Origin: a virus
Virus record (IMG/VR): IMGVR_UViG_3300032753_001573
Span: 91,689 to 155,688 of that record
DNA: 64,000 bases
Reading direction: 5' to 3' (one strand)
Positions 1 through 64,000 of the stretch are shown piece after piece. Numbering within the stretch: position 1 is the first letter of the stretch; the number at the start of each line of letters is the position of its first letter. The translations under genes and the position numbers were made by a program. The notes beneath the pieces were generated by a model. It was not told the origin of the DNA. It did no database searches and saw only the letters and a list, made by a program, of their open reading frames with translations.

Positions 1-2
1 AT

Positions 3-155
3 AAGGGCGGTAGCAATCCTCTACCATGGACACAGAAGTGGATAGCTGGTAGTGAGGTACAGGTGGCACCTCAGCAAACGCAAATTTCTTCTTATACTGT
101 AGGTGGTGTCAAGAAAGATGCCAGTGTAGACAGCTTCAAAGGATTTAGTCTATAA
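3..155 (+). CDS. C-terminal end of an unknown protein (cut by left edge)
   Basis: An open frame enters from the left edge and ends at TAA 153-155. It gives about 50 residues, KGGSNPLPWTQK... to ...DSFKGFSL. Gln/Ser/Thr-rich content in the middle (VAPQQTQISS) suggests a linker or virion-protein tail, but no family is recognised. It lies three bases before the next start, so it is probably in the same transcript. Confidence 0.5.
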   Translation, partial: KGGSNPLPWTQKWIAGSEVQVAPQQTQISSYTVGGVKKDASVDSFKGFSL

Positions 156-158
156 TTT

Positions 159-521
159 ATGTGGACTATACCTATTGAAATAACACATGATATTATTGAC
201 TTCTGCCAAAAATTAAATTGTGATTGGGTGGGAATGGTTCCAGTTGAATATCATGCTGCATACGATTATGGTAATTGTCATAACAGTGTTCATACACATG
301 TGTCAATATACGGTGGTAGATCTGTGATTGGTTGGTATATTGTATCTGGTTTTGACACCTTACAGGCTGTACGACACACAGTATGGCAGACACCTGATAA
401 TGAGCTAATTGACATCATACCTTATAAAGATAAAAGAACATATTGCGTTTTTGTTAGAAGCAAATCGCAAGAAAAAGATTACAGCATTAGTTGTTGTTTT
501 AGTTGTGACATGCTAAAATAA
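159..521 (+). CDS. conserved phage-type hypothetical protein (120 aa)
   Basis: Unknown function. The order of conserved-looking pieces (CHNSVHTHV, then GG...IGWYIVSG, then AVRHTVWQTPDNELIDIIP) resembles a small phage/bacterial family in which a Cys/His pair is followed by GW and by H-VW..P(D)G-L-D-P. I know this pattern but cannot name the family or its activity. Cysteines are clustered near the C-terminus (CCFSC). The start ATG lies three bases after the preceding stop and has no clear Shine-Dalgarno sequence. Confidence 0.7.
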   Translation: MWTIPIEITHDIIDFCQKLNCDWVGMVPVEYHAAYDYGNCHNSVHTHVSIYGGRSVIGWYIVSGFDTLQAVRHTVWQTPDNELIDIIPYKDKRTYCVFVRSKSQEKDYSISCCFSCDMLK

Positions 522-525
522 ATAA

Positions 526-1194
526 ATGATAAAACTAGTACCGATGACTTTGGCTATGATCACCAGTAGAACTTCTTTTAACGAGTCCTGGTTGACAGAA
601 ATGCCAGAAGGAGTTGGATCTTTTGAATTGTTTGATATGTTAGAATACCGTATCAAACAGCTCGCAGCTTCTAGCAGCACAGTAATTGATCTTGGCAATA
701 ATCTAAAAAAGATAGACGGCAACCAAGTTAAATTTTATTGGTATGAGAAAAATGGTGACATTGTCTTAGCAATAGAATTATCAGTTTCTCAACAATCTCT
801 AACGGTAAATGCTACAGGAAAAAATCCAAAATATAAAGGCTGTCCACCTTTTGCATCAGATCTATATGATGCAATTCTCAAAGATACTGATCGTAGTATT
901 AGAATAATGAGCGATACTCAGTTAAGTGATGAGGGATACGACATATGGAAGCGATTGTTTAATCAGGGGCATAAGATATCGGTTTATGATAGATTAAATC
1001 CAACAAAGACATTTCACACATTTAAAAATCTATCAGATTTAGATAACTTTTTCAAAAAAGATGACAGTGATTATAGTCGTTATCAATTTGTCCTAAGTGA
1101 ATCACGTGAAATGTTTGCAGAAATGCAAAGTTTTTTCAATACAAGACGGTATAGAGAATTAGCAGGTTTATCTCTTGATGACAACTGTGAGTAA
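526..1194 (+). CDS. hypothetical protein (222 aa)
   Basis: Not recognised. It is a mixed alpha/beta soluble sequence with no signal peptide or membrane segment. The C-terminal half (YDRLNPTKTFHTFKNLSDLDNFFKKDDSDYSRYQFVLSES) looks like a globular domain seen in T4-like marine phage hypothetical proteins; that is an impression only. Just upstream is ATAAATAA, which could be a late promoter with the TSS at the start. An alternative start is ATG 544. It ends inside the beginning of the following glycosyltransferase frame. Confidence 0.7.
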   Translation: MIKLVPMTLAMITSRTSFNESWLTEMPEGVGSFELFDMLEYRIKQLAASSSTVIDLGNNLKKIDGNQVKFYWYEKNGDIVLAIELSVSQQSLTVNATGKNPKYKGCPPFASDLYDAILKDTDRSIRIMSDTQLSDEGYDIWKRLFNQGHKISVYDRLNPTKTFHTFKNLSDLDNFFKKDDSDYSRYQFVLSESREMFAEMQSFFNTRRYRELAGLSLDDNCE

Positions 1195-1195
1195 C

Positions 1196-1891
1196 ATGAA
1201 GGTAGCAGTAGTTACACCTTATTACCAAGAGTCCGAAGAGATCCTAACACGTTGCCACGACAGTGTGATGTCTCAAATAGATGCAAATGTTACTCATATC
1301 ATGGTAGCTGACGGTTATCCCAATTGGATATGTGATACATGGCAAATTCAACATATTAGAATGCCTAACAGTCACTCTGATGCCGGTGCAACACCCAGAG
1401 CAATTGGAGCACTCAGCGCATTCAGTCAACAATTTGATGCAGTTGCATTTTTAGATGCAGACAATTGGTATGAACCCTATCATATCAGTGAAATGGTAGA
1501 CAACATGGCAGCTAACGCTAGCGATGCTGTAATTGCTACTCGCACTATACATGCACTAGACGGTTCACCTTTATATGTTGATGATATAGAAAGTAATGGT
1601 GAGAACACTGTTGATACCAACAGTTGGTTCCTAGGTAAAAAAACTGTTAGATTGATGAGCTTTTGGATAACTGATCCTGCACAGCGGTTAGTTAGCGATA
1701 AGGTGTTCTTTCATGCTTGTAAAATCAATAACGTAAAAATATCTAGGTGTCATAAACCAACTGTTGCATATGTAACACATTGGGGATGGCATTATCGACA
1801 AGCTGGTAAACCAATACCGCTTGATTCGGTTTGGATTGATACTGATCAATTTGGTAACTATATACATATTAAAGAAAGAGATAGGAGATAG
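1196..1891 (+). CDS. GT-A fold (family 2-like) glycosyltransferase
   Basis: Predicted to transfer a sugar from a nucleotide donor. The N-terminus is a Rossmann-like strand (MKVAVVTPYYQESEEIL). A DxD-type metal/nucleotide motif, FLDADNWYEP, lies near residue 92, and a late aromatic segment THWGWHYRQAG could be part of the acceptor site. At about 231 residues it is a minimal catalytic domain without membrane anchors. A start seven codons upstream (ATG 1175) is possible and would overlap the preceding gene; ATG 1196 directly follows its stop. It is one of several glycosyltransferases in the window, so modification of phage DNA, virion or host surface are all possible roles. Confidence 0.8.
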   Translation: MKVAVVTPYYQESEEILTRCHDSVMSQIDANVTHIMVADGYPNWICDTWQIQHIRMPNSHSDAGATPRAIGALSAFSQQFDAVAFLDADNWYEPYHISEMVDNMAANASDAVIATRTIHALDGSPLYVDDIESNGENTVDTNSWFLGKKTVRLMSFWITDPAQRLVSDKVFFHACKINNVKISRCHKPTVAYVTHWGWHYRQAGKPIPLDSVWIDTDQFGNYIHIKERDRR

Positions 1892-1894
1892 ATC

Positions 1895-2164
1895 GTGAAA
1901 GCAGTCATTTACACCAAAGACAACTGCCCATATTGCACTAGGGCCAAGGCACTATTGAATAGCAAGGGTGTTACTTATGAAGAGCGCATACTGGATGTGT
2001 ACGGTAGAGATGATAGAGCTTTAACTGAAAGTCAACATTGGGTTACTAGAGATGACCTTCTAGCAGCATACCCTGCTGCAAAAACAGTTCCGCAGATTTG
2101 GTTAGATGATCTACATATTGGAGGCTTTACTGATCTAGATGCATGGTTTAAAGAACACGGCTAA
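1895..2164 (+). CDS. grx: glutaredoxin
   Basis: Small thiol-disulfide oxidoreductase using glutathione. The sequence begins MKAVIYTKDNCPYCTRAKALL with the classical CPYC active site at residues 11-14, followed by the cis-Pro motif KTVPQIW and the GG-D segment HIGGFTDLDAW that binds glutathione. At 89 residues it is the standard length. The start is GTG at 1895, preceded by GATAGGAGATAGATC (Shine-Dalgarno AGGAG). T4-like phages often carry one to supply electrons to ribonucleotide reductase; no reductase is in this window. A cysteine-free relative sits at 54953-55297. Confidence 0.95.
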   Translation: MKAVIYTKDNCPYCTRAKALLNSKGVTYEERILDVYGRDDRALTESQHWVTRDDLLAAYPAAKTVPQIWLDDLHIGGFTDLDAWFKEHG

Positions 2165-2171
2165 TTTTTAA

Positions 2172-2179
2172 GATAAATA
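2172..2179 (+). promoter_or_regulatory. putative T4-like late promoter (GATAAATA)
   Basis: GATAAATA in the intergenic gap, 28 bases before the start of the peptidoglycan hydrolase-like gene at 2208, which has its own Shine-Dalgarno (AGAGGAG). It matches the T4-like late core TAAATA. Confidence 0.5.
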
Positions 2180-2207
2180 ACATAGCATTTAAGTTAAGAG
2201 GAGTGCT

Positions 2208-3014
2208 ATGCCGTTAAATCCCCCAGCCTATTTAGGTCAAGATGTTTGGTACAGTCCAAATGTTTATGCCAATATGTCTCCTGTTGCGTTGTGGAAGCCG
2301 CCACTTAATCAAAATAGTATTTTGTATAGGTTTACTTTGCCTGAACCAAGTGCAGCTCCTGCACCTGATCCAGGTTTTGCGTCGTCTTATAATGCTGCAT
2401 TTTTACAACAACATCCTGATGCAGAAGACGGAGGTATACCTGCTTCCCCCGGTGCATCTTCTAACAATCCAAACGGTGTGGTCCCGCCAAACCCAACTAG
2501 TTTAAAGTTACCTCCTGGACAAACACCGTACGGGACATTAATAAGCAATTTGAACGGAACATATAATCAAAGAAATCTATGGGACGGCAGTGGTGGCGCT
2601 ACACCTGAGATTACTAAAGCATTCAGCGATATAGGATGTGGTGTATCACCGTTTGAATGGTGTGCTGCATATGTTGGATCAATGTTATATAGGTCCGGGA
2701 TTGGAGGTTTGAAGAGTTCAAACGCATTCGATTGGGAGAAGTTTGGCAAACCGATACCAACACAAGATACAAAACAATGGAGAACAGGTGACATAGCTGT
2801 TTGGAGTTATGGTCACGTTAACTTCATACTTGCTCCTAGCAGCGGCGGCAGTGCGTTTTATCAAGGTGGTAATCAAAGGATTTATGGTTCAAATCGTCAA
2901 ATTCTTAAAGAACATCAACTTACGCGAGGCCATAATAGTGTTAACCAAATAATAGCTCTCCGCAGGGGTTGGGAAGTACCTGACAGCGTTACAGGACCGT
3001 TGATCACCGGTTAA
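2208..3014 (+). CDS. CHAP/NlpC-like peptidoglycan hydrolase (TIGR02594-like) with Pro-rich N-terminus
   Basis: Probable cell-wall amidase or endopeptidase. The C-terminal half has a catalytic-type Cys in PFEWCAAYVG (about residue 150), an RTGDIAVW strand, and a His in SYGHVNFI (about residue 201), the Cys-His order of TIGR02594/CHAP proteins. The first 130 residues are rich in Pro, Ala, Asn and Gly and look like a virion-anchoring or linker region, so this may be a structural lysin rather than the soluble endolysin. No signal peptide. Clear ribosome site AGAGGAG upstream. A second such domain with a signal peptide is at 10348. Confidence 0.75.
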   Translation: MPLNPPAYLGQDVWYSPNVYANMSPVALWKPPLNQNSILYRFTLPEPSAAPAPDPGFASSYNAAFLQQHPDAEDGGIPASPGASSNNPNGVVPPNPTSLKLPPGQTPYGTLISNLNGTYNQRNLWDGSGGATPEITKAFSDIGCGVSPFEWCAAYVGSMLYRSGIGGLKSSNAFDWEKFGKPIPTQDTKQWRTGDIAVWSYGHVNFILAPSSGGSAFYQGGNQRIYGSNRQILKEHQLTRGHNSVNQIIALRRGWEVPDSVTGPLITG

Positions 3015-3080
3015 GTATCTTGCAATATATATCAATGGTGGTGCATAATATGTTATACAATATAAATTATTGGAGACAAC

Positions 3081-3416
3081 ATGTTGCTATCAAAGACCAT
3101 AACACAAGGTGACATCGCCAGCCTCAAGCTGATAACTGGTGAAGAGATAATTGCTAAAGTAACCGACATCAATGCAGAATCAATGACCATAACTAAACCC
3201 ATGCAGATTAGTATTGGAATGGATGAACGCACAAGACAAGTTGGTATTCAAATGGTTCCATATTTCCTATTATGTGCAGAATCAGATGCTAAACTAACTA
3301 TTAAGAATTCTCATATCATAACATCAACGCTAGCTAACGAGCAAGCTAAGTCTGGTTATATACATAATACAACAGGTTTAACGTTGGCATCTGGTAATGG
3401 TGGTTTGACATCATGA
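3081..3416 (+). CDS. Sm-like (LSm/Hfq-fold) small phage protein
   Basis: A 111-residue protein starting with a short helix and then IASLKLITGEEIIAKVTDINAES, which reads like the first strands of an Sm fold (variable loop, then G-E-I-AKV). MTITKPMQI and VPYFLL strands follow. Proteins of this type occur in T4-like marine phages and are annotated Sm-like; RNA binding is assumed from the fold only. Shine-Dalgarno TGGAG before ATG 3081. The stop overlaps the start of the next gene by four bases (ATGA), suggesting coupled translation. Confidence 0.55.
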   Translation: MLLSKTITQGDIASLKLITGEEIIAKVTDINAESMTITKPMQISIGMDERTRQVGIQMVPYFLLCAESDAKLTIKNSHIITSTLANEQAKSGYIHNTTGLTLASGNGGLTS

Positions 3417-4330
3417 TAGAAAAACCATTTCAGGGTAAAAGGACGTTTTGTAAGATCAGCGATCAAAACTTTCCAAATCATACCCATGCTGTAATTGGTA
3501 TAGGTGTAGATAGCGGAACTACTTTCCGTAGTGGATCGAGGATGGCACCAACGGCGATCAGGGAAGCTAGCATGATGCTTACTGATGGAGTCAATGATGC
3601 ATTCCCTGTTGATATCAAGAAACACTGTGTTGATCTTGGTGATCTAGCCGTAACTAACGGTAATACGTCTAAAATGCTTGAACAGGTAGAAAACAGCGTA
3701 AGAAATACTATAGCATGGAAAAAGCATCCTGTTATACTTGGTGGTGAGCATACCATAACGTTGGCTGCATTAAGAGCTATGAATTCTAGCCATGGTAAGT
3801 TGGCTGTAATTCATTTTGATGCACATTGCGATACGTGGAGCACACATTTTGACGAACCCATCGGACATGGTACTTGGTTATATAATGCAATCACAGAGGA
3901 ATTGGTAGATCCCGCCAAGGTTGTCAGCATAGGGATACGTAGTCCTGCTGACCATAAGTCTAGGATGTTCTTGCATGAAAATGGTGGCACTACATTTACA
4001 GCTAGATATGCTAACCAAAATATGGATGCAGTTGTCTCTAACATCAAGAAATTGGTAGATGAATCACCTTGCTATCTCACATTTGACATAGATTGTCTAG
4101 ATCCGGCATATGCTCCTGGTACTGGAACTCCCGAAGTAGGAGGACTCTCTACCATGTGGGTTCTAGAATGTTTGGAAAAATTGTATGATATTGATTTTGT
4201 TGGCATGGATTGTGTAGAGGTAGCTCCCGCATACGATCATTCAGACATAACATCTCTAGCGGCAGCTACAATATGTTGGACCTATCTCAGTATGGTGATT
4301 CATAAGCAAAATGCCAGTTATAATACATAA
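3413..4330 (+). CDS. speB: agmatinase/arginase-family ureohydrolase
   Basis: Ureohydrolases split agmatine or arginine-like guanidino compounds to an amine plus urea with a binuclear Mn2+ centre. All metal motifs are present: GGEHT (about residue 109), FDAHCDT (about 134), FDIDCLDPAYAPGTGTPE (about 224) and EVAPAYD (about 268). The PGTGTPE signature and 305-residue length fit agmatinase and its relatives (guanidinobutyrase and others); substrate cannot be fixed from sequence. In a phage this would be an auxiliary metabolic gene, possibly supplying putrescine to neutralise packaged DNA. The start overlaps the Sm-like gene by four bases. Confidence 0.88.
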   Translation: MIEKPFQGKRTFCKISDQNFPNHTHAVIGIGVDSGTTFRSGSRMAPTAIREASMMLTDGVNDAFPVDIKKHCVDLGDLAVTNGNTSKMLEQVENSVRNTIAWKKHPVILGGEHTITLAALRAMNSSHGKLAVIHFDAHCDTWSTHFDEPIGHGTWLYNAITEELVDPAKVVSIGIRSPADHKSRMFLHENGGTTFTARYANQNMDAVVSNIKKLVDESPCYLTFDIDCLDPAYAPGTGTPEVGGLSTMWVLECLEKLYDIDFVGMDCVEVAPAYDHSDITSLAAATICWTYLSMVIHKQNASYNT

Positions 4331-4481
4331 TTATAGCACAGAAATTATTATACATTTGACTTGCGGTGCGTGCAGCAATTGGTGGAGCTATGCTACTACT
4401 GAAAACTATCGCCCGAAACAAATGTATTGCCCACATTGTGGTACGCTAGCACAATGCGAACTGGTTGACATACAGCATTAA
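4311..4481 (+). CDS. small zinc-ribbon protein (56 aa)
   Basis: Starts 20 bases inside the end of the ureohydrolase gene. The 56 residues contain two CxxC knuckles, LTCGACS and MYCPHCG, about 24 residues apart, which is the spacing of a zinc ribbon. Such mini zinc ribbons bind nucleic acid or a protein partner; no specific role is visible. Confidence 0.65.
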   Translation: MPVIIHNYSTEIIIHLTCGACSNWWSYATTENYRPKQMYCPHCGTLAQCELVDIQH

Positions 4482-4703
4482 ACATGCTAGATATAGTTGC
4501 CTTGCGCTTAGCAGAGTGATGTCTGCCATAGGGAAGAAGATAATAGGATGTAGGGAAAAGATAATGTCTCTCCCTATAATCCCGCAGGGCGCTTGTATTT
4601 TAATAGATACATCTATAGTTGACATGCTAGATAAAAGAGTATACCATATTAGAAGAGTACATATTTGTCTTGTTCTAATATGTTCTCGTTTTCCATTATA
4701 GCA

Positions 4704-4732
4704 TTGACAATCTTACGCCATTGTGCTATACA
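4704..4732 (+). promoter_or_regulatory. sigma70-type promoter of the tRNA
   Basis: TTGACA (4704-4709), 17-base spacer and extended -10 TGC TATACA (TATACA 4727-4732). The expected start point falls at about 4739, the first base of the tRNA, which supports both calls. Confidence 0.75.
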
Positions 4733-4738
4733 TATCGC

Positions 4739-4810
4739 GTGCTTGTAGTCTAATGGTAAGATATGTGACATCCCAGACACGATGAGAGGTTCGACTCCTT
4801 TCCTAGCACA
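4739..4810 (+). tRNA. glycine-type tRNA with degenerate anticodon arm, CCA not encoded
   Basis: Acceptor stem 4739-4745 pairs with 4803-4809 (six of seven pairs; one U-U mismatch). The D arm is GTCT/AGAT with loop AATGGTA. The T arm is AGAGG-TTCGACT-CCTTT. The TAGT(C/T)TAATGGTAAGA block is typical of tRNA-Gly. The anticodon arm does not fold canonically: the best pairing is GTG..C/G..CAC with an A-A mismatch and a six-base loop ATCCCA, giving anticodon CCC after U33 (or UCC if read one base earlier with A at 33). The 3' end is followed by ATTTAAT, so CCA must be added, consistent with the phage CCA-adding enzyme at 35810. Function as a decoding tRNA is uncertain. Confidence 0.7.
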
Positions 4811-4826
4811 ATTTAATTATAGGGTC

Positions 4827-4857
4827 TTTACATTCTCATAAACCTGTGCTATAAATA
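4827..4857 (+). promoter_or_regulatory. promoter of the tmRNA gene
   Basis: TTTACA (4827-4832), 17-base spacer, extended -10 TGC TATAAA (4850-4855). The same place reads TATAAATA (4850-4857), the exact T4 late promoter core, so it may work both early and late. The predicted start is about 4861. Confidence 0.65.
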
Positions 4858-4860
4858 AAA

Positions 4861-5198
4861 TAGCTGTTGTTGATACCAACGGAGATAGCTGGATCGGAAG
4901 CGGGAGGCAGAGCCCGCCCACTCCACCAAAGATACATCGTGAGGGGCTAGTTATACGGCGCATTTGAACAAAGTATAACCCACTGTGTAATAGTGATCAT
5001 AAAGACAGTGAGCGGTGTATCTTTGATGGGGTGGAAACAGGATCGACGGACGTTGAAAAGGTTGGAGTAGATAGCCGTGCGCAAGCGACGTACCGCAAGA
5101 AAACTATAAGTGTCAACGATAACGTGGCACCTTATGAGATGAGCCTCGCGGTTTGACCTCAATGGGTTTGGTTTAGCCTGGAAACAGAATTAAACCAA
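4861..5198 (+). ncRNA. ssrA: circularly permuted (two-piece) tmRNA
   Basis: Rescues stalled ribosomes: the alanylated acceptor enters the A site and a short tag frame is then translated. The gene order is acceptor piece first, coding piece second. Acceptor 3' strand CCACTCC-A-CCA (4918-4928) pairs over seven bases with GGGGTGG (5028-5034), which opens the coding piece GGGGTGGAAACAGGATCGACGG, the tmRNA 5' signature. The intervening segment 4929-5027 is closed by a 9-bp helix (4928-4936 with 5016-5024), as in alphaproteobacterial permuted genes where it is cut out. The T-stem GCGGG/CCCGC has an unusual loop. After the tag frame (5112-5156) a helix TTTGGTTTA/TAAACCAAA closes the coding piece. 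CCA is encoded. No SmpB gene is visible here, so host SmpB is presumably used. Confidence 0.88.
5112..5156 (+). CDS. tmRNA tag-peptide reading frame
   Basis: The resume frame reads VNDNVAPYEMSLAV then TGA. It follows the sequence TAAGT, which sits where UAGUC precedes the resume codon in E. coli tmRNA. N-D-N near the start and a hydrophobic small-residue end (LAV in place of the usual LAA or VAA) are features of bacterial tmRNA tags and ClpX/ClpP degrons. The exact first codon (GTC) is inferred by alignment to known tmRNAs. Confidence 0.75.
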   Translation, partial: VNDNVAPYEMSLAV

Positions 5199-5225
5199 AG
5201 AGGGCGGGAAACCGTCCTCTTTTTA
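5199..5225 (+). terminator. intrinsic terminator of the tmRNA
   Basis: Stem AGAGGGCGG / CCGTCCTCT (one G-U pair) with a GAAA loop, followed by TTTTATT. Confidence 0.85.
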
Positions 5226-5259
5226 TTGACAAATATATCAATGATATCATAAACTACTA

Positions 5260-5462
5260 TTGTTACATAGAAATTGTAACATATAAATATGTTGGTGGTA
5301 ATAGCAGACTATTGCCATCCAACGAGAAATGATAGATACTGACTAAGAACTAGAAATATTATATTTAATTATGTATGGTTAGCCACGCGATGAGCGTAGA
5401 ATTAACCAGATCTAAATGATGATGTTATTTAAAGTTTTATGAAATAAGTATTTGAAGCTATA
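5260..5462 (+). ncRNA. candidate structured non-coding RNA between tmRNA and topoisomerase
   Basis: There is no gene in the 370 bases between the tmRNA terminator and the topoisomerase start. Two strong foldbacks are visible: 5291-5304 with 5309-5323 (GTTGG-TGG-T-AATAG against CTATTGCCATCCAAC, one bulge) and a nested hairpin at 5376-5408 (TGGTTA...ACGC-GATGA-GCGT...TTAACCA). The segment ends at a strong terminator (5463-5495), and a TTGACA box lies at 5226. It does not match an RNA family I recognise. It could be a small RNA or a long leader. Confidence 0.4.
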
Positions 5463-5497
5463 GAGGTAACAACACTAGGTGTTGTTACCTCTTATCT
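5463..5497 (+). terminator. intrinsic terminator
   Basis: Perfect 13-bp stem GAGGTAACAACAC / GTGTTGTTACCTC with a TAG loop, followed by a short T-rich stretch (TTATCTTT). Confidence 0.7.
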
Positions 5498-5508
5498 TTG
5501 GTAGCTCA

Positions 5509-5538
5509 TTGACAAATAACTATAATACATGCTATCTT
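5509..5538 (+). promoter_or_regulatory. promoter of the topoisomerase operon
   Basis: TTGACA (5509-5514), 18-base spacer, extended -10 TGC TATCTT (5533-5538), 54 bases before the topoisomerase start. Confidence 0.6.
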
Positions 5539-5592
5539 ATTATGATCATGTAAATTCAGTATAAAATAAAATAAACAGAAAGAATTATATAG

Positions 5593-7476
5593 ATGGTAAC
5601 TGTGAAGAATGATGAAATTGTCAAGCTGAGCGATTATTCTCATGCACGTCTGCGTACAGAAATGTACTTGGGTAGCAGGAGCCCGCATACTCAAATTATA
5701 GTAAATTGGGATGGTACCAAATTGGCTCCCGTAGAGATGACGTGGACACCTGCTGTATATTGTGCATTCCGCGAAATACTAGACAATGCTCTAGATGAAG
5801 TAATCGGACACGGATTTGGCAGCAAGATAGATGTCACATATGATCCCAAGACTACTGAATTTACTGTAGCAGATGACGGCAGAGGTATTCCTATTGATTG
5901 GGATGAAACTGAGAGGATGCACAAGGCAACAATTGCCCTAACACAAGCTCGAGCTGGCCGTAACTTTGGAAATCGTGAGGAAGTCAGAGGAACCAATGGT
6001 ATCGGAGCGTCTGTGGTTGTCAATTGCAGTGAATACTTTGATATAATAGTACATAGAGACAATCAAAGATTTGCTCAAAGTTTCCACGAGGGCAACGAAA
6101 TATTTGACCAGCTTGATATCAAAGAACCAAAGATCACTAAGAGCGGTGCCAAGACAGGCACCGAGATAAAATTCAAACTCAGCAAGACTGTGTTCAAGAA
6201 GATCAAACTACCTATTGATTTTGTTAGGGCACGTATATTTGAGATAGCTGCCAACCATCCCAAGATACGAATCACTTTCAACAGTGAGCGAGTAGTTGTT
6301 AAGCCAACTATTGAAAAGACTATGTTTGCTAGCAACGATGTAATCACCATCGAAGTCAATGACAAGAAATTCAAGAGCAATTATTATCTAGTACCCGGGT
6401 TCTCTGCCGACGGCGAATATCTACATACAACTGTTAATGACATTCCTGCATTCAACGGAGGTCAGCATATTGATACGTTCAAGCGACTGTTCTACGGTGG
6501 ATTGCTCAAGGGTTTAGAGCGAGAAAGCAAGCGCCGCGGATTAACACCCAATAGGTCAGACATTTCAGATGGTTTGTTGATCTACAATGTAACATTCATG
6601 CATTCCCCAAACTTTGATAGCCAGAGCAAAACAAGATTAATCAATGATGATGTTGATGGTTATATCAAAACGGTACTAGAGAACGAGGATACGTTCAAAA
6701 AGATCATCAAGAGCAACAAAGAATGGATTGATCAAATCTATGCCCGATGTGCTGCTAGAACTCAAAAGAAAGACACTGCCGACCTTGCCAAATTGGGTCG
6801 CAAGCTTATGCGTAACAAAGTTCCCAAACTATTGGATGCTAACGGCAAAGACAGGACCAAGTGCATATTGATCATCACCGAGGGAGATTCGGCCAAGGGC
6901 ATGATATCGGCTGTTCGCGATCCAGAAGTACACGGCGCATTGCCGCTACGAGGTAAGATTCTAAATGTCAGAGGTGAAGCGCCCAAGGTGATCATCGAAA
7001 ATCAAATCATTCAGGATCTCATGACCAGTATTGGGTGTGTGCTGGGACAACCGGCTGAACGCAAAGATTTGAGATATGGTCGTGTCTATCTAGCTGCTGA
7101 CCAAGATCCAGACGGGGCCAATATCACAGCACTATTGGTTAATTTCTTCTATTTGCATTGGCCAGAACTATTTGATCCCAATCAAGAACCATTCTTCTAT
7201 GCGTTCCAAACTCCTTTTATTATTCAAGAGAAGGGCAAGACCAGACACTATTGGTATGCTCACAACTATCACGAGTACAATCCTGCAGATTGGAAGAATT
7301 GTCCAAAGCCAACTAGAGCCAAAGGTCTAGGTAGTTTAGAGGAAGCTGATTGGATACACAGTCTTGCTAATCCGCAGCTTATTGCGCTAGTAGATGACGG
7401 CAATCTTGGCGAAGTTTTGGATCTCATATTCAACCATGAGAAAGCTGATGCTCGCAAGGATTGGATATCTCTCTAA
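5593..7476 (+). CDS. 39: type II DNA topoisomerase, large (ATPase + TOPRIM) subunit, T4 gp39-like
   Basis: ATP-dependent DNA topoisomerase subunit working with the medium subunit encoded at 7863. The N-terminal GHKL ATPase has EILDNALDEV (about residue 58), DDGRGIP and GTNGIGASVV. The TOPRIM domain has TEGDSAKGM (about residue 430) and the metal-binding DQDPDGA (about 503). At 627 residues it combines what T4 splits between gp39 and gp60. In T4 this enzyme is needed for replication-fork progress and origin melting. It is transcribed after the RNA locus from its own promoter. Confidence 0.95.
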   Translation: MVTVKNDEIVKLSDYSHARLRTEMYLGSRSPHTQIIVNWDGTKLAPVEMTWTPAVYCAFREILDNALDEVIGHGFGSKIDVTYDPKTTEFTVADDGRGIPIDWDETERMHKATIALTQARAGRNFGNREEVRGTNGIGASVVVNCSEYFDIIVHRDNQRFAQSFHEGNEIFDQLDIKEPKITKSGAKTGTEIKFKLSKTVFKKIKLPIDFVRARIFEIAANHPKIRITFNSERVVVKPTIEKTMFASNDVITIEVNDKKFKSNYYLVPGFSADGEYLHTTVNDIPAFNGGQHIDTFKRLFYGGLLKGLERESKRRGLTPNRSDISDGLLIYNVTFMHSPNFDSQSKTRLINDDVDGYIKTVLENEDTFKKIIKSNKEWIDQIYARCAARTQKKDTADLAKLGRKLMRNKVPKLLDANGKDRTKCILIITEGDSAKGMISAVRDPEVHGALPLRGKILNVRGEAPKVIIENQIIQDLMTSIGCVLGQPAERKDLRYGRVYLAADQDPDGANITALLVNFFYLHWPELFDPNQEPFFYAFQTPFIIQEKGKTRHYWYAHNYHEYNPADWKNCPKPTRAKGLGSLEEADWIHSLANPQLIALVDDGNLGEVLDLIFNHEKADARKDWISL

Positions 7477-7486
7477 GGCAATTGAC

Positions 7487-7822
7487 ATGAATCACAAAGA
7501 CCTACGTGCTGCAGTAACTAACAAATTTAATATCAAGCATCCTCCTGGATATTCTATCATTTATAGCGAATTATCTATTACATATATGGATATGTTAACA
7601 ATTGTAGGTTTAGATATTAATGATCCGTTTAGAGAAGATATTCTAGCACTTAGAAGTTGGGCCAATGAGCACGGTGTTCTTGAAGATTTAAATGACAGAC
7701 TATATACATGGGCATTATATGATGCGCCTAGTGATGCAATAAGAATTAGATTATTCTTAGATATACCGGATACAGAAACGCGAACAATCTTCGCACTATG
7801 TCATCCACACATAAAATGCTAA
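7487..7822 (+). CDS. hypothetical protein inside topoisomerase operon (111 aa)
   Basis: Not recognised. Start ATG 7487, ten bases after the large-subunit stop and preceded by only a weak ribosome site (CTAAGGCAATTGAC). Acidic, helical, soluble; no cysteine or catalytic motif stands out. Its place between the two topoisomerase genes, with short gaps on both sides, suggests co-expression with them. Confidence 0.75.
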   Translation: MNHKDLRAAVTNKFNIKHPPGYSIIYSELSITYMDMLTIVGLDINDPFREDILALRSWANEHGVLEDLNDRLYTWALYDAPSDAIRIRLFLDIPDTETRTIFALCHPHIKC

Positions 7823-7862
7823 ATGCAAATACTGTAAGTTGCAAACCAAGGGAATTAAAAAG

Positions 7863-9260
7863 ATGGCACGGGAAGAATTGCAAGAAAAACAAGTAGAAGT
7901 CCTCACAGCATATGGGAATACAACTGACTATATAAAGAATACAAGTAGGGATTATTCTATATATGTATGTCAGAGCCGAGGTATTCCAAGCATCTGCGAC
8001 GGTCTCAAGGATGCACAAAGAAAAGCCTTGTTTATCATCAAACCTCTAACTGATAAGATTAAAACTATATCATTAGCAGGTTCTATGATATCCTCAAATA
8101 TCTATCTACACGGAGACGCCAGTGCAGCAGAAACTTTAAGTTTGATGGCTGCTCTCTATTGTAATAATGTGCCATTCTTGCATGGTATAGGCGCGTTTGG
8201 CACCAAAGTTGGTCCAACTGACTGGGGTGCTCCTCGTTATACATATCTCAAGAAATATGCTATGACTGATTCTTTGATTTATCCAGATTATGACATCATA
8301 CCTCTCAAAGAGAATTACGATGGTTCTGTCATGGAGCCTAAAAACTTCTTGCCTCTGATTCCTCTTGTACTACTCAATGGTATTAGTGGTATTGCAGTGG
8401 GATGGAGTACAGAAATATTACCTCATGCTCTAGATGATTTAATAAATGCAACTTTAGCAGCTATCGACGATGCACCGATACCAAAGTTGATACCCAAGTA
8501 TGATTATCTTGATTGTAATGTGCGTAACATAGCAGGTAATAGCTGGGAATTTACCGGCAAGGTACGTTTTGATGGCAACACTATCTGGGTAGAAGAACTA
8601 CCTCCCGATCTTAGCTTGGAGAAATTTAAAGCTCGTTTGAATCAAATGGAAGACGAGGAACGCATCAATACCTACATTGATCGCAGTACCAAAGACATTA
8701 AAATTGAAGTACGCTTCAAACGTGGTACTATAGCTGATTGGACAGAAGACAACGCTATAGATTTCTTCAAGCTGCGTAGCAAGGCAACCGAACGCATAGT
8801 TGTACTCGATTGGGCTGGCGATAGCATTAAACAATATGAGACTGCAGAACAATTGGTTAAGGAATTCGTCGAATGGCGGTTGGGATTCTACAAAGTACGT
8901 TACCAGCGTATGGTTGATGAGGTTACGGCTGATCTCTGCTATAATCTAGCGTTGAAAGCGTGTTTTGATGGAAACTTGCCAGCATTTTTACCAACTGCTG
9001 CAAACAAGAAAGCAATTGTAGAACAGATCAAGATACTAACTGATGGTATTCCAATTGGAGACGATCAACACAGCCAAATAGCAGCATTGCCCAGCTATAG
9101 ATGGGCCAAAGACAGTTATCAGGACATCTTGGATAATATTGATAAGCTTAGTAAAACTTTGGCAGATTACCAATCAATATTGGCTAGCCCAAAGAAACAG
9201 CGCGAAATCTACAAGAAGGAAGTACAGGCTCTCAAGAAGTTACCAAAGATTGATAGGTGA
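7863..9260 (+). CDS. 52: type II DNA topoisomerase, medium subunit, T4 gp52-like
   Basis: DNA-cleaving subunit, homologous to GyrA/ParC. Conserved pieces are the QSRGIPSICDGLKDAQRK segment (SR.IP.v.DGLKp.QRr), LHGDASAAET and GAFGTKVGPTDWGAPRYTYLKK, in which the Tyr (about residue 125) is the nucleophile that attacks DNA. At 465 residues it lacks the gyrase C-terminal DNA-wrapping beta-pinwheel, as in T4. ATG 7863 was chosen over a TTG eight codons upstream. It pairs with the large subunit at 5593. Confidence 0.94.
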   Translation: MAREELQEKQVEVLTAYGNTTDYIKNTSRDYSIYVCQSRGIPSICDGLKDAQRKALFIIKPLTDKIKTISLAGSMISSNIYLHGDASAAETLSLMAALYCNNVPFLHGIGAFGTKVGPTDWGAPRYTYLKKYAMTDSLIYPDYDIIPLKENYDGSVMEPKNFLPLIPLVLLNGISGIAVGWSTEILPHALDDLINATLAAIDDAPIPKLIPKYDYLDCNVRNIAGNSWEFTGKVRFDGNTIWVEELPPDLSLEKFKARLNQMEDEERINTYIDRSTKDIKIEVRFKRGTIADWTEDNAIDFFKLRSKATERIVVLDWAGDSIKQYETAEQLVKEFVEWRLGFYKVRYQRMVDEVTADLCYNLALKACFDGNLPAFLPTAANKKAIVEQIKILTDGIPIGDDQHSQIAALPSYRWAKDSYQDILDNIDKLSKTLADYQSILASPKKQREIYKKEVQALKKLPKIDR

Positions 9261-9267
9261 TTGTTGG

Positions 9268-9296
9268 TTGACAATATATCACTTACAATGTAATTT
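9268..9296 (+). promoter_or_regulatory. promoter upstream of tilS
   Basis: TTGACA (9268-9273), 17-base spacer, ATG TAATTT (-10 at 9291-9296), 27 bases before the GTG start of tilS. Confidence 0.55.
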
Positions 9297-9323
9297 CATT
9301 CTGAATTAACCAGAGAGGATAAC

Positions 9324-10259
9324 GTGAAAACTCCAACTTTAGGAGAATTGTTGGCTAATAGTCAACGTGTGCTAATCGGCGTTAGTGGTGGTGCAGACTC
9401 TATGGCATTGCTACATATGATTCACCAAGAACGCGACAATTTAGCTAAAGATTTCAAAGTTCTGCATGTAGATCATCAGATTAATCCTAATAGTGCTGCA
9501 TGGGCCAAGCTTGTGGAAGATTATTGCGCTAGCATTGACATGCCCTGCGAAGTGGTCACAGTTGACGTGTCGATGTGGGGAAATAATTTAGAGCAAGCTG
9601 CTCGAAAAAGCCGTTATGATGCATTTTCAAAACAAGATTGCGATACCATTGTGCTAGCTCACCACGCTGACGATCAGGTAGAAACATTCTTTCTCAAGTT
9701 GTTCAGGGGTAGCGGTCCCAAAGGGTTGAGGTGCATGAGCCCAAATTCCCCCTGTTGGTTTGACGAGAGCAAACGAGTCGTGCGACCATTGCTAGACATG
9801 TCTAAATCGCAACTTGTTGAATATGTTCATGACAATAATATCCCTTATGTTACAGATCCCAGCAATGTTGATATCAGCTATGATCGCAATTGGATTCGAC
9901 AGTGTCTAGTACCAACCATTCAAGAGCGCAATGAAATTGCAGACATCAACATCCGCAAAGCTGCTGCTATTCAAGAAGAAGCTTATGGGTTGATGACTGA
10001 TCTAGCTCGTATTGATCTTGATAATGTAAAGATGTCAAATGGTGATTTAGATTGGAAGAAGCTGCGTTTGCTGAGCGTGCCACGAGTTAAAAATTTAGTG
10101 ATGTTTGTTTGTGCAGAAAACAACATTATTGATGTCAGTATTCACCATGTTGAAGCCTTTGCTAGAGGTCTCATCAATGCAGACTACGACAGCAAGAATG
10201 AGCTAAGGCTAAGAGACTTTCACATGTATAAGCGCGGTCGCCGCGTTATCATTGACTGA
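9324..10259 (+). CDS. tilS: tRNA(Ile)-lysidine synthase
   Basis: Adds lysine to C34 of tRNA-Ile(CAU), changing its decoding from AUG to AUA. N-type PP-loop ATPase: VLIGVSGGADSMALLH (PP-loop SGGADS, about residues 20-27), then HVDHQI, and the LAHHADDQVETFFLKLFRGSG block characteristic of TilS. At 311 residues it holds the catalytic N-domain plus a short helical domain and lacks the long C-terminal part of E. coli TilS. GTG start with GAGAGGATAAC upstream. AT-rich phage genes use many ATA codons, which would give it a purpose. Confidence 0.92.
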   Translation: MKTPTLGELLANSQRVLIGVSGGADSMALLHMIHQERDNLAKDFKVLHVDHQINPNSAAWAKLVEDYCASIDMPCEVVTVDVSMWGNNLEQAARKSRYDAFSKQDCDTIVLAHHADDQVETFFLKLFRGSGPKGLRCMSPNSPCWFDESKRVVRPLLDMSKSQLVEYVHDNNIPYVTDPSNVDISYDRNWIRQCLVPTIQERNEIADINIRKAAAIQEEAYGLMTDLARIDLDNVKMSNGDLDWKKLRLLSVPRVKNLVMFVCAENNIIDVSIHHVEAFARGLINADYDSKNELRLRDFHMYKRGRRVIID

Positions 10260-10281
10260 TTTCAACTATATATAGTATAAT
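10252..10281 (+). promoter_or_regulatory. possible promoter of the secreted CHAP-like gene
   Basis: TTGACT (10252-10257), 18-base spacer, consensus -10 TATAAT (10276-10281), overlapping the end of tilS. Confidence 0.45.
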
Positions 10282-10347
10282 TATATTTGTGCATCGAGAC
10301 AAGCCATGAGTGCTATACTCGAATGTGCTACCAAACAGGAGAGAACC

Positions 10348-10992
10348 ATGACTAAAAAACATGCTATCGCGTGTGTAATAGCGCTTTTGGCGTCTGCATC
10401 AACTATGCAAATAAACACTGCATCGGCTATTGAGAATAATTCTATTGATATACATCATAAACATACCCGTCATATGAAAAATGAAGCTAATGAATCTGTA
10501 ACAACAAATAACATTGGTCATAATAAACATGCAGTAGACAATACATTAAATTCTAACCAATTGTCAAACACAAATGATAATGTGCTGAATGTAGCAAGTA
10601 ACTATATTGGTTTGAAATCCAGCACCAATCGATTTGAGCTTATGGATTTATTTAGGGGTGAGTTTTTACGTAATATAGATCCAACTCGTATACCATGGTG
10701 TGCAGCATTTGTTAATGCTATTTTGAAAAAGTCTGGTACCGATAGCACGCATAGCCTTGATGCAAACAGTTTTATGACATGGGGACATACCACCAACTCT
10801 CCTAAAACAGGCGATATAGTTCTTCTGAGGTTTGGTCGCCACACAGGTATTGATCACGTTGGTTTCTATCTTGATACTGTGGTTGTAGATGGAGAACATT
10901 ATATCAGAGTTGTAGGCGGTAATCAGAGTCACCAAGTGCAGGTGTCTTATTTCAGGCCTACACAAGTAGTGTCATATAGAACTGCTAGTTAA
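10348..10992 (+). CDS. secreted CHAP/NlpC-like (TIGR02594-like) hydrolase
   Basis: The N-terminus is a Sec signal peptide (MTKKHAIACVIALLASAS...INTASA). A low-complexity Asn/His linker of about 70 residues and a Cys-His hydrolase domain follow: IPWCAAFVNAIL (Cys about 117), KTGDIVLLRFGR, and GIDHVGFY (His about 168), then VVGGNQSHQV. Likely cuts peptidoglycan in the periplasm, by lysis or in superinfection control. ATG 10348 chosen because ACAGGAGAGAACC precedes it; an earlier in-frame ATG (10306) lacks a ribosome site and would bury the signal. Confidence 0.78.
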   Translation: MTKKHAIACVIALLASASTMQINTASAIENNSIDIHHKHTRHMKNEANESVTTNNIGHNKHAVDNTLNSNQLSNTNDNVLNVASNYIGLKSSTNRFELMDLFRGEFLRNIDPTRIPWCAAFVNAILKKSGTDSTHSLDANSFMTWGHTTNSPKTGDIVLLRFGRHTGIDHVGFYLDTVVVDGEHYIRVVGGNQSHQVQVSYFRPTQVVSYRTAS

Positions 10993-11053
10993 TTAGGTAC
11001 CTCGGTTAAATTTAACAACCATACTCTTAGCTACCCAACCAACAAAATTTAAT

Positions 11054-12304
11054 TTATTGTCTATACATATCATATAAACAATTATTGCATATCAGTGCAT
11101 TTTGATTGTTCATTAGGTTGGAGAGATTATGAAGGCAAGTTTCTCTAGATTCATCTATAAATCTAGAGAACTTATCGCTGGGCCAACTGGCTATATCTGA
11201 TATCAAATCTATGATCTTTTGCATTCTAATGTTACCATCCACAATATCGTCATAACTTTCATCTATCCAGTTGCCAAACGTCTTGTATCCTAGATTTCTA
11301 AGTTCTGCTAGAGATCCTGTAGAATTTAACATGATGAATGGTTGGCAATATCTAATAGGATGGAAGGTCTTCTCACTGAAGAATATCGAATCTTCATAAA
11401 ACATAGTTTCAGTAACAATGCTCATACCGGTACGAGAATAATAATAACCAACATTGTTGTTTTCATGGTAATTGGCTAAGTTTGGTGTCCAGTTGTCTGT
11501 ATCTACAATCATTGGTAGTTTTGGATACAGTTTTTCTAATGATTCTATTGTGATTTTATAGTCGGGTGTGACTGAGGGTAATGCTATTCTAGCATAGTCT
11601 AATATATCAATGTCAAATGAATATTTGCTGAAGCTGATAACAAAATAATCTAACAGGTTTGCTTCGTATAATTTAGATAGTAGTAATAACCTGTGTGGTC
11701 TATGTATCCTATTGAACGAAAGGAATCTTTTTATTAAAGGCAGCTTGATGTCAGACCGGTGTCCTTCTTTTGCCAAGTTTCGTGCTATTCTTTCAAAAGT
11801 TAAATTTACCAAAGGTCTAATATTGTAACCTTTATTGGCAAAATGGTCATTTGCATTAATTGACCCTGTAATAAACAATACTCTATCTAACGGTATATTT
11901 CTTTTGAGCATGAATGATTCTGCTGCATGTACCCGTGCATCATCATACCAACACTCTGATGCAAGATTAATAGCTATGAACCCTAATTTTTTGTGCAAAC
12001 CGTCTATCAATAATGGATTAGACAAAAACTTATCTAACATTGGACTATCTTCTGCGAAGATGTCTCTGTCATAATACCATTGCAATACATATATCCATTT
12101 GTCGTTCTGAGATAGGTCTTGTACATTTTTATATTCAAATCTTGGATCGTGATCGAAGATGTCGTTTAACGTATCATCTTGGAAAAACCAATCTTTGTCC
12201 AAATCAATTGCCCATGGTCCTATTAAATTGTCGCCTATCCAGTTCCATTGAGGTTTACCTTCTTTGGATTCGTGGAACAATATATAAACTTTGTGATCGG
12301 ACAT
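11054..12304 (-). CDS. glycosyltransferase-like protein (exostosin/GT10-like C-terminus)
   Basis: A 416-residue soluble protein. The segment SIVTETMFYEDSIFFSEKTFHPI followed by CQPFIMLNSTGSLAELRNLGYKTF has the pattern of the nucleotide-sugar-binding half of exostosin/fucosyltransferase-like GT-B enzymes (E..FSEK..kPi....PFI....g....L...Gf.tF), common in virus genomes. Donor and acceptor cannot be named. It is a lone minus-strand gene, preceded on its strand by a late-type motif with only six bases between TAAATA and ATG and no Shine-Dalgarno, so its mRNA may be leaderless. Confidence 0.6.
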   Translation of the reverse strand: MSDHKVYILFHESKEGKPQWNWIGDNLIGPWAIDLDKDWFFQDDTLNDIFDHDPRFEYKNVQDLSQNDKWIYVLQWYYDRDIFAEDSPMLDKFLSNPLLIDGLHKKLGFIAINLASECWYDDARVHAAESFMLKRNIPLDRVLFITGSINANDHFANKGYNIRPLVNLTFERIARNLAKEGHRSDIKLPLIKRFLSFNRIHRPHRLLLLSKLYEANLLDYFVISFSKYSFDIDILDYARIALPSVTPDYKITIESLEKLYPKLPMIVDTDNWTPNLANYHENNNVGYYYSRTGMSIVTETMFYEDSIFFSEKTFHPIRYCQPFIMLNSTGSLAELRNLGYKTFGNWIDESYDDIVDGNIRMQKIIDLISDIASWPSDKFSRFIDESRETCLHNLSNLMNNQNALICNNCLYDMYRQ

Positions 12305-12310
12305 TTGTGA

Positions 12311-12317
12311 TATTTAC
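12311..12317 (-). promoter_or_regulatory. late-type promoter (GTAAATA), leaderless arrangement
   Basis: Read on the minus strand: GTAAATA-TCACAA-ATG. The same TAAATATCACAAATG string precedes the hydrolase gene at 35347. There is no ribosome-binding site between motif and ATG. Confidence 0.55.
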
Positions 12318-12346
12318 CAACTGTATATCACAAGAAAAATGTGCGT

Positions 12347-12375
12347 TTGACAGATCGCAGCACACGACGTATCAT
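12347..12375 (+). promoter_or_regulatory. sigma70-type promoter of the SprT-like gene
   Basis: TTGACA (12347-12352), 17-base spacer, TATCAT (12370-12375). Confidence 0.6.
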
Positions 12376-12398
12376 TATAACAGTGACGAGGTATCAAC

Positions 12399-12881
12399 AT
12401 GAATCTAAAAATATTTGGATTATCCAACAAAGTAAATCACAAGATGATACGTTGTGCATCCCATTATTATATTGATAAACTAATGACAGATCATTCTGAT
12501 GTTAAAGTGAATTTAAGGTTTATGAATGGACTTATTGATAAAATGAGTACCAAAGCACAAACCAAACAGAATCTGCATTCTTTTACTATCAACATTGACT
12601 GTGACATGGGCGTCAATCAAACTCTTAGATCTATTGCGCATGAAATGGTACATGTCAAACAATTTGCACAGAAGCAGTTGATATATCATGCTGATGACAA
12701 TTTGGTATATTGGAGAGGTGACATTGTGTCGTGGAACCAGCAAGATTTAGAGGTCTATTATAATAGTCCATGGGAAGTTGAAGCAAACGGCAGAGAGATT
12801 GGACTATATGAGATGTTCAAAATACACTGGAGAAAAATCAAACGCAAAGAACGTTTGAAAATTTCCAAAGCTAGCTGTTGA
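12399..12881 (+). CDS. SprT-like zinc metallopeptidase (160 aa)
   Basis: The central motif SIAHEMVHVKQFA is an HExxH zinc site with Met in the variable position. Upstream SFTINIDCDMGVNQTLR matches the strand and helix that lead into the active helix in SprT-like proteins. The C-terminal half has SPWEVEANGREIGLYEMF, where E-x-E-A resembles the third-ligand helix of minimal metallopeptidases. Target unknown; SprT/Spartan proteins cut DNA-bound proteins. GACGAGGTATCAAC gives a fair ribosome site. A second SprT-type protein is at 44580. Confidence 0.7.
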   Translation: MNLKIFGLSNKVNHKMIRCASHYYIDKLMTDHSDVKVNLRFMNGLIDKMSTKAQTKQNLHSFTINIDCDMGVNQTLRSIAHEMVHVKQFAQKQLIYHADDNLVYWRGDIVSWNQQDLEVYYNSPWEVEANGREIGLYEMFKIHWRKIKRKERLKISKASC

Positions 12882-12905
12882 CAAATACAAAATCAATGCT
12901 ATATT
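12878..12905 (+). promoter_or_regulatory. TTGACA-16-extended -10 promoter
   Basis: TTGACA (12878-12883), 16-base spacer ending ATGC, TATATT (12900-12905). A member of the promoter family listed in the findings. Confidence 0.7.
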
Positions 12906-12934
12906 AAATGTCACGCAGCAATAGGGAGTTTATC

Positions 12935-13351
12935 ATGGGTTTGGATATGTATCTTGAAGGTCGCAAATATCTAACTTCAGACTGGGACGATCCTCAACAG
13001 GATGTTACCGAAGATGGATTTAGACTCAAAGAGAAGACCCTAGAACTTGGCTATTGGAGGAAGCATCCAAATTTACATGGATATATTGTGAATAATTTTG
13101 CTGATGGTGCATATAACTGTCAGCCAATTGTTCTAAATGAGCCAGATATCAAAGATATCATTCACGCTATCAAGTACGATAGTTTGCCGCACACTACTGG
13201 CTTTTTCTTTGGTACTAGTACTGCACTTGACAGTCCTTCATACGAAGAAGAAAAACAAGAAGATATTGAGATTTTTAACAAAGCTTTGAAATGGCTAGAA
13301 GTTGATGAACCCAAGACACATAAGAGTGTAATTTATCAAGCAAGTTGGTAA
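12935..13351 (+). CDS. MGLDMYL-type conserved hypothetical protein
   Basis: Belongs to a recognisable but functionally unknown family in phages and bacteria that begins MGLDMYL and continues with an ELGYWRKHPNLHGYI segment (W-RK-N-LH-W/Y). 138 residues, soluble. ATG 12935 chosen because AATAGGGAGTTTATC precedes it; an in-frame ATG at 12908 has no ribosome site. Expressed from the promoter at 12878. Confidence 0.75.
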   Translation: MGLDMYLEGRKYLTSDWDDPQQDVTEDGFRLKEKTLELGYWRKHPNLHGYIVNNFADGAYNCQPIVLNEPDIKDIIHAIKYDSLPHTTGFFFGTSTALDSPSYEEEKQEDIEIFNKALKWLEVDEPKTHKSVIYQASW

Positions 13352-13358
13352 CAGGATA

Positions 13359-13517
13359 ATGTATACAGTATCAACTATATTGAAAACTATAGGAAGCGTT
13401 GTGCGCAATGTGTTCCTATATGGATTGTTTTGCGGGTTGATATTTCTAGTAGTTACGCATTATGCTAGAGAAGTATCTGTAATGTTGTTTATGCTGATGG
13501 CATTGTCTGTACTGTGA
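13359..13517 (+). CDS. small membrane protein (52 aa, two TM segments)
   Basis: ATG 13359 after ACAGGATA. The 52 residues hold two hydrophobic stretches (NVFLYGLFCGLIFLVV and VSVMLFMLMALSVL) separated by THYARE. It ends just before a strong terminator. Function unknown; size and topology are holin-like, but nothing more supports that. Confidence 0.5.
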   Translation: MYTVSTILKTIGSVVRNVFLYGLFCGLIFLVVTHYAREVSVMLFMLMALSVL

Positions 13518-13541
13518 TCTTACATTTGATTAATGTACATT

Positions 13542-13586
13542 AATCTCGCGTATGTTATAAAAATACGCGAGATTTTGTTAAATTTT
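13542..13586 (+). terminator. intrinsic terminator
   Basis: 12-bp stem AATCTCGCGTAT / ATACGCGAGATT (13542-13553, 13563-13574) followed by a T-rich run including seven T's. Confidence 0.85.
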
Positions 13587-13591
13587 TTTGG

Positions 13592-13619
13592 TTGACATAT
13601 CTTCTGCAGATGCTAATAT
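13592..13619 (+). promoter_or_regulatory. TTGACA-16-extended -10 promoter
   Basis: GGTTGACA (TTGACA 13592-13597), 16-base spacer ending AGATGC, TAATAT (13614-13619). Directly after the terminator, driving the small genes that follow. Confidence 0.75.
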
Positions 13620-13649
13620 CTAGCTTGAGGTTCGCAGGAGGACGTTAAT

Positions 13650-13850
13650 ATGTACAATGACAACCGTAATTTTGACCGTCAGTTCCGCTTGTTCAATATA
13701 ATTTTCTGGACGTTTTTTGTTATTGTGGTTGTGGGAATTGGAACCATTTGGTATCTTACTATTAGCAATTTCCTTCATTATTCTCAGAATCCCGCCGAAA
13801 TTGGGCATTTTATGGGCGAAATTGTCAAGGGTTTCAATGACACAAAATAA
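13650..13850 (+). CDS. small single-pass membrane protein (66 aa)
   Basis: Polar start (MYNDNRNFDRQFRL), one long hydrophobic segment (FNIIFWTFFVIVVVGIGTIWYLTI), then an amphipathic tail. Strong ribosome site GCAGGAGG. No family recognised. Confidence 0.65.
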   Translation: MYNDNRNFDRQFRLFNIIFWTFFVIVVVGIGTIWYLTISNFLHYSQNPAEIGHFMGEIVKGFNDTK

Positions 13851-13853
13851 TGG

Positions 13854-13881
13854 TTGACCAAATATATTCAATGTGTTAATC
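13854..13881 (+). promoter_or_regulatory. possible promoter of the interrupted small gene
   Basis: GGTTGACC (13854-13859), 16-base spacer, TGTG TTAATC (13876-13881). Looser than the rest of the family. Confidence 0.45.
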
Positions 13882-13908
13882 ATAGGCAAACGCAACGGAG
13901 ACGCTACA

Positions 13909-14142
13909 GTGGTTACTCTCGATTACCTTCGTACGGAATTTCCAAGGCTCAAGATGGGTCAGGCAATCACAGGCCGTATTCCCATGTCGTACTTTGAAGC
14001 TAATGAAGCATAAATACGTCGCATTGCTAAGGATGCAGCCTTGAAAATCTTTTATCGAGGACCTCGCCGCAGCAATCGCAGCTTGGGTCGTCCTACCAAT
14101 ACACGCCGCTGCGATGCTGTGGCGGTTGTGCTCTCGGCTTAA
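13909..14142 (+). pseudogene. small conserved gene interrupted by in-frame TAA
   Basis: GTG 13909 follows AACGGAGACGCTACA (ribosome site GGAG). The frame runs VTLDYLRTEFPRLKMGQ...MSYFEANEA, meets TAA at 14011-14013, then continues in the same frame without another stop for 42 codons (IRRIAKDAALKIFYRGPRR...CDAVAVVLSA) to TAA 14140-14142. The second half has the ALKI-YRGPR...R.T-RADA look of phage small proteins and has no start of its own. A single CAA-to-TAA change would explain it; readthrough is the alternative. Confidence 0.6.
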
Positions 14143-14154
14143 GGAGTATCGCAA

Positions 14155-14367
14155 ATGTCTACAGATAATAACAGTTATCGCAGCAATATGGACTTTCCTG
14201 TTGAAGCCCTTGCTATTGCCATGTGGGGTGTTAGTAACAACGGACCTCGCGATCTAGAAGATCATGAGATTGTTGAGCGTGCTGCTCGAAAGATTGAAAC
14301 TCTCAAGAAGATGATTTTGGCAACTGGCTTCAGTGAAAAGATGCTCAATATCATCATGGAAGAATAA
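14155..14367 (+). CDS. hypothetical protein (70 aa)
   Basis: Strong ribosome site TTAAGGAGTATCGCAA. Predicted helical, slightly acidic, no known motif. Probably co-transcribed with the interrupted gene before it. Confidence 0.65.
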   Translation: MSTDNNSYRSNMDFPVEALAIAMWGVSNNGPRDLEDHEIVERAARKIETLKKMILATGFSEKMLNIIMEE

Positions 14368-14372
14368 AATAG

Positions 14373-14400
14373 TTGACAGCACCCCATAAGGTGCTAGTGT
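14373..14400 (+). promoter_or_regulatory. TTGACA-16-extended -10 promoter
   Basis: GTTGACA (14373-14378), 16-base spacer ending AGGTGC, TAGTGT (14395-14400). Confidence 0.65.
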
Positions 14401-14430
14401 GCAATATAACGAAACAAGGAGATACCCATC

Positions 14431-14598
14431 ATGTTGTATACCGTTTGGCTCGTTAATTTCAATACTGTTGTTTATGAGGGACCCGACCGTGATGCGGCTA
14501 TGGCTGCTGCTATTCGCACAGGTCTTGAATGTGCAATGGCCTTTGATAACAAGGTTATGAACTGGAGCCCCGTTGGTGGCTGGCGCTATCTTTGCTGA
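14431..14598 (+). CDS. hypothetical protein (55 aa)
   Basis: ATG 14431 with ACAAGGAGATACCCATC upstream. Begins MLYTVWLVNFNTVVYEGPDRDAAMAAA and ends SPVGGWRYLC: a strand, helix and strand pattern like a small sensor-type fold. No family recognised. Driven by the promoter at 14373. Confidence 0.6.
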   Translation: MLYTVWLVNFNTVVYEGPDRDAAMAAAIRTGLECAMAFDNKVMNWSPVGGWRYLC

Positions 14599-14614
14599 AT
14601 TACAGGAGAATCAA

Positions 14615-14785
14615 GTGGATTATCGCACTACTGAAATTGAAACTGAGTTTGACGAACAGGGTAACTGTACATATCTAGTCATGTGTTTTGTTAGGGATCA
14701 GAGAGAGCCTGTTGATATTCAGCGATTCTCTGAGCTCGCAGATGCACGTAAGTTCACTCGCCGTTGGTGTAACGGTACTGTGTAA
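14615..14785 (+). CDS. hypothetical protein (56 aa)
   Basis: GTG 14615 preceded by ACAGGAGAATCAA, a better start than the upstream GTG in the same frame. The sequence (TTEIETEFDEQGNCTYLVMCFVRDQREPVDIQRFSELADARKFTRRWC) reads like a small beta-hairpin-helix protein. Unknown function. Confidence 0.55.
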   Translation: MDYRTTEIETEFDEQGNCTYLVMCFVRDQREPVDIQRFSELADARKFTRRWCNGTV

Positions 14786-14813
14786 ATAGAAACATCAACT
14801 AGGAGAGAATTAT

Positions 14814-15076
14814 ATGACTGATCGCAAGACTGATGAAGAAGAACTAGTGCAGGATATGCCTATGAAGCTCTAGAAGAGGAATTTGGAGAGGGAGTTGACT
14901 CCTCCGTTGAAAAGTTGGTTATTCAGGCAAATGACTTTGAAGAACTCTATGCCAACTTGGTTAATGCTCTGGGATATGACCTAGCAAGTGCAGTATTTGA
15001 GCAGATATCTAGTGTACATGTGATTAATGGCAAACTTACAGAGTCTCCTGCCACTATTTACGATACTATCCACTAA
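14814..15076 (+). pseudogene. frameshifted small gene
   Basis: ATG 14814 has a good ribosome site (CTAGGAGAGAATTAT) and begins MTDRKTDEEELV, but that frame stops at 14871-14873. From about 14848 another frame reads AGYAYEALEEEFGEGVDSS... and stays open and clearly coding (acidic, helical) to TAA 15074-15076, with no start codon of its own. Joining them needs a one-base shift around 14845-14850. Either a sequencing/assembly deletion or a decayed gene. Confidence 0.6.
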
Positions 15077-15134
15077 GGATTTGCCGCCAAGGTGTAGCGT
15101 TAAATTAAAATCATTATTTTGAGGAGAACCGTGT

Positions 15135-15545
15135 ATGTTTGGAAAATTGTTTGGATCTTCAACTTTTTTGCCGCCGATGCCTAAACCGGTTGAGTTGCCA
15201 CGAATGCCAAAGGTAGGAGGCAATTGGAAGGAGGATTTTGTCAAAACTCCTTATTTTAGGACAGACTGGTCTATAGCTTCGATTATCTGTGTGATTAGGA
15301 CTATGGGATTGCTAGACACCGAAATAGTACCAGACGAGTTCTTTTGGGAATGGGCCAGGCAGTATGAGTTTAGAAACGGTATTACAGAAGGTGACCGAGA
15401 ACTTGCTAACAAAATAATGAGTGTATATTCAGCTTGGCATTTTATGAAGGCAGAAAAAATTGAACGTAAAGATCTAGCCGATAGGTTGGTGAAGTTTTGG
15501 AATCTCTGTCAGCAGTATATTATAGATAACGATATTATTTTGTGA
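15135..15545 (+). CDS. hypothetical protein (136 aa)
   Basis: Ribosome site TTTGAGGAGAACC before ATG 15135. Pro-rich N-terminus (FLPPMPKPVELPRMPKVGG) followed by a helical domain (WSIASIICVIRTMGLLDTEIVPDEFFWEWARQYEFRNG). The short strongly hydrophobic start may associate with membrane or partner. Not recognised. Confidence 0.65.
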   Translation: MFGKLFGSSTFLPPMPKPVELPRMPKVGGNWKEDFVKTPYFRTDWSIASIICVIRTMGLLDTEIVPDEFFWEWARQYEFRNGITEGDRELANKIMSVYSAWHFMKAEKIERKDLADRLVKFWNLCQQYIIDNDIIL

Positions 15546-15558
15546 GTTAAAATAACTG

Positions 15559-15586
15559 TTGACACAGTTCACAAAGATGCTATAGT
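15559..15586 (+). promoter_or_regulatory. TTGACA-16-extended -10 promoter
   Basis: TTGACA (15559-15564), 16-base spacer ending AGATGC, TATAGT (15581-15586). Confidence 0.75.
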
Positions 15587-15615
15587 TGCGACATAGGGCA
15601 ATAGAGGAGCTTAGC

Positions 15616-16338
15616 ATGTATTACAGATATGCTGCGTACAATAGCAAGTCTAGCCGTAAGAAGACTCAATCACAAGTCCCTGTTGTTGAATATCCTATTG
15701 CAGATGTTTTTGCCGCAGCCGCTGCTGCTCAGCGTGTCAATGGCGAGTATGTAAAAGAATCACGTATTGAATACCGCAAGGTTGGCAATAACGAAGAAGC
15801 TGTGCAGATCACGCCCAACAAGATTCTTATTCGCAAATTCCTTTCAGATAGTGCTGATCAAATTACTGATGATGATCGAAATGAAGGCGCGGCAGTCCGC
15901 AGCTATTGGAAGCTCAAGATGTTTGCGCTTCTGCAGGGTAATGCATCTGACTATATTTCAAAAGCCGTTGAACTAGCTAGCAAAGAGACTATTGCAAGCA
16001 ATGATGCACTTAGCCTTGCGCTGATATCCAGCTTGCCTGCTGGTTATATTCGAGGCATGGAACGCGATGTTCGCGACGAGGTTAAACAAGATGCAGTGTT
16101 ACTGAGTGAGTATCAAGGCCGAGAAGGCGATCGCATTAAAGGTCGAGTGCAGGTACTTGATTGCATTTACAGTCAAAAATGGCTATGCTATTATGTCACT
16201 GGCAAGATTGGTAACAATGTGTTCATGTGGGCGTCAAAGTCTGAGATCAATAGTGGCTCTGAATTTGAATTGCAGGGACGTGTTAAACGACACCGTGACA
16301 ATAACATTACGCAACTAAATTATGTAAGACTTAAATGA
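15616..16338 (+). CDS. hypothetical protein with OB-like C-terminal domain (240 aa)
   Basis: ATG 15616 after AGAGGAGCTTAGC. Residues 1-80 are basic and Ala-rich; the middle is helical. The last 70 residues (GREGDRIKGRVQVLDCIYSQKWLCYYVTGKIGNNVFMWASKS...FELQGRVKRHRDNNITQLNYVRL) have the strand order and G-x-V-x-R pattern of an OB-like nucleic-acid-binding barrel. That fold call is tentative. Similar proteins occur in marine T4-like phages without known role. Confidence 0.65.
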   Translation: MYYRYAAYNSKSSRKKTQSQVPVVEYPIADVFAAAAAAQRVNGEYVKESRIEYRKVGNNEEAVQITPNKILIRKFLSDSADQITDDDRNEGAAVRSYWKLKMFALLQGNASDYISKAVELASKETIASNDALSLALISSLPAGYIRGMERDVRDEVKQDAVLLSEYQGREGDRIKGRVQVLDCIYSQKWLCYYVTGKIGNNVFMWASKSEINSGSEFELQGRVKRHRDNNITQLNYVRLK

Positions 16339-16385
16339 GAACGCTAATGTACAGACAACCAATGCTCAATCCAGGAGATGTATCA

Positions 16386-16577
16386 ATGAAAGAACTAATG
16401 GTAATTGTAGGCGCGATAGTAGTTTTAGCAGCTATTATTCTGTCGCCGTTAGCTGTTATTTGGTCCGTAAATACCCTGTTCAAAACTGGTATTGAATACA
16501 CATTTGTCAATTGGTTAGCTATGCTGGTATTGCAAGGTGCATTGACTGTTAGGTACAGTAATTCATCTAAGAAGTAA
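16386..16577 (+). CDS. small membrane protein (63 aa, two TM segments)
   Basis: ATG 16386 follows CCAGGAGATGTATCA. Two hydrophobic stretches (LMVIVGAIVVLAAIILSPLAVIWSV and FVNWLAMLVLQGAL). The TAA overlaps the next start by one base (TAATG). Unknown function. Confidence 0.6.
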   Translation: MKELMVIVGAIVVLAAIILSPLAVIWSVNTLFKTGIEYTFVNWLAMLVLQGALTVRYSNSSKK

Positions 16578-17056
16578 TGGCACACCTAGCATTTGCTATG
16601 GAATGGTGGTACATAGGCCATCGCGCCCGCCTATGTACTACCATTGTTAACGCTACATCATCAGAGAAATCTGCCATCAAAAAATGGTGCCAAACGCACG
16701 GGTTGAAATTTAAAAATTCTAAATCTTGGCAGGATTATTTAGAATCTGTGTGGTGCGAGAAGTTTGGAATTAAGAACTCCGATGACATTTGGTATAGTCA
16801 TAGTGAATTTCAAGCATATGGTAGCGACAGCAAGCTAATTGAGCTAGATAAGTTTTTGAAGACATTCCCAACCAGACCTTACGAATTAATAGTGTCTGGT
16901 ATGTCTGAAAAAGAACTAAAGGCAATTTGCAAAGGCTCCAATCACAACATAATCAAAGACCTTGAAAAAGAAGGTAGGTTCTGCGTTAGCTTGAGCGATG
17001 TCAATACATTCATATACCTAACATTGAAAGCTGACATTAGATACAATATAAGTTGA
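16577..17056 (+). CDS. hypothetical protein (159 aa)
   Basis: Starts on the last base of the preceding gene. Soluble, basic, with Lys/Trp-rich helices (KKWCQTHGLKFKNSKSWQDYLESVWCEKFG). The tail (GRFCVSLSDVNTFIYLTLKADI) resembles the C-terminal piece FxSxxDxxxFxL seen in the small proteins at 17791 and 18526, so these may be related. Function unknown. Confidence 0.65.
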   Translation: MAHLAFAMEWWYIGHRARLCTTIVNATSSEKSAIKKWCQTHGLKFKNSKSWQDYLESVWCEKFGIKNSDDIWYSHSEFQAYGSDSKLIELDKFLKTFPTRPYELIVSGMSEKELKAICKGSNHNIIKDLEKEGRFCVSLSDVNTFIYLTLKADIRYNIS

Positions 17057-17080
17057 CAGATACACAATACATCATATCAT
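17053..17080 (+). promoter_or_regulatory. TTGACA-16 promoter placed for a leaderless mRNA
   Basis: TTGACA (17053-17058), 16-base spacer, TATCAT (17075-17080). The start codon of the next gene is only six bases further on, so the transcript probably begins at or next to the ATG. Confidence 0.6.
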
Positions 17081-17086
17081 TATGAT

Positions 17087-17809
17087 ATGAGTAACCCTTC
17101 TGCATTAGTTGTCATACCAACTACAGGCGCACAACATCTATCTACTGCTATTGGTAGTGTACTAACCCAAACACACTCTAATGTAGAGTGTCTTGTGGTA
17201 ATAGATGGTCCTGATTTTATTTCAGCAGCAAAGTCTATAACAGATCAGTTTCCTACAGTAAAGATCATGACGCTTCCTTGGAACACAGGGGCCAATGGTT
17301 TTTATGGGCACAGGATATATGCTGCTACCAGTTTCATCAATAATCATGACTATTGGCTAGCATTAGATCAAGACAACTATTTCAAACCAACACATGTTGA
17401 AGAACAAATCAGCAACTGTGAAAATAATCAGTTGGATTGGAGTTACAGCCTACGCAGCATCTATGATAAAGATGGCAATTATCTATTAGATGACAATTGC
17501 GAAAGTTTAGGTAAGTGGCCAATATTCTTAGGAGATCAGCATCATCTAGTTGATACCAGTTGTTATTGCATACGACGAGAAGTCTTAACTAGGATAGGCG
17601 GTGCATGGTATGGGGGTTGGGGCGGAGATCGTCAATTTTATGCCACCATAAGTCATTACTTCCCTAAATTCTCCACAACAGGGTTGCATAGTGTATGTTA
17701 TAGATTAGACGGCAATCCCAATAGCGTAAATGCAGACTTCTTTGTCAAAGGCAATGCAGAGATGGCTAGAAAGTACGGAGGAATCTTCCCATGGATTGCG
17801 AAACATTAA
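17087..17809 (+). CDS. GT-A fold (family 2-like) glycosyltransferase
   Basis: The Rossmann-like start ALVVIPTTGAQHLSTAIGSVLTQTHSNVECLVVIDG is the classical GT2 nucleotide-binding beginning. The metal motif is DxD-like (LALDQDNYFKP, near residue 95). The acceptor side has WYGGWGGDRQFY. 240 residues, no membrane segments. There is no Shine-Dalgarno; the ATG sits six bases after a -10 box. The end overlaps the next small gene by 19 bases. Confidence 0.8.
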   Translation: MSNPSALVVIPTTGAQHLSTAIGSVLTQTHSNVECLVVIDGPDFISAAKSITDQFPTVKIMTLPWNTGANGFYGHRIYAATSFINNHDYWLALDQDNYFKPTHVEEQISNCENNQLDWSYSLRSIYDKDGNYLLDDNCESLGKWPIFLGDQHHLVDTSCYCIRREVLTRIGGAWYGGWGGDRQFYATISHYFPKFSTTGLHSVCYRLDGNPNSVNADFFVKGNAEMARKYGGIFPWIAKH

Positions 17810-18054
17810 CAGCCAAAATTAAAGAAGGTCACCTAGTAATAAACATAACCTATCGTCTAAGCTTTGACGACGATAGCAACTTAGTGTCAGCTGAACCAGA
17901 AGACAATTACAGATATGTATGGAGCGATAGCATGGACGACTTCCTAGCTAACTGTTTTGGCGAATATAAAGTCAACGCAACAGAGTTTACACTGACGTTT
18001 AGTGACAGCCGCGACTACATGCGTTATTGTTTGGCTATTGATAGTGAGTACTAA
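17791..18054 (+). CDS. hypothetical protein (87 aa)
   Basis: Begins inside the end of the glycosyltransferase gene. Acidic, beta-rich (LVINITYRLSFDDDSN...TEFTLTFSDSRDYMRYCLAIDSEY). The C-terminal pattern (strand, then SDSRDYMRYCL) recurs in the small genes at 18526 and 40658, suggesting a small family of paralogues. Role unknown. Confidence 0.6.
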   Translation: MDCETLTAKIKEGHLVINITYRLSFDDDSNLVSAEPEDNYRYVWSDSMDDFLANCFGEYKVNATEFTLTFSDSRDYMRYCLAIDSEY

Positions 18055-18068
18055 ATGCCGTCTTGGCG

Positions 18069-18075
18069 TTAAATA
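18069..18075 (+). promoter_or_regulatory. late-type promoter (TTAAATA), leaderless arrangement
   Basis: GTTAAATA followed by five bases (ACATC) and then ATG 18081. No ribosome-binding site in between. Confidence 0.45.
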
Positions 18076-18080
18076 ACATC

Positions 18081-18548
18081 ATGAAAGATTACATCAAATA
18101 TTTTGCTTACGGCCACAATACCAACATTAGTGAATTCAAAAAGCGAGTACCCGGCGCTAGATTATTAGGTACCGGAACGCTGTTTGGGTGGAGACTGGAA
18201 CTTAAACATTTTGCCAATATAGTGCGCGATGCTGATAGCAGTGTGCAAGGTGTTTTGTATAGCATGCTTCGTACACAACTAAAGAACTTAGATAAAGATG
18301 AAGATTATCACGATCACTATGACAGAACTAGAGTAACAGTTGATGTAAGTGGCGAACGAGTATCAGCTATCACTTATGTTATGACAAATGATTACGAACA
18401 TGCTCAATTACCAAACTCTAAAAAATTGCCAACTGCAAAATATATAAATTGGATTGCACAGGGATACCGAGAGAACCTTATCGGGCTAGCTCAGTTGATC
18501 ACAGCATTAGAAGATAGAATTAACGATGCATACAACAAAAACTCATGA
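18081..18548 (+). CDS. gamma-glutamylcyclotransferase-like (GGCT/AIG2) protein
   Basis: GGCT-fold proteins release 5-oxoproline from gamma-glutamyl amines or glutathione. The signature start YFAYGHNTNISEFKKRVPGARLLGTGTLFGWRL matches Y-F-A/F-YG-N followed by the FGWRLxL strand. VQGVLYSMLRTQLKNLDKDE (G-Y-l...l..LD..E) follows. 155 residues is the usual single-domain size. Substrate unknown. ATG 18081 chosen since nothing supports the GCG-rich upstream extension. Confidence 0.8.
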   Translation: MKDYIKYFAYGHNTNISEFKKRVPGARLLGTGTLFGWRLELKHFANIVRDADSSVQGVLYSMLRTQLKNLDKDEDYHDHYDRTRVTVDVSGERVSAITYVMTNDYEHAQLPNSKKLPTAKYINWIAQGYRENLIGLAQLITALEDRINDAYNKNS

Positions 18549-18795
18549 AAGGTCTGATTGGGGTTATTCAAAGACCTTTTCATCCTACGACGATGCTAAT
18601 TCTATTGATAGAATCGAACTTGGTTATATAGTTAAGTTACCAGATGCTGTTGTGAGACGCGCTCTAACAGAATGGTGCAAATCTAACTGCAAATCCAAAT
18701 GGGGATGGTGGTTTGATGCTGACAATGGCTATATAGGATTTGAAAGTTTAGAAGAGAAGATGCAGTTCTGCCTCAGTACTGACTATATGAATTGA
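18526..18795 (+). CDS. hypothetical protein (89 aa)
   Basis: Overlaps the GGCT gene end by 23 bases. Trp-rich centre (SKWGWWFDADNGYIGFESLEEKMQFCLSTDYM), with a C-terminus like that of the small protein at 17791 (F-S...DxxxFCLxxDY). Not recognised. Confidence 0.55.
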   Translation: MHTTKTHERSDWGYSKTFSSYDDANSIDRIELGYIVKLPDAVVRRALTEWCKSNCKSKWGWWFDADNGYIGFESLEEKMQFCLSTDYMN

Positions 18796-18847
18796 CAAAT
18801 TTATGCAGTAGTAGACATACTCTATTATAAAAATAGAGGATGAATCT

Positions 18848-19231
18848 ATGAATCACACAGAGATGGTAGCAGAGTTCCATAAGACCTATTCAGCATATAT
18901 TAGCGATAGGCCACAACTTCCTTCGCCAGAAGTTCGAGAATTGCGTTATAAGCTACTAAAGGAAGAATGGGAAGAATATGTAGAAGCTGAGTCCAATCAT
19001 GATCTAGTGGAAATAGCAGATGCACTTGGTGATATGCTGTACATTATACACGGAACTGCAGTAAGCTATGGTATACCTATCAATGAGATATTTGAAGAGA
19101 TACATCGCAGCAATATGAGCAAGTTGGGCGAAGACGGTAAGCCTATACGCAGAGAAGATGGCAAGGTTATGAAGGGGCCAAACTATTTTAAACCTGATAT
19201 TGCTGGAATAATTAACTCAGTTGAACGATAA
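18848..19231 (+). CDS. mazG: MazG-like nucleotide pyrophosphohydrolase
   Basis: All-alpha NTP pyrophosphohydrolase fold: LRYKLLKEEWEEYVEAE gives the ExxE helix, and DLVEIADALGDMLYIIHGTAVSYGIP gives the ExxD helix that binds Mg2+. The tail KLGEDGKPIRREDGKVMKGPNYFKPD is the substrate-loop region typical of phage MazG-like and phosphoribosyl-ATP pyrophosphatase-like proteins. May clean up dUTP or non-canonical nucleotides, or alter (p)ppGpp as proposed for cyanophage MazG. AGAGGATGAATCT upstream serves as ribosome site. Confidence 0.88.
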   Translation: MNHTEMVAEFHKTYSAYISDRPQLPSPEVRELRYKLLKEEWEEYVEAESNHDLVEIADALGDMLYIIHGTAVSYGIPINEIFEEIHRSNMSKLGEDGKPIRREDGKVMKGPNYFKPDIAGIINSVER

Positions 19232-19479
19232 TGGCTACCATAATATATTACCATGCGGTGTGCGAGCGCTGTATGGTAAAATGCGTTAAACATCACAAAG
19301 ATAATGGCAACTGGGGTATGATATCTTGGTCTGAATGTCCAATATGCGGCAACGGAGATCCACAACTTGATACAGATGATTGTGGATTAACGGACGACGA
19401 GTTAGAGAGCAATCGCAGGTTCTTGATGTTTATGAAAGGTCAAGATCCAGATGAAACAATAGGTGAAACATGGGATTAG
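19231..19479 (+). CDS. small zinc-finger protein (82 aa)
   Basis: Starts at the last base of mazG (TAATGG). CERC near residue 11 and ECPICG near 35 make a four-Cys zinc site; the tail (DDELESNRRFLMFMKGQDPDE) is helical. It has a paralogue immediately downstream. Function unknown. Confidence 0.65.
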   Translation: MATIIYYHAVCERCMVKCVKHHKDNGNWGMISWSECPICGNGDPQLDTDDCGLTDDELESNRRFLMFMKGQDPDETIGETWD

Positions 19480-19697
19480 GCCCGCCAGTTTGTACTAAAT
19501 GTAAGGTTATTGGCGTTGTAACACCAAAAGATGATCCTCGATACGGTGCTACAGTGCCGTGGGGTGCAAGTTATTGGCATTGTCCAATTTGCGATACGCC
19601 AAAATTAGACAATCATCTATGGGAGTATCCTCAAGAACAACAAGATGAGATTGAGGGCAATACACTATTTTTGAAATTTATGAAAGGTATAGAATGA
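19470..19697 (+). CDS. small zinc-finger protein, paralogue of the preceding gene (75 aa)
   Basis: CTKC and HCPICD knuckles and a C-terminal helix (QDEIEGNTLFLKFMKGIE) mirror the gene just upstream (ESNRRFLMFMKG), so the pair arose by tandem duplication. It overlaps its neighbours on both sides (10 and 4 bases). Confidence 0.65.
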   Translation: MGLGPPVCTKCKVIGVVTPKDDPRYGATVPWGASYWHCPICDTPKLDNHLWEYPQEQQDEIEGNTLFLKFMKGIE

Positions 19698-20344
19698 ATA
19701 TAATCCTATGCGTACCGGGTAAGCAATTTTCAGATAATTGGATACACAGTTGGAACGACACTATATCTGCTATCAGCAAGGCGGGGCACACATGGGGTTA
19801 TAGCATGGCGTATGATCCTGTTGTATATTATGCTCGTAACAGAGTGCTAGGTGGCAACAACACTGCAGGTAAATCGCAATATCCGTTTCAAGGTACAGCC
19901 AACTATGATTACATGATGTGGATAGATAGTGATATGGTATGGCGAGGAGAAGATGTACTGAAGTTAATCAACTTAGATAAGCCAATTGCGTCTGGTTGTT
20001 ATGTTATGCAAAACAACAACCAATATCCTATCGTAGAGACTTTAGATTATGATAAGTTAGCTACGCAAGGTACATTTGAATTTATGAGTCGATCTGATCT
20101 AGCTGCTAAAACATCGCCCTTCAAAGCTAGCTATGTTGGATTTGGATTTGTAGCTATCAAGAAGGGTGTTTTTGAAACTATGGAATATCCTTGGTTCCGT
20201 CCGCGATGGGTTGATTATAATAACTTCAGCGATTTCACTGCAGAGGATGTTGGATTCTGTTGGACAGCTCAAGAAAAAGGACATGCTATTTGGGTTGATC
20301 CTTCTGTTAAAGTAGGACATGAAAAGTTCATGGTATTGGGATGA
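19694..20344 (+). CDS. glycosyltransferase-like protein (GT-A fold)
   Basis: Related to the protein at 43131: both have an ARNR/VL or RARNSLV segment early and a WIDSDMVW / FVDADIGF motif (DxD type) near residue 80, then a GFGFVAIKKGVFE segment and a final EDVGFCWTAQEKGHAIWVDPSVKVGHEKF, the E-D-..-F..r....G..iw.d......H signature of a phage GT family. 216 residues. The acceptor is unknown. The stop overlaps the next start (ATGA). Confidence 0.75.
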   Translation: MNIILCVPGKQFSDNWIHSWNDTISAISKAGHTWGYSMAYDPVVYYARNRVLGGNNTAGKSQYPFQGTANYDYMMWIDSDMVWRGEDVLKLINLDKPIASGCYVMQNNNQYPIVETLDYDKLATQGTFEFMSRSDLAAKTSPFKASYVGFGFVAIKKGVFETMEYPWFRPRWVDYNNFSDFTAEDVGFCWTAQEKGHAIWVDPSVKVGHEKFMVLG

Positions 20345-20625
20345 TCAAAACAGTAAACAGATTCTTTTCTCTGAGTTATAGCAGTGATAAAGTAGCATTT
20401 TACTTAGAGATGCTCAATTTTACTGTGAGTGTGATAGCTAGTATGTGGTTAGCTATTACAGCCAATCATCCTGACATGCGTATTATCTATCCCATCTACT
20501 TAGTAGGTAGTGTAGCGCAGACTTATGCTAGCTATCGACGACAGGCTATTTGGGTTATGATGCTTACAGCATACTTTAGCTTCACTAATATACTTGGTTT
20601 AGTTAGAGCATTAAATTGGCTATAA
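20341..20625 (+). CDS. small membrane protein (94 aa, about three TM segments)
   Basis: Hydrophobic stretches around residues 22-42, 48-62 and 70-92 (VSVIASMWLAI, PIYLVGSVAQTY, VMMLTAYFSFTNILGLV). Coupled to the glycosyltransferase by an ATGA overlap, so it might anchor or flip its product. Similar small membrane proteins occur in marine phages. Confidence 0.6.
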   Translation: MIKTVNRFFSLSYSSDKVAFYLEMLNFTVSVIASMWLAITANHPDMRIIYPIYLVGSVAQTYASYRRQAIWVMMLTAYFSFTNILGLVRALNWL

Positions 20626-20664
20626 ATTTATAACTTTTAAAAATTATTCAAAGAGGAATATGCA

Positions 20665-21192
20665 ATGGCAGAAAAGATAATGATAATTAGGCATGGAGAA
20701 AAACCTGCCAAACATCAAAAAGGCATACTGTCTACAGGTCAAAAAAGCCTAGACAGTCTTACAGTTCGAGGCTGGCAAAGAGCGGGAGCATTGGCACAGA
20801 TATTTTCTCATTCCAACGGTGGTATAGAACCCCCAACTAAATTGTTTGCCTGTTATAAGTCGAAACATGCTCAACGAGCATTGGATACTATTACGCCATT
20901 GGGAGAATTGCTGGGCATACATGTTAACACAGATATACCAAGAGATTCTGAAAAAGAAATGGCTAGAGTTGCTATGAATTCAGAAGGTATTGTATTGATT
21001 GCATGGGAACATAAATGCATACACAAGATAGCCAATCACATAGTTGATAAAAGGCACGTTCCGCAAAAATGGCCAAATGATAGATTTGATATGATATATG
21101 TTTTTGATCGCCAATTAAACGGCGAATATGTTTTCTATCAAGTGCCTCAACTAGCACTCAAAGGTGACTCATCAACGATATTCAAAATATGA
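20665..21192 (+). CDS. histidine phosphatase superfamily protein (SixA/PGM-like)
   Basis: IMIIRHGEKP contains the RHG motif whose His is phosphorylated during catalysis. The LTVRGWQRAGALAQIF segment (LT..G..QA..l) and a later IAWEHKCIHKIA (second catalytic His) complete the fold. 175 residues, cytosolic. Substrate unknown; phosphoprotein or small metabolite possible. Good ribosome site AAGAGGAATATGCA. A perfect 12-bp inverted repeat straddles its end. Confidence 0.82.
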   Translation: MAEKIMIIRHGEKPAKHQKGILSTGQKSLDSLTVRGWQRAGALAQIFSHSNGGIEPPTKLFACYKSKHAQRALDTITPLGELLGIHVNTDIPRDSEKEMARVAMNSEGIVLIAWEHKCIHKIANHIVDKRHVPQKWPNDRFDMIYVFDRQLNGEYVFYQVPQLALKGDSSTIFKI

Positions 21193-21203
21193 TATCGTTG
21201 ATG
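21170..21203. terminator. perfect inverted repeat at gene end (possible bidirectional terminator)
   Basis: CATCAACGATAT (21170-21181) and ATATCGTTGATG (21192-21203) pair over 12 bp. No T-tract follows on either strand, so termination is only a guess. It lies between converging genes. Confidence 0.4.
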
Positions 21204-21256
21204 CAAGTCCCGTAGGTTACAAACTCCCACTCTTCTACTGTGTAAATTGCCATGTG

Positions 21257-21421
21257 TTATCTCCAATTTAGCTGATGGTGTCTTTCCCATTCTCTCTCTA
21301 GTGCTTCTAAATGTACTCTGTCTTGTGCCTGAGATAGGAATTCATACATAGCCTTCTGATGGCGTTCTATCTTTGCTTCTGTACTGAAATGGTACAAAAT
21401 CTTCTTAATCCATGAAATCAT
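21257..21421 (-). CDS. DUF3563-like small protein (54 aa)
   Basis: On the minus strand ATG 21421 follows AAAGGAGACTATGAA. The sequence FLSQAQDRVHLEALEREWERHH resembles the YLsqAtDl.DLErRmreld block of the short proteobacterial DUF3563 family, function unknown. Presence of a host-type small gene fits a proteobacterial host. Confidence 0.55.
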   Translation of the reverse strand: MISWIKKILYHFSTEAKIERHQKAMYEFLSQAQDRVHLEALEREWERHHQLNWR

Positions 21422-21442
21422 TTCATAGTCTCCTTTGTGTTA

Positions 21443-21465
21443 GGGCTGCAATTTTTATGCAGCCC
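21443..21465 (-). terminator. hairpin between two minus-strand genes
   Basis: GGGCTGCA / TGCAGCCC (8 bp) with an AT-only loop. On the minus strand it follows the gene ending at 21478 and may attenuate transcription into the DUF3563-like gene. Confidence 0.45.
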
Positions 21466-21477
21466 TTTGAGTAATAA

Positions 21478-21771
21478 TTACTTGTTCCAGTTGTTAACAG
21501 AACCGGCCCAATTTGCCCAAGTCTTAGCAACTGTGTCGTTTAGCTGGCGAACCTGCTCAGCAAAGTTTGATAAACCATACTGCTTGGCTATCTTGGTGTT
21601 TGCCTCAGTTACAGCTTCTCCAAAGCTTACAAAATCCTTCAAAGTCTTGCTGCTAGCCTCTGTGAGGTTATAGGTTAGCTTGCGATTGAACTCGGTAGCG
21701 GCTTCGCCAATTGCCTTGAGATTGAAGACATCTTCCTGTGTCTCTGTTGTGGTATCTGTAGTCTTGGTCAT
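21478..21771 (-). CDS. helical hypothetical protein, weakly phasin-like (97 aa)
   Basis: Thr-rich start, then one long amphipathic helical stretch (NLKAIGEAATEFNRKLTYNLTEASSKTLKDFVSFGEAVTEANTKIAKQYG). The pattern is reminiscent of phasins (granule-surface helical proteins) but that is weak. Ribosome site GAGGAGACTTAAC. A small GTGGG/CCCAC hairpin lies in the leader. Confidence 0.6.
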   Translation of the reverse strand: MTKTTDTTTETQEDVFNLKAIGEAATEFNRKLTYNLTEASSKTLKDFVSFGEAVTEANTKIAKQYGLSNFAEQVRQLNDTVAKTWANWAGSVNNWNK

Positions 21772-21826
21772 GTTAAGTCTCCTCGATAATTGAGCAGTGG
21801 GTTCTTCCCACGCTTATAGTGTATGG

Positions 21827-21835
21827 TATTTATTG
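21827..21835 (-). promoter_or_regulatory. late-type motif (CAATAAATA) upstream of the minus-strand pair
   Basis: On the minus strand CAATAAATA lies 55 bases before the start at 21771. Confidence 0.35.
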
Positions 21836-21870
21836 TTGCAGTGCAACATAAATTGTGCATCGCACATGCA

Positions 21871-21899
21871 TTGACAGCATACCAGGTGTGTTGTAATAT
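21871..21899 (+). promoter_or_regulatory. sigma70-type promoter placed for a leaderless mRNA
   Basis: TTGACA (21871-21876), 17-base spacer, TAATAT (21894-21899); ATG of the next gene begins at 21905, five bases on. Confidence 0.6.
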
Positions 21900-21904
21900 G
21901 TGTT

Positions 21905-22252
21905 ATGGAACAGGAAGAGATTGAGAAACATATCTATCAACTTAATCAGAGCATAAGATCTCTGTACAAATTTGAAATAAACAAAAAAGCCAAGAACCAT
22001 AGTAACTATTATGAATGGCAAACTTGTATAGATGAGTTAGGAGCAAAAGTCTTAATCTCTATGAAGAGTGGGCTTCCTCATAACGAGTGGATGATAATTT
22101 CACATCCAAATTATAAAGTATATTTTCATAGAACATGGCCTGATTATGATAAAACTGGCGCCGATAGAATACTTGGCAGTTTGAAATTTAGTTGGGTAGG
22201 AGATATGAATCTGATGAAGCAGCACAGCATTTTTATGCAACTAAAAAACTAA
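21905..22252 (+). CDS. hypothetical protein (115 aa)
   Basis: Begins with an acidic helix (MEQEEIEKHIYQLNQSIRSLYKFEI), then a basic, aromatic region. No family recognised. No Shine-Dalgarno, start placed right after a promoter. It converges with the Smr gene; about eight bases separate their ends. Confidence 0.65.
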   Translation: MEQEEIEKHIYQLNQSIRSLYKFEINKKAKNHSNYYEWQTCIDELGAKVLISMKSGLPHNEWMIISHPNYKVYFHRTWPDYDKTGADRILGSLKFSWVGDMNLMKQHSIFMQLKN

Positions 22253-22260
22253 AAATATTT

Positions 22261-22653
22261 TTATAAATTGTTACGTTGTTTTAAGTGTACTCTAAAGCTA
22301 CCTGCAGGACCATTCTTTCGACCTAGAGGTTCCCATTCTCTAATAGTTTTTGTAGCTCTGCACCAACTTTCAAATTCTCTAGCTATTTGGCCGCTTTTGC
22401 CAGTTATGACCACAACACTCTTGTCGCCATTCTTGTGATGCTGATCTATAAACTCTTTGAATCGCAGCCACGCTTCGTTTACAGGAAATCCGTGCAGATC
22501 CAGCTTGCGAGTAGTAACTTCGCTATAGGTATATTTTGGTATGAACGTGTCTCTGATATCTCGCAAATGAGATATATACCGTTGCCACATATCTCGATCT
22601 CTAGGATTAAGGGTATCTGAGGACTCGTTCATTGAATATACCTTGTGTTGCAT
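22261..22653 (-). CDS. Smr-domain protein
   Basis: The Smr domain (as in MutS2 C-terminus) nicks or binds branched DNA, or cleaves RNA at stalled ribosomes. Here LDLHGFPVNEAWLRFKEFIDQHHKNGDKSVVVITGKSG matches the LDLHG.....A...l..fl....... vriItGKG motif, and SFRVHLKQR the final strand. 130 residues with a helical N-terminus, without MutS parts. Smr nucleases such as SmrB act at collided ribosomes, so a role beside the phage tmRNA is conceivable. Confidence 0.85.
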   Translation of the reverse strand: MQHKVYSMNESSDTLNPRDRDMWQRYISHLRDIRDTFIPKYTYSEVTTRKLDLHGFPVNEAWLRFKEFIDQHHKNGDKSVVVITGKSGQIAREFESWCRATKTIREWEPLGRKNGPAGSFRVHLKQRNNL

Positions 22654-22654
22654 C

Positions 22655-22662
22655 TATAAATA
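22655..22662 (+). promoter_or_regulatory. late promoter TATAAATA, leaderless arrangement
   Basis: Exact T4 late consensus TATAAATA, then four bases (ATAG), then ATG 22667. No ribosome-binding site. Confidence 0.6.
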
Positions 22663-22666
22663 ATAG

Positions 22667-23095
22667 ATGCAGATGAGAGAATTAATCAAGATACTAGAAC
22701 AAGTAAATGATAGCAGTAACAAAATAACACGTTCTGCATTCATATACCTGCCTCCAAAAACCCCCAAAGACAAATTCGCACAATGCAGTACCTGCCAATT
22801 GTTTTTACCAAATGCACAACGTTGCGGAATTTTTGGTAAGAGTGATGTTGTAAAGGCATCTGCATCTTGCGGATTATATCTACATGGCAAACCGCATGAT
22901 GATCAACCAATACAAGACATTGTCACACCAGAACAAGCAGGATATGTTGATCATGCTGTTAGATGTGAAAATTGCAGTTGGTACAAAGATCGGCAATGCG
23001 ATCTATTCAAACTGTTGAATAGCAAAATACCAGATGCATTTGATTGCGATCCAAACGTTGAACCACAGGCTTGTTGCAATGCCTGGCAAGAATGA
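22667..23095 (+). CDS. cysteine-rich protein, HiPIP-like pattern (142 aa)
   Basis: Two Cys-rich halves of similar layout: CSTCQLF...C...C near residues 40-68, and CENCSWY...CDLF...C......CC near 104-138. The C-x-x-C-x(7-9)-C-x(n)-C order recalls high-potential iron-sulfur protein-like domains predicted in other phages; metal or cluster binding is inferred. The start is ATG 22667, or 22673 in the same frame. Confidence 0.6.
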   Translation: MQMRELIKILEQVNDSSNKITRSAFIYLPPKTPKDKFAQCSTCQLFLPNAQRCGIFGKSDVVKASASCGLYLHGKPHDDQPIQDIVTPEQAGYVDHAVRCENCSWYKDRQCDLFKLLNSKIPDAFDCDPNVEPQACCNAWQE

Positions 23096-23190
23096 CATTT
23101 GTATAATTTCAATATTTGAACTATAATATAAGAGAGGACACGACACTCAACCCTCATAAAATATTCTGGTGTCATCTTAGGAGAACATAG

Positions 23191-23370
23191 ATGGCAAAAA
23201 TCATTATAACAACTGATTCAGGTAAGACTTTTACAGTTGACACCCTAGACAAATATTTGATGGATACAAGTGATCTTGGATTGCAGTCTACAATTGAGTT
23301 GTTTAAAATTATAGCAGAAGAAGTAGCAGCATTACATAATGCTGAAAAAGATTCTGTGGGAGTTAAGTGA
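23191..23370 (+). CDS. hypothetical protein (59 aa)
   Basis: ATG 23191 with TTAGGAGAACATAG upstream. Sequence MAKIIITTDSGKTFTVDTLDKYLMDTSDLG... with a helical tail. Ends TGATGG so that the next gene begins on its stop. Unknown function. Confidence 0.6.
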   Translation: MAKIIITTDSGKTFTVDTLDKYLMDTSDLGLQSTIELFKIIAEEVAALHNAEKDSVGVK

Positions 23371-23840
23371 TGGCCAAGTACGTATCGACAAAAACTTACA
23401 AGCAGCTAGGACCAGTAGCATATAGGCAGTGGCGTGCAGACAGTCATTGTAATCAGATCCATGGATATGCACTCAGCTTCCATTTTGAGTTTGAATCAGA
23501 TACACTTGATGTTAGAAACTGGGTAATGGATTTTGGTGGATTAAAGCCATTGAAGAGTTTGTTAGAAGATTGGTTTGACCATACTCTACTAGTAGCAGCC
23601 GATGATCCACAGCGCGAACACCTGCTCAATCTAGGCAAGCTTGGGCTAGCTAAAATTACAGAAGTAGAAAAGACTGGATGCGAAGGGCTAGCAGATTTCC
23701 TCTATGAATATGTAAACACTATATTTTTGCCAAATTACGGTGAGAAAGATCGCATATGGTGTAGCAGAGTTGAAGTAAGAGAGACTGATGCCAACATGGC
23801 CATGAGGATCGGCCATAGAGAAGATCGAGAATTTGATTAA
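23370..23840 (+). CDS. queD: 6-carboxytetrahydropterin synthase-like protein (QueD/PTPS family)
   Basis: QueD makes 6-carboxytetrahydropterin, an early step to 7-deazaguanine bases (queuosine in tRNA; modified DNA in some phages). Motifs: a DSHCNQIHGYALSFHFEFE segment (C...HGH/Y zinc site), VMDFGGLKPLKSLLEDWFDHTLLV (DF..lK..v...lDH..Ln) and the C-terminal VRETDANMA (E-T). 156 residues. The zinc His pattern is HGY where HGH is usual, so activity is not certain. No QueC, QueE or transglycosylase is seen in this window. Confidence 0.8.
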   Translation: MAKYVSTKTYKQLGPVAYRQWRADSHCNQIHGYALSFHFEFESDTLDVRNWVMDFGGLKPLKSLLEDWFDHTLLVAADDPQREHLLNLGKLGLAKITEVEKTGCEGLADFLYEYVNTIFLPNYGEKDRIWCSRVEVRETDANMAMRIGHREDREFD

Positions 23841-23877
23841 ATTAAACGTTTACCATCTAAAATACTGATAAAATAAT

Positions 23878-23915
23878 ATATGCCCGGCTAATATTATGCG
23901 CGGGTATATATTTCT
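23878..23915 (+). terminator. hairpin in the gap before the SleB-like gene
   Basis: ATATGCCCG / CGGGTATAT (9 bp with one G-U). Only a short T stretch follows, so weak as a terminator. The rest of the 229-base gap shows nothing except a loose TTGACA / TATAAA pair (15-base spacing, 24019-24045). Confidence 0.4.
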
Positions 23916-24069
23916 GCGTCACTGTCTTAAATACAGTTGATGTCGAACGTGAAGGACTATAAAACGCCGCAATATTTATATAATTTTCCAATGATATCAA
24001 CAAGATATTTTTGTAATATTGACAGGCAGTCCTGCGCAGTATAAAACGTAAAAAAAGGAAGATTTAAGC

Positions 24070-24603
24070 ATGATAAAATTGATGAACGTTGCAGCCATCT
24101 GCACCTTATTATTAACTGCCGCTGCTAGTGCAGCTGGTTATGATAGCGAATTGGAGGCATTGAACAAGAGATTTGTCGTTACTGATCCAGAAATTGCAAA
24201 TGCCGATGCGTCGTCTAAAAGACAGATGACTTGCATTGCTCTAAATGTTTATTTTGAATCTAGAGGTACAATTGAACGACAGCAAGAAGGTGTAGCTTGG
24301 GTAGTCAAGAATAGATCTAAGTCAAATAAGTTTGCAGGATCAAATATGTGTGATGTAGTATTTCAGAGAATGGGAGGATTTCCGCAATTTGCATGGATCG
24401 CACATCCAAGTAAGGGATATGAATCTGGATCTTGGAAGCAAGCCCAGGCTATTGCAAAAGGTGTATTTTATGATAGAATACCGGATCCAACCCACGGCGC
24501 ATTAAGTTTTCATGAAGTTAATCTTCCTGCAAAGTTTAGGAAATATGACAGAGGCGGATTGAGAATTGGAAGCCACGTATTCTATAACATAGCTGCTAAA
24601 TAG
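24070..24603 (+). CDS. secreted cell-wall hydrolase, SleB-like (Hydrolase_2)
   Basis: Signal peptide at the start (MIKLMNVAAICTLLLTAAASAA). The domain MTCIALNVYFESRGTIERQQEGVAWVVKNRSKSNKFAGSNMCDVVFQ is the SleB/Hydrolase_2 signature (alNiYyEaRGe...g..aVa.Vv.NR), and GALSFHEVNLPAKFR the second block. These are lytic transglycosylase-type enzymes. 177 residues. Candidate for the export-dependent lysis enzyme of this phage. AAAAAGGAAGATTTAAGC provides the ribosome site. Confidence 0.88.
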   Translation: MIKLMNVAAICTLLLTAAASAAGYDSELEALNKRFVVTDPEIANADASSKRQMTCIALNVYFESRGTIERQQEGVAWVVKNRSKSNKFAGSNMCDVVFQRMGGFPQFAWIAHPSKGYESGSWKQAQAIAKGVFYDRIPDPTHGALSFHEVNLPAKFRKYDRGGLRIGSHVFYNIAAK

Positions 24604-24632
24604 TTGGCAATTATCATCGAGGAATAAAGCCA

Positions 24633-25772
24633 ATGAGCATTTATCAGCCAATACCAACTTATTACAGAGTTACCTGGACAGCAAATAGCCCAACCGACTA
24701 TACTGGTACAGGAGGTGTAACTCCATTCGGCAGTGTGCAGATGAATAACACTGTAGCAATCACTAGCACTGCTAGCAATCCCACTATGACCAACGGCGAC
24801 ATTATCATGTGCAACGATACTATGATAGGTCCGTTCACTGGTTCTAGCGGTTTAAGTGATGTGATTAACGCTTTCAACGCTATGACACAGTTTACAGGTG
24901 TAATGGCATCACAAGACTTCACTGGTTATCTAACTCTGCAGAGCATTGATCCAGTGAGCGCATTTATCAGTCTCAGCAACTTCAGTGGTACACCGCTAAC
25001 CACTTTGGGATTGCCAGATGGTGGATATGGTTTAGGTAATCCAATCTACGGCGGTAGTTTCTCAAGTCCAAATAATAATGATAATGTTGTTATTAACGGA
25101 ACAACTGTTACCTTTGTTACCGGTTCACTGACTATAGCTGGTGTGATACGCACTATCAACAGTTACACGGCAAGCACCAATGTTGCTGCTATACAATTTG
25201 GTAACAGAATACAACTTAACAGTCTAGATGGAGATCCAATATACTTTGGTGCAGGATCATCCGGAACCAGTGCTGCTATAGGATTTGCCGATAATACAGC
25301 ATACGGCGGCAACATGACTCTAGCACAAGCTGTTGCGATAGATCAAGGTAGGCTTCGTTGGAAAGGTATGGTAGATACCGTTGAAACCACTCTTACACCA
25401 GTCTATTGGGATTCTATTGCTATGACAGGTAGTACTACAGACGGCGACAGTTTACCAACTACGCTTAGTTGGACTATAGGTGTCAGTCATCCAGAACAGT
25501 TGGTAACAGCTACTCTTGCAGGCGAGCCAGAAACAGTTGGCACTATGCTGTATGGTACTGCTGCATTGACTCGTATGCTAGCTAGAGCATTAACTGGTAC
25601 TTGGTCTGAGAATAGGAAGGTATATAACAATACTTTAACTGTAAGGGGTGCGTATGCTCTTAGAGAGAATCCCATAATCATACAGTTTGTCACAGCTGGT
25701 CCTCTTGATACTCCTGCCAATATACATAAAATAGAAGGCAACTTGGACGTTGAGTTGATACCAAATACTTGA
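24633..25772 (+). CDS. probable virion structural protein (379 aa)
   Basis: Not recognised as a named family. Ser/Thr/Gly/Asn-rich beta sequence with repeated NNTVAITSTAS / NNNDNVVINGTTVTFVTGSLTIAG / NTAYGGNMTLAQAVAI motifs; two similar modules (residues about 20-110 and 130-230) look like repeated beta domains. The C-terminal third is more globular. Such composition fits baseplate or tail proteins. Ribosome site GAGGAATAAAGCC. Confidence 0.6.
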   Translation: MSIYQPIPTYYRVTWTANSPTDYTGTGGVTPFGSVQMNNTVAITSTASNPTMTNGDIIMCNDTMIGPFTGSSGLSDVINAFNAMTQFTGVMASQDFTGYLTLQSIDPVSAFISLSNFSGTPLTTLGLPDGGYGLGNPIYGGSFSSPNNNDNVVINGTTVTFVTGSLTIAGVIRTINSYTASTNVAAIQFGNRIQLNSLDGDPIYFGAGSSGTSAAIGFADNTAYGGNMTLAQAVAIDQGRLRWKGMVDTVETTLTPVYWDSIAMTGSTTDGDSLPTTLSWTIGVSHPEQLVTATLAGEPETVGTMLYGTAALTRMLARALTGTWSENRKVYNNTLTVRGAYALRENPIIIQFVTAGPLDTPANIHKIEGNLDVELIPNT

Positions 25773-25824
25773 TGTATTGCTATCACATGTGGTATAATAG
25801 CATCATTGTGATTGGATAAATTTG

Positions 25825-27582
25825 ATGTTAACAACCATTTTGATGTTCATAGCTGCTGTTTGTCTAAGTGCTATAGCTGGTTATTACAGCGTAGTAGGAA
25901 TGACCAGCATCTTCAGTGGAGCACTAATTCCTATCATATTGATGACAGGAACACTAGAAGCTAGCAAACTGATAGTAGCTAGTTGGTTATCAAACAATTG
26001 GAACAAAACGCATCTAGTATTGAGGTCATATTTAACTGTAGCTGTTTTGATACTCATGTTTATAACCAGCATGGGTATATTTGGCTTCTTGAGTAAATCG
26101 CACCTAGAGCAAGCTGCTGCAGGTGCAGAGCAACAAGCTCAGATACAACGTATTAAGGAAGAAATTGATAGACAGAATTCTATAATATCTGCAGCCAAGC
26201 AGAAGTTGTCTAATCTAAGTGCCGACAGCTCAGCTGGCGATGTTGCTATCGATGAACGTATAGCACAGGCCAACAAGATAATTGACGATGCTAATCAACG
26301 TGCGCAACCTCAAATAGATGCTCAGCAGAAGATTATAGATCAAGAAAACTCTAAAATTGAATTGAGAGTTAAAAGTGTACAGACACAAATTGATGATATA
26401 GACAAGCAAGTTGCTACTTTAGATAGCATAGTCAAATCATTAGTAGATCAAGGTAAAACTGGACCTGCGCAATACAAGCAGCAGCAGCAAAAATCAGATA
26501 GAGACCGTCTAGCAAAGCAAAAAGCTGATTTGATAAAACAGATAGATGATATACGTAATGCTCCAGACGGCATAATCGATGCTGCAAAATCTGAAATCGC
26601 AAAGGTAAGATCCAGTGTTGATACTGAAGTTAAACAGGCTAAGGATACTATCAACAAAATGACTGCCCAACTTGGGCAGAATGTTGATACCAACAAAGTA
26701 CAGGTTGAATCTGATCAACTCAATGCCAAGATAAAAGAAGCCAACGATCAGTTAGATCAGTTAACAACTACAAAGTTTAAGTTAGAGAGTGATAATCGCA
26801 AACTGGAAGTAGAAGTTGGACCAATCAAATACATAGCCCAGATGATCTACGGAGACAGCATAGATCAGAACCTATTAGAACGGGCAGTTCGCTGGGTTAT
26901 TATGACACTGATATTTGTGTTTGATCCGCTTGCAGTGCTGATGTTGATAGCCGCTAATCAAAATATCGCCAGATGGAAAAAATCTAGATTAGGACCTAAT
27001 GAAAATGACGTTGATTTAGATCAAATTAAAGATATAAAAGAATCACAGCAGTTTGGTAACTCTTTAGCAATTGAAATAAATCTCAAAGAAGTATCGTATG
27101 AAACTGATGCCATTTTGGTTAATGAGATTGAAAAAGCTTTATCTGATATACATGAATCTAATGTAGAAATATTGGAAGATCTAACACCAATGGAATTTCC
27201 AAGTATTTCAACTGACATACAGAATTCTGCTGTCGATACACAAATTCAGGATGACAAATCTTCAAAAATAGTGTTTAATGATTTTGATGAGGAGCAGTCG
27301 AAGTATGTTACGATTGAGCAGCAAGAACCAACTGCAGCTGACGGATTTAAATCTCCGGTTGAACAGCAAATTGTCGAAGAGCTTTCGGTAGTTGTTGCGG
27401 ATACTGAACAAATACTTGCTAAATTACAGCAGGACCATGCTGATGAAAATTTACCACAATCAACCAATATTATTGAACAACAGACTGTTGAAGAACTATC
27501 TGTTGCTGTGGCAGACACTGAAAAATTACTTGCTAAACTACAGCAGGCACATGCAGATCGTATGAGGAAATATACTCCTTGA
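25825..27582 (+). CDS. membrane-anchored coiled-coil protein (585 aa)
   Basis: Three hydrophobic segments lie in the first 90 residues (TILMFIAAVCLSAIAGYY, GALIPIILMTGTLEASKLIVASW, SYLTVAVLILMFITSMGIFGFL), followed by a long coiled coil of about 250 residues rich in Gln, Lys, Asp (RIKEEIDRQNSIISAAKQKL ... QIDDIDKQVATLD). A fourth TM follows near residue 365 (WVIMTLIFVFDPLAVLMLIAA), then an acidic cytoplasmic tail. The tail ends with a duplicated block (VEELSVVVADTEQILAKLQQDHAD / VEELSVAVADTEKLLAKLQQAHAD). Likely an inner-membrane scaffold or spanin-like actor; role unknown. Confidence 0.75.
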   Translation: MLTTILMFIAAVCLSAIAGYYSVVGMTSIFSGALIPIILMTGTLEASKLIVASWLSNNWNKTHLVLRSYLTVAVLILMFITSMGIFGFLSKSHLEQAAAGAEQQAQIQRIKEEIDRQNSIISAAKQKLSNLSADSSAGDVAIDERIAQANKIIDDANQRAQPQIDAQQKIIDQENSKIELRVKSVQTQIDDIDKQVATLDSIVKSLVDQGKTGPAQYKQQQQKSDRDRLAKQKADLIKQIDDIRNAPDGIIDAAKSEIAKVRSSVDTEVKQAKDTINKMTAQLGQNVDTNKVQVESDQLNAKIKEANDQLDQLTTTKFKLESDNRKLEVEVGPIKYIAQMIYGDSIDQNLLERAVRWVIMTLIFVFDPLAVLMLIAANQNIARWKKSRLGPNENDVDLDQIKDIKESQQFGNSLAIEINLKEVSYETDAILVNEIEKALSDIHESNVEILEDLTPMEFPSISTDIQNSAVDTQIQDDKSSKIVFNDFDEEQSKYVTIEQQEPTAADGFKSPVEQQIVEELSVVVADTEQILAKLQQDHADENLPQSTNIIEQQTVEELSVAVADTEKLLAKLQQAHADRMRKYTP

Positions 27583-27592
27583 CCTCTTTGAT

Positions 27593-27601
27593 CAATAAAT
27601 A
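27593..27601 (+). promoter_or_regulatory. late-type motif CAATAAATA before clpX
   Basis: TCAATAAATA, 14 bases before the clpX ATG, with TATAGGA as ribosome site between them. Confidence 0.45.
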
Positions 27602-27615
27602 GAAATTATAGGAAA

Positions 27616-28881
27616 ATGAATATGGCAGGACAGAACAAGATCCTACGTCAATGCAGCTTCTGCGGCAAAAACCAGCTACAAGTGCAGAAACTAATCAATG
27701 GCAATGATGTGTATATTTGCAATGAATGTGTAGATCTTTGTCACAGCATATTGTCGCAGGATGACGACTCAAAGCCGTCAAAGACTGACAAACGTATGAT
27801 ACCAGAGGTTATCAAATCCTATTTGGATGAAAGAGTAATAGGCCAAGATACAGCAAAGACTATATTGAGTGTAGCAATTTACAACCACCTACAAAGGGTA
27901 GAGAATCCTATTGTAGACGGAGTAGAATTAGATAAGAGCAACCTATTGTTCATTGGACCCAGTGGTAGTGGTAAGACTTATTTGATACAAAATGTCAGTA
28001 AGCTACTTGATATTCCTTTTGTAATTATCGATGCTACCAGTCTAACTGAAAGTGGTTATGTTGGATTAGATGTTGAGGATTGTATAGCACGTTTATATCA
28101 AGCATCAGGTGGGGATATTGATAAAACTCAGCGTGGCATTGTTTATATAGACGAGATTGACAAGAAAGGTCGTAAAGGAGAGAACGCTAGTATTACTCGC
28201 GATGTAAGCGGCGAGGGTGTGCAGCAAGCTCTTCTGAAAATGATCGAAGGTTGCGAAGTCAAAGTGCCTCCGCAGGGAGGTCGCAAGAATCCTCACGGCG
28301 AATATGTAACAGTGGATACCAAAAACATCTTGTTTATATTGGGCGGAGCGTTTGTTGGTATTGAAGATGTTGTTAGCAAGCGTCTAGATACCAATAACAC
28401 TGGTATAGGATTTATGGCCACAATGCCTGGTGATAAACCAGACCCAGAACAAGTTCGCAAGATGATGAGGTCTGTAAAACATGAGGATGTAGCTAAGTTT
28501 GGTTTGATTCCAGAATTAATTGGACGTCTACCAATTATTGTTCCGTTTGATCACCTAAAAGAAGAGGATTTGATCAGAATTCTAACAGAGCCTAAGAATG
28601 CTGTAGTCAAGCAATTCCAAAAACAATTTGAACTTGATAATGTTAGGTTAGAGTTTAGGGATGCTGCATTGAAAGCGATAGCAGAACAAGCTATCGAAAA
28701 GAAAACTGGTGCTCGAGGATTGCGTAGCATCATAGAGAACATCCTGTTGCCCGCGCAGTTTGAATTACCGTCTCTGCAGGACAAGGGTGTAAGTACCGTG
28801 GTGGTCACGGAAAGCTGCGTCACTGATGGTCAGGACCCAGTTAAAATTTACAGGAGTGAAACAGAAGTTGCCAATAATTAA
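27616..28881 (+). CDS. clpX: ATP-dependent unfoldase ClpX
   Basis: Hexameric AAA+ unfoldase that feeds substrates to ClpP. Zinc-binding domain Cys13-x2-Cys16...Cys35-x2-Cys38; Walker A GPSGSGKT (114-121); Walker [12 protein letters not shown]; pore-loop GYVG followed by L where E. coli has E; IGF loop kept (TGIGFMAT), which docks ClpP; C-terminal [13 protein letters not shown] sensor-2 region. The loop that is RKH in E. coli reads GGRKNP here; in E. coli that loop helps read the ssrA tag. 421 residues, full length. No ClpP is in the window, so it likely uses host ClpP. Start may be ATG 27616 or 27622. Confidence 0.96.
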
Positions 28882-29446
28882 TGGTGTTGCGAATCCTAGA
28901 GACCGCAGGCAGGCTGGAGATCTAATAAAGGATCAATATGCTGCAAATTATAACATACGACATCCGCAAGTTCGGTTAGTTGGAGATGATGGTTCTAATC
29001 ATGGTGTCATAGATACAAAACAAGCTATTGCTATGGCTCAGTTAGAAGATTTGGATCTAGTGCTAGTAAATACTTCTGCAAATCCTCCTGTCGCAAGGAT
29101 ATGCGACTATAACAAGTTCATCTATGAGCAAAAGCGACACAAGAAAGAGCAAGATCGCAAGCTCAGAGAGCATGCCATCGTTGTCAAAGAAATACAGTTG
29201 CGACCCAGCATCAGCAATCATGATCTAGATATCAAGCTACAGCATGCTCGAGAATGGTTGGCAGACAATTGCAAGATCAAGATTGTGGTCAAATTCAGAG
29301 GGCGTGAGATGGCCTACAAATCCAAAGGATTTGAGATGATCAACAACTTTGTTGACAAGCTCGGTTGCAAGATTGAAAAGGCACCCGATATGAATAACAA
29401 TACTTTGATAGCTATGGTAGCACCTGGTGCCAAAACTACCAAATAA
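28856..29446 (+). CDS. infC: translation initiation factor IF-3
   Basis: Binds the 30S subunit and controls start-codon choice and subunit splitting. The N-domain begins near [21 protein letters not shown]...HPQVRLVGDDG and holds GVIDTKQAIAMAQLEDLDLVLVNTSANPPVARICDYNKFIYEQ (the IF-3 signature). The C-domain has VKEIQLRPSISNHDLDIKLQHAREWL and KIVVKFRGREMAYKSKG. The start is unclear: GTG 28856 overlaps the end of clpX, TTG 28868 has AGGAG at a better distance, and ATG 28826 has no ribosome site. An atypical start would echo cellular infC, which uses AUU. Overlapping clpX implies coupled expression. Confidence 0.93.
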   Translation: MKQKLPIINGVANPRDRRQAGDLIKDQYAANYNIRHPQVRLVGDDGSNHGVIDTKQAIAMAQLEDLDLVLVNTSANPPVARICDYNKFIYEQKRHKKEQDRKLREHAIVVKEIQLRPSISNHDLDIKLQHAREWLADNCKIKIVVKFRGREMAYKSKGFEMINNFVDKLGCKIEKAPDMNNNTLIAMVAPGAKTTK

Positions 29447-29448
29447 AT

Positions 29449-29478
29449 TTGACAATCACTTGTTAGAAATGGTATACA
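29449..29478 (+). promoter_or_regulatory. promoter of the bS21 gene
   Basis: TTGACA (29449-29454), 18-base spacer, ATGG TATACA (29473-29478), 29 bases before the bS21 start. Confidence 0.6.
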
Positions 29479-29506
29479 TAAACGATCCAATTAGGAATGA
29501 GGAATC

Positions 29507-29818
29507 ATGAGCGACGATATTTTCTTTGGCAAACGCGGCATATCAGTTAAGGTTTTTAATAATAACATTAACGGTGCCCTAACGCAGCTTAAACGCAAGG
29601 TTAATGCCGAAGGCATCAATAAGGAACTACGCAAGCGAGAATGCTTTGAACCAAACACTGCAAAACGTAGGCGCAAGTTGGCTGAAGCACAGATACGTTG
29701 GAAGAAGAAGTACGATCAAATTATGGAAGTACCTAAGCCCAAACGCAAGCTGAAGAAGAGGCAGTTGAAACAGCAGCAGGCGTCTGCAAATAATTCTTCT
29801 ACAACTGTTCAGACATAA
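29507..29818 (+). CDS. rpsU: ribosomal protein bS21 homologue
   Basis: Small-subunit protein near the anti-Shine-Dalgarno end of 16S rRNA. The core ISVKVFNNNINGALTQLKRKVNAEGINKELRKRECFEPNTAKRRRKLAEAQIRWKKK follows bS21 (vkV.....e.AlrrFkrk...agil.elrrRe.yekpt.kRkrk...a.kr..kk). 103 residues, longer than the 71 of E. coli because of a basic, Gln-rich tail. Phage-encoded bS21 is known in pelagiphages and huge phages and is thought to tune ribosomes toward viral mRNA. It has its own promoter and terminator. Confidence 0.93.
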   Translation: MSDDIFFGKRGISVKVFNNNINGALTQLKRKVNAEGINKELRKRECFEPNTAKRRRKLAEAQIRWKKKYDQIMEVPKPKRKLKKRQLKQQQASANNSSTTVQT

Positions 29819-29852
29819 TATCTAGTATCACAACAAAGTTTGTATCATGCTT

Positions 29853-29884
29853 ATGTGGACGAGATAAACTCGTCCACATTTTCT
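29853..29884 (+). terminator. intrinsic terminator after bS21
   Basis: 11-bp stem ATGTGGACGAG / CTCGTCCACAT with ATAAA loop, followed by TTTTC. Confidence 0.85.
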
Positions 29885-29894
29885 TATCTAGGTC

Positions 29895-29923
29895 TTGACA
29901 ATTGTTACTTCAATGACTACATA
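29895..29923 (+). promoter_or_regulatory. promoter of hsp20
   Basis: TTGACA (29895-29900), 17-base spacer, TGAC TACATA (29918-29923). Confidence 0.5.
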
Positions 29924-29985
29924 TATTGTGTAGGATGCCAATAGGGTCCTACATTAACTTTCTTGCTTAACAAAGGAGAAACACT

Positions 29986-30484
29986 ATGTACGATAACACA
30001 CTTGATTCAATCATCAATCATCAACCAGCACCTCCGCACGCTCAATCGCAACTTTATTGGTTTTGAACCAACTCTAAGGCGTTTGACGCTAAGCGACTCG
30101 TTAGAAAACTCTGGAGGATATCCTCCTTATAATCTTGAAGTGATTGCAGATAATCACTATAGGATTACACTTGCGGTTGCTGGATTCAAGATGGAAGAGC
30201 TTGATATCACATTAGCCGACAACAAGCTAACCATTAGTGGTACCACATCTCAACGTAGCGACAACGATGTTAGAACATTTGTACACAAGGGTATAGCAGA
30301 ACGTAGCTTTACTAGAAGCTTTATCCTAGCTGATCATGTGAACATCACTGGTGCTGAGTTGGAAAATGGTCTACTCACTATCGATCTAGAACAGGAAATA
30401 CCAGAGGCATTGAAGCCTCGAAAGATTGCGATCAAACACAAAGACGTTATTGACGCAACACCTGTTAAATCGTCAAAGGCTTGA
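29986..30484 (+). CDS. hsp20: small heat shock protein Hsp20 (IbpA-like), apparent +1 frameshift near the start
   Basis: ATP-independent holdase. The alpha-crystallin core is unmistakable: NRNFIGFEPTLRRL, GGYPPYNLEVIADNHYRITLAVAGFKMEELDI, GIAERSFTRSFILADHVNITGAELENGLLTIDLEQEIPEALKPRKIAI, close to E. coli IbpA/B. The only good start, ATG 29986 with AAAGGAGAAACACT, opens a different frame (MYDNTLDSIINHQPAPP...) that stops at 30064-30066 (TTT TGA). The core frame has only TTG starts (29963, 30002) without ribosome sites. So a one-base shift is needed somewhere in 29990-30060, a stretch of repeated ATCATCAA. Sequencing error, start-codon oddity or programmed +1 shift remain open. Confidence 0.85.
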
Positions 30485-30513
30485 TTGACACGCACCCATA
30501 TGATGCCTACAAT
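30485..30513 (+). promoter_or_regulatory. promoter of clpS
   Basis: TTGACA (30485-30490), 17-base spacer, TGCC TACAAT (30508-30513), directly after the hsp20 stop. Confidence 0.65.
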
Positions 30514-30540
30514 TAGGCATATGAAATAAAGGATGGAGCC

Positions 30541-30852
30541 ATGGTAGAGACCAAGAATGATGTAGTTGTAGCTGTCATTGAAAAGGTTGCCATGGCTCCT
30601 CCTAGAATGTGGAATGTGGTATTATTCAATGATGAAAAGACCACAATGGAATTTGTAGTTCTTGTTCTGATGCAGATCTTCTATAAGAGTTTTGAAGAAG
30701 CTCAAGATATCATGATGAGTATACATGAGAATGGCAAGGGAGTTGCTGGCACTTATTCACTTGAGGTAGCATCTGCTAAACGAGACGACACTCTCAGCGT
30801 AGCAAGAACTAATGGATTTCCACTCGTAGCAGAAATTGAGCCTAACGAATGA
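30541..30852 (+). CDS. clpS: ClpS adaptor of the N-degron pathway
   Basis: ClpS binds proteins with destabilising N-terminal residues and hands them to ClpA(P) in proteobacteria. Here PRMWNVVLFNDEKTTMEFVVLVLMQIFYKSFEEAQDIMMSIHENGKGVAGTYSLEVASAKRD matches the family; the peptide-binding residues N-D (LFND) and the H of IHENG are kept. 103 residues. No ClpA gene is in the window; host ClpA or the phage ClpX would be its partner. Overlaps the next gene by four bases. Confidence 0.93.
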   Translation: MVETKNDVVVAVIEKVAMAPPRMWNVVLFNDEKTTMEFVVLVLMQIFYKSFEEAQDIMMSIHENGKGVAGTYSLEVASAKRDDTLSVARTNGFPLVAEIEPNE

Positions 30853-31106
30853 TCAACGATTTTGACAAATTAAAATCTCAGCTCAATGAAGGTTGGGCTA
30901 GAGTAGAGTTTACCAAAGTAGATGGCTCTAATCGCAGCATGCTCTGTACTCGAAATTTTGCTGAAATACCAGAGTCTCAAGTTCCTCATGGTACAGGAAA
31001 GAAACCAAATGATTCTGTGCTAGGCGTGTTTGACCTAGAGAAGCAAGCTTGGCGTAGCATTCGAATTGATAACATACAGAGCTGGCAACCCGAACGCAAC
31101 CTTTGA
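30849..31106 (+). CDS. SH3-like beta-barrel phage protein (DUF2693-like)
   Basis: 85 residues: GWARVEFTKVDGSNRSMLCTRNFAEIPESQVPHGTGKKPNDSVLGVFDLEKQAWRSIRIDNI. The pattern v.F.K.DG..R.m.cT....iP.........n...v.vfDle...WRsfr.d.i is that of the small SH3-barrel proteins common in T4-like phages. Role unknown. Translationally coupled to clpS (ATGA). Confidence 0.8.
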   Translation: MINDFDKLKSQLNEGWARVEFTKVDGSNRSMLCTRNFAEIPESQVPHGTGKKPNDSVLGVFDLEKQAWRSIRIDNIQSWQPERNL

Positions 31107-31114
31107 GGTCTATT

Positions 31115-31327
31115 ATGGGGCACTATGATGATCAATATGAAGAAGATTATCGCTTAGAACGTGAAAGACGAGAGCGAATAGAAAAGGCTAAGATAGCCAA
31201 AGGATATGAAAAGGTTCCTGAACCTCTAAGAGATTTTCTAAAACAAGAATGGATTCATGCGGATCAATTAAAGACGTTGAGGCGTTGGTTGAATACGTGT
31301 CCTTACTGTAAATTAGTAGACGATTGA
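31115..31327 (+). CDS. hypothetical protein (70 aa)
   Basis: ATG 31115 follows GAGGTCTATT. Very charged helix (YDDQYEEDYRLERERRERIEKAKIAKGYEKV), then a helical segment ending in a CPYCK knuckle. A lone CxxC suggests metal binding by dimerisation or redox, not certain. Confidence 0.55.
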   Translation: MGHYDDQYEEDYRLERERRERIEKAKIAKGYEKVPEPLRDFLKQEWIHADQLKTLRRWLNTCPYCKLVDD

Positions 31328-31352
31328 GCACGCGATATAGCAGGAGAATTTT

Positions 31353-31799
31353 ATGGATAACCCAATTTTGAGAATGGACCTACCAGCCGGTATGGTTCTG
31401 ATAGAATGCTTTCCAGATCTAGCACCCAATCATGTAGCGCAGATACTAGATCAAGCCAACAGAGGATTATACGACGGTACGGTTTTCCATAGAGTGATAT
31501 CTGGATTTATGGCACAGGGCGGATGGACAAAACAGCAATTGCCGCAACTTCAGGCAGAGTTCAATGACTATCCTCATGTTGAGGGTACTTGCAGCATGGC
31601 TCGTACCAATGACCCTAATAGTGCTAGTGATCAATTCTTCATCTGTTTCAATGACTGCAGATTCCTTGATCGGAATTATACAGTTTGGGGTAAAGTCATA
31701 TATGGCATGAAGCATATACACGATGGTATTGCTAAGGGTGAACCGCCGGCGGAACCCACTCCAATTGTTCGCATGCGTCATGTAGGTACCATTAATTGA
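31353..31799 (+). CDS. ppi: cyclophilin-type peptidyl-prolyl cis-trans isomerase
   Basis: Speeds proline isomerisation in folding. The core GLYDGTVFHRVISGFMAQGG contains the FHR catalytic Arg and the GF..QGG strand; SMARTNDPNSASDQFFICFND is the m(A)......SqFFI block; YTVWGKVIYGMKHI the fG.V..Gm....I end. 148 residues, single domain and cytosolic (no signal). Unusual in phages; it fits the neighbouring chaperone genes. GCAGGAGAATTTT is the ribosome site. Confidence 0.92.
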   Translation: MDNPILRMDLPAGMVLIECFPDLAPNHVAQILDQANRGLYDGTVFHRVISGFMAQGGWTKQQLPQLQAEFNDYPHVEGTCSMARTNDPNSASDQFFICFNDCRFLDRNYTVWGKVIYGMKHIHDGIAKGEPPAEPTPIVRMRHVGTIN

Positions 31800-31816
31800 T
31801 ATGTTATTATTATAAC

Positions 31817-31824
31817 AATAAATA
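31817..31824 (+). promoter_or_regulatory. late-type motif AATAAATA, near-leaderless arrangement
   Basis: AATAAATA then seven bases then ATG 31832; no Shine-Dalgarno. Confidence 0.45.
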
Positions 31825-31831
31825 ATTTGCT

Positions 31832-32461
31832 ATGAAAGCAATTGAGAGAATACATTTAGAAATAACGAGCAGATGCACGTTAGCTTGTCCACAATGTCCT
31901 CGCACCGAATTTAAGGATTTAAATATTATATCTGATATGCCTATAGAGACAGCAGCAGCGGCATGTAAAGGATATAATCATATGTACATAGTTGGAAATC
32001 ATGGAGATCCTATATATCATCCTAAGTTTCATGAACTAATGTCTAGATTAAGGGAGGATAATCCTCTTTTGACATTTTATTTTCATACTAACGGAAGTTT
32101 CAGAAGTGAAAAATGGTGGATAAAAACAGCTAATATACTCAATCATCTAGATGAGATAGTTTTCAGTATAGATGGTTTACCTGGTAATGATCTGTATAGA
32201 GTTAATTCTAGATGGTCCTCTATAGAATTGGGTATCAAAACTTTACGTAAGCATAATACAAAATTAAAGATGACTTGGAAGTGGATACATTTCAAATATA
32301 ATCAAAATGATGTAGAATCTGCTATAGATATTGCTAAAGATCTAGGTTTTGATCAATTCTGTTTCGTTGAGAGCGACAGGACTCAGGACGGACATTGGTT
32401 AACACCGGAGATTTCCTGGAAATCAGTGAAGGATAAGTTATATGCCAGTTGTAGAAGCTAA
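31832..32461 (+). CDS. radical SAM enzyme, catalytic domain
   Basis: The 4Fe-4S motif CTLACPQC (Cys15-x3-Cys19-x2-Cys22) sits after IERIHLEITSR, the usual first strand, followed by YIVGNHGDPIYHPKF (GGE-like G-DP) and IVFSIDGLPGNDLYR, as in SPASM/twitch radical SAM proteins. The chain ends after about 210 residues without its C-terminal accessory domain, which is encoded by the next, overlapping frame. Substrate unknown; such viral enzymes may modify peptides or act on sugars. Confidence 0.85.
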   Translation: MKAIERIHLEITSRCTLACPQCPRTEFKDLNIISDMPIETAAAACKGYNHMYIVGNHGDPIYHPKFHELMSRLREDNPLLTFYFHTNGSFRSEKWWIKTANILNHLDEIVFSIDGLPGNDLYRVNSRWSSIELGIKTLRKHNTKLKMTWKWIHFKYNQNDVESAIDIAKDLGFDQFCFVESDRTQDGHWLTPEISWKSVKDKLYASCRS

Positions 32462-32801
32462 ATGCGCAAGAGGAGATTCTTCACCTTTTGTTAATCCGGA
32501 TGGGTATTATTTTCCTTGCTGTTGGGTAATGAATATTCCTGAAGTTATAACTCTAAAAGAGTTTCTCGGCGATACATTTGAAGAGTTAAACATTAACAAT
32601 TCTAGCTTAGAAGAGGCTATGAATAGCAATGCTATGAAAAGAATAAGAGATAGCTGGGAAGATGGTAGTTTTCAACCATGTGTATGGTATTGCAAACAAA
32701 AAAATAATTTGTATAATGTACAAAATGAGCGAGAGTTTTTTATAGATTTGAAAAAATGGTCTAACCTAGAAGATTATAAAAATCTTAATTCCGGCTCTTG
32801 A
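32442..32801 (+). CDS. SPASM/twitch-like iron-sulfur accessory domain as a separate gene
   Basis: Begins 20 bases inside the radical SAM gene, +1 frame, with GAAGGATAAGTTAT upstream as a possible ribosome site. KCARGDSSPFVNPDGYYFPCCW is the typical start of the auxiliary-cluster domain (C......v..dG...pCC.), with later Cys in FQPCVWYCKQ. Normally fused to the catalytic domain; here split. Either a natural two-gene arrangement or a frameshift. Confidence 0.75.
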   Translation: MPVVEAKCARGDSSPFVNPDGYYFPCCWVMNIPEVITLKEFLGDTFEELNINNSSLEEAMNSNAMKRIRDSWEDGSFQPCVWYCKQKNNLYNVQNEREFFIDLKKWSNLEDYKNLNSGS

Positions 32802-32889
32802 AATTCACTAATAAGTTTATTATATCTAATTATGTAACAGTGCTTGAATAAGGCTGTTGCAAGCGATCTTGCTTCAAAAGGAGACAAAC

Positions 32890-34731
<1,842 letters not shown>

Positions 34732-34741
34732 CAGTGATATA

Positions 34742-34785
34742 ATTTCATAGGGTATGTAACCCATACCCTATGAAATCTTTCATTT
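34742..34785. terminator. bidirectional intrinsic terminator
   Basis: 15-bp perfect stem ATTTCATAGGGTATG / CATACCCTATGAAAT with a TAACC loop between converging dnaK and the hydrolase gene; T-rich on the plus side (CTTTCATTT). Confidence 0.8.
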
Positions 34786-35347
34786 AACTTAATTTTAAAT
34801 TGATAATATCAGCAGTTTGCTGATTCAATACAACCTCGTAATGATTTACCTTGAGGTCTATTAGTTCTATATCTTGTCTAGCTCGTTGACTAGACACAGT
34901 AACTACTCCGTCGTTAGTCCCAATTATCCACGGGACACTACCTGATATAGTTACTACATTGCACCAAGGCCATTTTATTGCTACTTTGCTGGCATAGCTA
35001 AATGGCCAGCTAGTTGGTCCAACGTCGTGCAATAGCTGGTACCACGGTAATATAGCTTTGGCATAAAATGGAATATGATGACCACCATACGGTGTTGAAA
35101 GTGTAACTCCGCCAGTTACCTTAGTTCCAAAATAATCTGCTAGATGCAGCGCATATATTCCGCCTAGGCTATGTGCTATAAATTGCATGTCTTTTAGATT
35201 TGATAAATCGCTCTTCATCATTTCTAGATTATTCTCAAATCCTCGATGACTGTCGTATGAAACCAGTATGCCATCTCCGCATTTGCTGCGTATGTAATTC
35301 CAACTGTTAACGGTGGCATTGGCACCGTGAATATAAACTTTTGCCAT
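34784..35347 (-). CDS. alpha/beta hydrolase (lipase/esterase-like)
   Basis: 187 residues. Oxyanion start VYIHGANATVNSW; nucleophile elbow FIAHSLGG with Ser60; strand GVTLSTPYGG; acid residue probably in GTNDGVV; His in VNHYEVV. The whole Ser-Asp-His order is intact. Resembles triacylglycerol lipase/PGAP1-like short hydrolases; could attack host lipid or an ester on the surface. Late-type promoter with leaderless geometry upstream. Confidence 0.85.
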   Translation of the reverse strand: MAKVYIHGANATVNSWNYIRSKCGDGILVSYDSHRGFENNLEMMKSDLSNLKDMQFIAHSLGGIYALHLADYFGTKVTGGVTLSTPYGGHHIPFYAKAILPWYQLLHDVGPTSWPFSYASKVAIKWPWCNVVTISGSVPWIIGTNDGVVTVSSQRARQDIELIDLKVNHYEVVLNQQTADIINLKLS

Positions 35348-35353
35348 TTGTGA

Positions 35354-35360
35354 TATTTAG
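35354..35360 (-). promoter_or_regulatory. late promoter CTAAATA, leaderless arrangement
   Basis: Minus strand reads CTAAATA-TCACAA-ATG, identical over TAAATATCACAAATG to the one before the gene at 12304. Confidence 0.6.
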
Positions 35361-35363
35361 CGG

Positions 35364-35391
35364 TTGACAATTGATATTTAGGTGTTATTGT
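35364..35391 (+). promoter_or_regulatory. TTGACA-16 promoter
   Basis: GGTTGACA (TTGACA 35364-35369), 16-base spacer ending GTGT, TATTGT (35386-35391). Diverges from the hydrolase promoter. Confidence 0.65.
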
Positions 35392-35413
35392 TCAAACAAT
35401 GAGGAGTAACTAC

Positions 35414-35557
35414 ATGAAAAATCCTGTAGCCAAAGACCTGCGCACTCCAAAATATAAGCCTCGCATTGTACGTAACAAAAAAAGCATATACTCGCAAATC
35501 CAAGCACAAGGTAAACCGCAATGGTTAAGAAAAAGAATTCACATTTATCAAATGTAA
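35414..35557 (+). CDS. small basic protein (47 aa), DUF7230-like
   Basis: ATG 35414 after GAGGAGTAACTAC. Begins MKNPVAKDLRTPKYKPRIVRNKKS, the MKNPVAK-(n)-R-K start of a tiny basic family found in phages and proteobacteria with unknown role. Its end overlaps the next gene by 37 bases. Confidence 0.65.
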   Translation: MKNPVAKDLRTPKYKPRIVRNKKSIYSQIQAQGKPQWLRKRIHIYQM

Positions 35558-35757
35558 TTTTGATGATATGTTACAAAGCAATGGTGCTATTATTGCCATT
35601 AGCTATGATGCTCACAATGGTCTTTATTAGACTTAGTATGGAGGATGATCTAGCTACGTTTACTGTAGCTCTCCTCACGGCTGGCATTCTCGTTCAAATT
35701 TACGAACATCTTCTGTTAGAAGAGTTTGAATATCGCAGAAAGTTTGTGGGTAATTAA
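35521..35757 (+). CDS. small membrane protein (78 aa, two TM segments)
   Basis: Hydrophobic segments VILMICYKAMVLLLPLAMMLTMVFI and FTVALLTAGILVQIYEHLL with a basic start (MVKKKNSH). Overlaps the preceding small gene; weak ribosome site (ACAAGGTAAACCGCA). Unknown function. Confidence 0.55.
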   Translation: MVKKKNSHLSNVILMICYKAMVLLLPLAMMLTMVFIRLSMEDDLATFTVALLTAGILVQIYEHLLLEEFEYRRKFVGN

Positions 35758-35763
35758 TTTTGG

Positions 35764-35791
35764 TTGACACGCTTCTTATAGATGCTATATT
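35764..35791 (+). promoter_or_regulatory. TTGACA-16-extended -10 promoter of the CCA enzyme gene
   Basis: GGTTGACA (35764-35769), 16-base spacer ending AGATGC, TATATT (35786-35791). Confidence 0.78.
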
Positions 35792-35809
35792 GCTCACATA
35801 GGAGGCGTT

Positions 35810-36961
35810 ATGGACATCAGTTTTATCACACAAGACCTGCGTGATCTGCGTGCTCATTTTAACCAGCATGGTTTTGATCTGCGACTGGTTGGTGGTGTCG
35901 TGCGTGACACGCTGGCGGGACTGCCTCCCAAGGATCTGGACCTGGCTACGGATGCCAAACCCCATGAGCAAGTTGAAATCTACAACGCTCACGGTTATCG
36001 CTGGATTGGCACGGGCATGGATCACGGCACGATTACGGTCATGCTGGGTGACGAGCCGCATGAGATCACCAGCCTGCGCGTTGACGTTGAGACGGATGGC
36101 AGGCATGCCAAGGTTGCATTTACGAGCGATTGGGAAGCTGACCTGGGTCGCAGGGACCTGACGATCAATGCTATGGCTATGACGTTTGACGGCAGACTGA
36201 TTGATCCGTTTGGTGGTGCTGACGATCTAGCCAACGGTGTTGTGAGATTTGTTGGCAACGCCGAAGCTAGGATCCGAGAAGACTATCTGAGGATCCTGCG
36301 GTTCTATCGCTTCTACGGCAGGTTTGGCCGCGGCGGCATTGATAGCCAAACGCGACAAGCTATTGCGTCCAATGTGTACGGTCTGCAACAGATCAGCAGG
36401 GAGCGCATCTGGAGCGAATTTCAAAAGATTCTGCCGCAAGCTGCATCTCCTGCTATCATGATTGATATGGTACAAGGTGTGGGCATTAATCATCACATTG
36501 ATCTGCCCTATAACAATGTCAGTTGGCCCAGATGGTGGCTGCACAAGGCTCTGACCATCACGAACGATCCTGCTGTACTGATGGCAGCATGGTGCTGTTA
36601 TGATCCGGTGAACGTGGAAAGTGTTGCTAAAAGTTGGAAATGGAGCAATGCGGACCGTGATCATGCAATGTGGCTGTGTAATAATGTCAGGTGCAAACGC
36701 GACCTGCGTTGGCTGATTGCTGTTGAGGGTGCTCCCAGGGAGTGGGTTGCTGAACTGGCTGCTCTGGAGGAGCGCGACGGTTGGGAACAGAATGCCCTGG
36801 TTCAATGGGTCTTTGCTCCGTTCCCTGTTAACGGTAACGATCTGATTGCAGCAGGTGTCAAACCCGGTGCAGCTATGGGCAAGATGCTGCGCATGCTGAA
36901 AGAGTCTTGGGCTCACAGCAGCTACTCTGCTACCAAAGAAGAGCTGCTGAAACTGATCTAG
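35810..36961 (+). CDS. cca: CCA-adding tRNA nucleotidyltransferase
   Basis: Adds or repairs the 3' CCA of tRNA without a template. Class II features: LVGGVVRDTLAGLPPKDLDLATDA (residues about 26-49; GG.vRD and DxD), RRDLTINAMAM, and IREDYLRILRFYRFYGRFG (RxD-LRa-RF). 383 residues. It fits the phage tRNA that lacks an encoded CCA. Strong ribosome site AGGAGGCGTT. Base use differs from its neighbours: strongly CTG for Leu and clearly higher G+C, suggesting recent acquisition or selection for high expression. Confidence 0.95.
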   Translation: MDISFITQDLRDLRAHFNQHGFDLRLVGGVVRDTLAGLPPKDLDLATDAKPHEQVEIYNAHGYRWIGTGMDHGTITVMLGDEPHEITSLRVDVETDGRHAKVAFTSDWEADLGRRDLTINAMAMTFDGRLIDPFGGADDLANGVVRFVGNAEARIREDYLRILRFYRFYGRFGRGGIDSQTRQAIASNVYGLQQISRERIWSEFQKILPQAASPAIMIDMVQGVGINHHIDLPYNNVSWPRWWLHKALTITNDPAVLMAAWCCYDPVNVESVAKSWKWSNADRDHAMWLCNNVRCKRDLRWLIAVEGAPREWVAELAALEERDGWEQNALVQWVFAPFPVNGNDLIAAGVKPGAAMGKMLRMLKESWAHSSYSATKEELLKLI

Positions 36962-36991
36962 TGAGTGGGATCAAATCCCACTCACTTTTAT
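36961..36991 (+). terminator. intrinsic terminator after cca
   Basis: 11-bp stem GTGAGTGGGAT / ATCCCACTCAC with CAA loop, then TTTTAT. The stem starts on the last base of the stop codon. Confidence 0.88.
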
Positions 36992-37069
36992 ACCAATTTA
37001 ACTTATTTTTATCGTTGATATATACTATAACTTTGTTGAGTAATATATGCTATCAGTTGGAGATAACAA

Positions 37070-37861
37070 ATGAACATAGCTATCAGCGGATACGGATACG
37101 TTGGTAAGGCCACAGAGATAACCTTGACGCAGCATTGGGAAACTGGTGCACCGCTAGATATCTGCGTACAAGATCCCGCGTTAGGCAAACAAGTAGACGA
37201 TTGGAATAGTATTGGTTATCACATGGTTTGCGTTCCAACTCCTTCTGCTACAGTTCATGAAGGACATGCAAGTCACAATATATCTGCAGTAATTGATGCG
37301 GTGGAATTAGCTAAACGCTTGGGATTCTCTGGCATAACAGTCTTTAGGAGCACTATGAGTCCAATTGATCTCGAAGCTGTGATGTGCATAGTTGGTGTAA
37401 ACAAATGTATCAGCTGGCCAGAATTTCTAAGACAGTCTAGCTGGGAAAAAGATGCTAGATATCCAAATCTAAGCATTATGGGCGGAGAGCCGGCAAGCAA
37501 ACTGATTGGCCATTTATCAAAACTTTCAATTACCGAGCTAGGAGATGCTCGTACAGCATGTATGGCCAAGTTGGCTATCAACAGCTACTTGGCAACTAGA
37601 ACAGTCATTGCACATGATTTGCGAAAAGCTTGCGATGCATTAGCAATAGATTATGATGACATAACTCGTGCTATTGGAGAAGACTCTAGGATAGGTAGTA
37701 GCCATTGGCAACAGCCAGGACCAGATGGTAGTTGGGGATTTGGTGGAGCATGTTTCCCAAAAGATACACAGGCTATGGCTGCTATGATGGATAGTTTTGG
37801 TCTCGGCGATAACTTTGCAAAGTGGGCTACAGATCATAATTCTACAATTCGAACAAAGTGA
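37070..37861 (+). CDS. UDP-glucose/GDP-mannose dehydrogenase family protein, short form
   Basis: NAD-dependent oxidation of nucleotide sugars to uronic acids. Rossmann start IAISGYGYVGKA (residues 3-14); VCVPTPS strand; central dimer helix KLAINSYLATRTVIAHDL; catalytic Cys in GGACFPKDTQAM (about residue 228). 263 residues, so it lacks the C-terminal UDP-sugar domain of the 400+ residue enzymes. May work with the phage glycosyltransferases. TGGAGATAACAA serves as ribosome site. Confidence 0.85.
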   Translation: MNIAISGYGYVGKATEITLTQHWETGAPLDICVQDPALGKQVDDWNSIGYHMVCVPTPSATVHEGHASHNISAVIDAVELAKRLGFSGITVFRSTMSPIDLEAVMCIVGVNKCISWPEFLRQSSWEKDARYPNLSIMGGEPASKLIGHLSKLSITELGDARTACMAKLAINSYLATRTVIAHDLRKACDALAIDYDDITRAIGEDSRIGSSHWQQPGPDGSWGFGGACFPKDTQAMAAMMDSFGLGDNFAKWATDHNSTIRTK

Positions 37862-37920
37862 TATTGAATGATTTCCTTTCCTTTGGTATAATTTTTAATA
37901 TTCTGGAGAGGAACACTCAC

Positions 37921-38124
37921 ATGGCAGATTGGTTATACGAAGCAACTAGCACACAGGCTCAGCTAGATGATACAAGAGTCATGCTAGAGAAATTACAAGC
38001 AGAGAATAAGAATCTCCGTAGATTTCTAATGGCTATTGTGGAAGAAAAACCTGAAAAAGATAGCAAGCTAATCAAAGAACAACGAGATAGATTTGTTCAG
38101 ATAGCTAAAACTGCACTAGGTTAA
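37921..38124 (+). CDS. small coiled-coil protein (67 aa)
   Basis: ATG 37921 with CTGGAGAGGAACACTCAC. TQAQLDDTRVMLEKLQAENKNLRRFLMAIVEE has heptad spacing; the tail is basic. Function unknown. Confidence 0.6.
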   Translation: MADWLYEATSTQAQLDDTRVMLEKLQAENKNLRRFLMAIVEEKPEKDSKLIKEQRDRFVQIAKTALG

Positions 38125-38128
38125 TATT

Positions 38129-38962
38129 ATGGACTTCTCAAACGTTTGTTGGTTAGTAGATGAAATACTGACAGAGCGTAGATATGATTGTGGTTATCCC
38201 ACTATAGATATAGCTGCTGCTGAGCTAGGGTGTCAGGTATACAAGACCAAATATGTACCGTTCAGTACTGAGCCAGATTCAAACATTCCGTTTGCTGATG
38301 GGGCTTGTGTTGTTACTCACGGTACTGTGCAATTCTGTAGGCAAATAGATAGACATTATGGACGCAAATGGTGTCCTGGTACCTACTTCAATCGCAATGT
38401 AAAATCGTTTAGTATATTTGCTAGCCATTTTGGCGAACTAATGCTCAACAATGATTTTTATATTATGCCTTATGCTGAATTTGTGCGAAGAGGATTAAAT
38501 CGCAATCAAAGTGTTTTTATCAAGCCAGATAGTGGTATGAAGGAATTTACCGGAAAGGTAATATCATACCATAACTTTGATGACGAGATCAGCAGTATGA
38601 ACCAGATTGAAATCGTCAACCCAGAAACTCTTTGTGTGATAGCAGAACCTAAACCTATCGAAGCTGAGTTCCGTTATGTGATTGCAGACGGCAAAGTCAT
38701 AACAGGGTCAGAATATCGTTGGGATAATGTGTTGGATGTGCGTAGGGATACATTACCACTATGTGACGAGTTAGCACGGCATGTTGCCCAAATGGAATGG
38801 CAAGCTGATCGCGTATATGTATGTGACATAGCATTAAGCCGCGGCGTACCAAAAATAGTTGAGCTTAACGCTTTCTCTAGCAGCGGTCTATATGCATGCA
38901 ACACACATGCTATTGTTGAAGCTGTTAGTGCGTCTGCGATACGCGAACATCGCGGCGATTGA
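38129..38962 (+). CDS. ATP-grasp domain protein (DUF4343-like)
   Basis: Central SVFIKPDSGMKEFTGKVI (first ATP-binding Lys), EFRYVIADGKVITGSEYRW and VYVCDIALSRGVPKIVELNAFSSSGLY (D..l......ivE.N..) form the ATP-grasp core. The family joins a carboxylate to an amine; R-x-I-E-N/E-x-N ends are typical of phage and bacterial DUF4343. Substrate unknown. 277 residues. Weak ribosome site; the gene starts four bases after the coiled-coil gene. Confidence 0.78.
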   Translation: MDFSNVCWLVDEILTERRYDCGYPTIDIAAAELGCQVYKTKYVPFSTEPDSNIPFADGACVVTHGTVQFCRQIDRHYGRKWCPGTYFNRNVKSFSIFASHFGELMLNNDFYIMPYAEFVRRGLNRNQSVFIKPDSGMKEFTGKVISYHNFDDEISSMNQIEIVNPETLCVIAEPKPIEAEFRYVIADGKVITGSEYRWDNVLDVRRDTLPLCDELARHVAQMEWQADRVYVCDIALSRGVPKIVELNAFSSSGLYACNTHAIVEAVSASAIREHRGD

Positions 38963-39004
38963 CATCGTGATGTTATATATTACAATTATCATAGGAGAAA
39001 AATT

Positions 39005-39055
39005 GTGATCGTTTTTTTGCTATTGATAATAATCATACTTCTACTTCAAGATTGA
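39005..39055 (+). CDS. tiny hydrophobic peptide (16 aa)
   Basis: GTG 39005 preceded by ATAGGAGAAAAATT, a strong ribosome site. The peptide MIVFLLLIIIILLLQD is one transmembrane-length hydrophobic run, ending just before the next membrane gene. Shorter than any reliable gene call, but the ribosome site is hard to explain otherwise; it could instead be a leader that controls the next gene. Confidence 0.35.
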   Translation: MIVFLLLIIIILLLQD

Positions 39056-39075
39056 AAATAAAGGATACACCTAAG

Positions 39076-39660
39076 ATGTTATCTATACTTTGGAAATCAA
39101 TAGGCGCTGTGTTTGTGATGTTTATGTTGCTGAGCACACCTGCAATGGCCAGTTGTGACGGAATGAGTGTTAGCGGTTTAAGCGACAGTGCTATTATTGA
39201 ACTCAAAAAGAAGTGTGTGGAGATCCAAAATCAAGCTAGTTCTGCACCTACAGTTACAGCTAATCAATTGGAAGAATATGCTGATTTGGGTAAAAAGTAC
39301 GGAGTTGCACTTAGCGAAGTAGCTAAGAGTGTGGGAACAACTGTAAATGATTTAGCTCAAACACCAGTTGGTATGTTCATGTTGGCATTGGTAGGCTGGA
39401 AGGTGATAGGGCACGACCTACTAGGTGTTGTTGGCGGAACCATTTGGTTTACTGTGATGATACCTCTATGGGTATATTTCTTCGTTAGGCTAGTACTTAA
39501 AGATCGCAAGGTTGAAGAGACATATGATAATACAACTGGTAAATTATCTAAGAAAATTCAATACCCAATCAATTATGAGAATGGCCCTGGTCCTATAGCA
39601 TTTGTGATGCTGCTGGTATTGTTTTCAATCTGTGTAGCTGGATTTACGATGATCTTCTGA
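39076..39660 (+). CDS. exported membrane protein (194 aa)
   Basis: Signal-like start (MLSILWKSIGAVFVMFMLLSTPAMAS), a soluble helical part with two Cys (ASCDGMSV, KKKCVEI), then three TM segments (VGMFMLALVGWKVIG, GVVGGTIWFTVMIPLWVYFFVRLV, IAFVMLLVLFSICVAGFTMIF). ATG 39076 with AAAGGATACACC upstream. Role unknown; holin-like functions cannot be excluded. Confidence 0.65.
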   Translation: MLSILWKSIGAVFVMFMLLSTPAMASCDGMSVSGLSDSAIIELKKKCVEIQNQASSAPTVTANQLEEYADLGKKYGVALSEVAKSVGTTVNDLAQTPVGMFMLALVGWKVIGHDLLGVVGGTIWFTVMIPLWVYFFVRLVLKDRKVEETYDNTTGKLSKKIQYPINYENGPGPIAFVMLLVLFSICVAGFTMIF

Positions 39661-39668
39661 GGTTTACT

Positions 39669-40052
39669 ATGAAACAGTTGGTTGCAAACATAGTGTATTG
39701 GGATGATGATCATCGCAGACGAGCTATGAAGAGTTTTACATCATTCCTTGTAGAGATGCAAGGCATCATTAACGACGGGAAATTTATATGTGGTGAATGC
39801 AGCGGTCGTGGCAGTATGATACCAGATGACGAATACGCAGATCCGGTTGAGGGTTATAAATTTGCCAGAAGGATTAATTGCCCAACTTGCAATGGTTCAA
39901 AATATGTGACAGAAAAATTCTGGCGCGACTATTTCAAGCAAGAAAAAGCCAAATGGTCTGAGAGAGAAGCTGAAAGAAAACATACAGAACTGATTCGCAA
40001 ACAGGCGTTGAAGAAACTAACCAAAGAAGAACGCGAAGTGTTGGGACTCTGA
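39669..40052 (+). CDS. DnaJ-type zinc-finger protein (127 aa)
   Basis: ICGECSGRGSMIP and NCPTCNGSKYV make a CxxCxGxG pair, half of the DnaJ central zinc domain. A basic coiled tail (KQEKAKWSEREAERKHTELIRKQALKKLTKEERE) follows. No J-domain (no HPD). Might assist the phage DnaK or bind RNA; neither is shown. GAGGTTTACT precedes the ATG. Confidence 0.65.
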   Translation: MKQLVANIVYWDDDHRRRAMKSFTSFLVEMQGIINDGKFICGECSGRGSMIPDDEYADPVEGYKFARRINCPTCNGSKYVTEKFWRDYFKQEKAKWSEREAERKHTELIRKQALKKLTKEEREVLGL

Positions 40053-40060
40053 GCAATACC

Positions 40061-40067
40061 ATAAATA
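40061..40067 (+). promoter_or_regulatory. late promoter ATAAATA, leaderless arrangement
   Basis: ATAAATA-TGGT-ATG; the same 14 bases precede the gene at 62887. No ribosome-binding site. Confidence 0.55.
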
Positions 40068-40071
40068 TGGT

Positions 40072-40620
40072 ATGAGCAACGATCTTAGTTTTAGTGGTAG
40101 CTGCGAACATAGTTTGATAGCTAGCAAAGTTTGGCTATTCAAACACCTTCCAAACATTACCTATAAAAAAGTTTATGTGTTAGGCAGTTGGTATGGCAAT
40201 ATGGGATTGATTCTAGGCCTATTGGGTTTAGACTTCAAAAGTATCGTAAATGTAGAAACTAATGAAAAATATTGCAAGGATAACAAGAAGATCTATCAGC
40301 TTGCAGGATTTGATATACCGTATCGTATATTGCATGCAGATTGCAATAAAATCAACTATGATGATGCAGATTTAGTTATAAACACCAGCACCAATGATAT
40401 CAAAACTCACGAATGGTTGCGCAATGTGCCCAAAGGCTGCACGGTTGCCATACAGTGCAGGAATGAGCAACCCTATGCTAAATCTATGGATAGACCTAAT
40501 GATTTTGAAGATTTCTTAAAGCTATATGATCTCGGCAAAGTTATCTATAAGGGCAAGATGAATATGCGAGACGCTGATAATCCTCCGTATTCTAGATACA
40601 TGCTGATTGGTACTAAATGA
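40072..40620 (+). CDS. Rossmann-fold methyltransferase-like protein (182 aa)
   Basis: VYVLGSWYGNMGLILGLLGLDFKSIVNVETNEKYCKDNKKIYQLAG matches motif I to II of class I SAM methyltransferases (v.d.GsGyG......g...v..vd.n), and ADLVINTSTNDIKTHEWL resembles motif IV. Also IAIQCRNEQPY. Similar proteins occur in marine phages; target unknown. Confidence 0.65.
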   Translation: MSNDLSFSGSCEHSLIASKVWLFKHLPNITYKKVYVLGSWYGNMGLILGLLGLDFKSIVNVETNEKYCKDNKKIYQLAGFDIPYRILHADCNKINYDDADLVINTSTNDIKTHEWLRNVPKGCTVAIQCRNEQPYAKSMDRPNDFEDFLKLYDLGKVIYKGKMNMRDADNPPYSRYMLIGTK

Positions 40621-40624
40621 CCCA

Positions 40625-40652
40625 TTGATAATTTATTAGTTTATAGTATAAT
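40625..40652 (+). promoter_or_regulatory. sigma70-type promoter placed for a leaderless mRNA
   Basis: TTGATA (40625-40630), 16-base spacer, consensus TATAAT (40647-40652); ATG 40658 follows five bases later. Confidence 0.6.
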
Positions 40653-40657
40653 TAGTG

Positions 40658-40858
40658 ATGAAATCCTGGGAAGAAATATCAGCTATAGGTATAAATTTTA
40701 GCTTGGCCCATGACAAATATTCTCAAAATGAATATGAGATACTAGACTGGTGTGAGGAAAACGGAGTCTGGATATACTTTTTTAGTTTTGGAGAGTATCA
40801 TGTTTTTTGGTTTACGACTGAGCAGGACAAAATTGAATTCAAAATGAGATGGGAATAA
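40658..40858 (+). CDS. hypothetical protein (66 aa)
   Basis: Aromatic, acidic small protein (MKSWEEISAIGINFSLAHDKYSQNEYEILDWCEENGVWIYFFSFGEYHVFWFTTEQDKIEFKMRWE). Its end (strand, then TTEQDKIEFKM) resembles the small proteins at 17791 and 18526. No Shine-Dalgarno. Confidence 0.55.
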   Translation: MKSWEEISAIGINFSLAHDKYSQNEYEILDWCEENGVWIYFFSFGEYHVFWFTTEQDKIEFKMRWE

Positions 40859-40874
40859 CACAATCAGATTGTGG

Positions 40875-40902
40875 TTGACAGTATCTATATAGATGCTAGT
40901 TT
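40875..40902 (+). promoter_or_regulatory. TTGACA-16-extended -10 promoter of rIIA
   Basis: GGTTGACA (40875-40880), 16-base spacer ending AGATGC, TAGTTT (40897-40902). Confidence 0.7.
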
Positions 40903-40924
40903 ATAAACATGATGGAGATTTTTG

Positions 40925-42817
40925 ATGACATCGGTTGATAGTGCATTTACCATTACAGCTTCTGGTCGTGCATTCAAAGTGCTGAGCGACGGACTTTATT
41001 CTGACAAGATTTCTGCTGTGATCCGAGAGCTCAGTTGCAATGCCTATGACAGTCACGTAGCAGCAAACAAAGTAGATGTACCATTTGAAATTCATTTGCC
41101 TAGCGATAACGAACCTTGGTTCAGCGTACAAGATTATGGTCTTGGTATTAGCGACGCAGATATTCACAGCATTTACACTAGGTATTTTACCAGCACCAAA
41201 GTTGGTAATAGCAATCAGATAGGTGAGCTTGGCCTCGGTAGCAAAAGTCCATTTAGTCTAGTTCGAGAATTTGAAGTTACCAGTATTCATAACGGTACTT
41301 GTAGCAGGTATCGAATGTATTTTGATGACAGCGATACTCCGCGAGTACAGTTAGTAGAACAGAAGCCAACTACTGACGGCAACGGCCTGCAGGTCAAATT
41401 CACTGTACCCAATTACCATGATAGATTAGAATTTGAATCCAAAGCAATTAATGTTCTGCGATGGTTCAAAACTACACCCATAGTCAAGCTTGAACAGGCG
41501 ATTGTAGAGATTGAAAATCTCACAGTCAACATCAACTCCAATGGTTGGGGATTGCAGCCCAATGTTTCTAGATATGCAATGCCCTATGCACTTATGGGTA
41601 ACGTAGCATATCTATTGGAAAAGAGCAGCATCAAGGGCAATGACGATCATGCGTTCAGTGTATTGCGCCTGCCGCTGATTGTGCGGTTTGATATTGGTGA
41701 GCTAGAAGTGGCTGCTAGCAGAGAAGGGTTAGGCTACGATGATCGCACTTGCAATAACCTAAAAACTCGGTTGATTGCTGTCTATAATGATATCCACCAG
41801 CAGTATGCTGATAAAATTAGTTCAGCTGATACAGAATGGGATGCTCGTTCAATCTGGAACCAATATCTTGGCGAAAATGTTGACTTCCGTTGGGAGTTGC
41901 ATGAAATTTTTTCTAATCGTGTTTTTAAGTGGCGCGGGGTTGAAATCAAAAACAAGTACAAGATTATAGATCTCACTAAGTTTTATTCAGCTGCTAGCAT
42001 AAACAAGAATAACACCGTACGATGGATTCATCGCGGCGATATTGCCATGCATCGTGTGCGCCAGAATGACTTCAAAAAGCATAGTGTGAGTTGCACCAAT
42101 GACGTTAAGATCGTCTTTGATGATTTGCCTCGTAATGGGGCCAAGAGAGTAAAGCATTGGCTATCCAACTGCAAAGAAAATATAAAGGTATATCTCTATT
42201 CGCAACCAGATGTTTATAGTAAGCCAGCAGACGGTTGGCCAGCTCTGTATCAAGATTTGGGGTGTCCAGAGATCATTTGGACTAGTGAACTTGAAGCTCC
42301 GCCTGTTACAAAACGCAACAGGAAGCCGGTCAAGATGTTAAAGTTTGGTACCGATGTCTGGCGTCATGTTTGGCAGGAGGTTGACATTGACCTATCCAAA
42401 GGCGGATTTTATATTGACAAGGATCGCAATGATCCGATAATAGAAGATGGTTTTAAGGTCTCACTTAGCTCAGTTGTATCTAAGGCCAAAGAGCTTGGAT
42501 TGTTGACGGAATTTCCTGACATTTACTCGAGCAATAAATCTACTTTGAAAAAGATCAGTAAGATGAAAAATTGGGTAAACATTATCTCATATTTGAGGGA
42601 AAAGTTCTCTGAATTAATTTCAAGTGAAGACTATTGGGCTGATCATATTGCTACATCTGAACTGCTCAACAATATTAGAAGTAGCATGCCTGTTCGAGAT
42701 TTCTTCCTTTATCGCTGGGATCTACGAGATGAAAATAGTGCTATGAAGAAGTTGTTGACCATCTATCATGAATGGTCGTCAAAGATTAATACAGGTCAAA
42801 TGGAAAAAAATTGTTAA
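40925..42817 (+). CDS. rIIA: rIIA-like protein, main part
   Basis: Homologue of T4 rIIA, which with rIIB counters abortive exclusion. GHKL ATPase start: ISAVIRELSCNAYDSHVAANK (N-box), WFSVQDYGLGISDADI (DxGxG), YFTSTKVGNSNQIGELGLGSKSPFSL (G-LG-GSKS lid), then a long variable part. The frame ends at 42815-42817 right after a seven-A run (42804-42810); the expected C-terminus continues in the +1 frame. With it the protein would be about 705 residues, near the 725 of T4 rIIA. No rIIB follows in the window. Confidence 0.88.
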   Translation: MTSVDSAFTITASGRAFKVLSDGLYSDKISAVIRELSCNAYDSHVAANKVDVPFEIHLPSDNEPWFSVQDYGLGISDADIHSIYTRYFTSTKVGNSNQIGELGLGSKSPFSLVREFEVTSIHNGTCSRYRMYFDDSDTPRVQLVEQKPTTDGNGLQVKFTVPNYHDRLEFESKAINVLRWFKTTPIVKLEQAIVEIENLTVNINSNGWGLQPNVSRYAMPYALMGNVAYLLEKSSIKGNDDHAFSVLRLPLIVRFDIGELEVAASREGLGYDDRTCNNLKTRLIAVYNDIHQQYADKISSADTEWDARSIWNQYLGENVDFRWELHEIFSNRVFKWRGVEIKNKYKIIDLTKFYSAASINKNNTVRWIHRGDIAMHRVRQNDFKKHSVSCTNDVKIVFDDLPRNGAKRVKHWLSNCKENIKVYLYSQPDVYSKPADGWPALYQDLGCPEIIWTSELEAPPVTKRNRKPVKMLKFGTDVWRHVWQEVDIDLSKGGFYIDKDRNDPIIEDGFKVSLSSVVSKAKELGLLTEFPDIYSSNKSTLKKISKMKNWVNIISYLREKFSELISSEDYWADHIATSELLNNIRSSMPVRDFFLYRWDLRDENSAMKKLLTIYHEWSSKINTGQMEKNC

Positions 42818-43049
42818 CTTCTCTAGAAGTTTGGATATTGATTTGAATGTTCAACAGGGCAAAACAGATACCAGGATATCGGATGCGTTTGCTGAATTCA
42901 AGCACCGTTATCCTATGTTGAAGATGTTAAATTATTCAAGCTTCAATTCATCGTTTAATGTAGTCAACGATTATATCAACATAGTTGATATGTCTTGGGT
43001 TTATTTTGAACTCAGCCGTCCAATGCCAACCGTTGAAGAAGATGATTAA
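42768..43049 (+). CDS. C-terminal part of rIIA in shifted frame
   Basis: From about 42806 this frame reads KIVNFSRSLDIDLNVQQGKT...FAEFKHRYPMLKMLNYSSFN...VVNDYINIVDMSW, which is the usual end of rIIA proteins (YPML..l.......YIn.vD). It has no ribosome site of its own. It is probably one gene with the preceding frame, separated by one extra A in a homopolymer; slippage by RNA polymerase is an alternative. Confidence 0.7.
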   Translation: MNGRQRLIQVKWKKIVNFSRSLDIDLNVQQGKTDTRISDAFAEFKHRYPMLKMLNYSSFNSSFNVVNDYINIVDMSWVYFELSRPMPTVEEDD

Positions 43050-43130
43050 TATTAGTTGTTAATTAATTTGGTAATCGCTTAGATTCTAAGTATACTGAAT
43101 TTAGGATTCTAGTAAATAGGTGATTACCAA

Positions 43131-43844
43131 ATGGAATTAACACAGGATCAGATCAAGAAACTACAGTCTGCTCGTATACATTTCTGTATTCCGGCATACG
43201 GTGGGCAGATAAATGAAGGTACTTTCATCAGCATGTTGAAGTACATGGCTACCGCTCAACGTTTTGGCCTTAACTTTACTATAGATACTATGGTCAACGA
43301 GAGCTTGGTGTGCCGCGCTCGCAATAGTTTAGTTGCCAAGATGTTGTATTTTGAGCCCAAGAGCACACACCTAATGTTTGTTGATGCTGACATTGGATTT
43401 GAACCAGAAGAGATCTTCAAGCTTATATTAGCTGATAAGGATGTAGTAGGCGGATTGTATCCCAAGAAGGCTCTACCGATCAACTATGTAGTCAACAAGA
43501 TCCCCGGAGCGCAGAAGCAAGGTAACCTAGTTCAGGTGTCAAACCTCGGAACTGGTTTTATGATGATACGTCGCAGTGTTTTGGAAAGCATGATTGCCAA
43601 GCATCCAGAATTGCACTATGTTGATGCTATCGGTCTTGATCCAAAGTATGATCCGTTCAAGTATGCTCTTTTCGATACAGAGATTGATCCCAACACCAAA
43701 GAATATATGTCGGAAGATTATACATTCTGCAAGCGATGGAGAGACATGGGCGGAAGTATATGGGCAGATCTCAGTATCACCCTCAACCACATTGGATATT
43801 TTACCTTCCGCGGAGACGCAACTCAGTTGCAACCCCACCTTTGA
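43131..43844 (+). CDS. glycosyltransferase-like protein (GT-A fold)
   Basis: IHFCIPAYGGQINEGTF start, DTMVNESLVCRARNSLVAKML, then FVDADIGFEPEEIFKLI (DxD, near residue 87), GTGFMMIRRSVLESM and a terminal SEDYTFCKRWRDMGGSIWADLSITLNHIG. The same order is seen in the protein at 19694; both belong to a phage GT family with E-D-..FC.R....G..iW.d......H. 237 residues. Target unknown. Confidence 0.8.
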   Translation: MELTQDQIKKLQSARIHFCIPAYGGQINEGTFISMLKYMATAQRFGLNFTIDTMVNESLVCRARNSLVAKMLYFEPKSTHLMFVDADIGFEPEEIFKLILADKDVVGGLYPKKALPINYVVNKIPGAQKQGNLVQVSNLGTGFMMIRRSVLESMIAKHPELHYVDAIGLDPKYDPFKYALFDTEIDPNTKEYMSEDYTFCKRWRDMGGSIWADLSITLNHIGYFTFRGDATQLQPHL

Positions 43845-43848
43845 TGTT

Positions 43849-43887
43849 AATGCGGGCGGCAATCAATTGCCGCCCGCATTCTTATCT
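43849..43887 (+). terminator. intrinsic terminator
   Basis: 15-bp perfect stem AATGCGGGCGGCAAT / ATTGCCGCCCGCATT with a CA loop, followed by CTTATCTTCT. Confidence 0.85.
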
Positions 43888-43913
43888 TCTGCTGCACCAT
43901 TTTAAAATATAGG

Positions 43914-43941
43914 TTGACAGCGCCCATGTAGATGCTATCGT
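43914..43941 (+). promoter_or_regulatory. TTGACA-16-extended -10 promoter
   Basis: GGTTGACAGC (TTGACA 43914-43919), 16-base spacer ending AGATGC, TATCGT (43936-43941). Confidence 0.75.
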
Positions 43942-43969
43942 GCAGCATAGACATTGAGGAGTTATGCAA

Positions 43970-44161
43970 ATGGCTAGCAGCTACATTCTCGGTAATAAAA
44001 CTGAAACTTATGTGGTTCGTGTTAGCGATACAGGTCGCGGTAAAAGGACAATTGAAAACCGTGAATTTGCTGATTACCACAAAGCCCTGCACTTCTGCAA
44101 CGCTATGGAAGCCAAGTATGGCTCCAAATATATCGTAGACTTTGACACCAAATTCAAGTGA
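43970..44161 (+). CDS. hypothetical protein (63 aa)
   Basis: ATG 43970 at the right distance from TTGAGGAG; ATG 43964 is too close. Basic, beta/alpha small protein (ASSYILGNKTETYVVRVSDTGRGKRTIENREFADYHKALHFCNAMEAKYG). Unknown. Transcribed from the promoter at 43914. Confidence 0.6.
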   Translation: MASSYILGNKTETYVVRVSDTGRGKRTIENREFADYHKALHFCNAMEAKYGSKYIVDFDTKFK

Positions 44162-44204
44162 AATATTGCTAAAATATCTAATGATTTCAATTGGATCTTT
44201 TTGG

Positions 44205-44232
44205 TTGACAGCCCCTGTATAGATGCTATTAT
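44205..44232 (+). promoter_or_regulatory. TTGACA-16-extended -10 promoter (leader copy 1)
   Basis: GGTTGACAGC (44205-44210), 16-base spacer ending AGATGC, TATTAT (44227-44232). The following leader up to AAGGAG is nearly identical to the one at 44523. Confidence 0.8.
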
Positions 44233-44258
44233 ACGGGTATAGAGCAAGGAGTTAACAC

Positions 44259-44516
44259 ATGTACAATGTGGATAAGATTGGACTCAACCTTGGTGACAGG
44301 GTTCGCTGGGAAAGCGCTGAGGGCACTCTCCGAGGAGAGGTTGTTGGCATGAGTTTGGCTAAGAATGCCGCCGGAAAGGTTATCCCTTGGATCACTGTGG
44401 AATACATCCGCAACAACCGAAATGTACAGACTATTCTTTGTGGTACAGAAGGTTACCTCAAGATGATGAAATTTACTGTGATTTTTCGTGATAAAAATAA
44501 TCTTTTTGCTGCCTGA
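44259..44516 (+). CDS. small SH3/KOW-like protein (85 aa)
   Basis: LGDRVRWESAEGTLRGEVVGMSLAK...IPWITVEYIRNNRNVQTILCG gives a beta-barrel pattern (G-D-V-W....G...G.V) as in KOW/SH3-like RNA or protein binding domains. Tentative. Ribosome site GCAAGGAGTTAACAC. Confidence 0.55.
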   Translation: MYNVDKIGLNLGDRVRWESAEGTLRGEVVGMSLAKNAAGKVIPWITVEYIRNNRNVQTILCGTEGYLKMMKFTVIFRDKNNLFAA

Positions 44517-44522
44517 AAACGG

Positions 44523-44550
44523 TTGACAGCGCCTATATAGGTGCTATTAT
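44523..44550 (+). promoter_or_regulatory. TTGACA-16-extended -10 promoter (leader copy 2)
   Basis: GGTTGACAGC (44523-44528), 16-base spacer ending AGGTGC, TATTAT (44545-44550), and the shared leader through GAGCAAGGAG. Confidence 0.8.
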
Positions 44551-44579
44551 GCGGGTACAGAGCAAGGAGCTAGCACAGC

Positions 44580-45062
44580 ATGCAAGTTACCGAACGCATC
44601 GAACAGGTCCGCAAGCGTTGCACTGAAGTTATCGCCAATATCAAAACCTTGTATGGTATTGATTGTTCTAATGTACAGATCCGTTTTGACCTCCGAGGCA
44701 GGGTTGCAGGCATGGCAGGTTGCCGCTTCAACTTTTTTGGAGGCAGCACGTTTGATCATTTTGTCCGTTTCAATGTTGATATGATTGCTAATGATAGCTA
44801 TGATCATATCATCAATGATACTGTCCCACATGAATTTGCTCATATTGTTTGTTATATGAATCCCCTGCTGGGTCGCAATCATGACGCAGGATGGAAGAAG
44901 GTTTGTATGGCGTTGGGCGGTTCAGGCGAGCGCTGCCACAGTGAGAAGGTTTCTTACGCCAAAGGCAAGACCTTCCAGTATCTCACTACAGTTGGACGTT
45001 TGGTTACGGTGAGCGAGAATAGGCACCGTAAGATTCAGTCGGGTGTAACCTATCGTGTCTAG
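44580..45062 (+). CDS. SprT-like zinc metallopeptidase (160 aa)
   Basis: VQIRFDLRGRVAGMAGCRFN followed by VRFNVDMIANDSYDHIINDTVPHEFAHIVCYM gives the SprT layout with HEFAH; the third ligand is probably the H of RNHDAGWKKVCMALGG (H...W....LG), a strong SprT hallmark. A basic tail follows. SprT/Spartan proteins degrade DNA-protein crosslinks; a phage version may strip DNA-bound host proteins. Well expressed judging by promoter and ribosome site. Confidence 0.85.
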   Translation: MQVTERIEQVRKRCTEVIANIKTLYGIDCSNVQIRFDLRGRVAGMAGCRFNFFGGSTFDHFVRFNVDMIANDSYDHIINDTVPHEFAHIVCYMNPLLGRNHDAGWKKVCMALGGSGERCHSEKVSYAKGKTFQYLTTVGRLVTVSENRHRKIQSGVTYRV

Positions 45063-45086
45063 CGCGGTGGTGGCGCTATTAACAAG

Positions 45087-45362
45087 ATGTGCAAGTGGTC
45101 AATATTTGGACAGCCTCTCAACGTTGCCATTGCCGAAGCTCCTGCTGCACCAGTTGCCAAGAAGGTCGTTCAGCCAGCGCCTCGTACTGAACAAGTCAAG
45201 GCGAGCGGTGTTAGCAAGGCCACTCGAGTGCGTGAGTTTATTGCACAGGCCAAGAAGAGCAACCAAACTCAGCAGCATGTTGTGGCGATTTGCATTTCGC
45301 AGCTTGGTATGACCCGGGCGCTTGCTGCTACCTACGTTAAGAATAACTGGGACAAGGTTTGA
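45087..45362 (+). CDS. small DNA/RNA-binding-like protein (91 aa)
   Basis: Ala/Pro/Lys-rich first half (AEAPAAPVAKKVVQPAPRTE), then a helix-turn-helix-like domain, SKATRVREFIAQAKKSNQTQQHVVAICISQLGMTRALAATYVKNNWDKV, with the look of small bacterial/phage domains where a trihelical unit ends in the recognition helix. Function unknown. Possibly in one transcript with the SprT-like gene. Confidence 0.6.
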   Translation: MCKWSIFGQPLNVAIAEAPAAPVAKKVVQPAPRTEQVKASGVSKATRVREFIAQAKKSNQTQQHVVAICISQLGMTRALAATYVKNNWDKV

Positions 45363-45460
45363 GCTATTAACTATAGCGGCAATGTGCCTTTGACACATTT
45401 GCATCTGTGTGTTAATATCAAAATGCGGCAATAACACATCTAACAACAAATGGAGATAAA

Positions 45461-45967
45461 ATTTTTAAGACTATTTTCGCTACGGTATCACTGATGGTAA
45501 TTGCAACGGCAGGTGCATCGGCTTCCAATACGCATGTACAAAAGGCAACCAGTTGTCCGCTACATACTCAGTTTGATAAGGCTACTGTCACTTGCGTACC
45601 TATTGGATCAGTAGATACTGATGATGATACTGTGCAGGACATTTACGTGTACGGTAATAGGCACGGCGACAATACCAATACTGTTTCTAACGGGGGCAAT
45701 GTTAGCTCTGGTGGTAACGGCGGCAATGGCAATTCCGGAGGCAACGGGGGTAATGGAGGCAATAGCAATTCCGGAGGTAATGGCGGAGACGGAGGTAATG
45801 GCGGAGACGGAGGTAACGGCGGAAATGGCGGTAACGGGGGCGACGGCCACGGGCAGGGCGATTGCAACGGCCACGGTGACAACGATGGTAATAGTCATGA
45901 TGGTAGCCATGGTGATGGTCACGGCGAGGGCAGCGGCCACGGCAACGGCCATAGCGGGCATCGCTAA
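45461..45967 (+). CDS. secreted Gly-rich/His-rich low-complexity protein; non-canonical AUU start proposed
   Basis: In-frame upstream of the first ATG (45494) there is a full signal peptide, FKTIFATVSLMVIATAGASA, that begins right after ATT 45461, six bases from AATGGAG; no ATG/GTG/TTG lies there. The mature part has TSCPLHTQFDKATVTCVP (two Cys), then about 60 residues of GGNGGN/GGDGGN repeats and a GHG-rich tail ending GHSGHR. Gly-Gly-X repeats can form polyglycine-II bundles. A surface adhesin or metal-binding protein is possible. If AUU is wrong, a one-base error near 45460 is the alternative. Confidence 0.6.
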   Translation: MFKTIFATVSLMVIATAGASASNTHVQKATSCPLHTQFDKATVTCVPIGSVDTDDDTVQDIYVYGNRHGDNTNTVSNGGNVSSGGNGGNGNSGGNGGNGGNSNSGGNGGDGGNGGDGGNGGNGGNGGDGHGQGDCNGHGDNDGNSHDGSHGDGHGEGSGHGNGHSGHR

Positions 45968-45981
45968 TAAGCTATAAACTT

Positions 45982-46017
45982 TATGATAAGGTGGGGAAAT
46001 CCCACCTTATCATTTTA
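45982..46017 (+). terminator. intrinsic terminator
   Basis: Stem GATAAGGTGGG / CCCACCTTATC (extendable by two pairs) around GAAAT, then ATTTTAT. Confidence 0.88.
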
Positions 46018-46034
46018 TACAAATTACCGAGGCA

Positions 46035-46247
46035 ATGTTTAAAATGGACAATCAACTGTGCGACAAAGTTATCCTTAGGATTGCCGAGCAAGTGTTAAAT
46101 TTAGATACTCTAGACACACGCAACAGCGATGATCTCGATTTTCGAGATTTGGCTGTGTGGAATATCCGCGCTGCTCTTGAAGCAGCATATGATGCTGGGT
46201 ATCGTGCTGCACAACGCAATACTTCCAATGAGTTCGATAGTGATTGA
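46035..46247 (+). CDS. DUF6900-like small protein (70 aa)
   Basis: VILRIAEQVLNLDTLDTRNSDDLDFRDLAVWNIRAALEAAYDAGYRAAQ matches the short family whose core is iA...L.ietLetR.sDsLDF.d.sVw.ir.ALeaAYeAG, common on phages and plasmids, function unknown. Start ATG 46035 or 46044. Confidence 0.7.
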   Translation: MFKMDNQLCDKVILRIAEQVLNLDTLDTRNSDDLDFRDLAVWNIRAALEAAYDAGYRAAQRNTSNEFDSD

Positions 46248-46473
46248 GTTTTGGAACCTATCCTCTGAACAGATAGACAGTGGATTAGACTTTATGTATG
46301 ATTCTAGTCTGCGCGCCATGCATCCAGATGATCCTATTCTCGCACTATCATTTGATAGCAGATTTCAAAAGTTAGCACATATGTGGTTAGAATGCGGTCG
46401 AGACATGACTTTGATGCGGTTGAGATACGCAGATGAAATAGAACGTTTGCTACAATATCCTTGGCAAGTATAA
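46228..46473 (+). CDS. hypothetical protein (81 aa)
   Basis: Starts 20 bases inside the preceding gene (ATG 46228; GTG 46240 possible). Acidic helical protein (EFWNLSSEQIDSGLDFMYDSSLRAMHPDDPILALSFDSRFQKLAHMWLECGRDM). Not recognised. Confidence 0.5.
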   Translation: MSSIVIEFWNLSSEQIDSGLDFMYDSSLRAMHPDDPILALSFDSRFQKLAHMWLECGRDMTLMRLRYADEIERLLQYPWQV

Positions 46474-46483
46474 GTTAAAACAC

Positions 46484-46759
46484 ATGTCAGGATATCCCTG
46501 GGAGTTTGATTATAAGGCGTGGCAGGACGAGAGCATTAAGCTTTCTAATCGACTTATTTCCGTATCTGATATAACTATCCGGAAAGATCTCCAAAAGATG
46601 TATCTAGCTGTTTATGATCTAGCAGTAGATATAACTCGTGAGGAAGTAGAATGCAGGCGCAAACGTCGCCAAAGTTACAAGCATCAAGAGATGCTAAAAA
46701 AATTTGCCGAGATGAAACAGAACTTAATTGAGCACATCACTTGGGCGCTGCTGATGTGA
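46484..46759 (+). CDS. hypothetical protein (91 aa)
   Basis: Helical, charged (RKDLQKMYLAVYDLAVDITREEVECRRKRRQSYKHQEMLKKFAEMKQNL). No motif known. Converges with the tail-fibre locus seven bases on. Confidence 0.55.
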   Translation: MSGYPWEFDYKAWQDESIKLSNRLISVSDITIRKDLQKMYLAVYDLAVDITREEVECRRKRRQSYKHQEMLKKFAEMKQNLIEHITWALLM

Positions 46760-46765
46760 GATGCG

Positions 46766-48514
46766 TTAACCTATGTAGGCAACGCCCCAGCTGTCGTTGG
46801 CATCAAACGTCACCGTGCCTCCGGTTGCCACGACCTGAAGGTTATCACCTGCATTGAGCTTGACGATGCCGCTCACGCCCCAGTGACTGGGTCCGCTGAG
46901 GCTGCCGTTCAGGGTTTCCCAGTAGAGCACGGTGGTGCCGTTGGCAGTATTTGTTTGACCGTTCTTCTTCATGCAGGCACTAGCACTGCTTCCGCCGGAT
47001 ATGCGCAGGTTCATGAATGCGCTGTACAGTCCAGCCACTGGTGCGGTGAACACACCAGTGCTGTTGTTGTAGGCGCTGCCTTGGTTGTAGTCCACGTACT
47101 GGTTGGTTATGGTTGTGGCGGCGGTGAAATTATTGCTGGTGGTGGCTGTGATCCTGACAGCGGGGCGAGTAGGCAGCGTTATACCGTATGATCCTATCTG
47201 TGCCCATTGCGTGAAGCTGCTGGTGCCTCTAAACTGGAACACACCTCCGGCTGACCCACCAGTGCCTAGATCCATGTACATGGTGCTGTAGGTCACGCTG
47301 TTGTCACGCACGGCCATGTTGCCATTCATCAGCAGTGCAACGTTGCCTGCCGCGGCTGATCCCGCTGAAAACGCCACCGACGCGTTGCCCACCATGGTGG
47401 CCTGGCTGGTCACCGTGCCCGTCACGGCCAGCGTGCCCGTTACCGTGAGGTTTGCGTTGCCGTCCAAGGTCATCTTGGTGGCACCCGGCTGGTACCAGCG
47501 GAAGGTGCCGTTGCTGTTGTCTATCTCCCAGTTCTGTGCCGCGTTGCCGTTGGCGAACACCACCCTAGGCGTCTGGCTGCTACCGATGCCGGTGTTGCCT
47601 GCATACACCCCCGCCACCGTGGTGCTCTCGTTGAATGGGCCCGAGAATGATCCGTATCCACCGGCGTTGATGTTGCCTGCTATGCCGACGCCCCCGGCCA
47701 CTATCAGGGCTCCTGTGGTGGTGCTGGTGCTGGTGTTGGTGCTGTTGACGGTGACGTTCTGTCCGAAGCGTCCGTAGGTGTTGCTGACCAGACCGTTGAC
47801 GACCTGCACCCCGTTGCTGGTGCTGCCCGAGTGGTACACGTTGCCGCCCACGTAGAGATCGCCACTGACACCCAAGCCGCCCGTGACCACGACCGCGGCA
47901 TTGGCGGTGCTGGTAGCAGCAGCGTTGCCGCCAATGGTGATGTTGGCCATGAGGGCGGTGCTGCCCAGCTGCGTGATGCTAGCATAGCTGCCAATGGTAC
48001 CGCGTGCTGTAGCCGTTCCTGAGCCAGCGTACACCCTGAGCTTCACGCTTTGGTTGGCGGTGGGTGTATATACCAGTTTGAGGCTGGTGTTGGTGCTTTC
48101 GTTGGTGTTCCGGTTGATGGGTTCAGACAGGCCTGCCACTGATCCGCTGGCGACTAATGATGTGTTGCTGGTGGCGTCCACCCATTGATACAACAGATAA
48201 CCACCACTGAGATCGCTGAATGTGCCCCAGTTTATGTTGGCAAACAGCTCATAGGTCTTGCCGCCAGTGAGGGTAAACACACCTGTGCTGGTGTTATAGG
48301 CTATGCCGTTGGCATATATCTGTGTGTCAAATATGATGTCGGTGTTGATGCCAATGCCTGCGTCGTCCGCGCTGTTGTAGACCTGGCATAGATCAGCCAC
48401 GTAACCTGTTACCGAACGTGTGCGTGTCCAAGCATTGCTGCTGGCGCTCCACTGGTAGGTGATGTTGTTGACCGTGGCCAGCTGACCATCCGAGGGGGGA
48501 TAGGGGAAACTCAT
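46766..48514 (-). CDS. tail fibre protein with C1q-like C-terminal head (582 aa)
   Basis: N-terminal attachment-type start (FPYPPSDGQLATVNNITYQWSASSNAWTR), repeated beta modules of the type ANAAVVVTGGLGVSGDLYVGGNV and TGALIVAGGVGIAGNINAGG, then a C1q/TNF-like trimer head (FTAATTITNQYVDYNQGSAYNNSTGVFTAPVAGLYSAFMNLRI ... WGVSGIVKLNAGDNLQVVA). Probable receptor-binding fibre. The start overlaps the upstream gene by one base. The gene is strikingly GC-rich for this genome (about 68% in the line at 47401 against about 32% at 60001). Confidence 0.85.
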   Translation of the reverse strand: MSFPYPPSDGQLATVNNITYQWSASSNAWTRTRSVTGYVADLCQVYNSADDAGIGINTDIIFDTQIYANGIAYNTSTGVFTLTGGKTYELFANINWGTFSDLSGGYLLYQWVDATSNTSLVASGSVAGLSEPINRNTNESTNTSLKLVYTPTANQSVKLRVYAGSGTATARGTIGSYASITQLGSTALMANITIGGNAAATSTANAAVVVTGGLGVSGDLYVGGNVYHSGSTSNGVQVVNGLVSNTYGRFGQNVTVNSTNTSTSTTTGALIVAGGVGIAGNINAGGYGSFSGPFNESTTVAGVYAGNTGIGSSQTPRVVFANGNAAQNWEIDNSNGTFRWYQPGATKMTLDGNANLTVTGTLAVTGTVTSQATMVGNASVAFSAGSAAAGNVALLMNGNMAVRDNSVTYSTMYMDLGTGGSAGGVFQFRGTSSFTQWAQIGSYGITLPTRPAVRITATTSNNFTAATTITNQYVDYNQGSAYNNSTGVFTAPVAGLYSAFMNLRISGGSSASACMKKNGQTNTANGTTVLYWETLNGSLSGPSHWGVSGIVKLNAGDNLQVVATGGTVTFDANDSWGVAYIG

Positions 48515-51500
48515 CAGTACAGCCTCTCTATGCTAATCATGTTGTTGTTGTAACCGGGGCCTATCTGCAGCGTGATGCGATAGCTCCTGAAGTTGGTGGT
48601 ATCACTCAGTATGTATGTGGATATGTCGCCGGCACCGGTAAAGTTCCAGCCAAACGATGATGTGGCAACGGAGGTTGTAACGGCTTGGGAACCAGAGCTT
48701 CCGCCACTGCCGCCATTGACAGCATAATTACCGCCTATATAGTATGTATTAGATCCTGACACCGTTGACAGGCTCAAGCCTCTGTTGCCACCGGTGGTTA
48801 CCGTGGCCTTGAGGTTGTCCATGACCACATATACACCAGCGTTCGCGAATCCACTGGCGATGGTAGCAGTTGGTGCGCTGAAGGTCGGTCCGTCATAGTC
48901 CAACCAGAAGCTGCTGTTGCCGTCCGTGGTCCAGCGATACATCACGTCAGTGCTTGAATTATACCATATGTCGCCTATGGTGGGGTTGGCTGGTGCCGTT
49001 GCGCTGGTGGTGCTGCGCACGCCGCCGGCCACTATGCTGCCGGTGCCAACTAAGTTGCCCATCACGCTCACCACACCCGTGCCTGCGGGATCCAGCGTGA
49101 TGTTGGCATTGCCTGATGATTGCACGGAACCGGTGCTTATGGTTAGGTTGCCTACGGTGACGTTACCACTGAGGTAACCTGCCACGTTGGTGTTGCCGTA
49201 GCTGCTCGCTGGCGTGCTGAATGCCAACGCGCCGTTACCGTTAGTGGTCAGCACCTGCCCGGTGGTGCCACCCGTGATGGTCACGTTGGCAATGTTGCCC
49301 AGATTGGCGGCACCCGTCACGACGAGGTTACCGATGGATATGTTACCGCTGAGATAGCCGGCCACGTTGGTGTTGCCGTAGTTGCTGCCACCGCCTGCCC
49401 CTGTTGGTCCCGTGGCACCTTGCAATGCCGGAACGTATGCTCCTATGACCTGTATGTCGAACCATGGGTAGCTGCCGGCCAGTGCGAAATCACCATTGCC
49501 GCCAGCCTGTATGGTAGCGCTCGCGCTGACCAACCTATAGCTGACCACCGTGCTGACATTTGGTGTGAAAACATACTCGCTGATGCCACCTGAGGCACCA
49601 TTTGATGCGGCATCGGCGGGATTGTAGCTTTCTGATAGGCTGCCGACGTATGCACCTGCCGTCTCGTTATACCAACCGAATGCTGGTCGGGAACCTGTCC
49701 AGCTTGGTACCAATGCCGTTAGCCTGTAGGTGCTGTTGGCTGCCAGCGTGATGTTGCCGGTGCTGGTGTTGAGGCTGATGTCGCTTGACGCATATGCATC
49801 TACCTGCGTGAACACTATGCGTGTGCCTGCTGACATGCCGGTCTGTGCGGCGCTGCGGCTGCCACGCATGAAGCTGGCCGCAGGTAGCGCACCAGTGGGT
49901 CCGGTAACACCCGTGGCACCTTGGTAACCGCCGGTCAGCTGCACCCAGGTGACGCCTGTGGTGCCATTGTTATCACTGAAGCTGTTGAAGCTGCCTGTGC
50001 TGGCGAATGCTCGCAGGGTATAGGTGGCACTACCAGATGTGGTGAGGATTATCCTACCATTACCGGTGCCTGCCTGTGAAGCCGCGGTGCTGTTGTAATA
50101 GCTCAGAACCTGGCTGTTGGGAACCAACGTGCCCGTTGGATCATACAGCGCGAACTCTCCTGCGAACGCTGCGCTGGAGCTCTGCGCACGCATCCAATAG
50201 CTGACGTCCCAGGTCCCTGCGCTGGGCAGGGTGAACGTAACTACCGTGACCGGGGTGCTGCTTGTCACCGATATTGATGAGGTGGCTTGATAGGCATTGC
50301 CGGTCACGGGCGGGCTGTTTGGTGTTGCACCGGTTGGACCAGTTGCACCGTAACCAGTGGCTCCTGTTGGACCTATGCTGCCACTGGCTCCGGTTGGACC
50401 CGTGACCGTGCTGGGCGCGCCGGCGGCTCCTGTTGGACCCGTGCTGCCTTTGATGCCACTTGCACCGGTCGGTCCGGTCACGTTGCTGGCCGCACCCGTG
50501 GCACCTGTCGCACCCGTGGGTCCGGTGCCTCCGACTATGGGTTGACCGCCCACCGTTATGCTGTTGGCGTTTATGTTATATGCTGAGACGTTACCACTGA
50601 CACCCAACCCACCGTTTATGGTCACGGCGTTGGCCGTGCCTGGCGCGTTGAACTGTGCCACGATGTATGTGCTGTCGGCACCTCCGCTGATGATGCGCGT
50701 GACGGTCCCTGCGATGCTGGTTCCAATGACGAGGTTGCCACCCTGCCCCGGATAGCTGGGATCTCCCTGCACGTATAGATACCCGTCGTCCTGCAGCAGG
50801 GCGTTGCCTAGGCTGTTGCTCTGAGTGCCGTCCCAACCGCTGCCGGCGATGCCTAGATCTATGTAATGGCTGGTGTCCGTGCCGTTGTCGGCGGTGACCA
50901 CCCAGTCGCCGCTGGCTGTGTTGCCGCTGTTGATGTTCTGCAGGTTGTTCTGCACGTAATCGTTGATGCTGGCCGAGCTCTGTATGACGGGGTTGGCCAC
51001 GGTGCTGTAGCCAACCTGTATGCCGGCGTAGAGGGCACCCAGACCGTTCTCATCCCCGTAGAACTTGCCGCTGTTGCCTGTTATCTGGGTGACGCTGCCG
51101 CTGAGGTTGATGTCGCCCTGCACGTAGAGGTTATCCAGTATCAGCGTGTTACCGGTGACGATTAGGTTCGCGAACTCCACGGCATCGCCGGTGTTGAGGC
51201 TCTGGTTGAATGGATTGTTGGCACCCGTGGGCCCCGCGGGTCCGGTGTGGCCTGTTGGTCCAGTGACCGTGCTAGTGGAACCAGTTGGTCCCGTGGCGCC
51301 GTCCATGCCATCGGCACCCGTCGGTCCTGTGGGCCCTGTGCTGCCAAGGTCGCTACCGCCCACCAGCGCGTTGCTGCCGTCGCTCCAATTGATGGTGCCT
51401 CCTGGTGGCAGGGTGAGGTTACCATCCGCGCCAAAAAGCCATGTGGATCTATCGTAAACGTATGTTCCAGTTGGCGGTACGCTGCCATAGGGTGGGTGGA

Positions 51501-53202
51501 TCTCCCACTGGGCCAAGGGATTCCAGTATGGGCCCATGTTGATGTACAGCGACTGGCCAAATCCTGGCACGAATATGCCCCATTGACCAGCGCTGTATTC
51601 TATGTGGGGATCACTGGCGGGATTGTAACCTGCTGGCATCCAGATATCAGCCTGTGGATCATAGGTGTAGGTGAGGTTCACAGCTACGAAATCTGCGCCG
51701 GTTATCACTATGGTCTGAGGACGGCAGCCCGGCGTGACATACACACCATCATTGATGGCCTCATGCACCGTGCTGGTCAGCGGCAGCGTGAGGTTACCAT
51801 CTGTGCCAAATGTCCAGGCATGCGTGCCGCTGTCAGTGGTAGCGTTGCTGTAGAGTATGACCTCACCCTGGCTGCCCACGACGAGATTGGTAGTATCAGC
51901 CTGGATGTAGCTGTCGTTGGGCAGACCCAGCACGCCCGCGTCTCTGAAGCGCCAGATGTGATCAAAGGCAGTGATCACCACTTGGCCATAGCTGCTGGCG
52001 GCGGAGCCTCCAATGATGTACACGAAACCCGCATCTCCATCGGGGCTGTCTCCACCTTTGATGGTCACGTCACCACCGAAGTCTCCGCCAAACCCTGCGC
52101 TGAGGTACAGATGCCCACCTGTGCCGCTGCCGGGATCAACAGGTGTGCCGGCTGTGATGTCTAGGTCAAGCCCAGTGCCACCAATGGTGGCCGTGGTTGG
52201 CAGAGTGAGATTGCCATCTAGTCCAAACGTCCAAGTGTAAGCAGAATCAAGCAGATTAGTTGTTAGTTCAACATCAAATCCAATCCTGACATTTGTTTTT
52301 GGGTTACCGCTTACTACATCTAAACTGTATAAGTTCAAAGTGCTTTCCGAAGAGGAAATGCTTGCCCAGTTATTCCCCTCCCAGGTAAAATTGATAGCAC
52401 CGTTGCCACCATTAACGCCGTCTGGCATGGTCAGCACGCCGTCTGAGCCAAAGGTCCATGGTTGATTACCGGCAGCCAGCAGAGTGATGTTGCCATTGTA
52501 GGTCTGCACGTAGCCATCGTCTGGCAGCGTGAGGTTACCATCCCCGCTGAGTATCCAGTCTGCGCCATCGGCACTGAGCTTGAGGACCGATGCACTGGCT
52601 ATGCTCGCAGGCACCTCAGGCGCTTGCCCCTGCACCGTGACCGTCCATTCACTGCCATTGTTGTGGATGCTGCTCACATACAGGGTGAAGTTGAATCCAG
52701 CTATGCCCGTGACGCTTGGACCATACACGAAGGCATCGCCGTTGACGTATCCAGGATTGCTGGGCCAAGTCTGGGTGTTGTTGCTGAAGGCATGCACATG
52801 CCCATAGTCATCCACGGCAAAGCTCACGCTATAGGTCCAGGCATTGCCCGTGAGGTTCAGCACCGTGTGGCCGGGATGCGGGCGGAAGTACGTGGGTGTG
52901 AGATCTGCTGTGAACGTCACAGGCAGGCTGCTGGGCACCGAGAAGCCCCCGTTCCCAGCAAAGTACCAGTTCTGGCCGTTGGTGGACAGCGCTATGTCCT
53001 GGTTGGTGGTGGTACCTATCGCGGTGCCGGTGAAGGTTATGTCGCCTGTGTTGGCATTGCCGGTTACAGTATGGCCACCAGGAGTAACATTATCTGCAAT
53101 CCTCAGAACGCCGTCGGCACCAACTACTATTTCTCCAAACGGTCCAACATATGCGTTAGCATCTGTATTCAAAGTTTGGCTAGTATATACACGCATGGTC
53201 AT
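48514..53202 (-). CDS. giant tail fibre with collagen-like repeats (1562 aa)
   Basis: N-terminal domain DANAYVGPFGEIVVGADGVLRIADNVTPGG is shared with the fibre at 59293, so it is likely the virion anchor. Many W-x-F-G-x-D-G-N-L-T-L-P repeats follow, two collagen-like Gly-x-y tracts (GPTGPTGADGMDGATGPTG and a longer one near residues 890-960), then beta modules and a C1q-like end. The gene is GC-rich except at the very 5' end and for an AT-rich island near 52.22-52.38 kb, evidence of patchwork recombination. A GTAAATA late motif lies upstream. Confidence 0.88.
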   Translation of the reverse strand: MTMRVYTSQTLNTDANAYVGPFGEIVVGADGVLRIADNVTPGGHTVTGNANTGDITFTGTAIGTTTNQDIALSTNGQNWYFAGNGGFSVPSSLPVTFTADLTPTYFRPHPGHTVLNLTGNAWTYSVSFAVDDYGHVHAFSNNTQTWPSNPGYVNGDAFVYGPSVTGIAGFNFTLYVSSIHNNGSEWTVTVQGQAPEVPASIASASVLKLSADGADWILSGDGNLTLPDDGYVQTYNGNITLLAAGNQPWTFGSDGVLTMPDGVNGGNGAINFTWEGNNWASISSSESTLNLYSLDVVSGNPKTNVRIGFDVELTTNLLDSAYTWTFGLDGNLTLPTTATIGGTGLDLDITAGTPVDPGSGTGGHLYLSAGFGGDFGGDVTIKGGDSPDGDAGFVYIIGGSAASSYGQVVITAFDHIWRFRDAGVLGLPNDSYIQADTTNLVVGSQGEVILYSNATTDSGTHAWTFGTDGNLTLPLTSTVHEAINDGVYVTPGCRPQTIVITGADFVAVNLTYTYDPQADIWMPAGYNPASDPHIEYSAGQWGIFVPGFGQSLYINMGPYWNPLAQWEIHPPYGSVPPTGTYVYDRSTWLFGADGNLTLPPGGTINWSDGSNALVGGSDLGSTGPTGPTGADGMDGATGPTGSTSTVTGPTGHTGPAGPTGANNPFNQSLNTGDAVEFANLIVTGNTLILDNLYVQGDINLSGSVTQITGNSGKFYGDENGLGALYAGIQVGYSTVANPVIQSSASINDYVQNNLQNINSGNTASGDWVVTADNGTDTSHYIDLGIAGSGWDGTQSNSLGNALLQDDGYLYVQGDPSYPGQGGNLVIGTSIAGTVTRIISGGADSTYIVAQFNAPGTANAVTINGGLGVSGNVSAYNINANSITVGGQPIVGGTGPTGATGATGAASNVTGPTGASGIKGSTGPTGAAGAPSTVTGPTGASGSIGPTGATGYGATGPTGATPNSPPVTGNAYQATSSISVTSSTPVTVVTFTLPSAGTWDVSYWMRAQSSSAAFAGEFALYDPTGTLVPNSQVLSYYNSTAASQAGTGNGRIILTTSGSATYTLRAFASTGSFNSFSDNNGTTGVTWVQLTGGYQGATGVTGPTGALPAASFMRGSRSAAQTGMSAGTRIVFTQVDAYASSDISLNTSTGNITLAANSTYRLTALVPSWTGSRPAFGWYNETAGAYVGSLSESYNPADAASNGASGGISEYVFTPNVSTVVSYRLVSASATIQAGGNGDFALAGSYPWFDIQVIGAYVPALQGATGPTGAGGGSNYGNTNVAGYLSGNISIGNLVVTGAANLGNIANVTITGGTTGQVLTTNGNGALAFSTPASSYGNTNVAGYLSGNVTVGNLTISTGSVQSSGNANITLDPAGTGVVSVMGNLVGTGSIVAGGVRSTTSATAPANPTIGDIWYNSSTDVMYRWTTDGNSSFWLDYDGPTFSAPTATIASGFANAGVYVVMDNLKATVTTGGNRGLSLSTVSGSNTYYIGGNYAVNGGSGGSSGSQAVTTSVATSSFGWNFTGAGDISTYILSDTTNFRSYRITLQIGPGYNNNMISIERLY

Positions 53203-53230
53203 AGTAGATCTTTGCTCTCAATTTGTCTTA

Positions 53231-53237
53231 TATTTAC
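53231..53237 (-). promoter_or_regulatory. late promoter motif GTAAATA of the tail-fibre gene
   Basis: Minus strand GGTAAATATAAG, 28 bases before the fibre start at 53202. Confidence 0.5.
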
Positions 53238-53309
53238 CAAATTTCCAAACAGGCAACTAGATGGTCAGAGCAAGTGACCCACACCGAACGATCAATTAAG
53301 TTGCTAGTT

Positions 53310-54932
53310 TCAATCAATATTCAATGATGTGTTGCTGTTGAACTTGTTGAACAGCATTTGATCTTCGCTGCCCCAAAGGCTGTTAAAATTGCTATAATCG
53401 TTGTTCAATCCTGTATCATACAATGTTGTTTGGCTATTGTATGTTAACCAAGATTGCAATTGGGCTGGTGCAGCGTGGGGATTAATTTGCAGGAACAATG
53501 CACCTAGGCCGCACACCTGAGGACTAGCCATACTTGTGCCATCTAGATTGGCTTGCAACCAGCTTGTATCTAAAAAGTATGGTGCTGGTTCATATCCGTC
53601 GTTGGTAATCTCATTTGCCCGACTCATGCTGCTGGTAATTCCTGTACCAGGACTGTATATGCTAACTCCGGGTCCGCCCTCGCTGAAAAACACTTTTTGA
53701 TCTTGAGATTGACTATATGAATTGATATCAATAGCACCAACTATGTTGGCATTTGTGCTATATGGACTGCTACCTTGGTTATAGAAATTTATGTCGTCAT
53801 AAATGTCTGTGAAATAATTCTGATAGTCTGGTCCCAGTGGCGCATCAATTTTTATGCCATCGTTTCCTGCAGCAATACAAACGTGTATTCCTGCAGCTAT
53901 CATTTCGTCAATTGCTATATCTGTAGCTGGATCTCTAATAGGGAATGTGCCTATTGATTGTGATCCCATGCCATATTCAGTATGTATGTCACTGACCAAC
54001 TGTGATCCACTCCATGGTGTTCCGCGATAGTTGCCGCCAGTTATAATTGTTTCTGAGTCTGTTATATAATAGCTGCCTGTTATGCCCCAACTCATGTTGA
54101 CTATAGTTGGACGCTTGTAACCAGTAGTGGGATCAATTGGTTTGTTATTGTGCCAGCCTATCATAATGTCAAATATGTCGCTGTAAGGCAAACCTGATGT
54201 GTCGATAGGTGAAACTAAATCTTCTAGCTTGATGCTGTAAATCTGAGCATTCTTTGCCCATCCAAATGTCTTGCCAGCGGCTATGCCTGTGACATGTGTA
54301 CCGTGACCAAATACGTCGCTATAATGACCAGATGGCATAGTACCCGATACACCGCTTGCAGCATACCAATCTATTTGTTGTACTCTGCTGTTGCCATTTG
54401 CATCTTTGAATTCTGGGTGATTAACTTCAAGGCCAGTATCTACTACTAGAACATCTACACCTGTGCCGTCTAGGGTATAATTGTATTGTCCTATCACTGA
54501 ATAACTAACACCGTAGTTATTAACTGCGCTGTTTACTCTGCTCAGTCCCCAATTGACATTGTTGCCTACACTGTTTGTAGTTTTATCAAAATTATTGTAT
54601 TGTGTAGCATAGGGTTTTATTACAGCATTGTTCTTGTGCTGAATAGGTATAGTAACGCTATGTACTCTAGCATCTCCGCGTAGGGTTGCTGCCTCGCTGC
54701 TGGTTATTGCATAATGTCTGAGCCTATTAACATTAGGTCTTTGTTTTAACACCCTCACTGCCCTCGATGGAATAGCATCCGTGCTCTTATGTGCAGTTTC
54801 CATCTTGTCCCAAAATGCATTGTGATCTACATCTGCTTTTAAGGCTACTATATACTCTTGCCCATCTGGATGTGCGGCAACAGTTTTGGTAATTACCTTG
54901 GGTAGTGATTTGTTTTTTGATCTACCTTGCAT
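53310..54932 (-). CDS. subtilisin-like serine protease (S8) in the tail-fibre locus
   Basis: 540 residues. Propeptide-like I9 segment at the start (EYIVALKADVDHNAFWDKMETAH...), then the complete triad: Asp165 in VLVVDTGLEVNHPEF, His210 in FGHGTHVTGIAAG, Ser in DGTSMASPQVCGLGALF (near residue 470), with the oxyanion Asn in CIAAGNDG. No signal peptide. Might mature fibres, degrade surface protein or exopolymers during adsorption. Codon use is AT-rich like the native phage genes. Confidence 0.93.
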   Translation of the reverse strand: MQGRSKNKSLPKVITKTVAAHPDGQEYIVALKADVDHNAFWDKMETAHKSTDAIPSRAVRVLKQRPNVNRLRHYAITSSEAATLRGDARVHSVTIPIQHKNNAVIKPYATQYNNFDKTTNSVGNNVNWGLSRVNSAVNNYGVSYSVIGQYNYTLDGTGVDVLVVDTGLEVNHPEFKDANGNSRVQQIDWYAASGVSGTMPSGHYSDVFGHGTHVTGIAAGKTFGWAKNAQIYSIKLEDLVSPIDTSGLPYSDIFDIMIGWHNNKPIDPTTGYKRPTIVNMSWGITGSYYITDSETIITGGNYRGTPWSGSQLVSDIHTEYGMGSQSIGTFPIRDPATDIAIDEMIAAGIHVCIAAGNDGIKIDAPLGPDYQNYFTDIYDDINFYNQGSSPYSTNANIVGAIDINSYSQSQDQKVFFSEGGPGVSIYSPGTGITSSMSRANEITNDGYEPAPYFLDTSWLQANLDGTSMASPQVCGLGALFLQINPHAAPAQLQSWLTYNSQTTLYDTGLNNDYSNFNSLWGSEDQMLFNKFNSNTSLNID

Positions 54933-54952
54933 GCGTTTGGCTTTCTATCGTT

Positions 54953-55297
54953 TTAGGATTTCTTAACGGCTGGTTTCTTTGGTTTAAATTCTGCCATGCT
55001 GGTTAATGCATGCAGGTTACCAACTACTGTGCCATTCAACACAACCTGAGGTACTGTGGTAGCACCTGGCACTGCTTCTAATAGCTGAGCTTTGGTCCAG
55101 TTGTGTGATTTGATATCGCGCACTTCAACTGCAACTTTGTTAGACGTTAGTAGTCTCCTAGCTATGCTGGTATGTGCATTTTGACCGTTGGTCCATATCA
55201 CAGCGGTGTTGCCAACGCTAACGGTATTACCAAAATGCAGTGTATTGCTACTTTGGTGTATGGTGTTTGATGTTGCTGTTACGTTTGAATTTGACAT
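54953..55297 (-). CDS. glutaredoxin-fold protein lacking the active-site cysteines
   Basis: After about 30 Ser/Asn/Thr-rich residues the chain reads AVIWTNGQNAHTSIARRLLTSNKVAVEVRDIKSHNWTKAQLLEAVPGATTVPQVVLNGTVVGNLHAL, which lines up with the phage glutaredoxin at 1895 (VIYTKDNCPYCTRAKALL ... VPQIWLDDLHIGG). The CPYC is QNAH here; TVPQ (cis-Pro) is kept. So it is a redox-dead structural or binding version, with a basic Lys/Pro tail. Ribosome site AAAAGGATCAAAC. Confidence 0.75.
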   Translation of the reverse strand: MSNSNVTATSNTIHQSSNTLHFGNTVSVGNTAVIWTNGQNAHTSIARRLLTSNKVAVEVRDIKSHNWTKAQLLEAVPGATTVPQVVLNGTVVGNLHALTSMAEFKPKKPAVKKS

Positions 55298-55308
55298 GTT
55301 TGATCCTT

Positions 55309-56583
55309 TTAGAATCCATTAGTTAATGGGTTATGGAATAGCTGGTTAGACGGTATGCTGCTGACAGAACCTAGAGATGGTGTAGAGAATTGCAAAGTCA
55401 AACCGCTGCCTCCTTGATTGTTACCATACTCTATCCTTATTGGGTATAGCTGACCCTGTTCCATTGACATTTGATTTGATGTATTTGAATCAACACCGTG
55501 TATACCACCTAATGTTAGGAAAGAATTTCCTGTAGTATAACCAGATTCAGCTGGCGGGCCAAACCATACATAACTGGCATCATCTGATGAAAGAGTCCAT
55601 GTATATGTTTCAGTAGTTGTTGGCATGAAGTAACCTTCAAACAAGTAACTGGTTGTAGCTGGTACTGTGTCTTGGGCAAAATTTATAGTAGTGGTACTGT
55701 ATGCTTCCCTTAGCAATCCAAAATTGTTATCAAACCAAGTTGGATCATCAGTATTACTCTCTAGTGTACCGTTTGGATCTCCCCAATATGCATTGTAAAC
55801 ATTACAATGTAGCCCAGCGCCAAATATAAATCTCGTGCAATCATATCCATAGCTAGTTGATTGCCTAACATAATTCCATAACCTAAAAACTGCTATCTGC
55901 CCTTGATAATCATTGCCATTTGTAATATGGGTTATACTTCCTAAGCCTAGAGCATAATGCAATCCGTGTCCCGAACCCCATGGAGTTGACCTTTGGCCTA
56001 CGACGCTAGTGGTTTGTACATCATTTAATTGTAGAACTACTTGATTGGTACTGGAATCATAGCTCATAGACATGAAGTTCCAGTCATTCAAAGTAACTGT
56101 ATTTGTAGTAGAGACATTATCACCGTTACCCAGTGTACCATTAAATACTACGCCAACAATGTTACCACTTGGTCCTATCTCCACAGTACTTACATACCAT
56201 CCTGACAATAAATCATTCTGTCCTAACTCTTGTACCAATACGGTATTGTTGGCAGTTGGATAGAACCAAATCTCCATGGTGAACGATCCGCCATTATCGC
56301 TTATAGACCAAAGATTTGAATTATTGAGATCTGGTGTAATCCAATAGCTAGAACCGTCAAACCCTACACTGTAACCACTAGAATTATCTAGCCATGTTTG
56401 TGGGAAAGTTTGAGCTGCACCAGATAGACCCATTGGATAATTGCTACCCAACGGTGTTGTATAGCTTATTACAGGCCAGTTGGTTAAGTCGTTTTCATAT
56501 GGGCCTATGTTGGCATCCCAATACCAAAAACCTCTTAGCGACTTTGATAATGCAGTTCCTGCAAAGCTAGATAAAATGCTCAT
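55309..56583 (-). CDS. LamG + PA14-like adhesin (424 aa)
   Basis: Residues about 25-215 form a LamG/concanavalin-like lectin jelly roll (SFTMEIWFYPTANN...LNDWNFMSMSYDSSTNQVVLQLND). Residues about 265-415 form a PA14/GLEYA-type carbohydrate-binding domain (YLFEGYFMPTTTETYTWTLSSDDASYVWFG...YPIRIEYGNNQGGSGLTLQFS). Start chosen at 56583 (AGCAGGACTATA before ATG, TAATG overlap with the upstream gene). Likely binds host surface sugars as a fibre tip or accessory. Confidence 0.82.
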   Translation of the reverse strand: MSILSSFAGTALSKSLRGFWYWDANIGPYENDLTNWPVISYTTPLGSNYPMGLSGAAQTFPQTWLDNSSGYSVGFDGSSYWITPDLNNSNLWSISDNGGSFTMEIWFYPTANNTVLVQELGQNDLLSGWYVSTVEIGPSGNIVGVVFNGTLGNGDNVSTTNTVTLNDWNFMSMSYDSSTNQVVLQLNDVQTTSVVGQRSTPWGSGHGLHYALGLGSITHITNGNDYQGQIAVFRLWNYVRQSTSYGYDCTRFIFGAGLHCNVYNAYWGDPNGTLESNTDDPTWFDNNFGLLREAYSTTTINFAQDTVPATTSYLFEGYFMPTTTETYTWTLSSDDASYVWFGPPAESGYTTGNSFLTLGGIHGVDSNTSNQMSMEQGQLYPIRIEYGNNQGGSGLTLQFSTPSLGSVSSIPSNQLFHNPLTNGF

Positions 56584-58853
56584 TATAGTCCTGCTAATCC
56601 TGTTCCGCTTATCATCCAAGTATTAGTTTCAATTTGCAATAGAGTAGCCATTGAATAAGCAGGCAAGCTAAATCCATTTGCATTTAGACCTATACCGCTG
56701 CCTATCAGCGTAGTAACTCCGTTGTTTTCTGCCACTATGTTGATACCTTGTGAACCATTTGTGACTATCACAATGCTAGCACCAATTGGGAAATTTACAG
56801 ATGTATGTGTTGGTACATAGATTGTATCTACAAATGAAGGATTTGTGCAATATATGTGCCTTCCGCGATCTTCATAGTTAAGAGTATAATTACCATTTAC
56901 TGAATTCTGCGGTATATCTCTAAGGAAACTTTCATTACTTTCATTCTGTAAATCAAACGCATAAGGCGTTCTCAACGAAGTATTACCATTGTTATCGTTA
57001 TCGTGATCTACAAAATAAAAATTGTTGCTCCAGGTACTAATAAAAAGGTCGCCGTTAATGTCATGATAACCGTTGTAACTATAGCTTCCAATCTCAACGC
57101 CGCAGCCGTTGTATTGATATGTGCCCATATGCCAGTTGTTGGTTGACGGATCTATTTGTATGTAACCATATCCAAAATTATCTTCTTCGAGATTTGGATC
57201 GCCATTTACAAGTCCTACGTTGAAACTATCTGCTATACTTAGGAAGTTTGTCAAACCTGGCAATACACTGCTATTGCTCAACAATAGATTGTTAGCAGAT
57301 CCAACTTCTCCCCAAGCCATATCTTTATAGTCCCAAGGACCTTCCCATCCATATTGTGCAAGACTCAAATTCCATGTTACACCGTCAGTTGAGGTATATA
57401 AAACAGGACTGTTGTCACCTACACCAACAAACGTGCCGCCGCCAAAATGCAAGTAATCTAGCGGATCGCCGTGTGTCCAAGTTATCAGTCCGCTGTCTGT
57501 TACATATGAACCGCCCCAACTGGTACTATCTAACCCCTGTGTCATAGCCGAATCTGTATAGAGCGCACTGGTGTTGGTGTTGATGTAATACGTACCGTTG
57601 AGATTGCTGGGATCTGCACCGGTTATGGTAAGCTTCTCTCCGTTATAATAAGCGTTATTTCCAGATATTGTTATTATAGTAGGATTGCCTACTGATATAG
57701 AACTTATTGTGACCGGATAGGGATTAGGCACAACACCTGTAAAAGTCTGTCCCTGATTGGTCGTCTTGAGAACTCTACCATTATGAAGGCTTATAAGAGC
57801 TACGCTTTCGGCACCAACTGTGCCGGCTGCTATTCCGTTTACTATATCTTGATCGGTTTCAAATCCGTTACCATCTGGCCAAACAGTTGCGGTAGCATTG
57901 TCAGCATTTACAATATTCCAAGTTCCCATAGTTGGGTCAGTTGTACTATTGAAATAAAGGTTATTGTTATCGCCACCGCCGTAGCATACCCAACCATGAC
58001 CATCAAAGTAATCTCTGTATGTACCTGGTATGGTAGTTATGAGATTTGATGCGCTCAATGTAGCACTTAACTCTGTTACGTAATATGCACCGGCAGGTAT
58101 CGCGTCTGATATGCTGTTCCACATATAATGCTGGCCAAACAACCATCCAGTTCCGTTGAAGCTAACATCTTCCATAGATATACCATCTACACTGTCGCTG
58201 TTGTTGCGCTCGTTGGTAATCATGTTGGTGATGTTGGTTAGATCAACATTACCCCACGTCCAATTGATACCATCTGAACTATACACAAAGCAAGGATAAT
58301 ACCAATTGTTTGGATTATCAGTAGATGGATAGTAAAATCCAACTGCTATAAAATGTCCGCCAAGATAGCGAATTTTCTGCCACTGTATATTTTCACCGTT
58401 TGGTCCCAGTCTAACTACCAAACTGGGAGACTGCTTAGCAGCTTGATTGGCTGTGCTGCTGTACCAAATATCAGAACTATCAAAATTGTAATTATATACA
58501 ACATACGCAATCATACTGCCGCCTGCAGCTATACGATATGCATACATGTCTATGTCGTTAGTAAAATAGGTATAATCAGTTGTTCCAAATCCCGGTGTCC
58601 AATTTAGTCCGTCTAAGCTTATGCTAACAGCAATTGGCCATTCGTCTTCAAATAGCATAATCCATTGATTTTCACTGCCACCGCTGCTAGACCCACCTGA
58701 TGCATATGCCAGTGAGTTCCATGCTGTTACACCATCGCCGTATTTGACCTTGCCAGTATCAAGTTCCAAACCTGGTTCACCCTGTGCTAGCGTTGGATTG
58801 GTGTTGGTCCAGCTTGCTGCGAGGTCCCTGCGTAATTGAATCTTTGTTGCCAT
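56583..58853 (-). CDS. tail fibre protein with phage N-terminal anchor (756 aa)
   Basis: Starts MATKIQLRRDLAASWTNTNPTLAQGEPGLELDTGKVKYGDGVTAWNSL, the widespread phage fibre N-terminal module, shared with the 130-residue protein just upstream (58897). Then repeated beta-propeller-like segments (exposures such as VVRLGPNGENIQWQKIRYLGGHFIAVGFYY ... LHFGGGTFVGVGDNSPVLYTSTDGVTW) that read like a sialidase/BNR-type propeller, and a beta-rich end. Probable receptor-binding. CGGAGAACACATACA is the ribosome site. Confidence 0.85.
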   Translation of the reverse strand: MATKIQLRRDLAASWTNTNPTLAQGEPGLELDTGKVKYGDGVTAWNSLAYASGGSSSGGSENQWIMLFEDEWPIAVSISLDGLNWTPGFGTTDYTYFTNDIDMYAYRIAAGGSMIAYVVYNYNFDSSDIWYSSTANQAAKQSPSLVVRLGPNGENIQWQKIRYLGGHFIAVGFYYPSTDNPNNWYYPCFVYSSDGINWTWGNVDLTNITNMITNERNNSDSVDGISMEDVSFNGTGWLFGQHYMWNSISDAIPAGAYYVTELSATLSASNLITTIPGTYRDYFDGHGWVCYGGGDNNNLYFNSTTDPTMGTWNIVNADNATATVWPDGNGFETDQDIVNGIAAGTVGAESVALISLHNGRVLKTTNQGQTFTGVVPNPYPVTISSISVGNPTIITISGNNAYYNGEKLTITGADPSNLNGTYYINTNTSALYTDSAMTQGLDSTSWGGSYVTDSGLITWTHGDPLDYLHFGGGTFVGVGDNSPVLYTSTDGVTWNLSLAQYGWEGPWDYKDMAWGEVGSANNLLLSNSSVLPGLTNFLSIADSFNVGLVNGDPNLEEDNFGYGYIQIDPSTNNWHMGTYQYNGCGVEIGSYSYNGYHDINGDLFISTWSNNFYFVDHDNDNNGNTSLRTPYAFDLQNESNESFLRDIPQNSVNGNYTLNYEDRGRHIYCTNPSFVDTIYVPTHTSVNFPIGASIVIVTNGSQGINIVAENNGVTTLIGSGIGLNANGFSLPAYSMATLLQIETNTWMISGTGLAGL

Positions 58854-58874
58854 TGTATGTGTTCTCCGCTGGAT

Positions 58875-58881
58875 TATTTAG
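58875..58881 (-). promoter_or_regulatory. late promoter motif CTAAATA
   Basis: Minus strand ACTAAATAATCC, 21 bases before ATG 58853, with CGGAG between. Confidence 0.55.
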
Positions 58882-58896
58882 TATTTGCTATATTGG

Positions 58897-59289
58897 TTAT
58901 GTCCATGATTGGTCTATAGGTGATCTCACCCAAGAGTTAGTTCCCACACAAACATAGACATATGTGCTATCTGAAGCCACTTGCCCTGGCAATCCTGCAC
59001 TTGATGGATGAGCAGGTACACTAGCTGCTACACCAGGCCATGCTGTTACGCTTGCTCCAGTTGGGCCTGTTACGCTTGCTCCAGTTGGGCCTATTGGCCC
59101 AGTTGGGCCTATTGGCCCAGTGGGACCTTCTGTGTTGGAATACACAAGGTCTACCCAATGTGTGACACCGTCGCCATATTTTATCTTGTTGGTATCAATC
59201 TCTACTCCGGGTTCGCCCTCTGTTAATATAGGGTTAGCTATGACCCAGTTTGATGCCGTATCGCGTCTCAGTTGAATCCTATTTGCCAT
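58897..59289 (-). CDS. short fibre protein with collagen-like tract (130 aa)
   Basis: Same N-terminal anchor (MANRIQLRRDTASNWVIANPILTEGEPGVEIDTNKIKYGDGVTHWVDL), then GPTGPIGPTGPIGPTGASVTGPTG repeats and a short end (GQVASDSTYVYVCVGTNSWVRSPIDQSW) as found in small fibre or collar proteins. The repeated 15-18-base units may be recombination hot spots for swapping fibre tips. Confidence 0.8.
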   Translation of the reverse strand: MANRIQLRRDTASNWVIANPILTEGEPGVEIDTNKIKYGDGVTHWVDLVYSNTEGPTGPIGPTGPIGPTGASVTGPTGASVTAWPGVAASVPAHPSSAGLPGQVASDSTYVYVCVGTNSWVRSPIDQSWT

Positions 59290-59292
59290 GTG

Positions 59293-62200
59293 TCATGCTC
59301 CGCCGCCGTTTATAGCGTTGTCGTTTAATCCATATACGGTTGTTGATGCACCGCCGTTGAATACTGTATCATTTATTCCAAATCTCATGCTTGCTGTACC
59401 ACCGTCTGCATATAAAGTCGATAACTCATAAACAGCACTTGCACCGCCGCCATCCATGTTGATATTAACCACTTGGAATGCAGTTGTTTGTTTAGTGCCG
59501 TCTGGGAAGGCTAAACTACCTTGATTGTTAAACTGCCAATAGTTCTGCTCGTGTAGTGATTGATAACGTGTAGATACTCTTACACCATTTGGATCTATCT
59601 CAATAAATGCATTGCTGTTCCAAACTAACGCTATACTGCCGTCGTATCCGTTCGTGCTATCAACTGTAATAGACAATTCTGTACCAGCAGGAGTTGACAT
59701 ATTTGTATCTGTAAATACAAATTCTCCCAAATCTGCTCCAGCTAATGCTACCCAACTGGTGTCTACATAAGTCTCTATTTGATCGTTTGTGATGTTGTAT
59801 ATAAGGTCACCTGGTTTACCAGCTATACCAGGAAGTTCATCATCAGTAAAAGTAGCTAAACCTAGCGGACTAGATTTAATATTAACTCTATTACCCGCTG
59901 TTAAATTGATATCCGTTGGACTTTCAATATTTGAAATACCAAGCTGAGTGCTCTTCAAACTACCTGGTATAGTTAAATTACCAGAGCTGTCAAATTCAAG
60001 AGCATTGCAACTTTCATTATTGGTTGTTATTAGATACAATGATCTATTTTGGAAGGTTCCTACATATCCGCCATCTAGTCCTGCGTATTCTGGCGGTATT
60101 CCGTAGTCATTTGCAAAGTCTACGAATCCCATAATCATAGACGTTTGGCCATCAAAATCTGGTATAGCTATCTTAGCACCAACAGGTGTTGTTAACGCAC
60201 CATTTTCAAAACTCCAAGTGCCGCCGTAATTTCCTGATATTACCCACAATCTGTTGCTATAGTTCTCAGTTACACTAATTGCCGTTGGGTTGAGGGTGCT
60301 GGGATATTGATTAATTGATTGGGGTCCGTGAGTTGCAGATATAGTCGTTGGTGTAAACAATATACCCGATTGATCGTTAAAGTAACTTGCATCAACATAA
60401 CTGTAAGGACCATAAGTTCCTAGCAATGACCCGTCGGTAGGTAACTGAACTGTTATAACATCTGCATTGTTTGAAGTAGGATTGCTAGTATCATTGTCAT
60501 AACTGACATTTGTAAAAGTAAAGCCAGTGATAGCTATTCTATCCTGGAACACACTACCCATTCTATGACCAAAAAATGCATTTGAACTTTCACCGTTGCT
60601 GGTTTCAGATCCAAATGATCTTTGCCATACTATGGATCCACTATTGGTAACCTTTGCAATCATGAGATTATAAGAAACACGATCGCTAGTTTCGCCTGTT
60701 ACATAAACATTGCCTTCTGTATCAAAGTTTAGGTCAAGTCCATATGTATTGCCATTTATGTCAATGCTTAACTGCCAATTGATTGAACCGTCTGGATTGT
60801 GCTGAGTTAATACTGTGCATTCATAATCATCATTATCAACTAATGTGTATACCCAGTTGCCATTTACGGCTACCATGCTGCCGTTAACGTTAGCATTAGA
60901 TACGGTAACTAACTGTAACGGACCATCCCATAGTTGATTACCGTTGTTGTCATATTTGACTAGTATAGGTACATTCCATCCTACACTGACGTTTGAATAT
61001 GTTGATATGACATACACATTACCTGTTGTATCAACATCTACACCGTTGCTATTTCCCGGTAAATCAATAACATCGTTCCAATTTATAGTGTTAGTTGACA
61101 CATTTATAGATACAATTGCTGGGCTGTTGTCATACTCGCCTGCTACATAAACATTGCCTGCATTATCGCAAGCCATGTCGTATCCAGTAAAGTTTTCAAT
61201 ACCAAAACTGTACTGTTGATGTATATCGCCTTGAGGATCAAACGAACCAACATAGAATCCCAACGATGCATCATTGTTTGCTAAGAAATAGATATTACCG
61301 TTTGAATCGATATCTATGCAATCATTGGTTACACAAGCTGGCAGATTCTGTCCATCTCTCCAACGCTTGCTGTACATTAAATCGCCCTGCGGATCATATT
61401 TGAGCAAGAAGCTGTCAGCTTCTTCAAGTGACAGGTCAACTATAGTACCTACAACATATAGATAGCCGCTTGCATCATATACAACGCTAGAACCAAAATT
61501 CTCATTTATTTCAAATCCAATGTCGCCGTAAACATTCCACCAATAATTTGCAGGAGATGTAACACCTATCTGTATGTTGGCAATTACATTGCTGGATAAT
61601 GTAATTGGAGAATCTGGATGTAGTGTGCTAATTGTAGTGTCGTTGAATGTAATGTTACCAGTCGTTGCTATAACATTGCTGTTGAGCGTTAAACTACCTT
61701 GAGCATTTATGCCCAAGGGTTGTCCGCCTAGGTATATGGTTTGACCGCTGATCCACAAACTGCGCCATTGATTTGTAGCACTACCTAGATCAATAGCAGC
61801 ATTGCTGCTAGGCATGAAGGTTGAACTGACCTGTATGTTGCTGCTGTCGGTTGTTCCCATAACATTACCAGTGAAGGTAAAGTTGCCAATATTACCGCTA
61901 CCCCCAACCAGTGCATTGCTACCGTCGCTCCAATTGATAGTACCACCCGCGGGCAGTGTTAGATTACCATTTGAATCAAATTGCCATACCTGCGATATCC
62001 CTGTGTTTCCAGATTGTATATCGATAACAAATAACGGATCTGATTCTATGTACGCATCAAATCCAGTATAGGCAGAGTGTGTATAAGATGTGTCATCCTC
62101 AACATAACCGCCTATATCACTGTTATACACGTAGGTATACGCATATACGTTACCGCCGCCTTTGTTGGTAGTTTGTACAACATTGTTGTTATATACTGTA

Positions 62201-62799
62201 TTGATTAGCTGTCCGGAACTGGTACTGATCACAGTTTGGTTGGTATCAACATATAGACCATTTATGTTGGTATTGTCGTTAAGTACACCAATGCCTGCTG
62301 TATAGGTAGAAGTAGTACCACCCAAAACTATGTTACCGTTACCATCTACTCCGATAGTGTATTGGCTGTTAACACCAGGATCAATAGCAACCATCCCAGC
62401 ATATCCTGGTAGATATACATTCTCTACACCAGTATAGATCAAAGTATTGCCAGCGCTATTAACTATAGCTCTAGATTCGGCTGTGCCGGCACCCATATAG
62501 ATTTGGCTACCGTTGATATTGTTGAAGCCATCTCGAGAAATTTCTGTACCAAATTCAGCTGCGTTTGTTATACCTATACCGCCGCTGTTTAGCTGTGCGG
62601 TATCTGGCATTAGGAACTGATTGTTGTTGAAAGAATAATTTCCTAAACTGGTTGGACCTTGATTTGAGAATGTTATTCCTCCCGGAGTGACATTATCTTG
62701 TATCCTAAGCGTATTAGAATCATCTACGACAATTTCCCCAAATGGACCAACATATACATTGGCGTCTATAGATGATGTGATGCTTCTAAACTTGCGCAT
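59293..62799 (-). CDS. giant tail fibre with beta-propeller (SBBP-like) repeats (1168 aa)
   Basis: N-terminal DANVYVGPFGEIVVDDSNTLRIQDNVTPGG equals the anchor of the 1562-residue fibre. It also shares NLTLPAGGTINWSDGSNALVGGS with that fibre. Residues about 420-800 are SBBP/NHL-like repeats (CDNAGNVYVAGEYDNSPAIVSI, VDTTGNVYVISTYSNVSVGWNVPILVKYDNNGNQLW, FDTEGNVYVTGETSDRVSYNLMIAKVTNSGSIVWQRSFG), probably a propeller. Glycine-Ala-rich end. AT-rich like the phage average. Confidence 0.87.
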   Translation of the reverse strand: MRKFRSITSSIDANVYVGPFGEIVVDDSNTLRIQDNVTPGGITFSNQGPTSLGNYSFNNNQFLMPDTAQLNSGGIGITNAAEFGTEISRDGFNNINGSQIYMGAGTAESRAIVNSAGNTLIYTGVENVYLPGYAGMVAIDPGVNSQYTIGVDGNGNIVLGGTTSTYTAGIGVLNDNTNINGLYVDTNQTVISTSSGQLINTVYNNNVVQTTNKGGGNVYAYTYVYNSDIGGYVEDDTSYTHSAYTGFDAYIESDPLFVIDIQSGNTGISQVWQFDSNGNLTLPAGGTINWSDGSNALVGGSGNIGNFTFTGNVMGTTDSSNIQVSSTFMPSSNAAIDLGSATNQWRSLWISGQTIYLGGQPLGINAQGSLTLNSNVIATTGNITFNDTTISTLHPDSPITLSSNVIANIQIGVTSPANYWWNVYGDIGFEINENFGSSVVYDASGYLYVVGTIVDLSLEEADSFLLKYDPQGDLMYSKRWRDGQNLPACVTNDCIDIDSNGNIYFLANNDASLGFYVGSFDPQGDIHQQYSFGIENFTGYDMACDNAGNVYVAGEYDNSPAIVSINVSTNTINWNDVIDLPGNSNGVDVDTTGNVYVISTYSNVSVGWNVPILVKYDNNGNQLWDGPLQLVTVSNANVNGSMVAVNGNWVYTLVDNDDYECTVLTQHNPDGSINWQLSIDINGNTYGLDLNFDTEGNVYVTGETSDRVSYNLMIAKVTNSGSIVWQRSFGSETSNGESSNAFFGHRMGSVFQDRIAITGFTFTNVSYDNDTSNPTSNNADVITVQLPTDGSLLGTYGPYSYVDASYFNDQSGILFTPTTISATHGPQSINQYPSTLNPTAISVTENYSNRLWVISGNYGGTWSFENGALTTPVGAKIAIPDFDGQTSMIMGFVDFANDYGIPPEYAGLDGGYVGTFQNRSLYLITTNNESCNALEFDSSGNLTIPGSLKSTQLGISNIESPTDINLTAGNRVNIKSSPLGLATFTDDELPGIAGKPGDLIYNITNDQIETYVDTSWVALAGADLGEFVFTDTNMSTPAGTELSITVDSTNGYDGSIALVWNSNAFIEIDPNGVRVSTRYQSLHEQNYWQFNNQGSLAFPDGTKQTTAFQVVNINMDGGGASAVYELSTLYADGGTASMRFGINDTVFNGGASTTVYGLNDNAINGGGA

Positions 62800-62840
62800 T
62801 TGGATTACACCTTGTGATATTCTTTGATCATGTTATACGT

Positions 62841-62847
62841 TATTTAG
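62841..62847 (-). promoter_or_regulatory. late promoter motif CTAAATA
   Basis: Minus strand AGCTAAATAACG, 41 bases before the fibre start at 62799. Confidence 0.5.
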
Positions 62848-62875
62848 CTGGTATAGATTTTACATAAACCATGCA

Positions 62876-62882
62876 ATAAATA
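62876..62882 (+). promoter_or_regulatory. late promoter ATAAATA, leaderless arrangement
   Basis: ATAAATA-TGGT-ATG, the same 14 bases as before the gene at 40072. No ribosome-binding site. Confidence 0.55.
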
Positions 62883-62886
62883 TGGT

Positions 62887-63678
62887 ATGAAGAAATACAG
62901 AAGCATTTGGATAAGTGACTTGCATCTAGGAACAAACGGTTGCAAAGCAGACGATCTGTGTAAATTTCTCAAACAACATGAATGTGAACACTTATATCTA
63001 GTAGGAGATATAGTAGACGGTTGGAAGCTTAATCGAGGATGGTATTGGCCACAAAGTCATAGCAATGTTGTTAGACGACTGCTTACCAAAGCCAAAAGAA
63101 GTACCAATATAACTTATATAACTGGAAATCACGACGAGTTTCTCAGAGATTGGACGAGATTTGGGTTGTATTTGGGTAATGTTAAGATAGTTAATGAGGC
63201 AGAACATATAGGCGTCGATGGAAAACGTTATCTAGTTACTCACGGCGATATGTTTGATGCTGTTACTAGGAATTACAAATGGGTTAGTTTGTTAGGAGAT
63301 TTAGCTTACGAGTTATTAATAAAAGCTAACTCTGTATTGAACAAGACTTGCAAATGGTTTGGTTACGGTTATTGGAGTTTTAGCAGATATATAAAGGTTA
63401 ATGTTAAACAAGCTACTAGTTTCATATTTAAATTTGAAAAACATTTAGCAGAATATGCAGCCAAAGGACAATATCACGGAGTGTTCTGCGGACATATACA
63501 TATGCCAGAGATCAGAAAGATAGACAACATTGTATATCTAAACGACGGATGTTGGGTAGAAAATTGCTCTGCTATAGTTGAAAACTTTGACGGCACTTTT
63601 GAATTGCTTATACAAGGAACAGATGGTGAAATGTATGTAGAGCGCAGATACGATGTAAGTAGTGGAGAGATAGCATGA
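62887..63678 (+). CDS. plcP: PlcP-type metallophosphoesterase (LpxH/UDP-diacylglucosamine hydrolase-like)
   Basis: Calcineurin-like metal site complete: SDLHLG (Asp11, His13), VGDIVDGW (Asp41), GNHDE (Asn81-His82), THGDMFD and CGHIHMP. The stretches YLVGDIVDGWKLNRGWYWPQSHSNVVRRLL and KWFGYGYWSFSRYIKVNVKQATSFIFKFE are typical of the subfamily usually annotated UDP-2,3-diacylglucosamine hydrolase, which includes the PlcP phospholipase C of rhizobia and SAR11 used to strip phosphate from phospholipids under phosphate limitation. 263 residues, cytosolic. Its stop overlaps the GT4 gene start (ATGA), the same pairing as plcP-agt. Lipid A-type hydrolysis is the alternative. Confidence 0.85.
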   Translation: MKKYRSIWISDLHLGTNGCKADDLCKFLKQHECEHLYLVGDIVDGWKLNRGWYWPQSHSNVVRRLLTKAKRSTNITYITGNHDEFLRDWTRFGLYLGNVKIVNEAEHIGVDGKRYLVTHGDMFDAVTRNYKWVSLLGDLAYELLIKANSVLNKTCKWFGYGYWSFSRYIKVNVKQATSFIFKFEKHLAEYAAKGQYHGVFCGHIHMPEIRKIDNIVYLNDGCWVENCSAIVENFDGTFELLIQGTDGEMYVERRYDVSSGEIA

Positions 63679-64000
63679 AAATTTGCTTGGTTACTGATAC
63701 TTGGGATAACGTCAACGGAGTCTGTACTACTCTCAAAAATACTGTGAGAGAATTAACAGCTATGGGACATGATGTGCTGGTAATAGAACCAAGCCAGTTT
63801 AAAACTATCAAAATGCCTAGATATCCTGAAGTTAAACTGAGCATAAACATATGGTCTGTTGGAAAAAAGATAAAGAATTTCAAACCAGATAGCATACATA
63901 TTGCAACAGAAGGTCCATTAGGTATAGCAGCATGTTGGTATTGTAACGTGAAGAAAAATAGTATTCCTCACAACACCAGTTATCATACTAAATTTCCAGA
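63675..64000 (+). CDS. GT4 glycosyltransferase, N-terminal part (cut by right edge), Agt-like by context
   Basis: 108 residues to the edge: MKICLVTDTWDNVNGVCTTLKNTVRELTAMGHDVLVIEPSQFK...FKPDSIHIATEGPLGIAACWYC...IPHNTSYHTKFP. This is the GT4 start (D.w.p..NGV..t........L...GHeV..i.P) with the (H)...TEGPLG.aA......p....yHT.fp block of glycolipid-making diacylglycerol glycosyltransferases such as Agt, SqdX and MgtA relatives. Translationally coupled to the metallophosphoesterase. Together they could turn phospholipid into glycolipid. Confidence 0.85.
   Translation, partial: MKICLVTDTWDNVNGVCTTLKNTVRELTAMGHDVLVIEPSQFKTIKMPRYPEVKLSINIWSVGKKIKNFKPDSIHIATEGPLGIAACWYCNVKKNSIPHNTSYHTKFP

Follow-up and report, generated by a model that had tools for sequence, protein, structure and literature searches.

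A plcP-agt-like gene pair with a predicted role in lipid remodelling on a probable jumbo-phage contig

The bacterial plcP-agt operon has been characterised in SAR11 strain HTCC7211, Erythrobacter, and Methylosinus trichosporium OB3b (PMC4796936, PMC8231724, PMC9239053), and these homologues are the source of the chemistry that we discuss below. In GTcp, the glycosyltransferase of SAR11, mutations showed that Gly16, Gly82, and Gly85 are needed, and His104 is catalytic (PMC8231724). Among phages, the cultured Pelagibacter phage Mosig EXVC030M (Kyanoviridae) has a gene for a PlcP relative (Mosig_00120, 48% identity) with a PstS-type gene beside it. Mosig_00120 is annotated as a “putative UDP-2,3-diacylglucosamine hydrolase” and is not discussed in the phage's paper (PMC7892664). 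A survey of pelagimyophages read their glycosyltransferases as LPS-modifying (PMC7029224), and viral lpxH is listed in other surveys (PMC10653327, PMC9611531). Here we describe a gene pair on a viral contig that resembles plcP-agt.

The locus and the phage that carries it

We analyzed a window of 64,000 bases (bases 91689-155688 of a 155,688-base virus record). The contig terminates within the second gene of the pair. The features at this end are:

62800..62886, + strand: intergenic stretch 5' of plcP, between divergent genes; no Pho box, one weak sigma-70-like match
62887..63678, + strand: plcP-like metallophosphoesterase (phospholipase C type), complete, 263 amino acids, ATG start; from Pfam and metal motifs
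63675..63678, + strand: ATGA shared by the end of plcP and the start of agt; read from the sequence
63675..64000, + strand: agt-like GT4 diacylglycerol glycosyltransferase (predicted), first 108 amino acids; from PF13439, residues, and clade

The preliminary description of this locus reported an ATGA overlap, and the four shared bases can be read directly; translation of the two genes is likely to be coupled. It also proposed obtaining the rest of the glycosyltransferase gene, which did not succeed: searching the other part of the contig with tblastn found no missing piece. The pair adjoins a block of tail-fibre-type genes, which lies on the opposite strand, and points away from it. GC content is slightly lower in the last kilobase (0.36 vs. 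about 0.41). In the upstream stretch, the sole sigma-70-like match is weak and not above chance. No convincing Pho box was found 5' of the window's plcP, in a weak scan that did not pick up any SAR11 control either; a gene of a phage might be regulated differently. The same scan gave matches of 12/14 in L008 and 11/14 in L020; no SAR11 control reached 11, and we set these matches aside. Neither PhoH nor any tRNA was found on the window's contig.

The contig encodes a T4-type Gp23 capsid protein and a terminase, which confirms that the pair is in a phage, as the preliminary description had stated. The capsid protein shares 77% identity with its counterpart in Sinorhizobium phage Phosso (469 kb), and the terminase 54%; the capsid protein of G028, an IMG/VR contig of 452,799 bases that carries an intact plcP-agt pair in its interior, is closer still, at 92%. 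Given these capsid matches, we regard the contig as very probably part of a T4-like jumbo phage, amounting to about a third of a genome of around 450 kb. The hosts of the nearest cultured relatives are Sinorhizobium, Agrobacterium, and Pseudomonas.

This phage has other genes of interest. A subtilase (Peptidase_S8) is encoded amid the tail-fibre-type genes (window 53310-54932). Genes for protein quality (window 27616-34731 and L004:17550-19531) include ClpX-like, ClpS, cyclophilin, and DnaK (Hsp70, 873 bits), and GroES and GroEL are encoded elsewhere on the contig. A sugar cluster (L002:11373-14929), with a second GT4, a SIS isomerase, a GHMP kinase, and a mannosyltransferase, looks like surface-glycan synthesis. 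A short gene of the UDP-glucose-dehydrogenase family lies 25 kb from the pair (window 37070-37861). In a jumbo-phage relative (L173:3-3876), pieces of a DNA-polymerase-like gene are split by intein-like and homing-endonuclease-like segments.

Families of the two proteins

The preliminary description took the first gene to encode a PlcP-type metallophosphoesterase, and the similarities agree. The complete reading frame matches Pfam's Metallophos_2 (49.4 bits) and Metallophos (40 bits), both above the curated cut-off, and all of the calcineurin-like metal motifs are kept (D11/H13, G40-D41..D44, G80-N-H-D83, H119, and G202-H-I-H205). The protein is 47-57% identical to proteobacterial PlcP and 43-51% identical to SAR11 PlcP, vs. 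about 24% over 124 amino acids for E. coli LpxH. Its scores against the LpxH equivalog models are far under the cut-offs (38.3 vs. 134 bits and 26.6 vs. 190.35), and the same is true of PlcP from phage Mosig and of two PlcP from bacterial plcP-agt pairs. The window's protein carries GNHD in place of the GNRD of LpxH, and LpxH does not have many of the residues that are invariant in PlcP. In a tree of the hydrolases, LpxH is remote, on a very long branch, and the window's protein groups with PlcP from plcP-agt operons. Phylogeny had been suggested as a check for grouping with LpxH, and both tree and scores place the protein elsewhere. We reject its identification as LpxH, on the basis of the equivalog scores, GNHD, the tree, and the identities. 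The protein is PlcP-like and, by family, is predicted to convert phosphatidylglycerol (PG) and phosphatidylethanolamine (PE) to diacylglycerol (DAG).

Two distant or unusual relatives should be mentioned. The best bacterial match to the window's PlcP (57%) is from L086, a contig of 3,690 bases that was binned as Hyphomonas; this is a short MAG contig, and its PlcP is placed near viral sequences in the tree. With 33% identity and a long branch, the protein from S-SRM01 is too remote for a confident call as PlcP.

The AlphaFold2 model of the window's PlcP is fairly confident, with a pLDDT of 87.9. The nearest solved fold is LpxH (TM 0.54-0.57, 16-18% identity). A fold search of BFVD found distant metallophosphoesterases only, and sequence searches of PDB with single proteins gave no matches.

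Most of the other near-invariant residues of PlcP are kept in the window's protein, and positions 155 and 222 are both cysteine. The other PlcP that we compared all have D222 (106/106), including the relatives in L173 and L176, and nearly all have R155 (29/30 viral and 74/76 bacterial). Neither position is known to define the family, but the two cysteines may mean that this copy of PlcP has a changed specificity or activity.

The second gene is open from 63675 to the end of the contig and matches PF13439 (Glyco_transf_4) at 41.3 bits, above the cut-off; full-length viral relatives have 330-355 amino acids. Relatives were found in eight further viral loci, seven of them at 66-78% identity over the whole window fragment, while the best bacterial and SAR11 Agt matches are 49-57% identical. 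The GT4s of E. coli have no significant similarity to the fragment, and one distant glycosyltransferase from Campylobacterales is 37% identical. The fragment has the N-terminal Agt signature: NGV (G15), HIATEGPLG (G80 and G83), and SYHTKFP (H104) hold the counterparts of Gly16, Gly82, Gly85, and His104 of GTcp. The fragment stops short of the C-terminal motifs, for which our references from Agt were GRVAxEKN and FPSxTDTFG (Arg190, Lys195, and Asp256). Its nearest full-length viral relatives (333-335 amino acids) have SRxSxEKG and FPSx(S/T)DTFG, and some viral members deviate in the UDP-sugar motifs (FPSRWETFG or FTSRWDTFG).

When we built a tree with 46 Agts from bacteria and SAR11, all 20 of the viral glycosyltransferases, including the window's, formed one clade within the Agt family (support 100/99). 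WaaG, WaaB, WcaC, WcaI, and WcaL of E. coli fall far outside the family, so we reject an identity as an LPS or capsule GT4. For the nearest full-length relative, the predicted structure is confident (pLDDT 93.4) and matches the folds of GT4 enzymes, for example MshA, BshA, and PimB. The GT4 with features of diacylglycerol glycosyltransferases that the preliminary description saw is thus borne out by family, signature, and placement, and the phylogeny that it had proposed for this protein favors Agt. The outcome that it had named as a refutation, a hydrolase grouping with UDP-diacylglucosamine hydrolases and a GT4 grouping with O-antigen or teichoic-type enzymes, did not occur. The protein is Agt-like, and its family and residues predict that it transfers a sugar from a UDP-sugar to DAG.

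Recurrence and history of the pair in viruses

Our scan of viral contigs found plcP in at least 84 other loci, which is a lower bound because the scan demands exact peptide patterns. Removing near-copies left 43 viral loci with plcP, phage Mosig included, of which 41 had room to judge the neighbors and 2 did not. Among those 41 non-redundant loci, the neighbor is Agt in 25 and a GT2 (PF00535) in 12, and 4 have no glycosyltransferase nearby; in other words, a glycosyltransferase of some kind adjoins plcP in 37 of 41. For comparison, agt is adjacent to plcP in 19 of 20 SAR11 genomes and in 48 of 77 bacterial plcP loci with room. The 4-base overlap also recurs, in 14 further pairs on viral contigs (near-copies counted) and in several bacterial pairs. 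Since plcP recurs in 84 viral loci and Agt is adjacent in 25 of 41, the pairing is not due to chance.

Gp23 or terminase is also present on eleven of the Agt-carrying records; for the remaining contigs, we rely on the viral call of IMG/VR. We left out “Bacteriophage sp.” MT836169 (L085) as evidence, as its neighboring genes look bacterial. The GT2-family neighbor in place of Agt is seen, for example, at L015:6704-7453, L054:2302-3012, and L076:5289-6002. Perhaps plcP with GT2 is a second viral type of lipid remodelling.

The surroundings of the pair vary. In one group of contigs (G015-G019 and G023), it lies about 1 kb from the terminase gene. In G028, it comes next to, and after, apparent DNA polymerase and sliding-clamp genes rather than tail genes. 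Because the pair adjoins terminase, polymerase and clamp, or tail fibres, depending on the phage, it must have moved. The glycosyltransferase nearest to the window's is that of L169 (78% identity), but between the PlcPs of these two loci identity is just 44%, and the AU test rejects (P = 0.002) a clade uniting the PlcPs of the window, L169, and L170. (A common origin of every viral PlcP is not rejected by the AU test, with P = 0.32, nor is it demonstrated.) Judging from these comparisons, the histories of PlcP and Agt differ, and adjacency survives reassortment. Joint working is the simplest reason for genes that reassort to remain neighbors, frequently overlapping by 4 bases, and we infer that PlcP and Agt work together.

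Some of the neighboring genes have fitting functions. In the viral contig L020, a PAP2-type phosphatase (6928-7446) lies between plcP and the Agt-like GT4, and in phage Mosig, the gene adjoining plcP encodes a PstS-type phosphate-binding protein. UDP-glucose-dehydrogenase-family genes are within a few kb of plcP in L028, L038, L040, and L073. PhoH is present in several other plcP carriers. In a SAR86 single-cell genome (L097:4989-8097), plcP, agt, and a UDP-glucose-dehydrogenase-family gene form an overlapping run; the third gene could supply UDP-glucuronate for GADG, and the run suggests that SAR86 synthesizes glucuronosyl lipids. The PAP2, PstS, and UDP-glucose-dehydrogenase-family neighbors fit with lipid remodelling but are only suggestive.

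Predicted role, alternatives, and comparison with known systems

We propose that the pair is a phage-encoded auxiliary metabolic module for lipid remodelling, homologous to the bacterial plcP-agt, and we put the probability of this at roughly 0.77. The chemistry follows from homology to the characterised enzymes. PlcP would cleave host phospholipids (PG and PE) to DAG and a phosphorylated headgroup. Agt would then transfer a sugar (hexose or hexuronic acid) from a UDP-sugar donor to the DAG, giving glycolipids of the MGDG or GADG type. These would replace phospholipids, so that the membrane would lose phosphorus and remain a bilayer, and phosphate from the headgroups could feed nucleotide synthesis. 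The host's membrane may thus be rebuilt, and its phosphorus recycled, during infection. Several observations count against a lipid module: a weak scan saw no Pho box, PhoH was not found on the contig, the window's PlcP has Cys155 and Cys222, the window's glycosyltransferase ends before its C-terminal half, so that UDP-sugar motifs were read in relatives, some of which deviate, and the phage has other sugar genes.

A rough count illustrates what the phage might gain. At jumbo-phage size, each virion would need about 0.9 million phosphorus atoms (0.94 million for a genome of ~469 kb). A cell the size of E. coli has about 20 million phospholipids, so the host's membrane phosphorus would be about enough for some 20 such genomes. 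The module would mobilise phosphorus that is already in the host's membrane.

The same chemistry might instead benefit the phage by altering the membrane (its glycolipid content, charge, or fluidity), against superinfection, for lysis, or for a replication compartment, with phosphorus salvage incidental. We consider this a serious contender, with a chance not far below one half. The lipid composition of the host affects phage attachment in Ruegeria (PMC9938194), and phospholipid recycling is altered in virocells (PMC12282109). The window's pair adjoins tail-fibre-type genes, and its contig has neither a Pho box nor PhoH that we could find. On the other hand, PstS beside plcP in Mosig, and PhoH in several other carriers, point to phosphorus, and the pair of G028 is next to apparent replication genes rather than tail genes. 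The sequence data cannot separate phosphorus salvage from changed membrane properties or superinfection exclusion as the benefit. A narrower doubt concerns the window's own PlcP, which might be a degenerate or repurposed copy whose activity is lost or changed while the module works in its relatives (L173 and L176 keep Asp222). The cysteines at two otherwise invariant or nearly invariant positions raise this doubt, but with every metal ligand intact, a full reading frame, and the overlap with agt kept, we think it unlikely.

Two further explanations are improbable. If the hydrolase were an LpxH-type UDP-2,3-diacylglucosamine hydrolase and the GT4 built LPS or O-antigen, the pair would modify the surface. 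This matches the public annotation (UDP-2,3-diacylglucosamine hydrolase or diphosphatase) and the nearest solved fold, and given the phage's other sugar genes, a surface-glycan role for the GT4 is conceivable. It is strongly disfavoured by the model scores, by GNHD in place of GNRD, by 24% identity over 124 amino acids to LpxH as against 47-57% to PlcP, and by a glycosyltransferase that lies outside the LPS and capsule GT4s. Even more improbable is an assembly artefact, with a piece of a host's plcP-agt fused onto one end of a phage contig. The pair does lie in the last 1.1 kb, where GC is slightly lower. However, both proteins have their nearest relatives on viral contigs, and in G028, whose capsid protein is 92% identical, the pair is inside a phage contig of 452,799 bases.

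If the lipid module is real, it connects phages with the response by which lipids are remodelled in phosphate-poor waters, and it predicts that infected cells contain glycolipids, which could serve as a marker. Because public annotation calls the gene “UDP-2,3-diacylglucosamine diphosphatase” and surveys list lpxH, viral plcP may have been tallied as lpxH, and viral “lpxH” calls may hide plcP. We suggest re-examining those survey entries (PMC10653327, PMC9611531). A broader view, which we hold tentatively and at slightly less than even odds, is that several phage lineages share a distinct viral plcP-agt lineage that strips phosphorus from membranes while glycolipids keep the bilayer, that membrane phospholipid would thereby be a phosphorus store for viral DNA, and that many viral “lpxH” calls, in surveys of oceans and lakes, are plcP.

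The preliminary description considered this metabolism to be undescribed for phages. We found no description of a phage PlcP or Agt in the open-access papers that we searched, which agrees, although a relative of plcP was already present in the cultured pelagiphage Mosig. The enzyme families and the operon were known from bacteria, and we do not claim priority for the phage-borne form. The phage pair and the bacterial operon combine the same two families in one gene order, frequently with an overlap, and have the metal motifs and the Agt signature residues in common. The pair differs in being phage-borne, in that the viral glycosyltransferases form their own clade, and in that no Pho box was seen upstream in the window. 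Also, the window's PlcP has Cys155 and Cys222, and the nearest viral glycosyltransferases have SRxSxEKG where bacterial Agt has GRVAxEKN. Mosig_00120, unlike the window's plcP, has no adjoining glycosyltransferase. LpxH shares the calcineurin-like superfamily with the window's PlcP and is its nearest solved fold (TM about 0.55), but it is only about 24% identical over 124 amino acids and has GNRD for GNHD. Finally, the phosphorus-related auxiliary genes of phages, pstS and phoH, are linked to the host's phosphorus economy and concern uptake or stress, whereas plcP-agt would draw phosphorus from the host's membrane itself.
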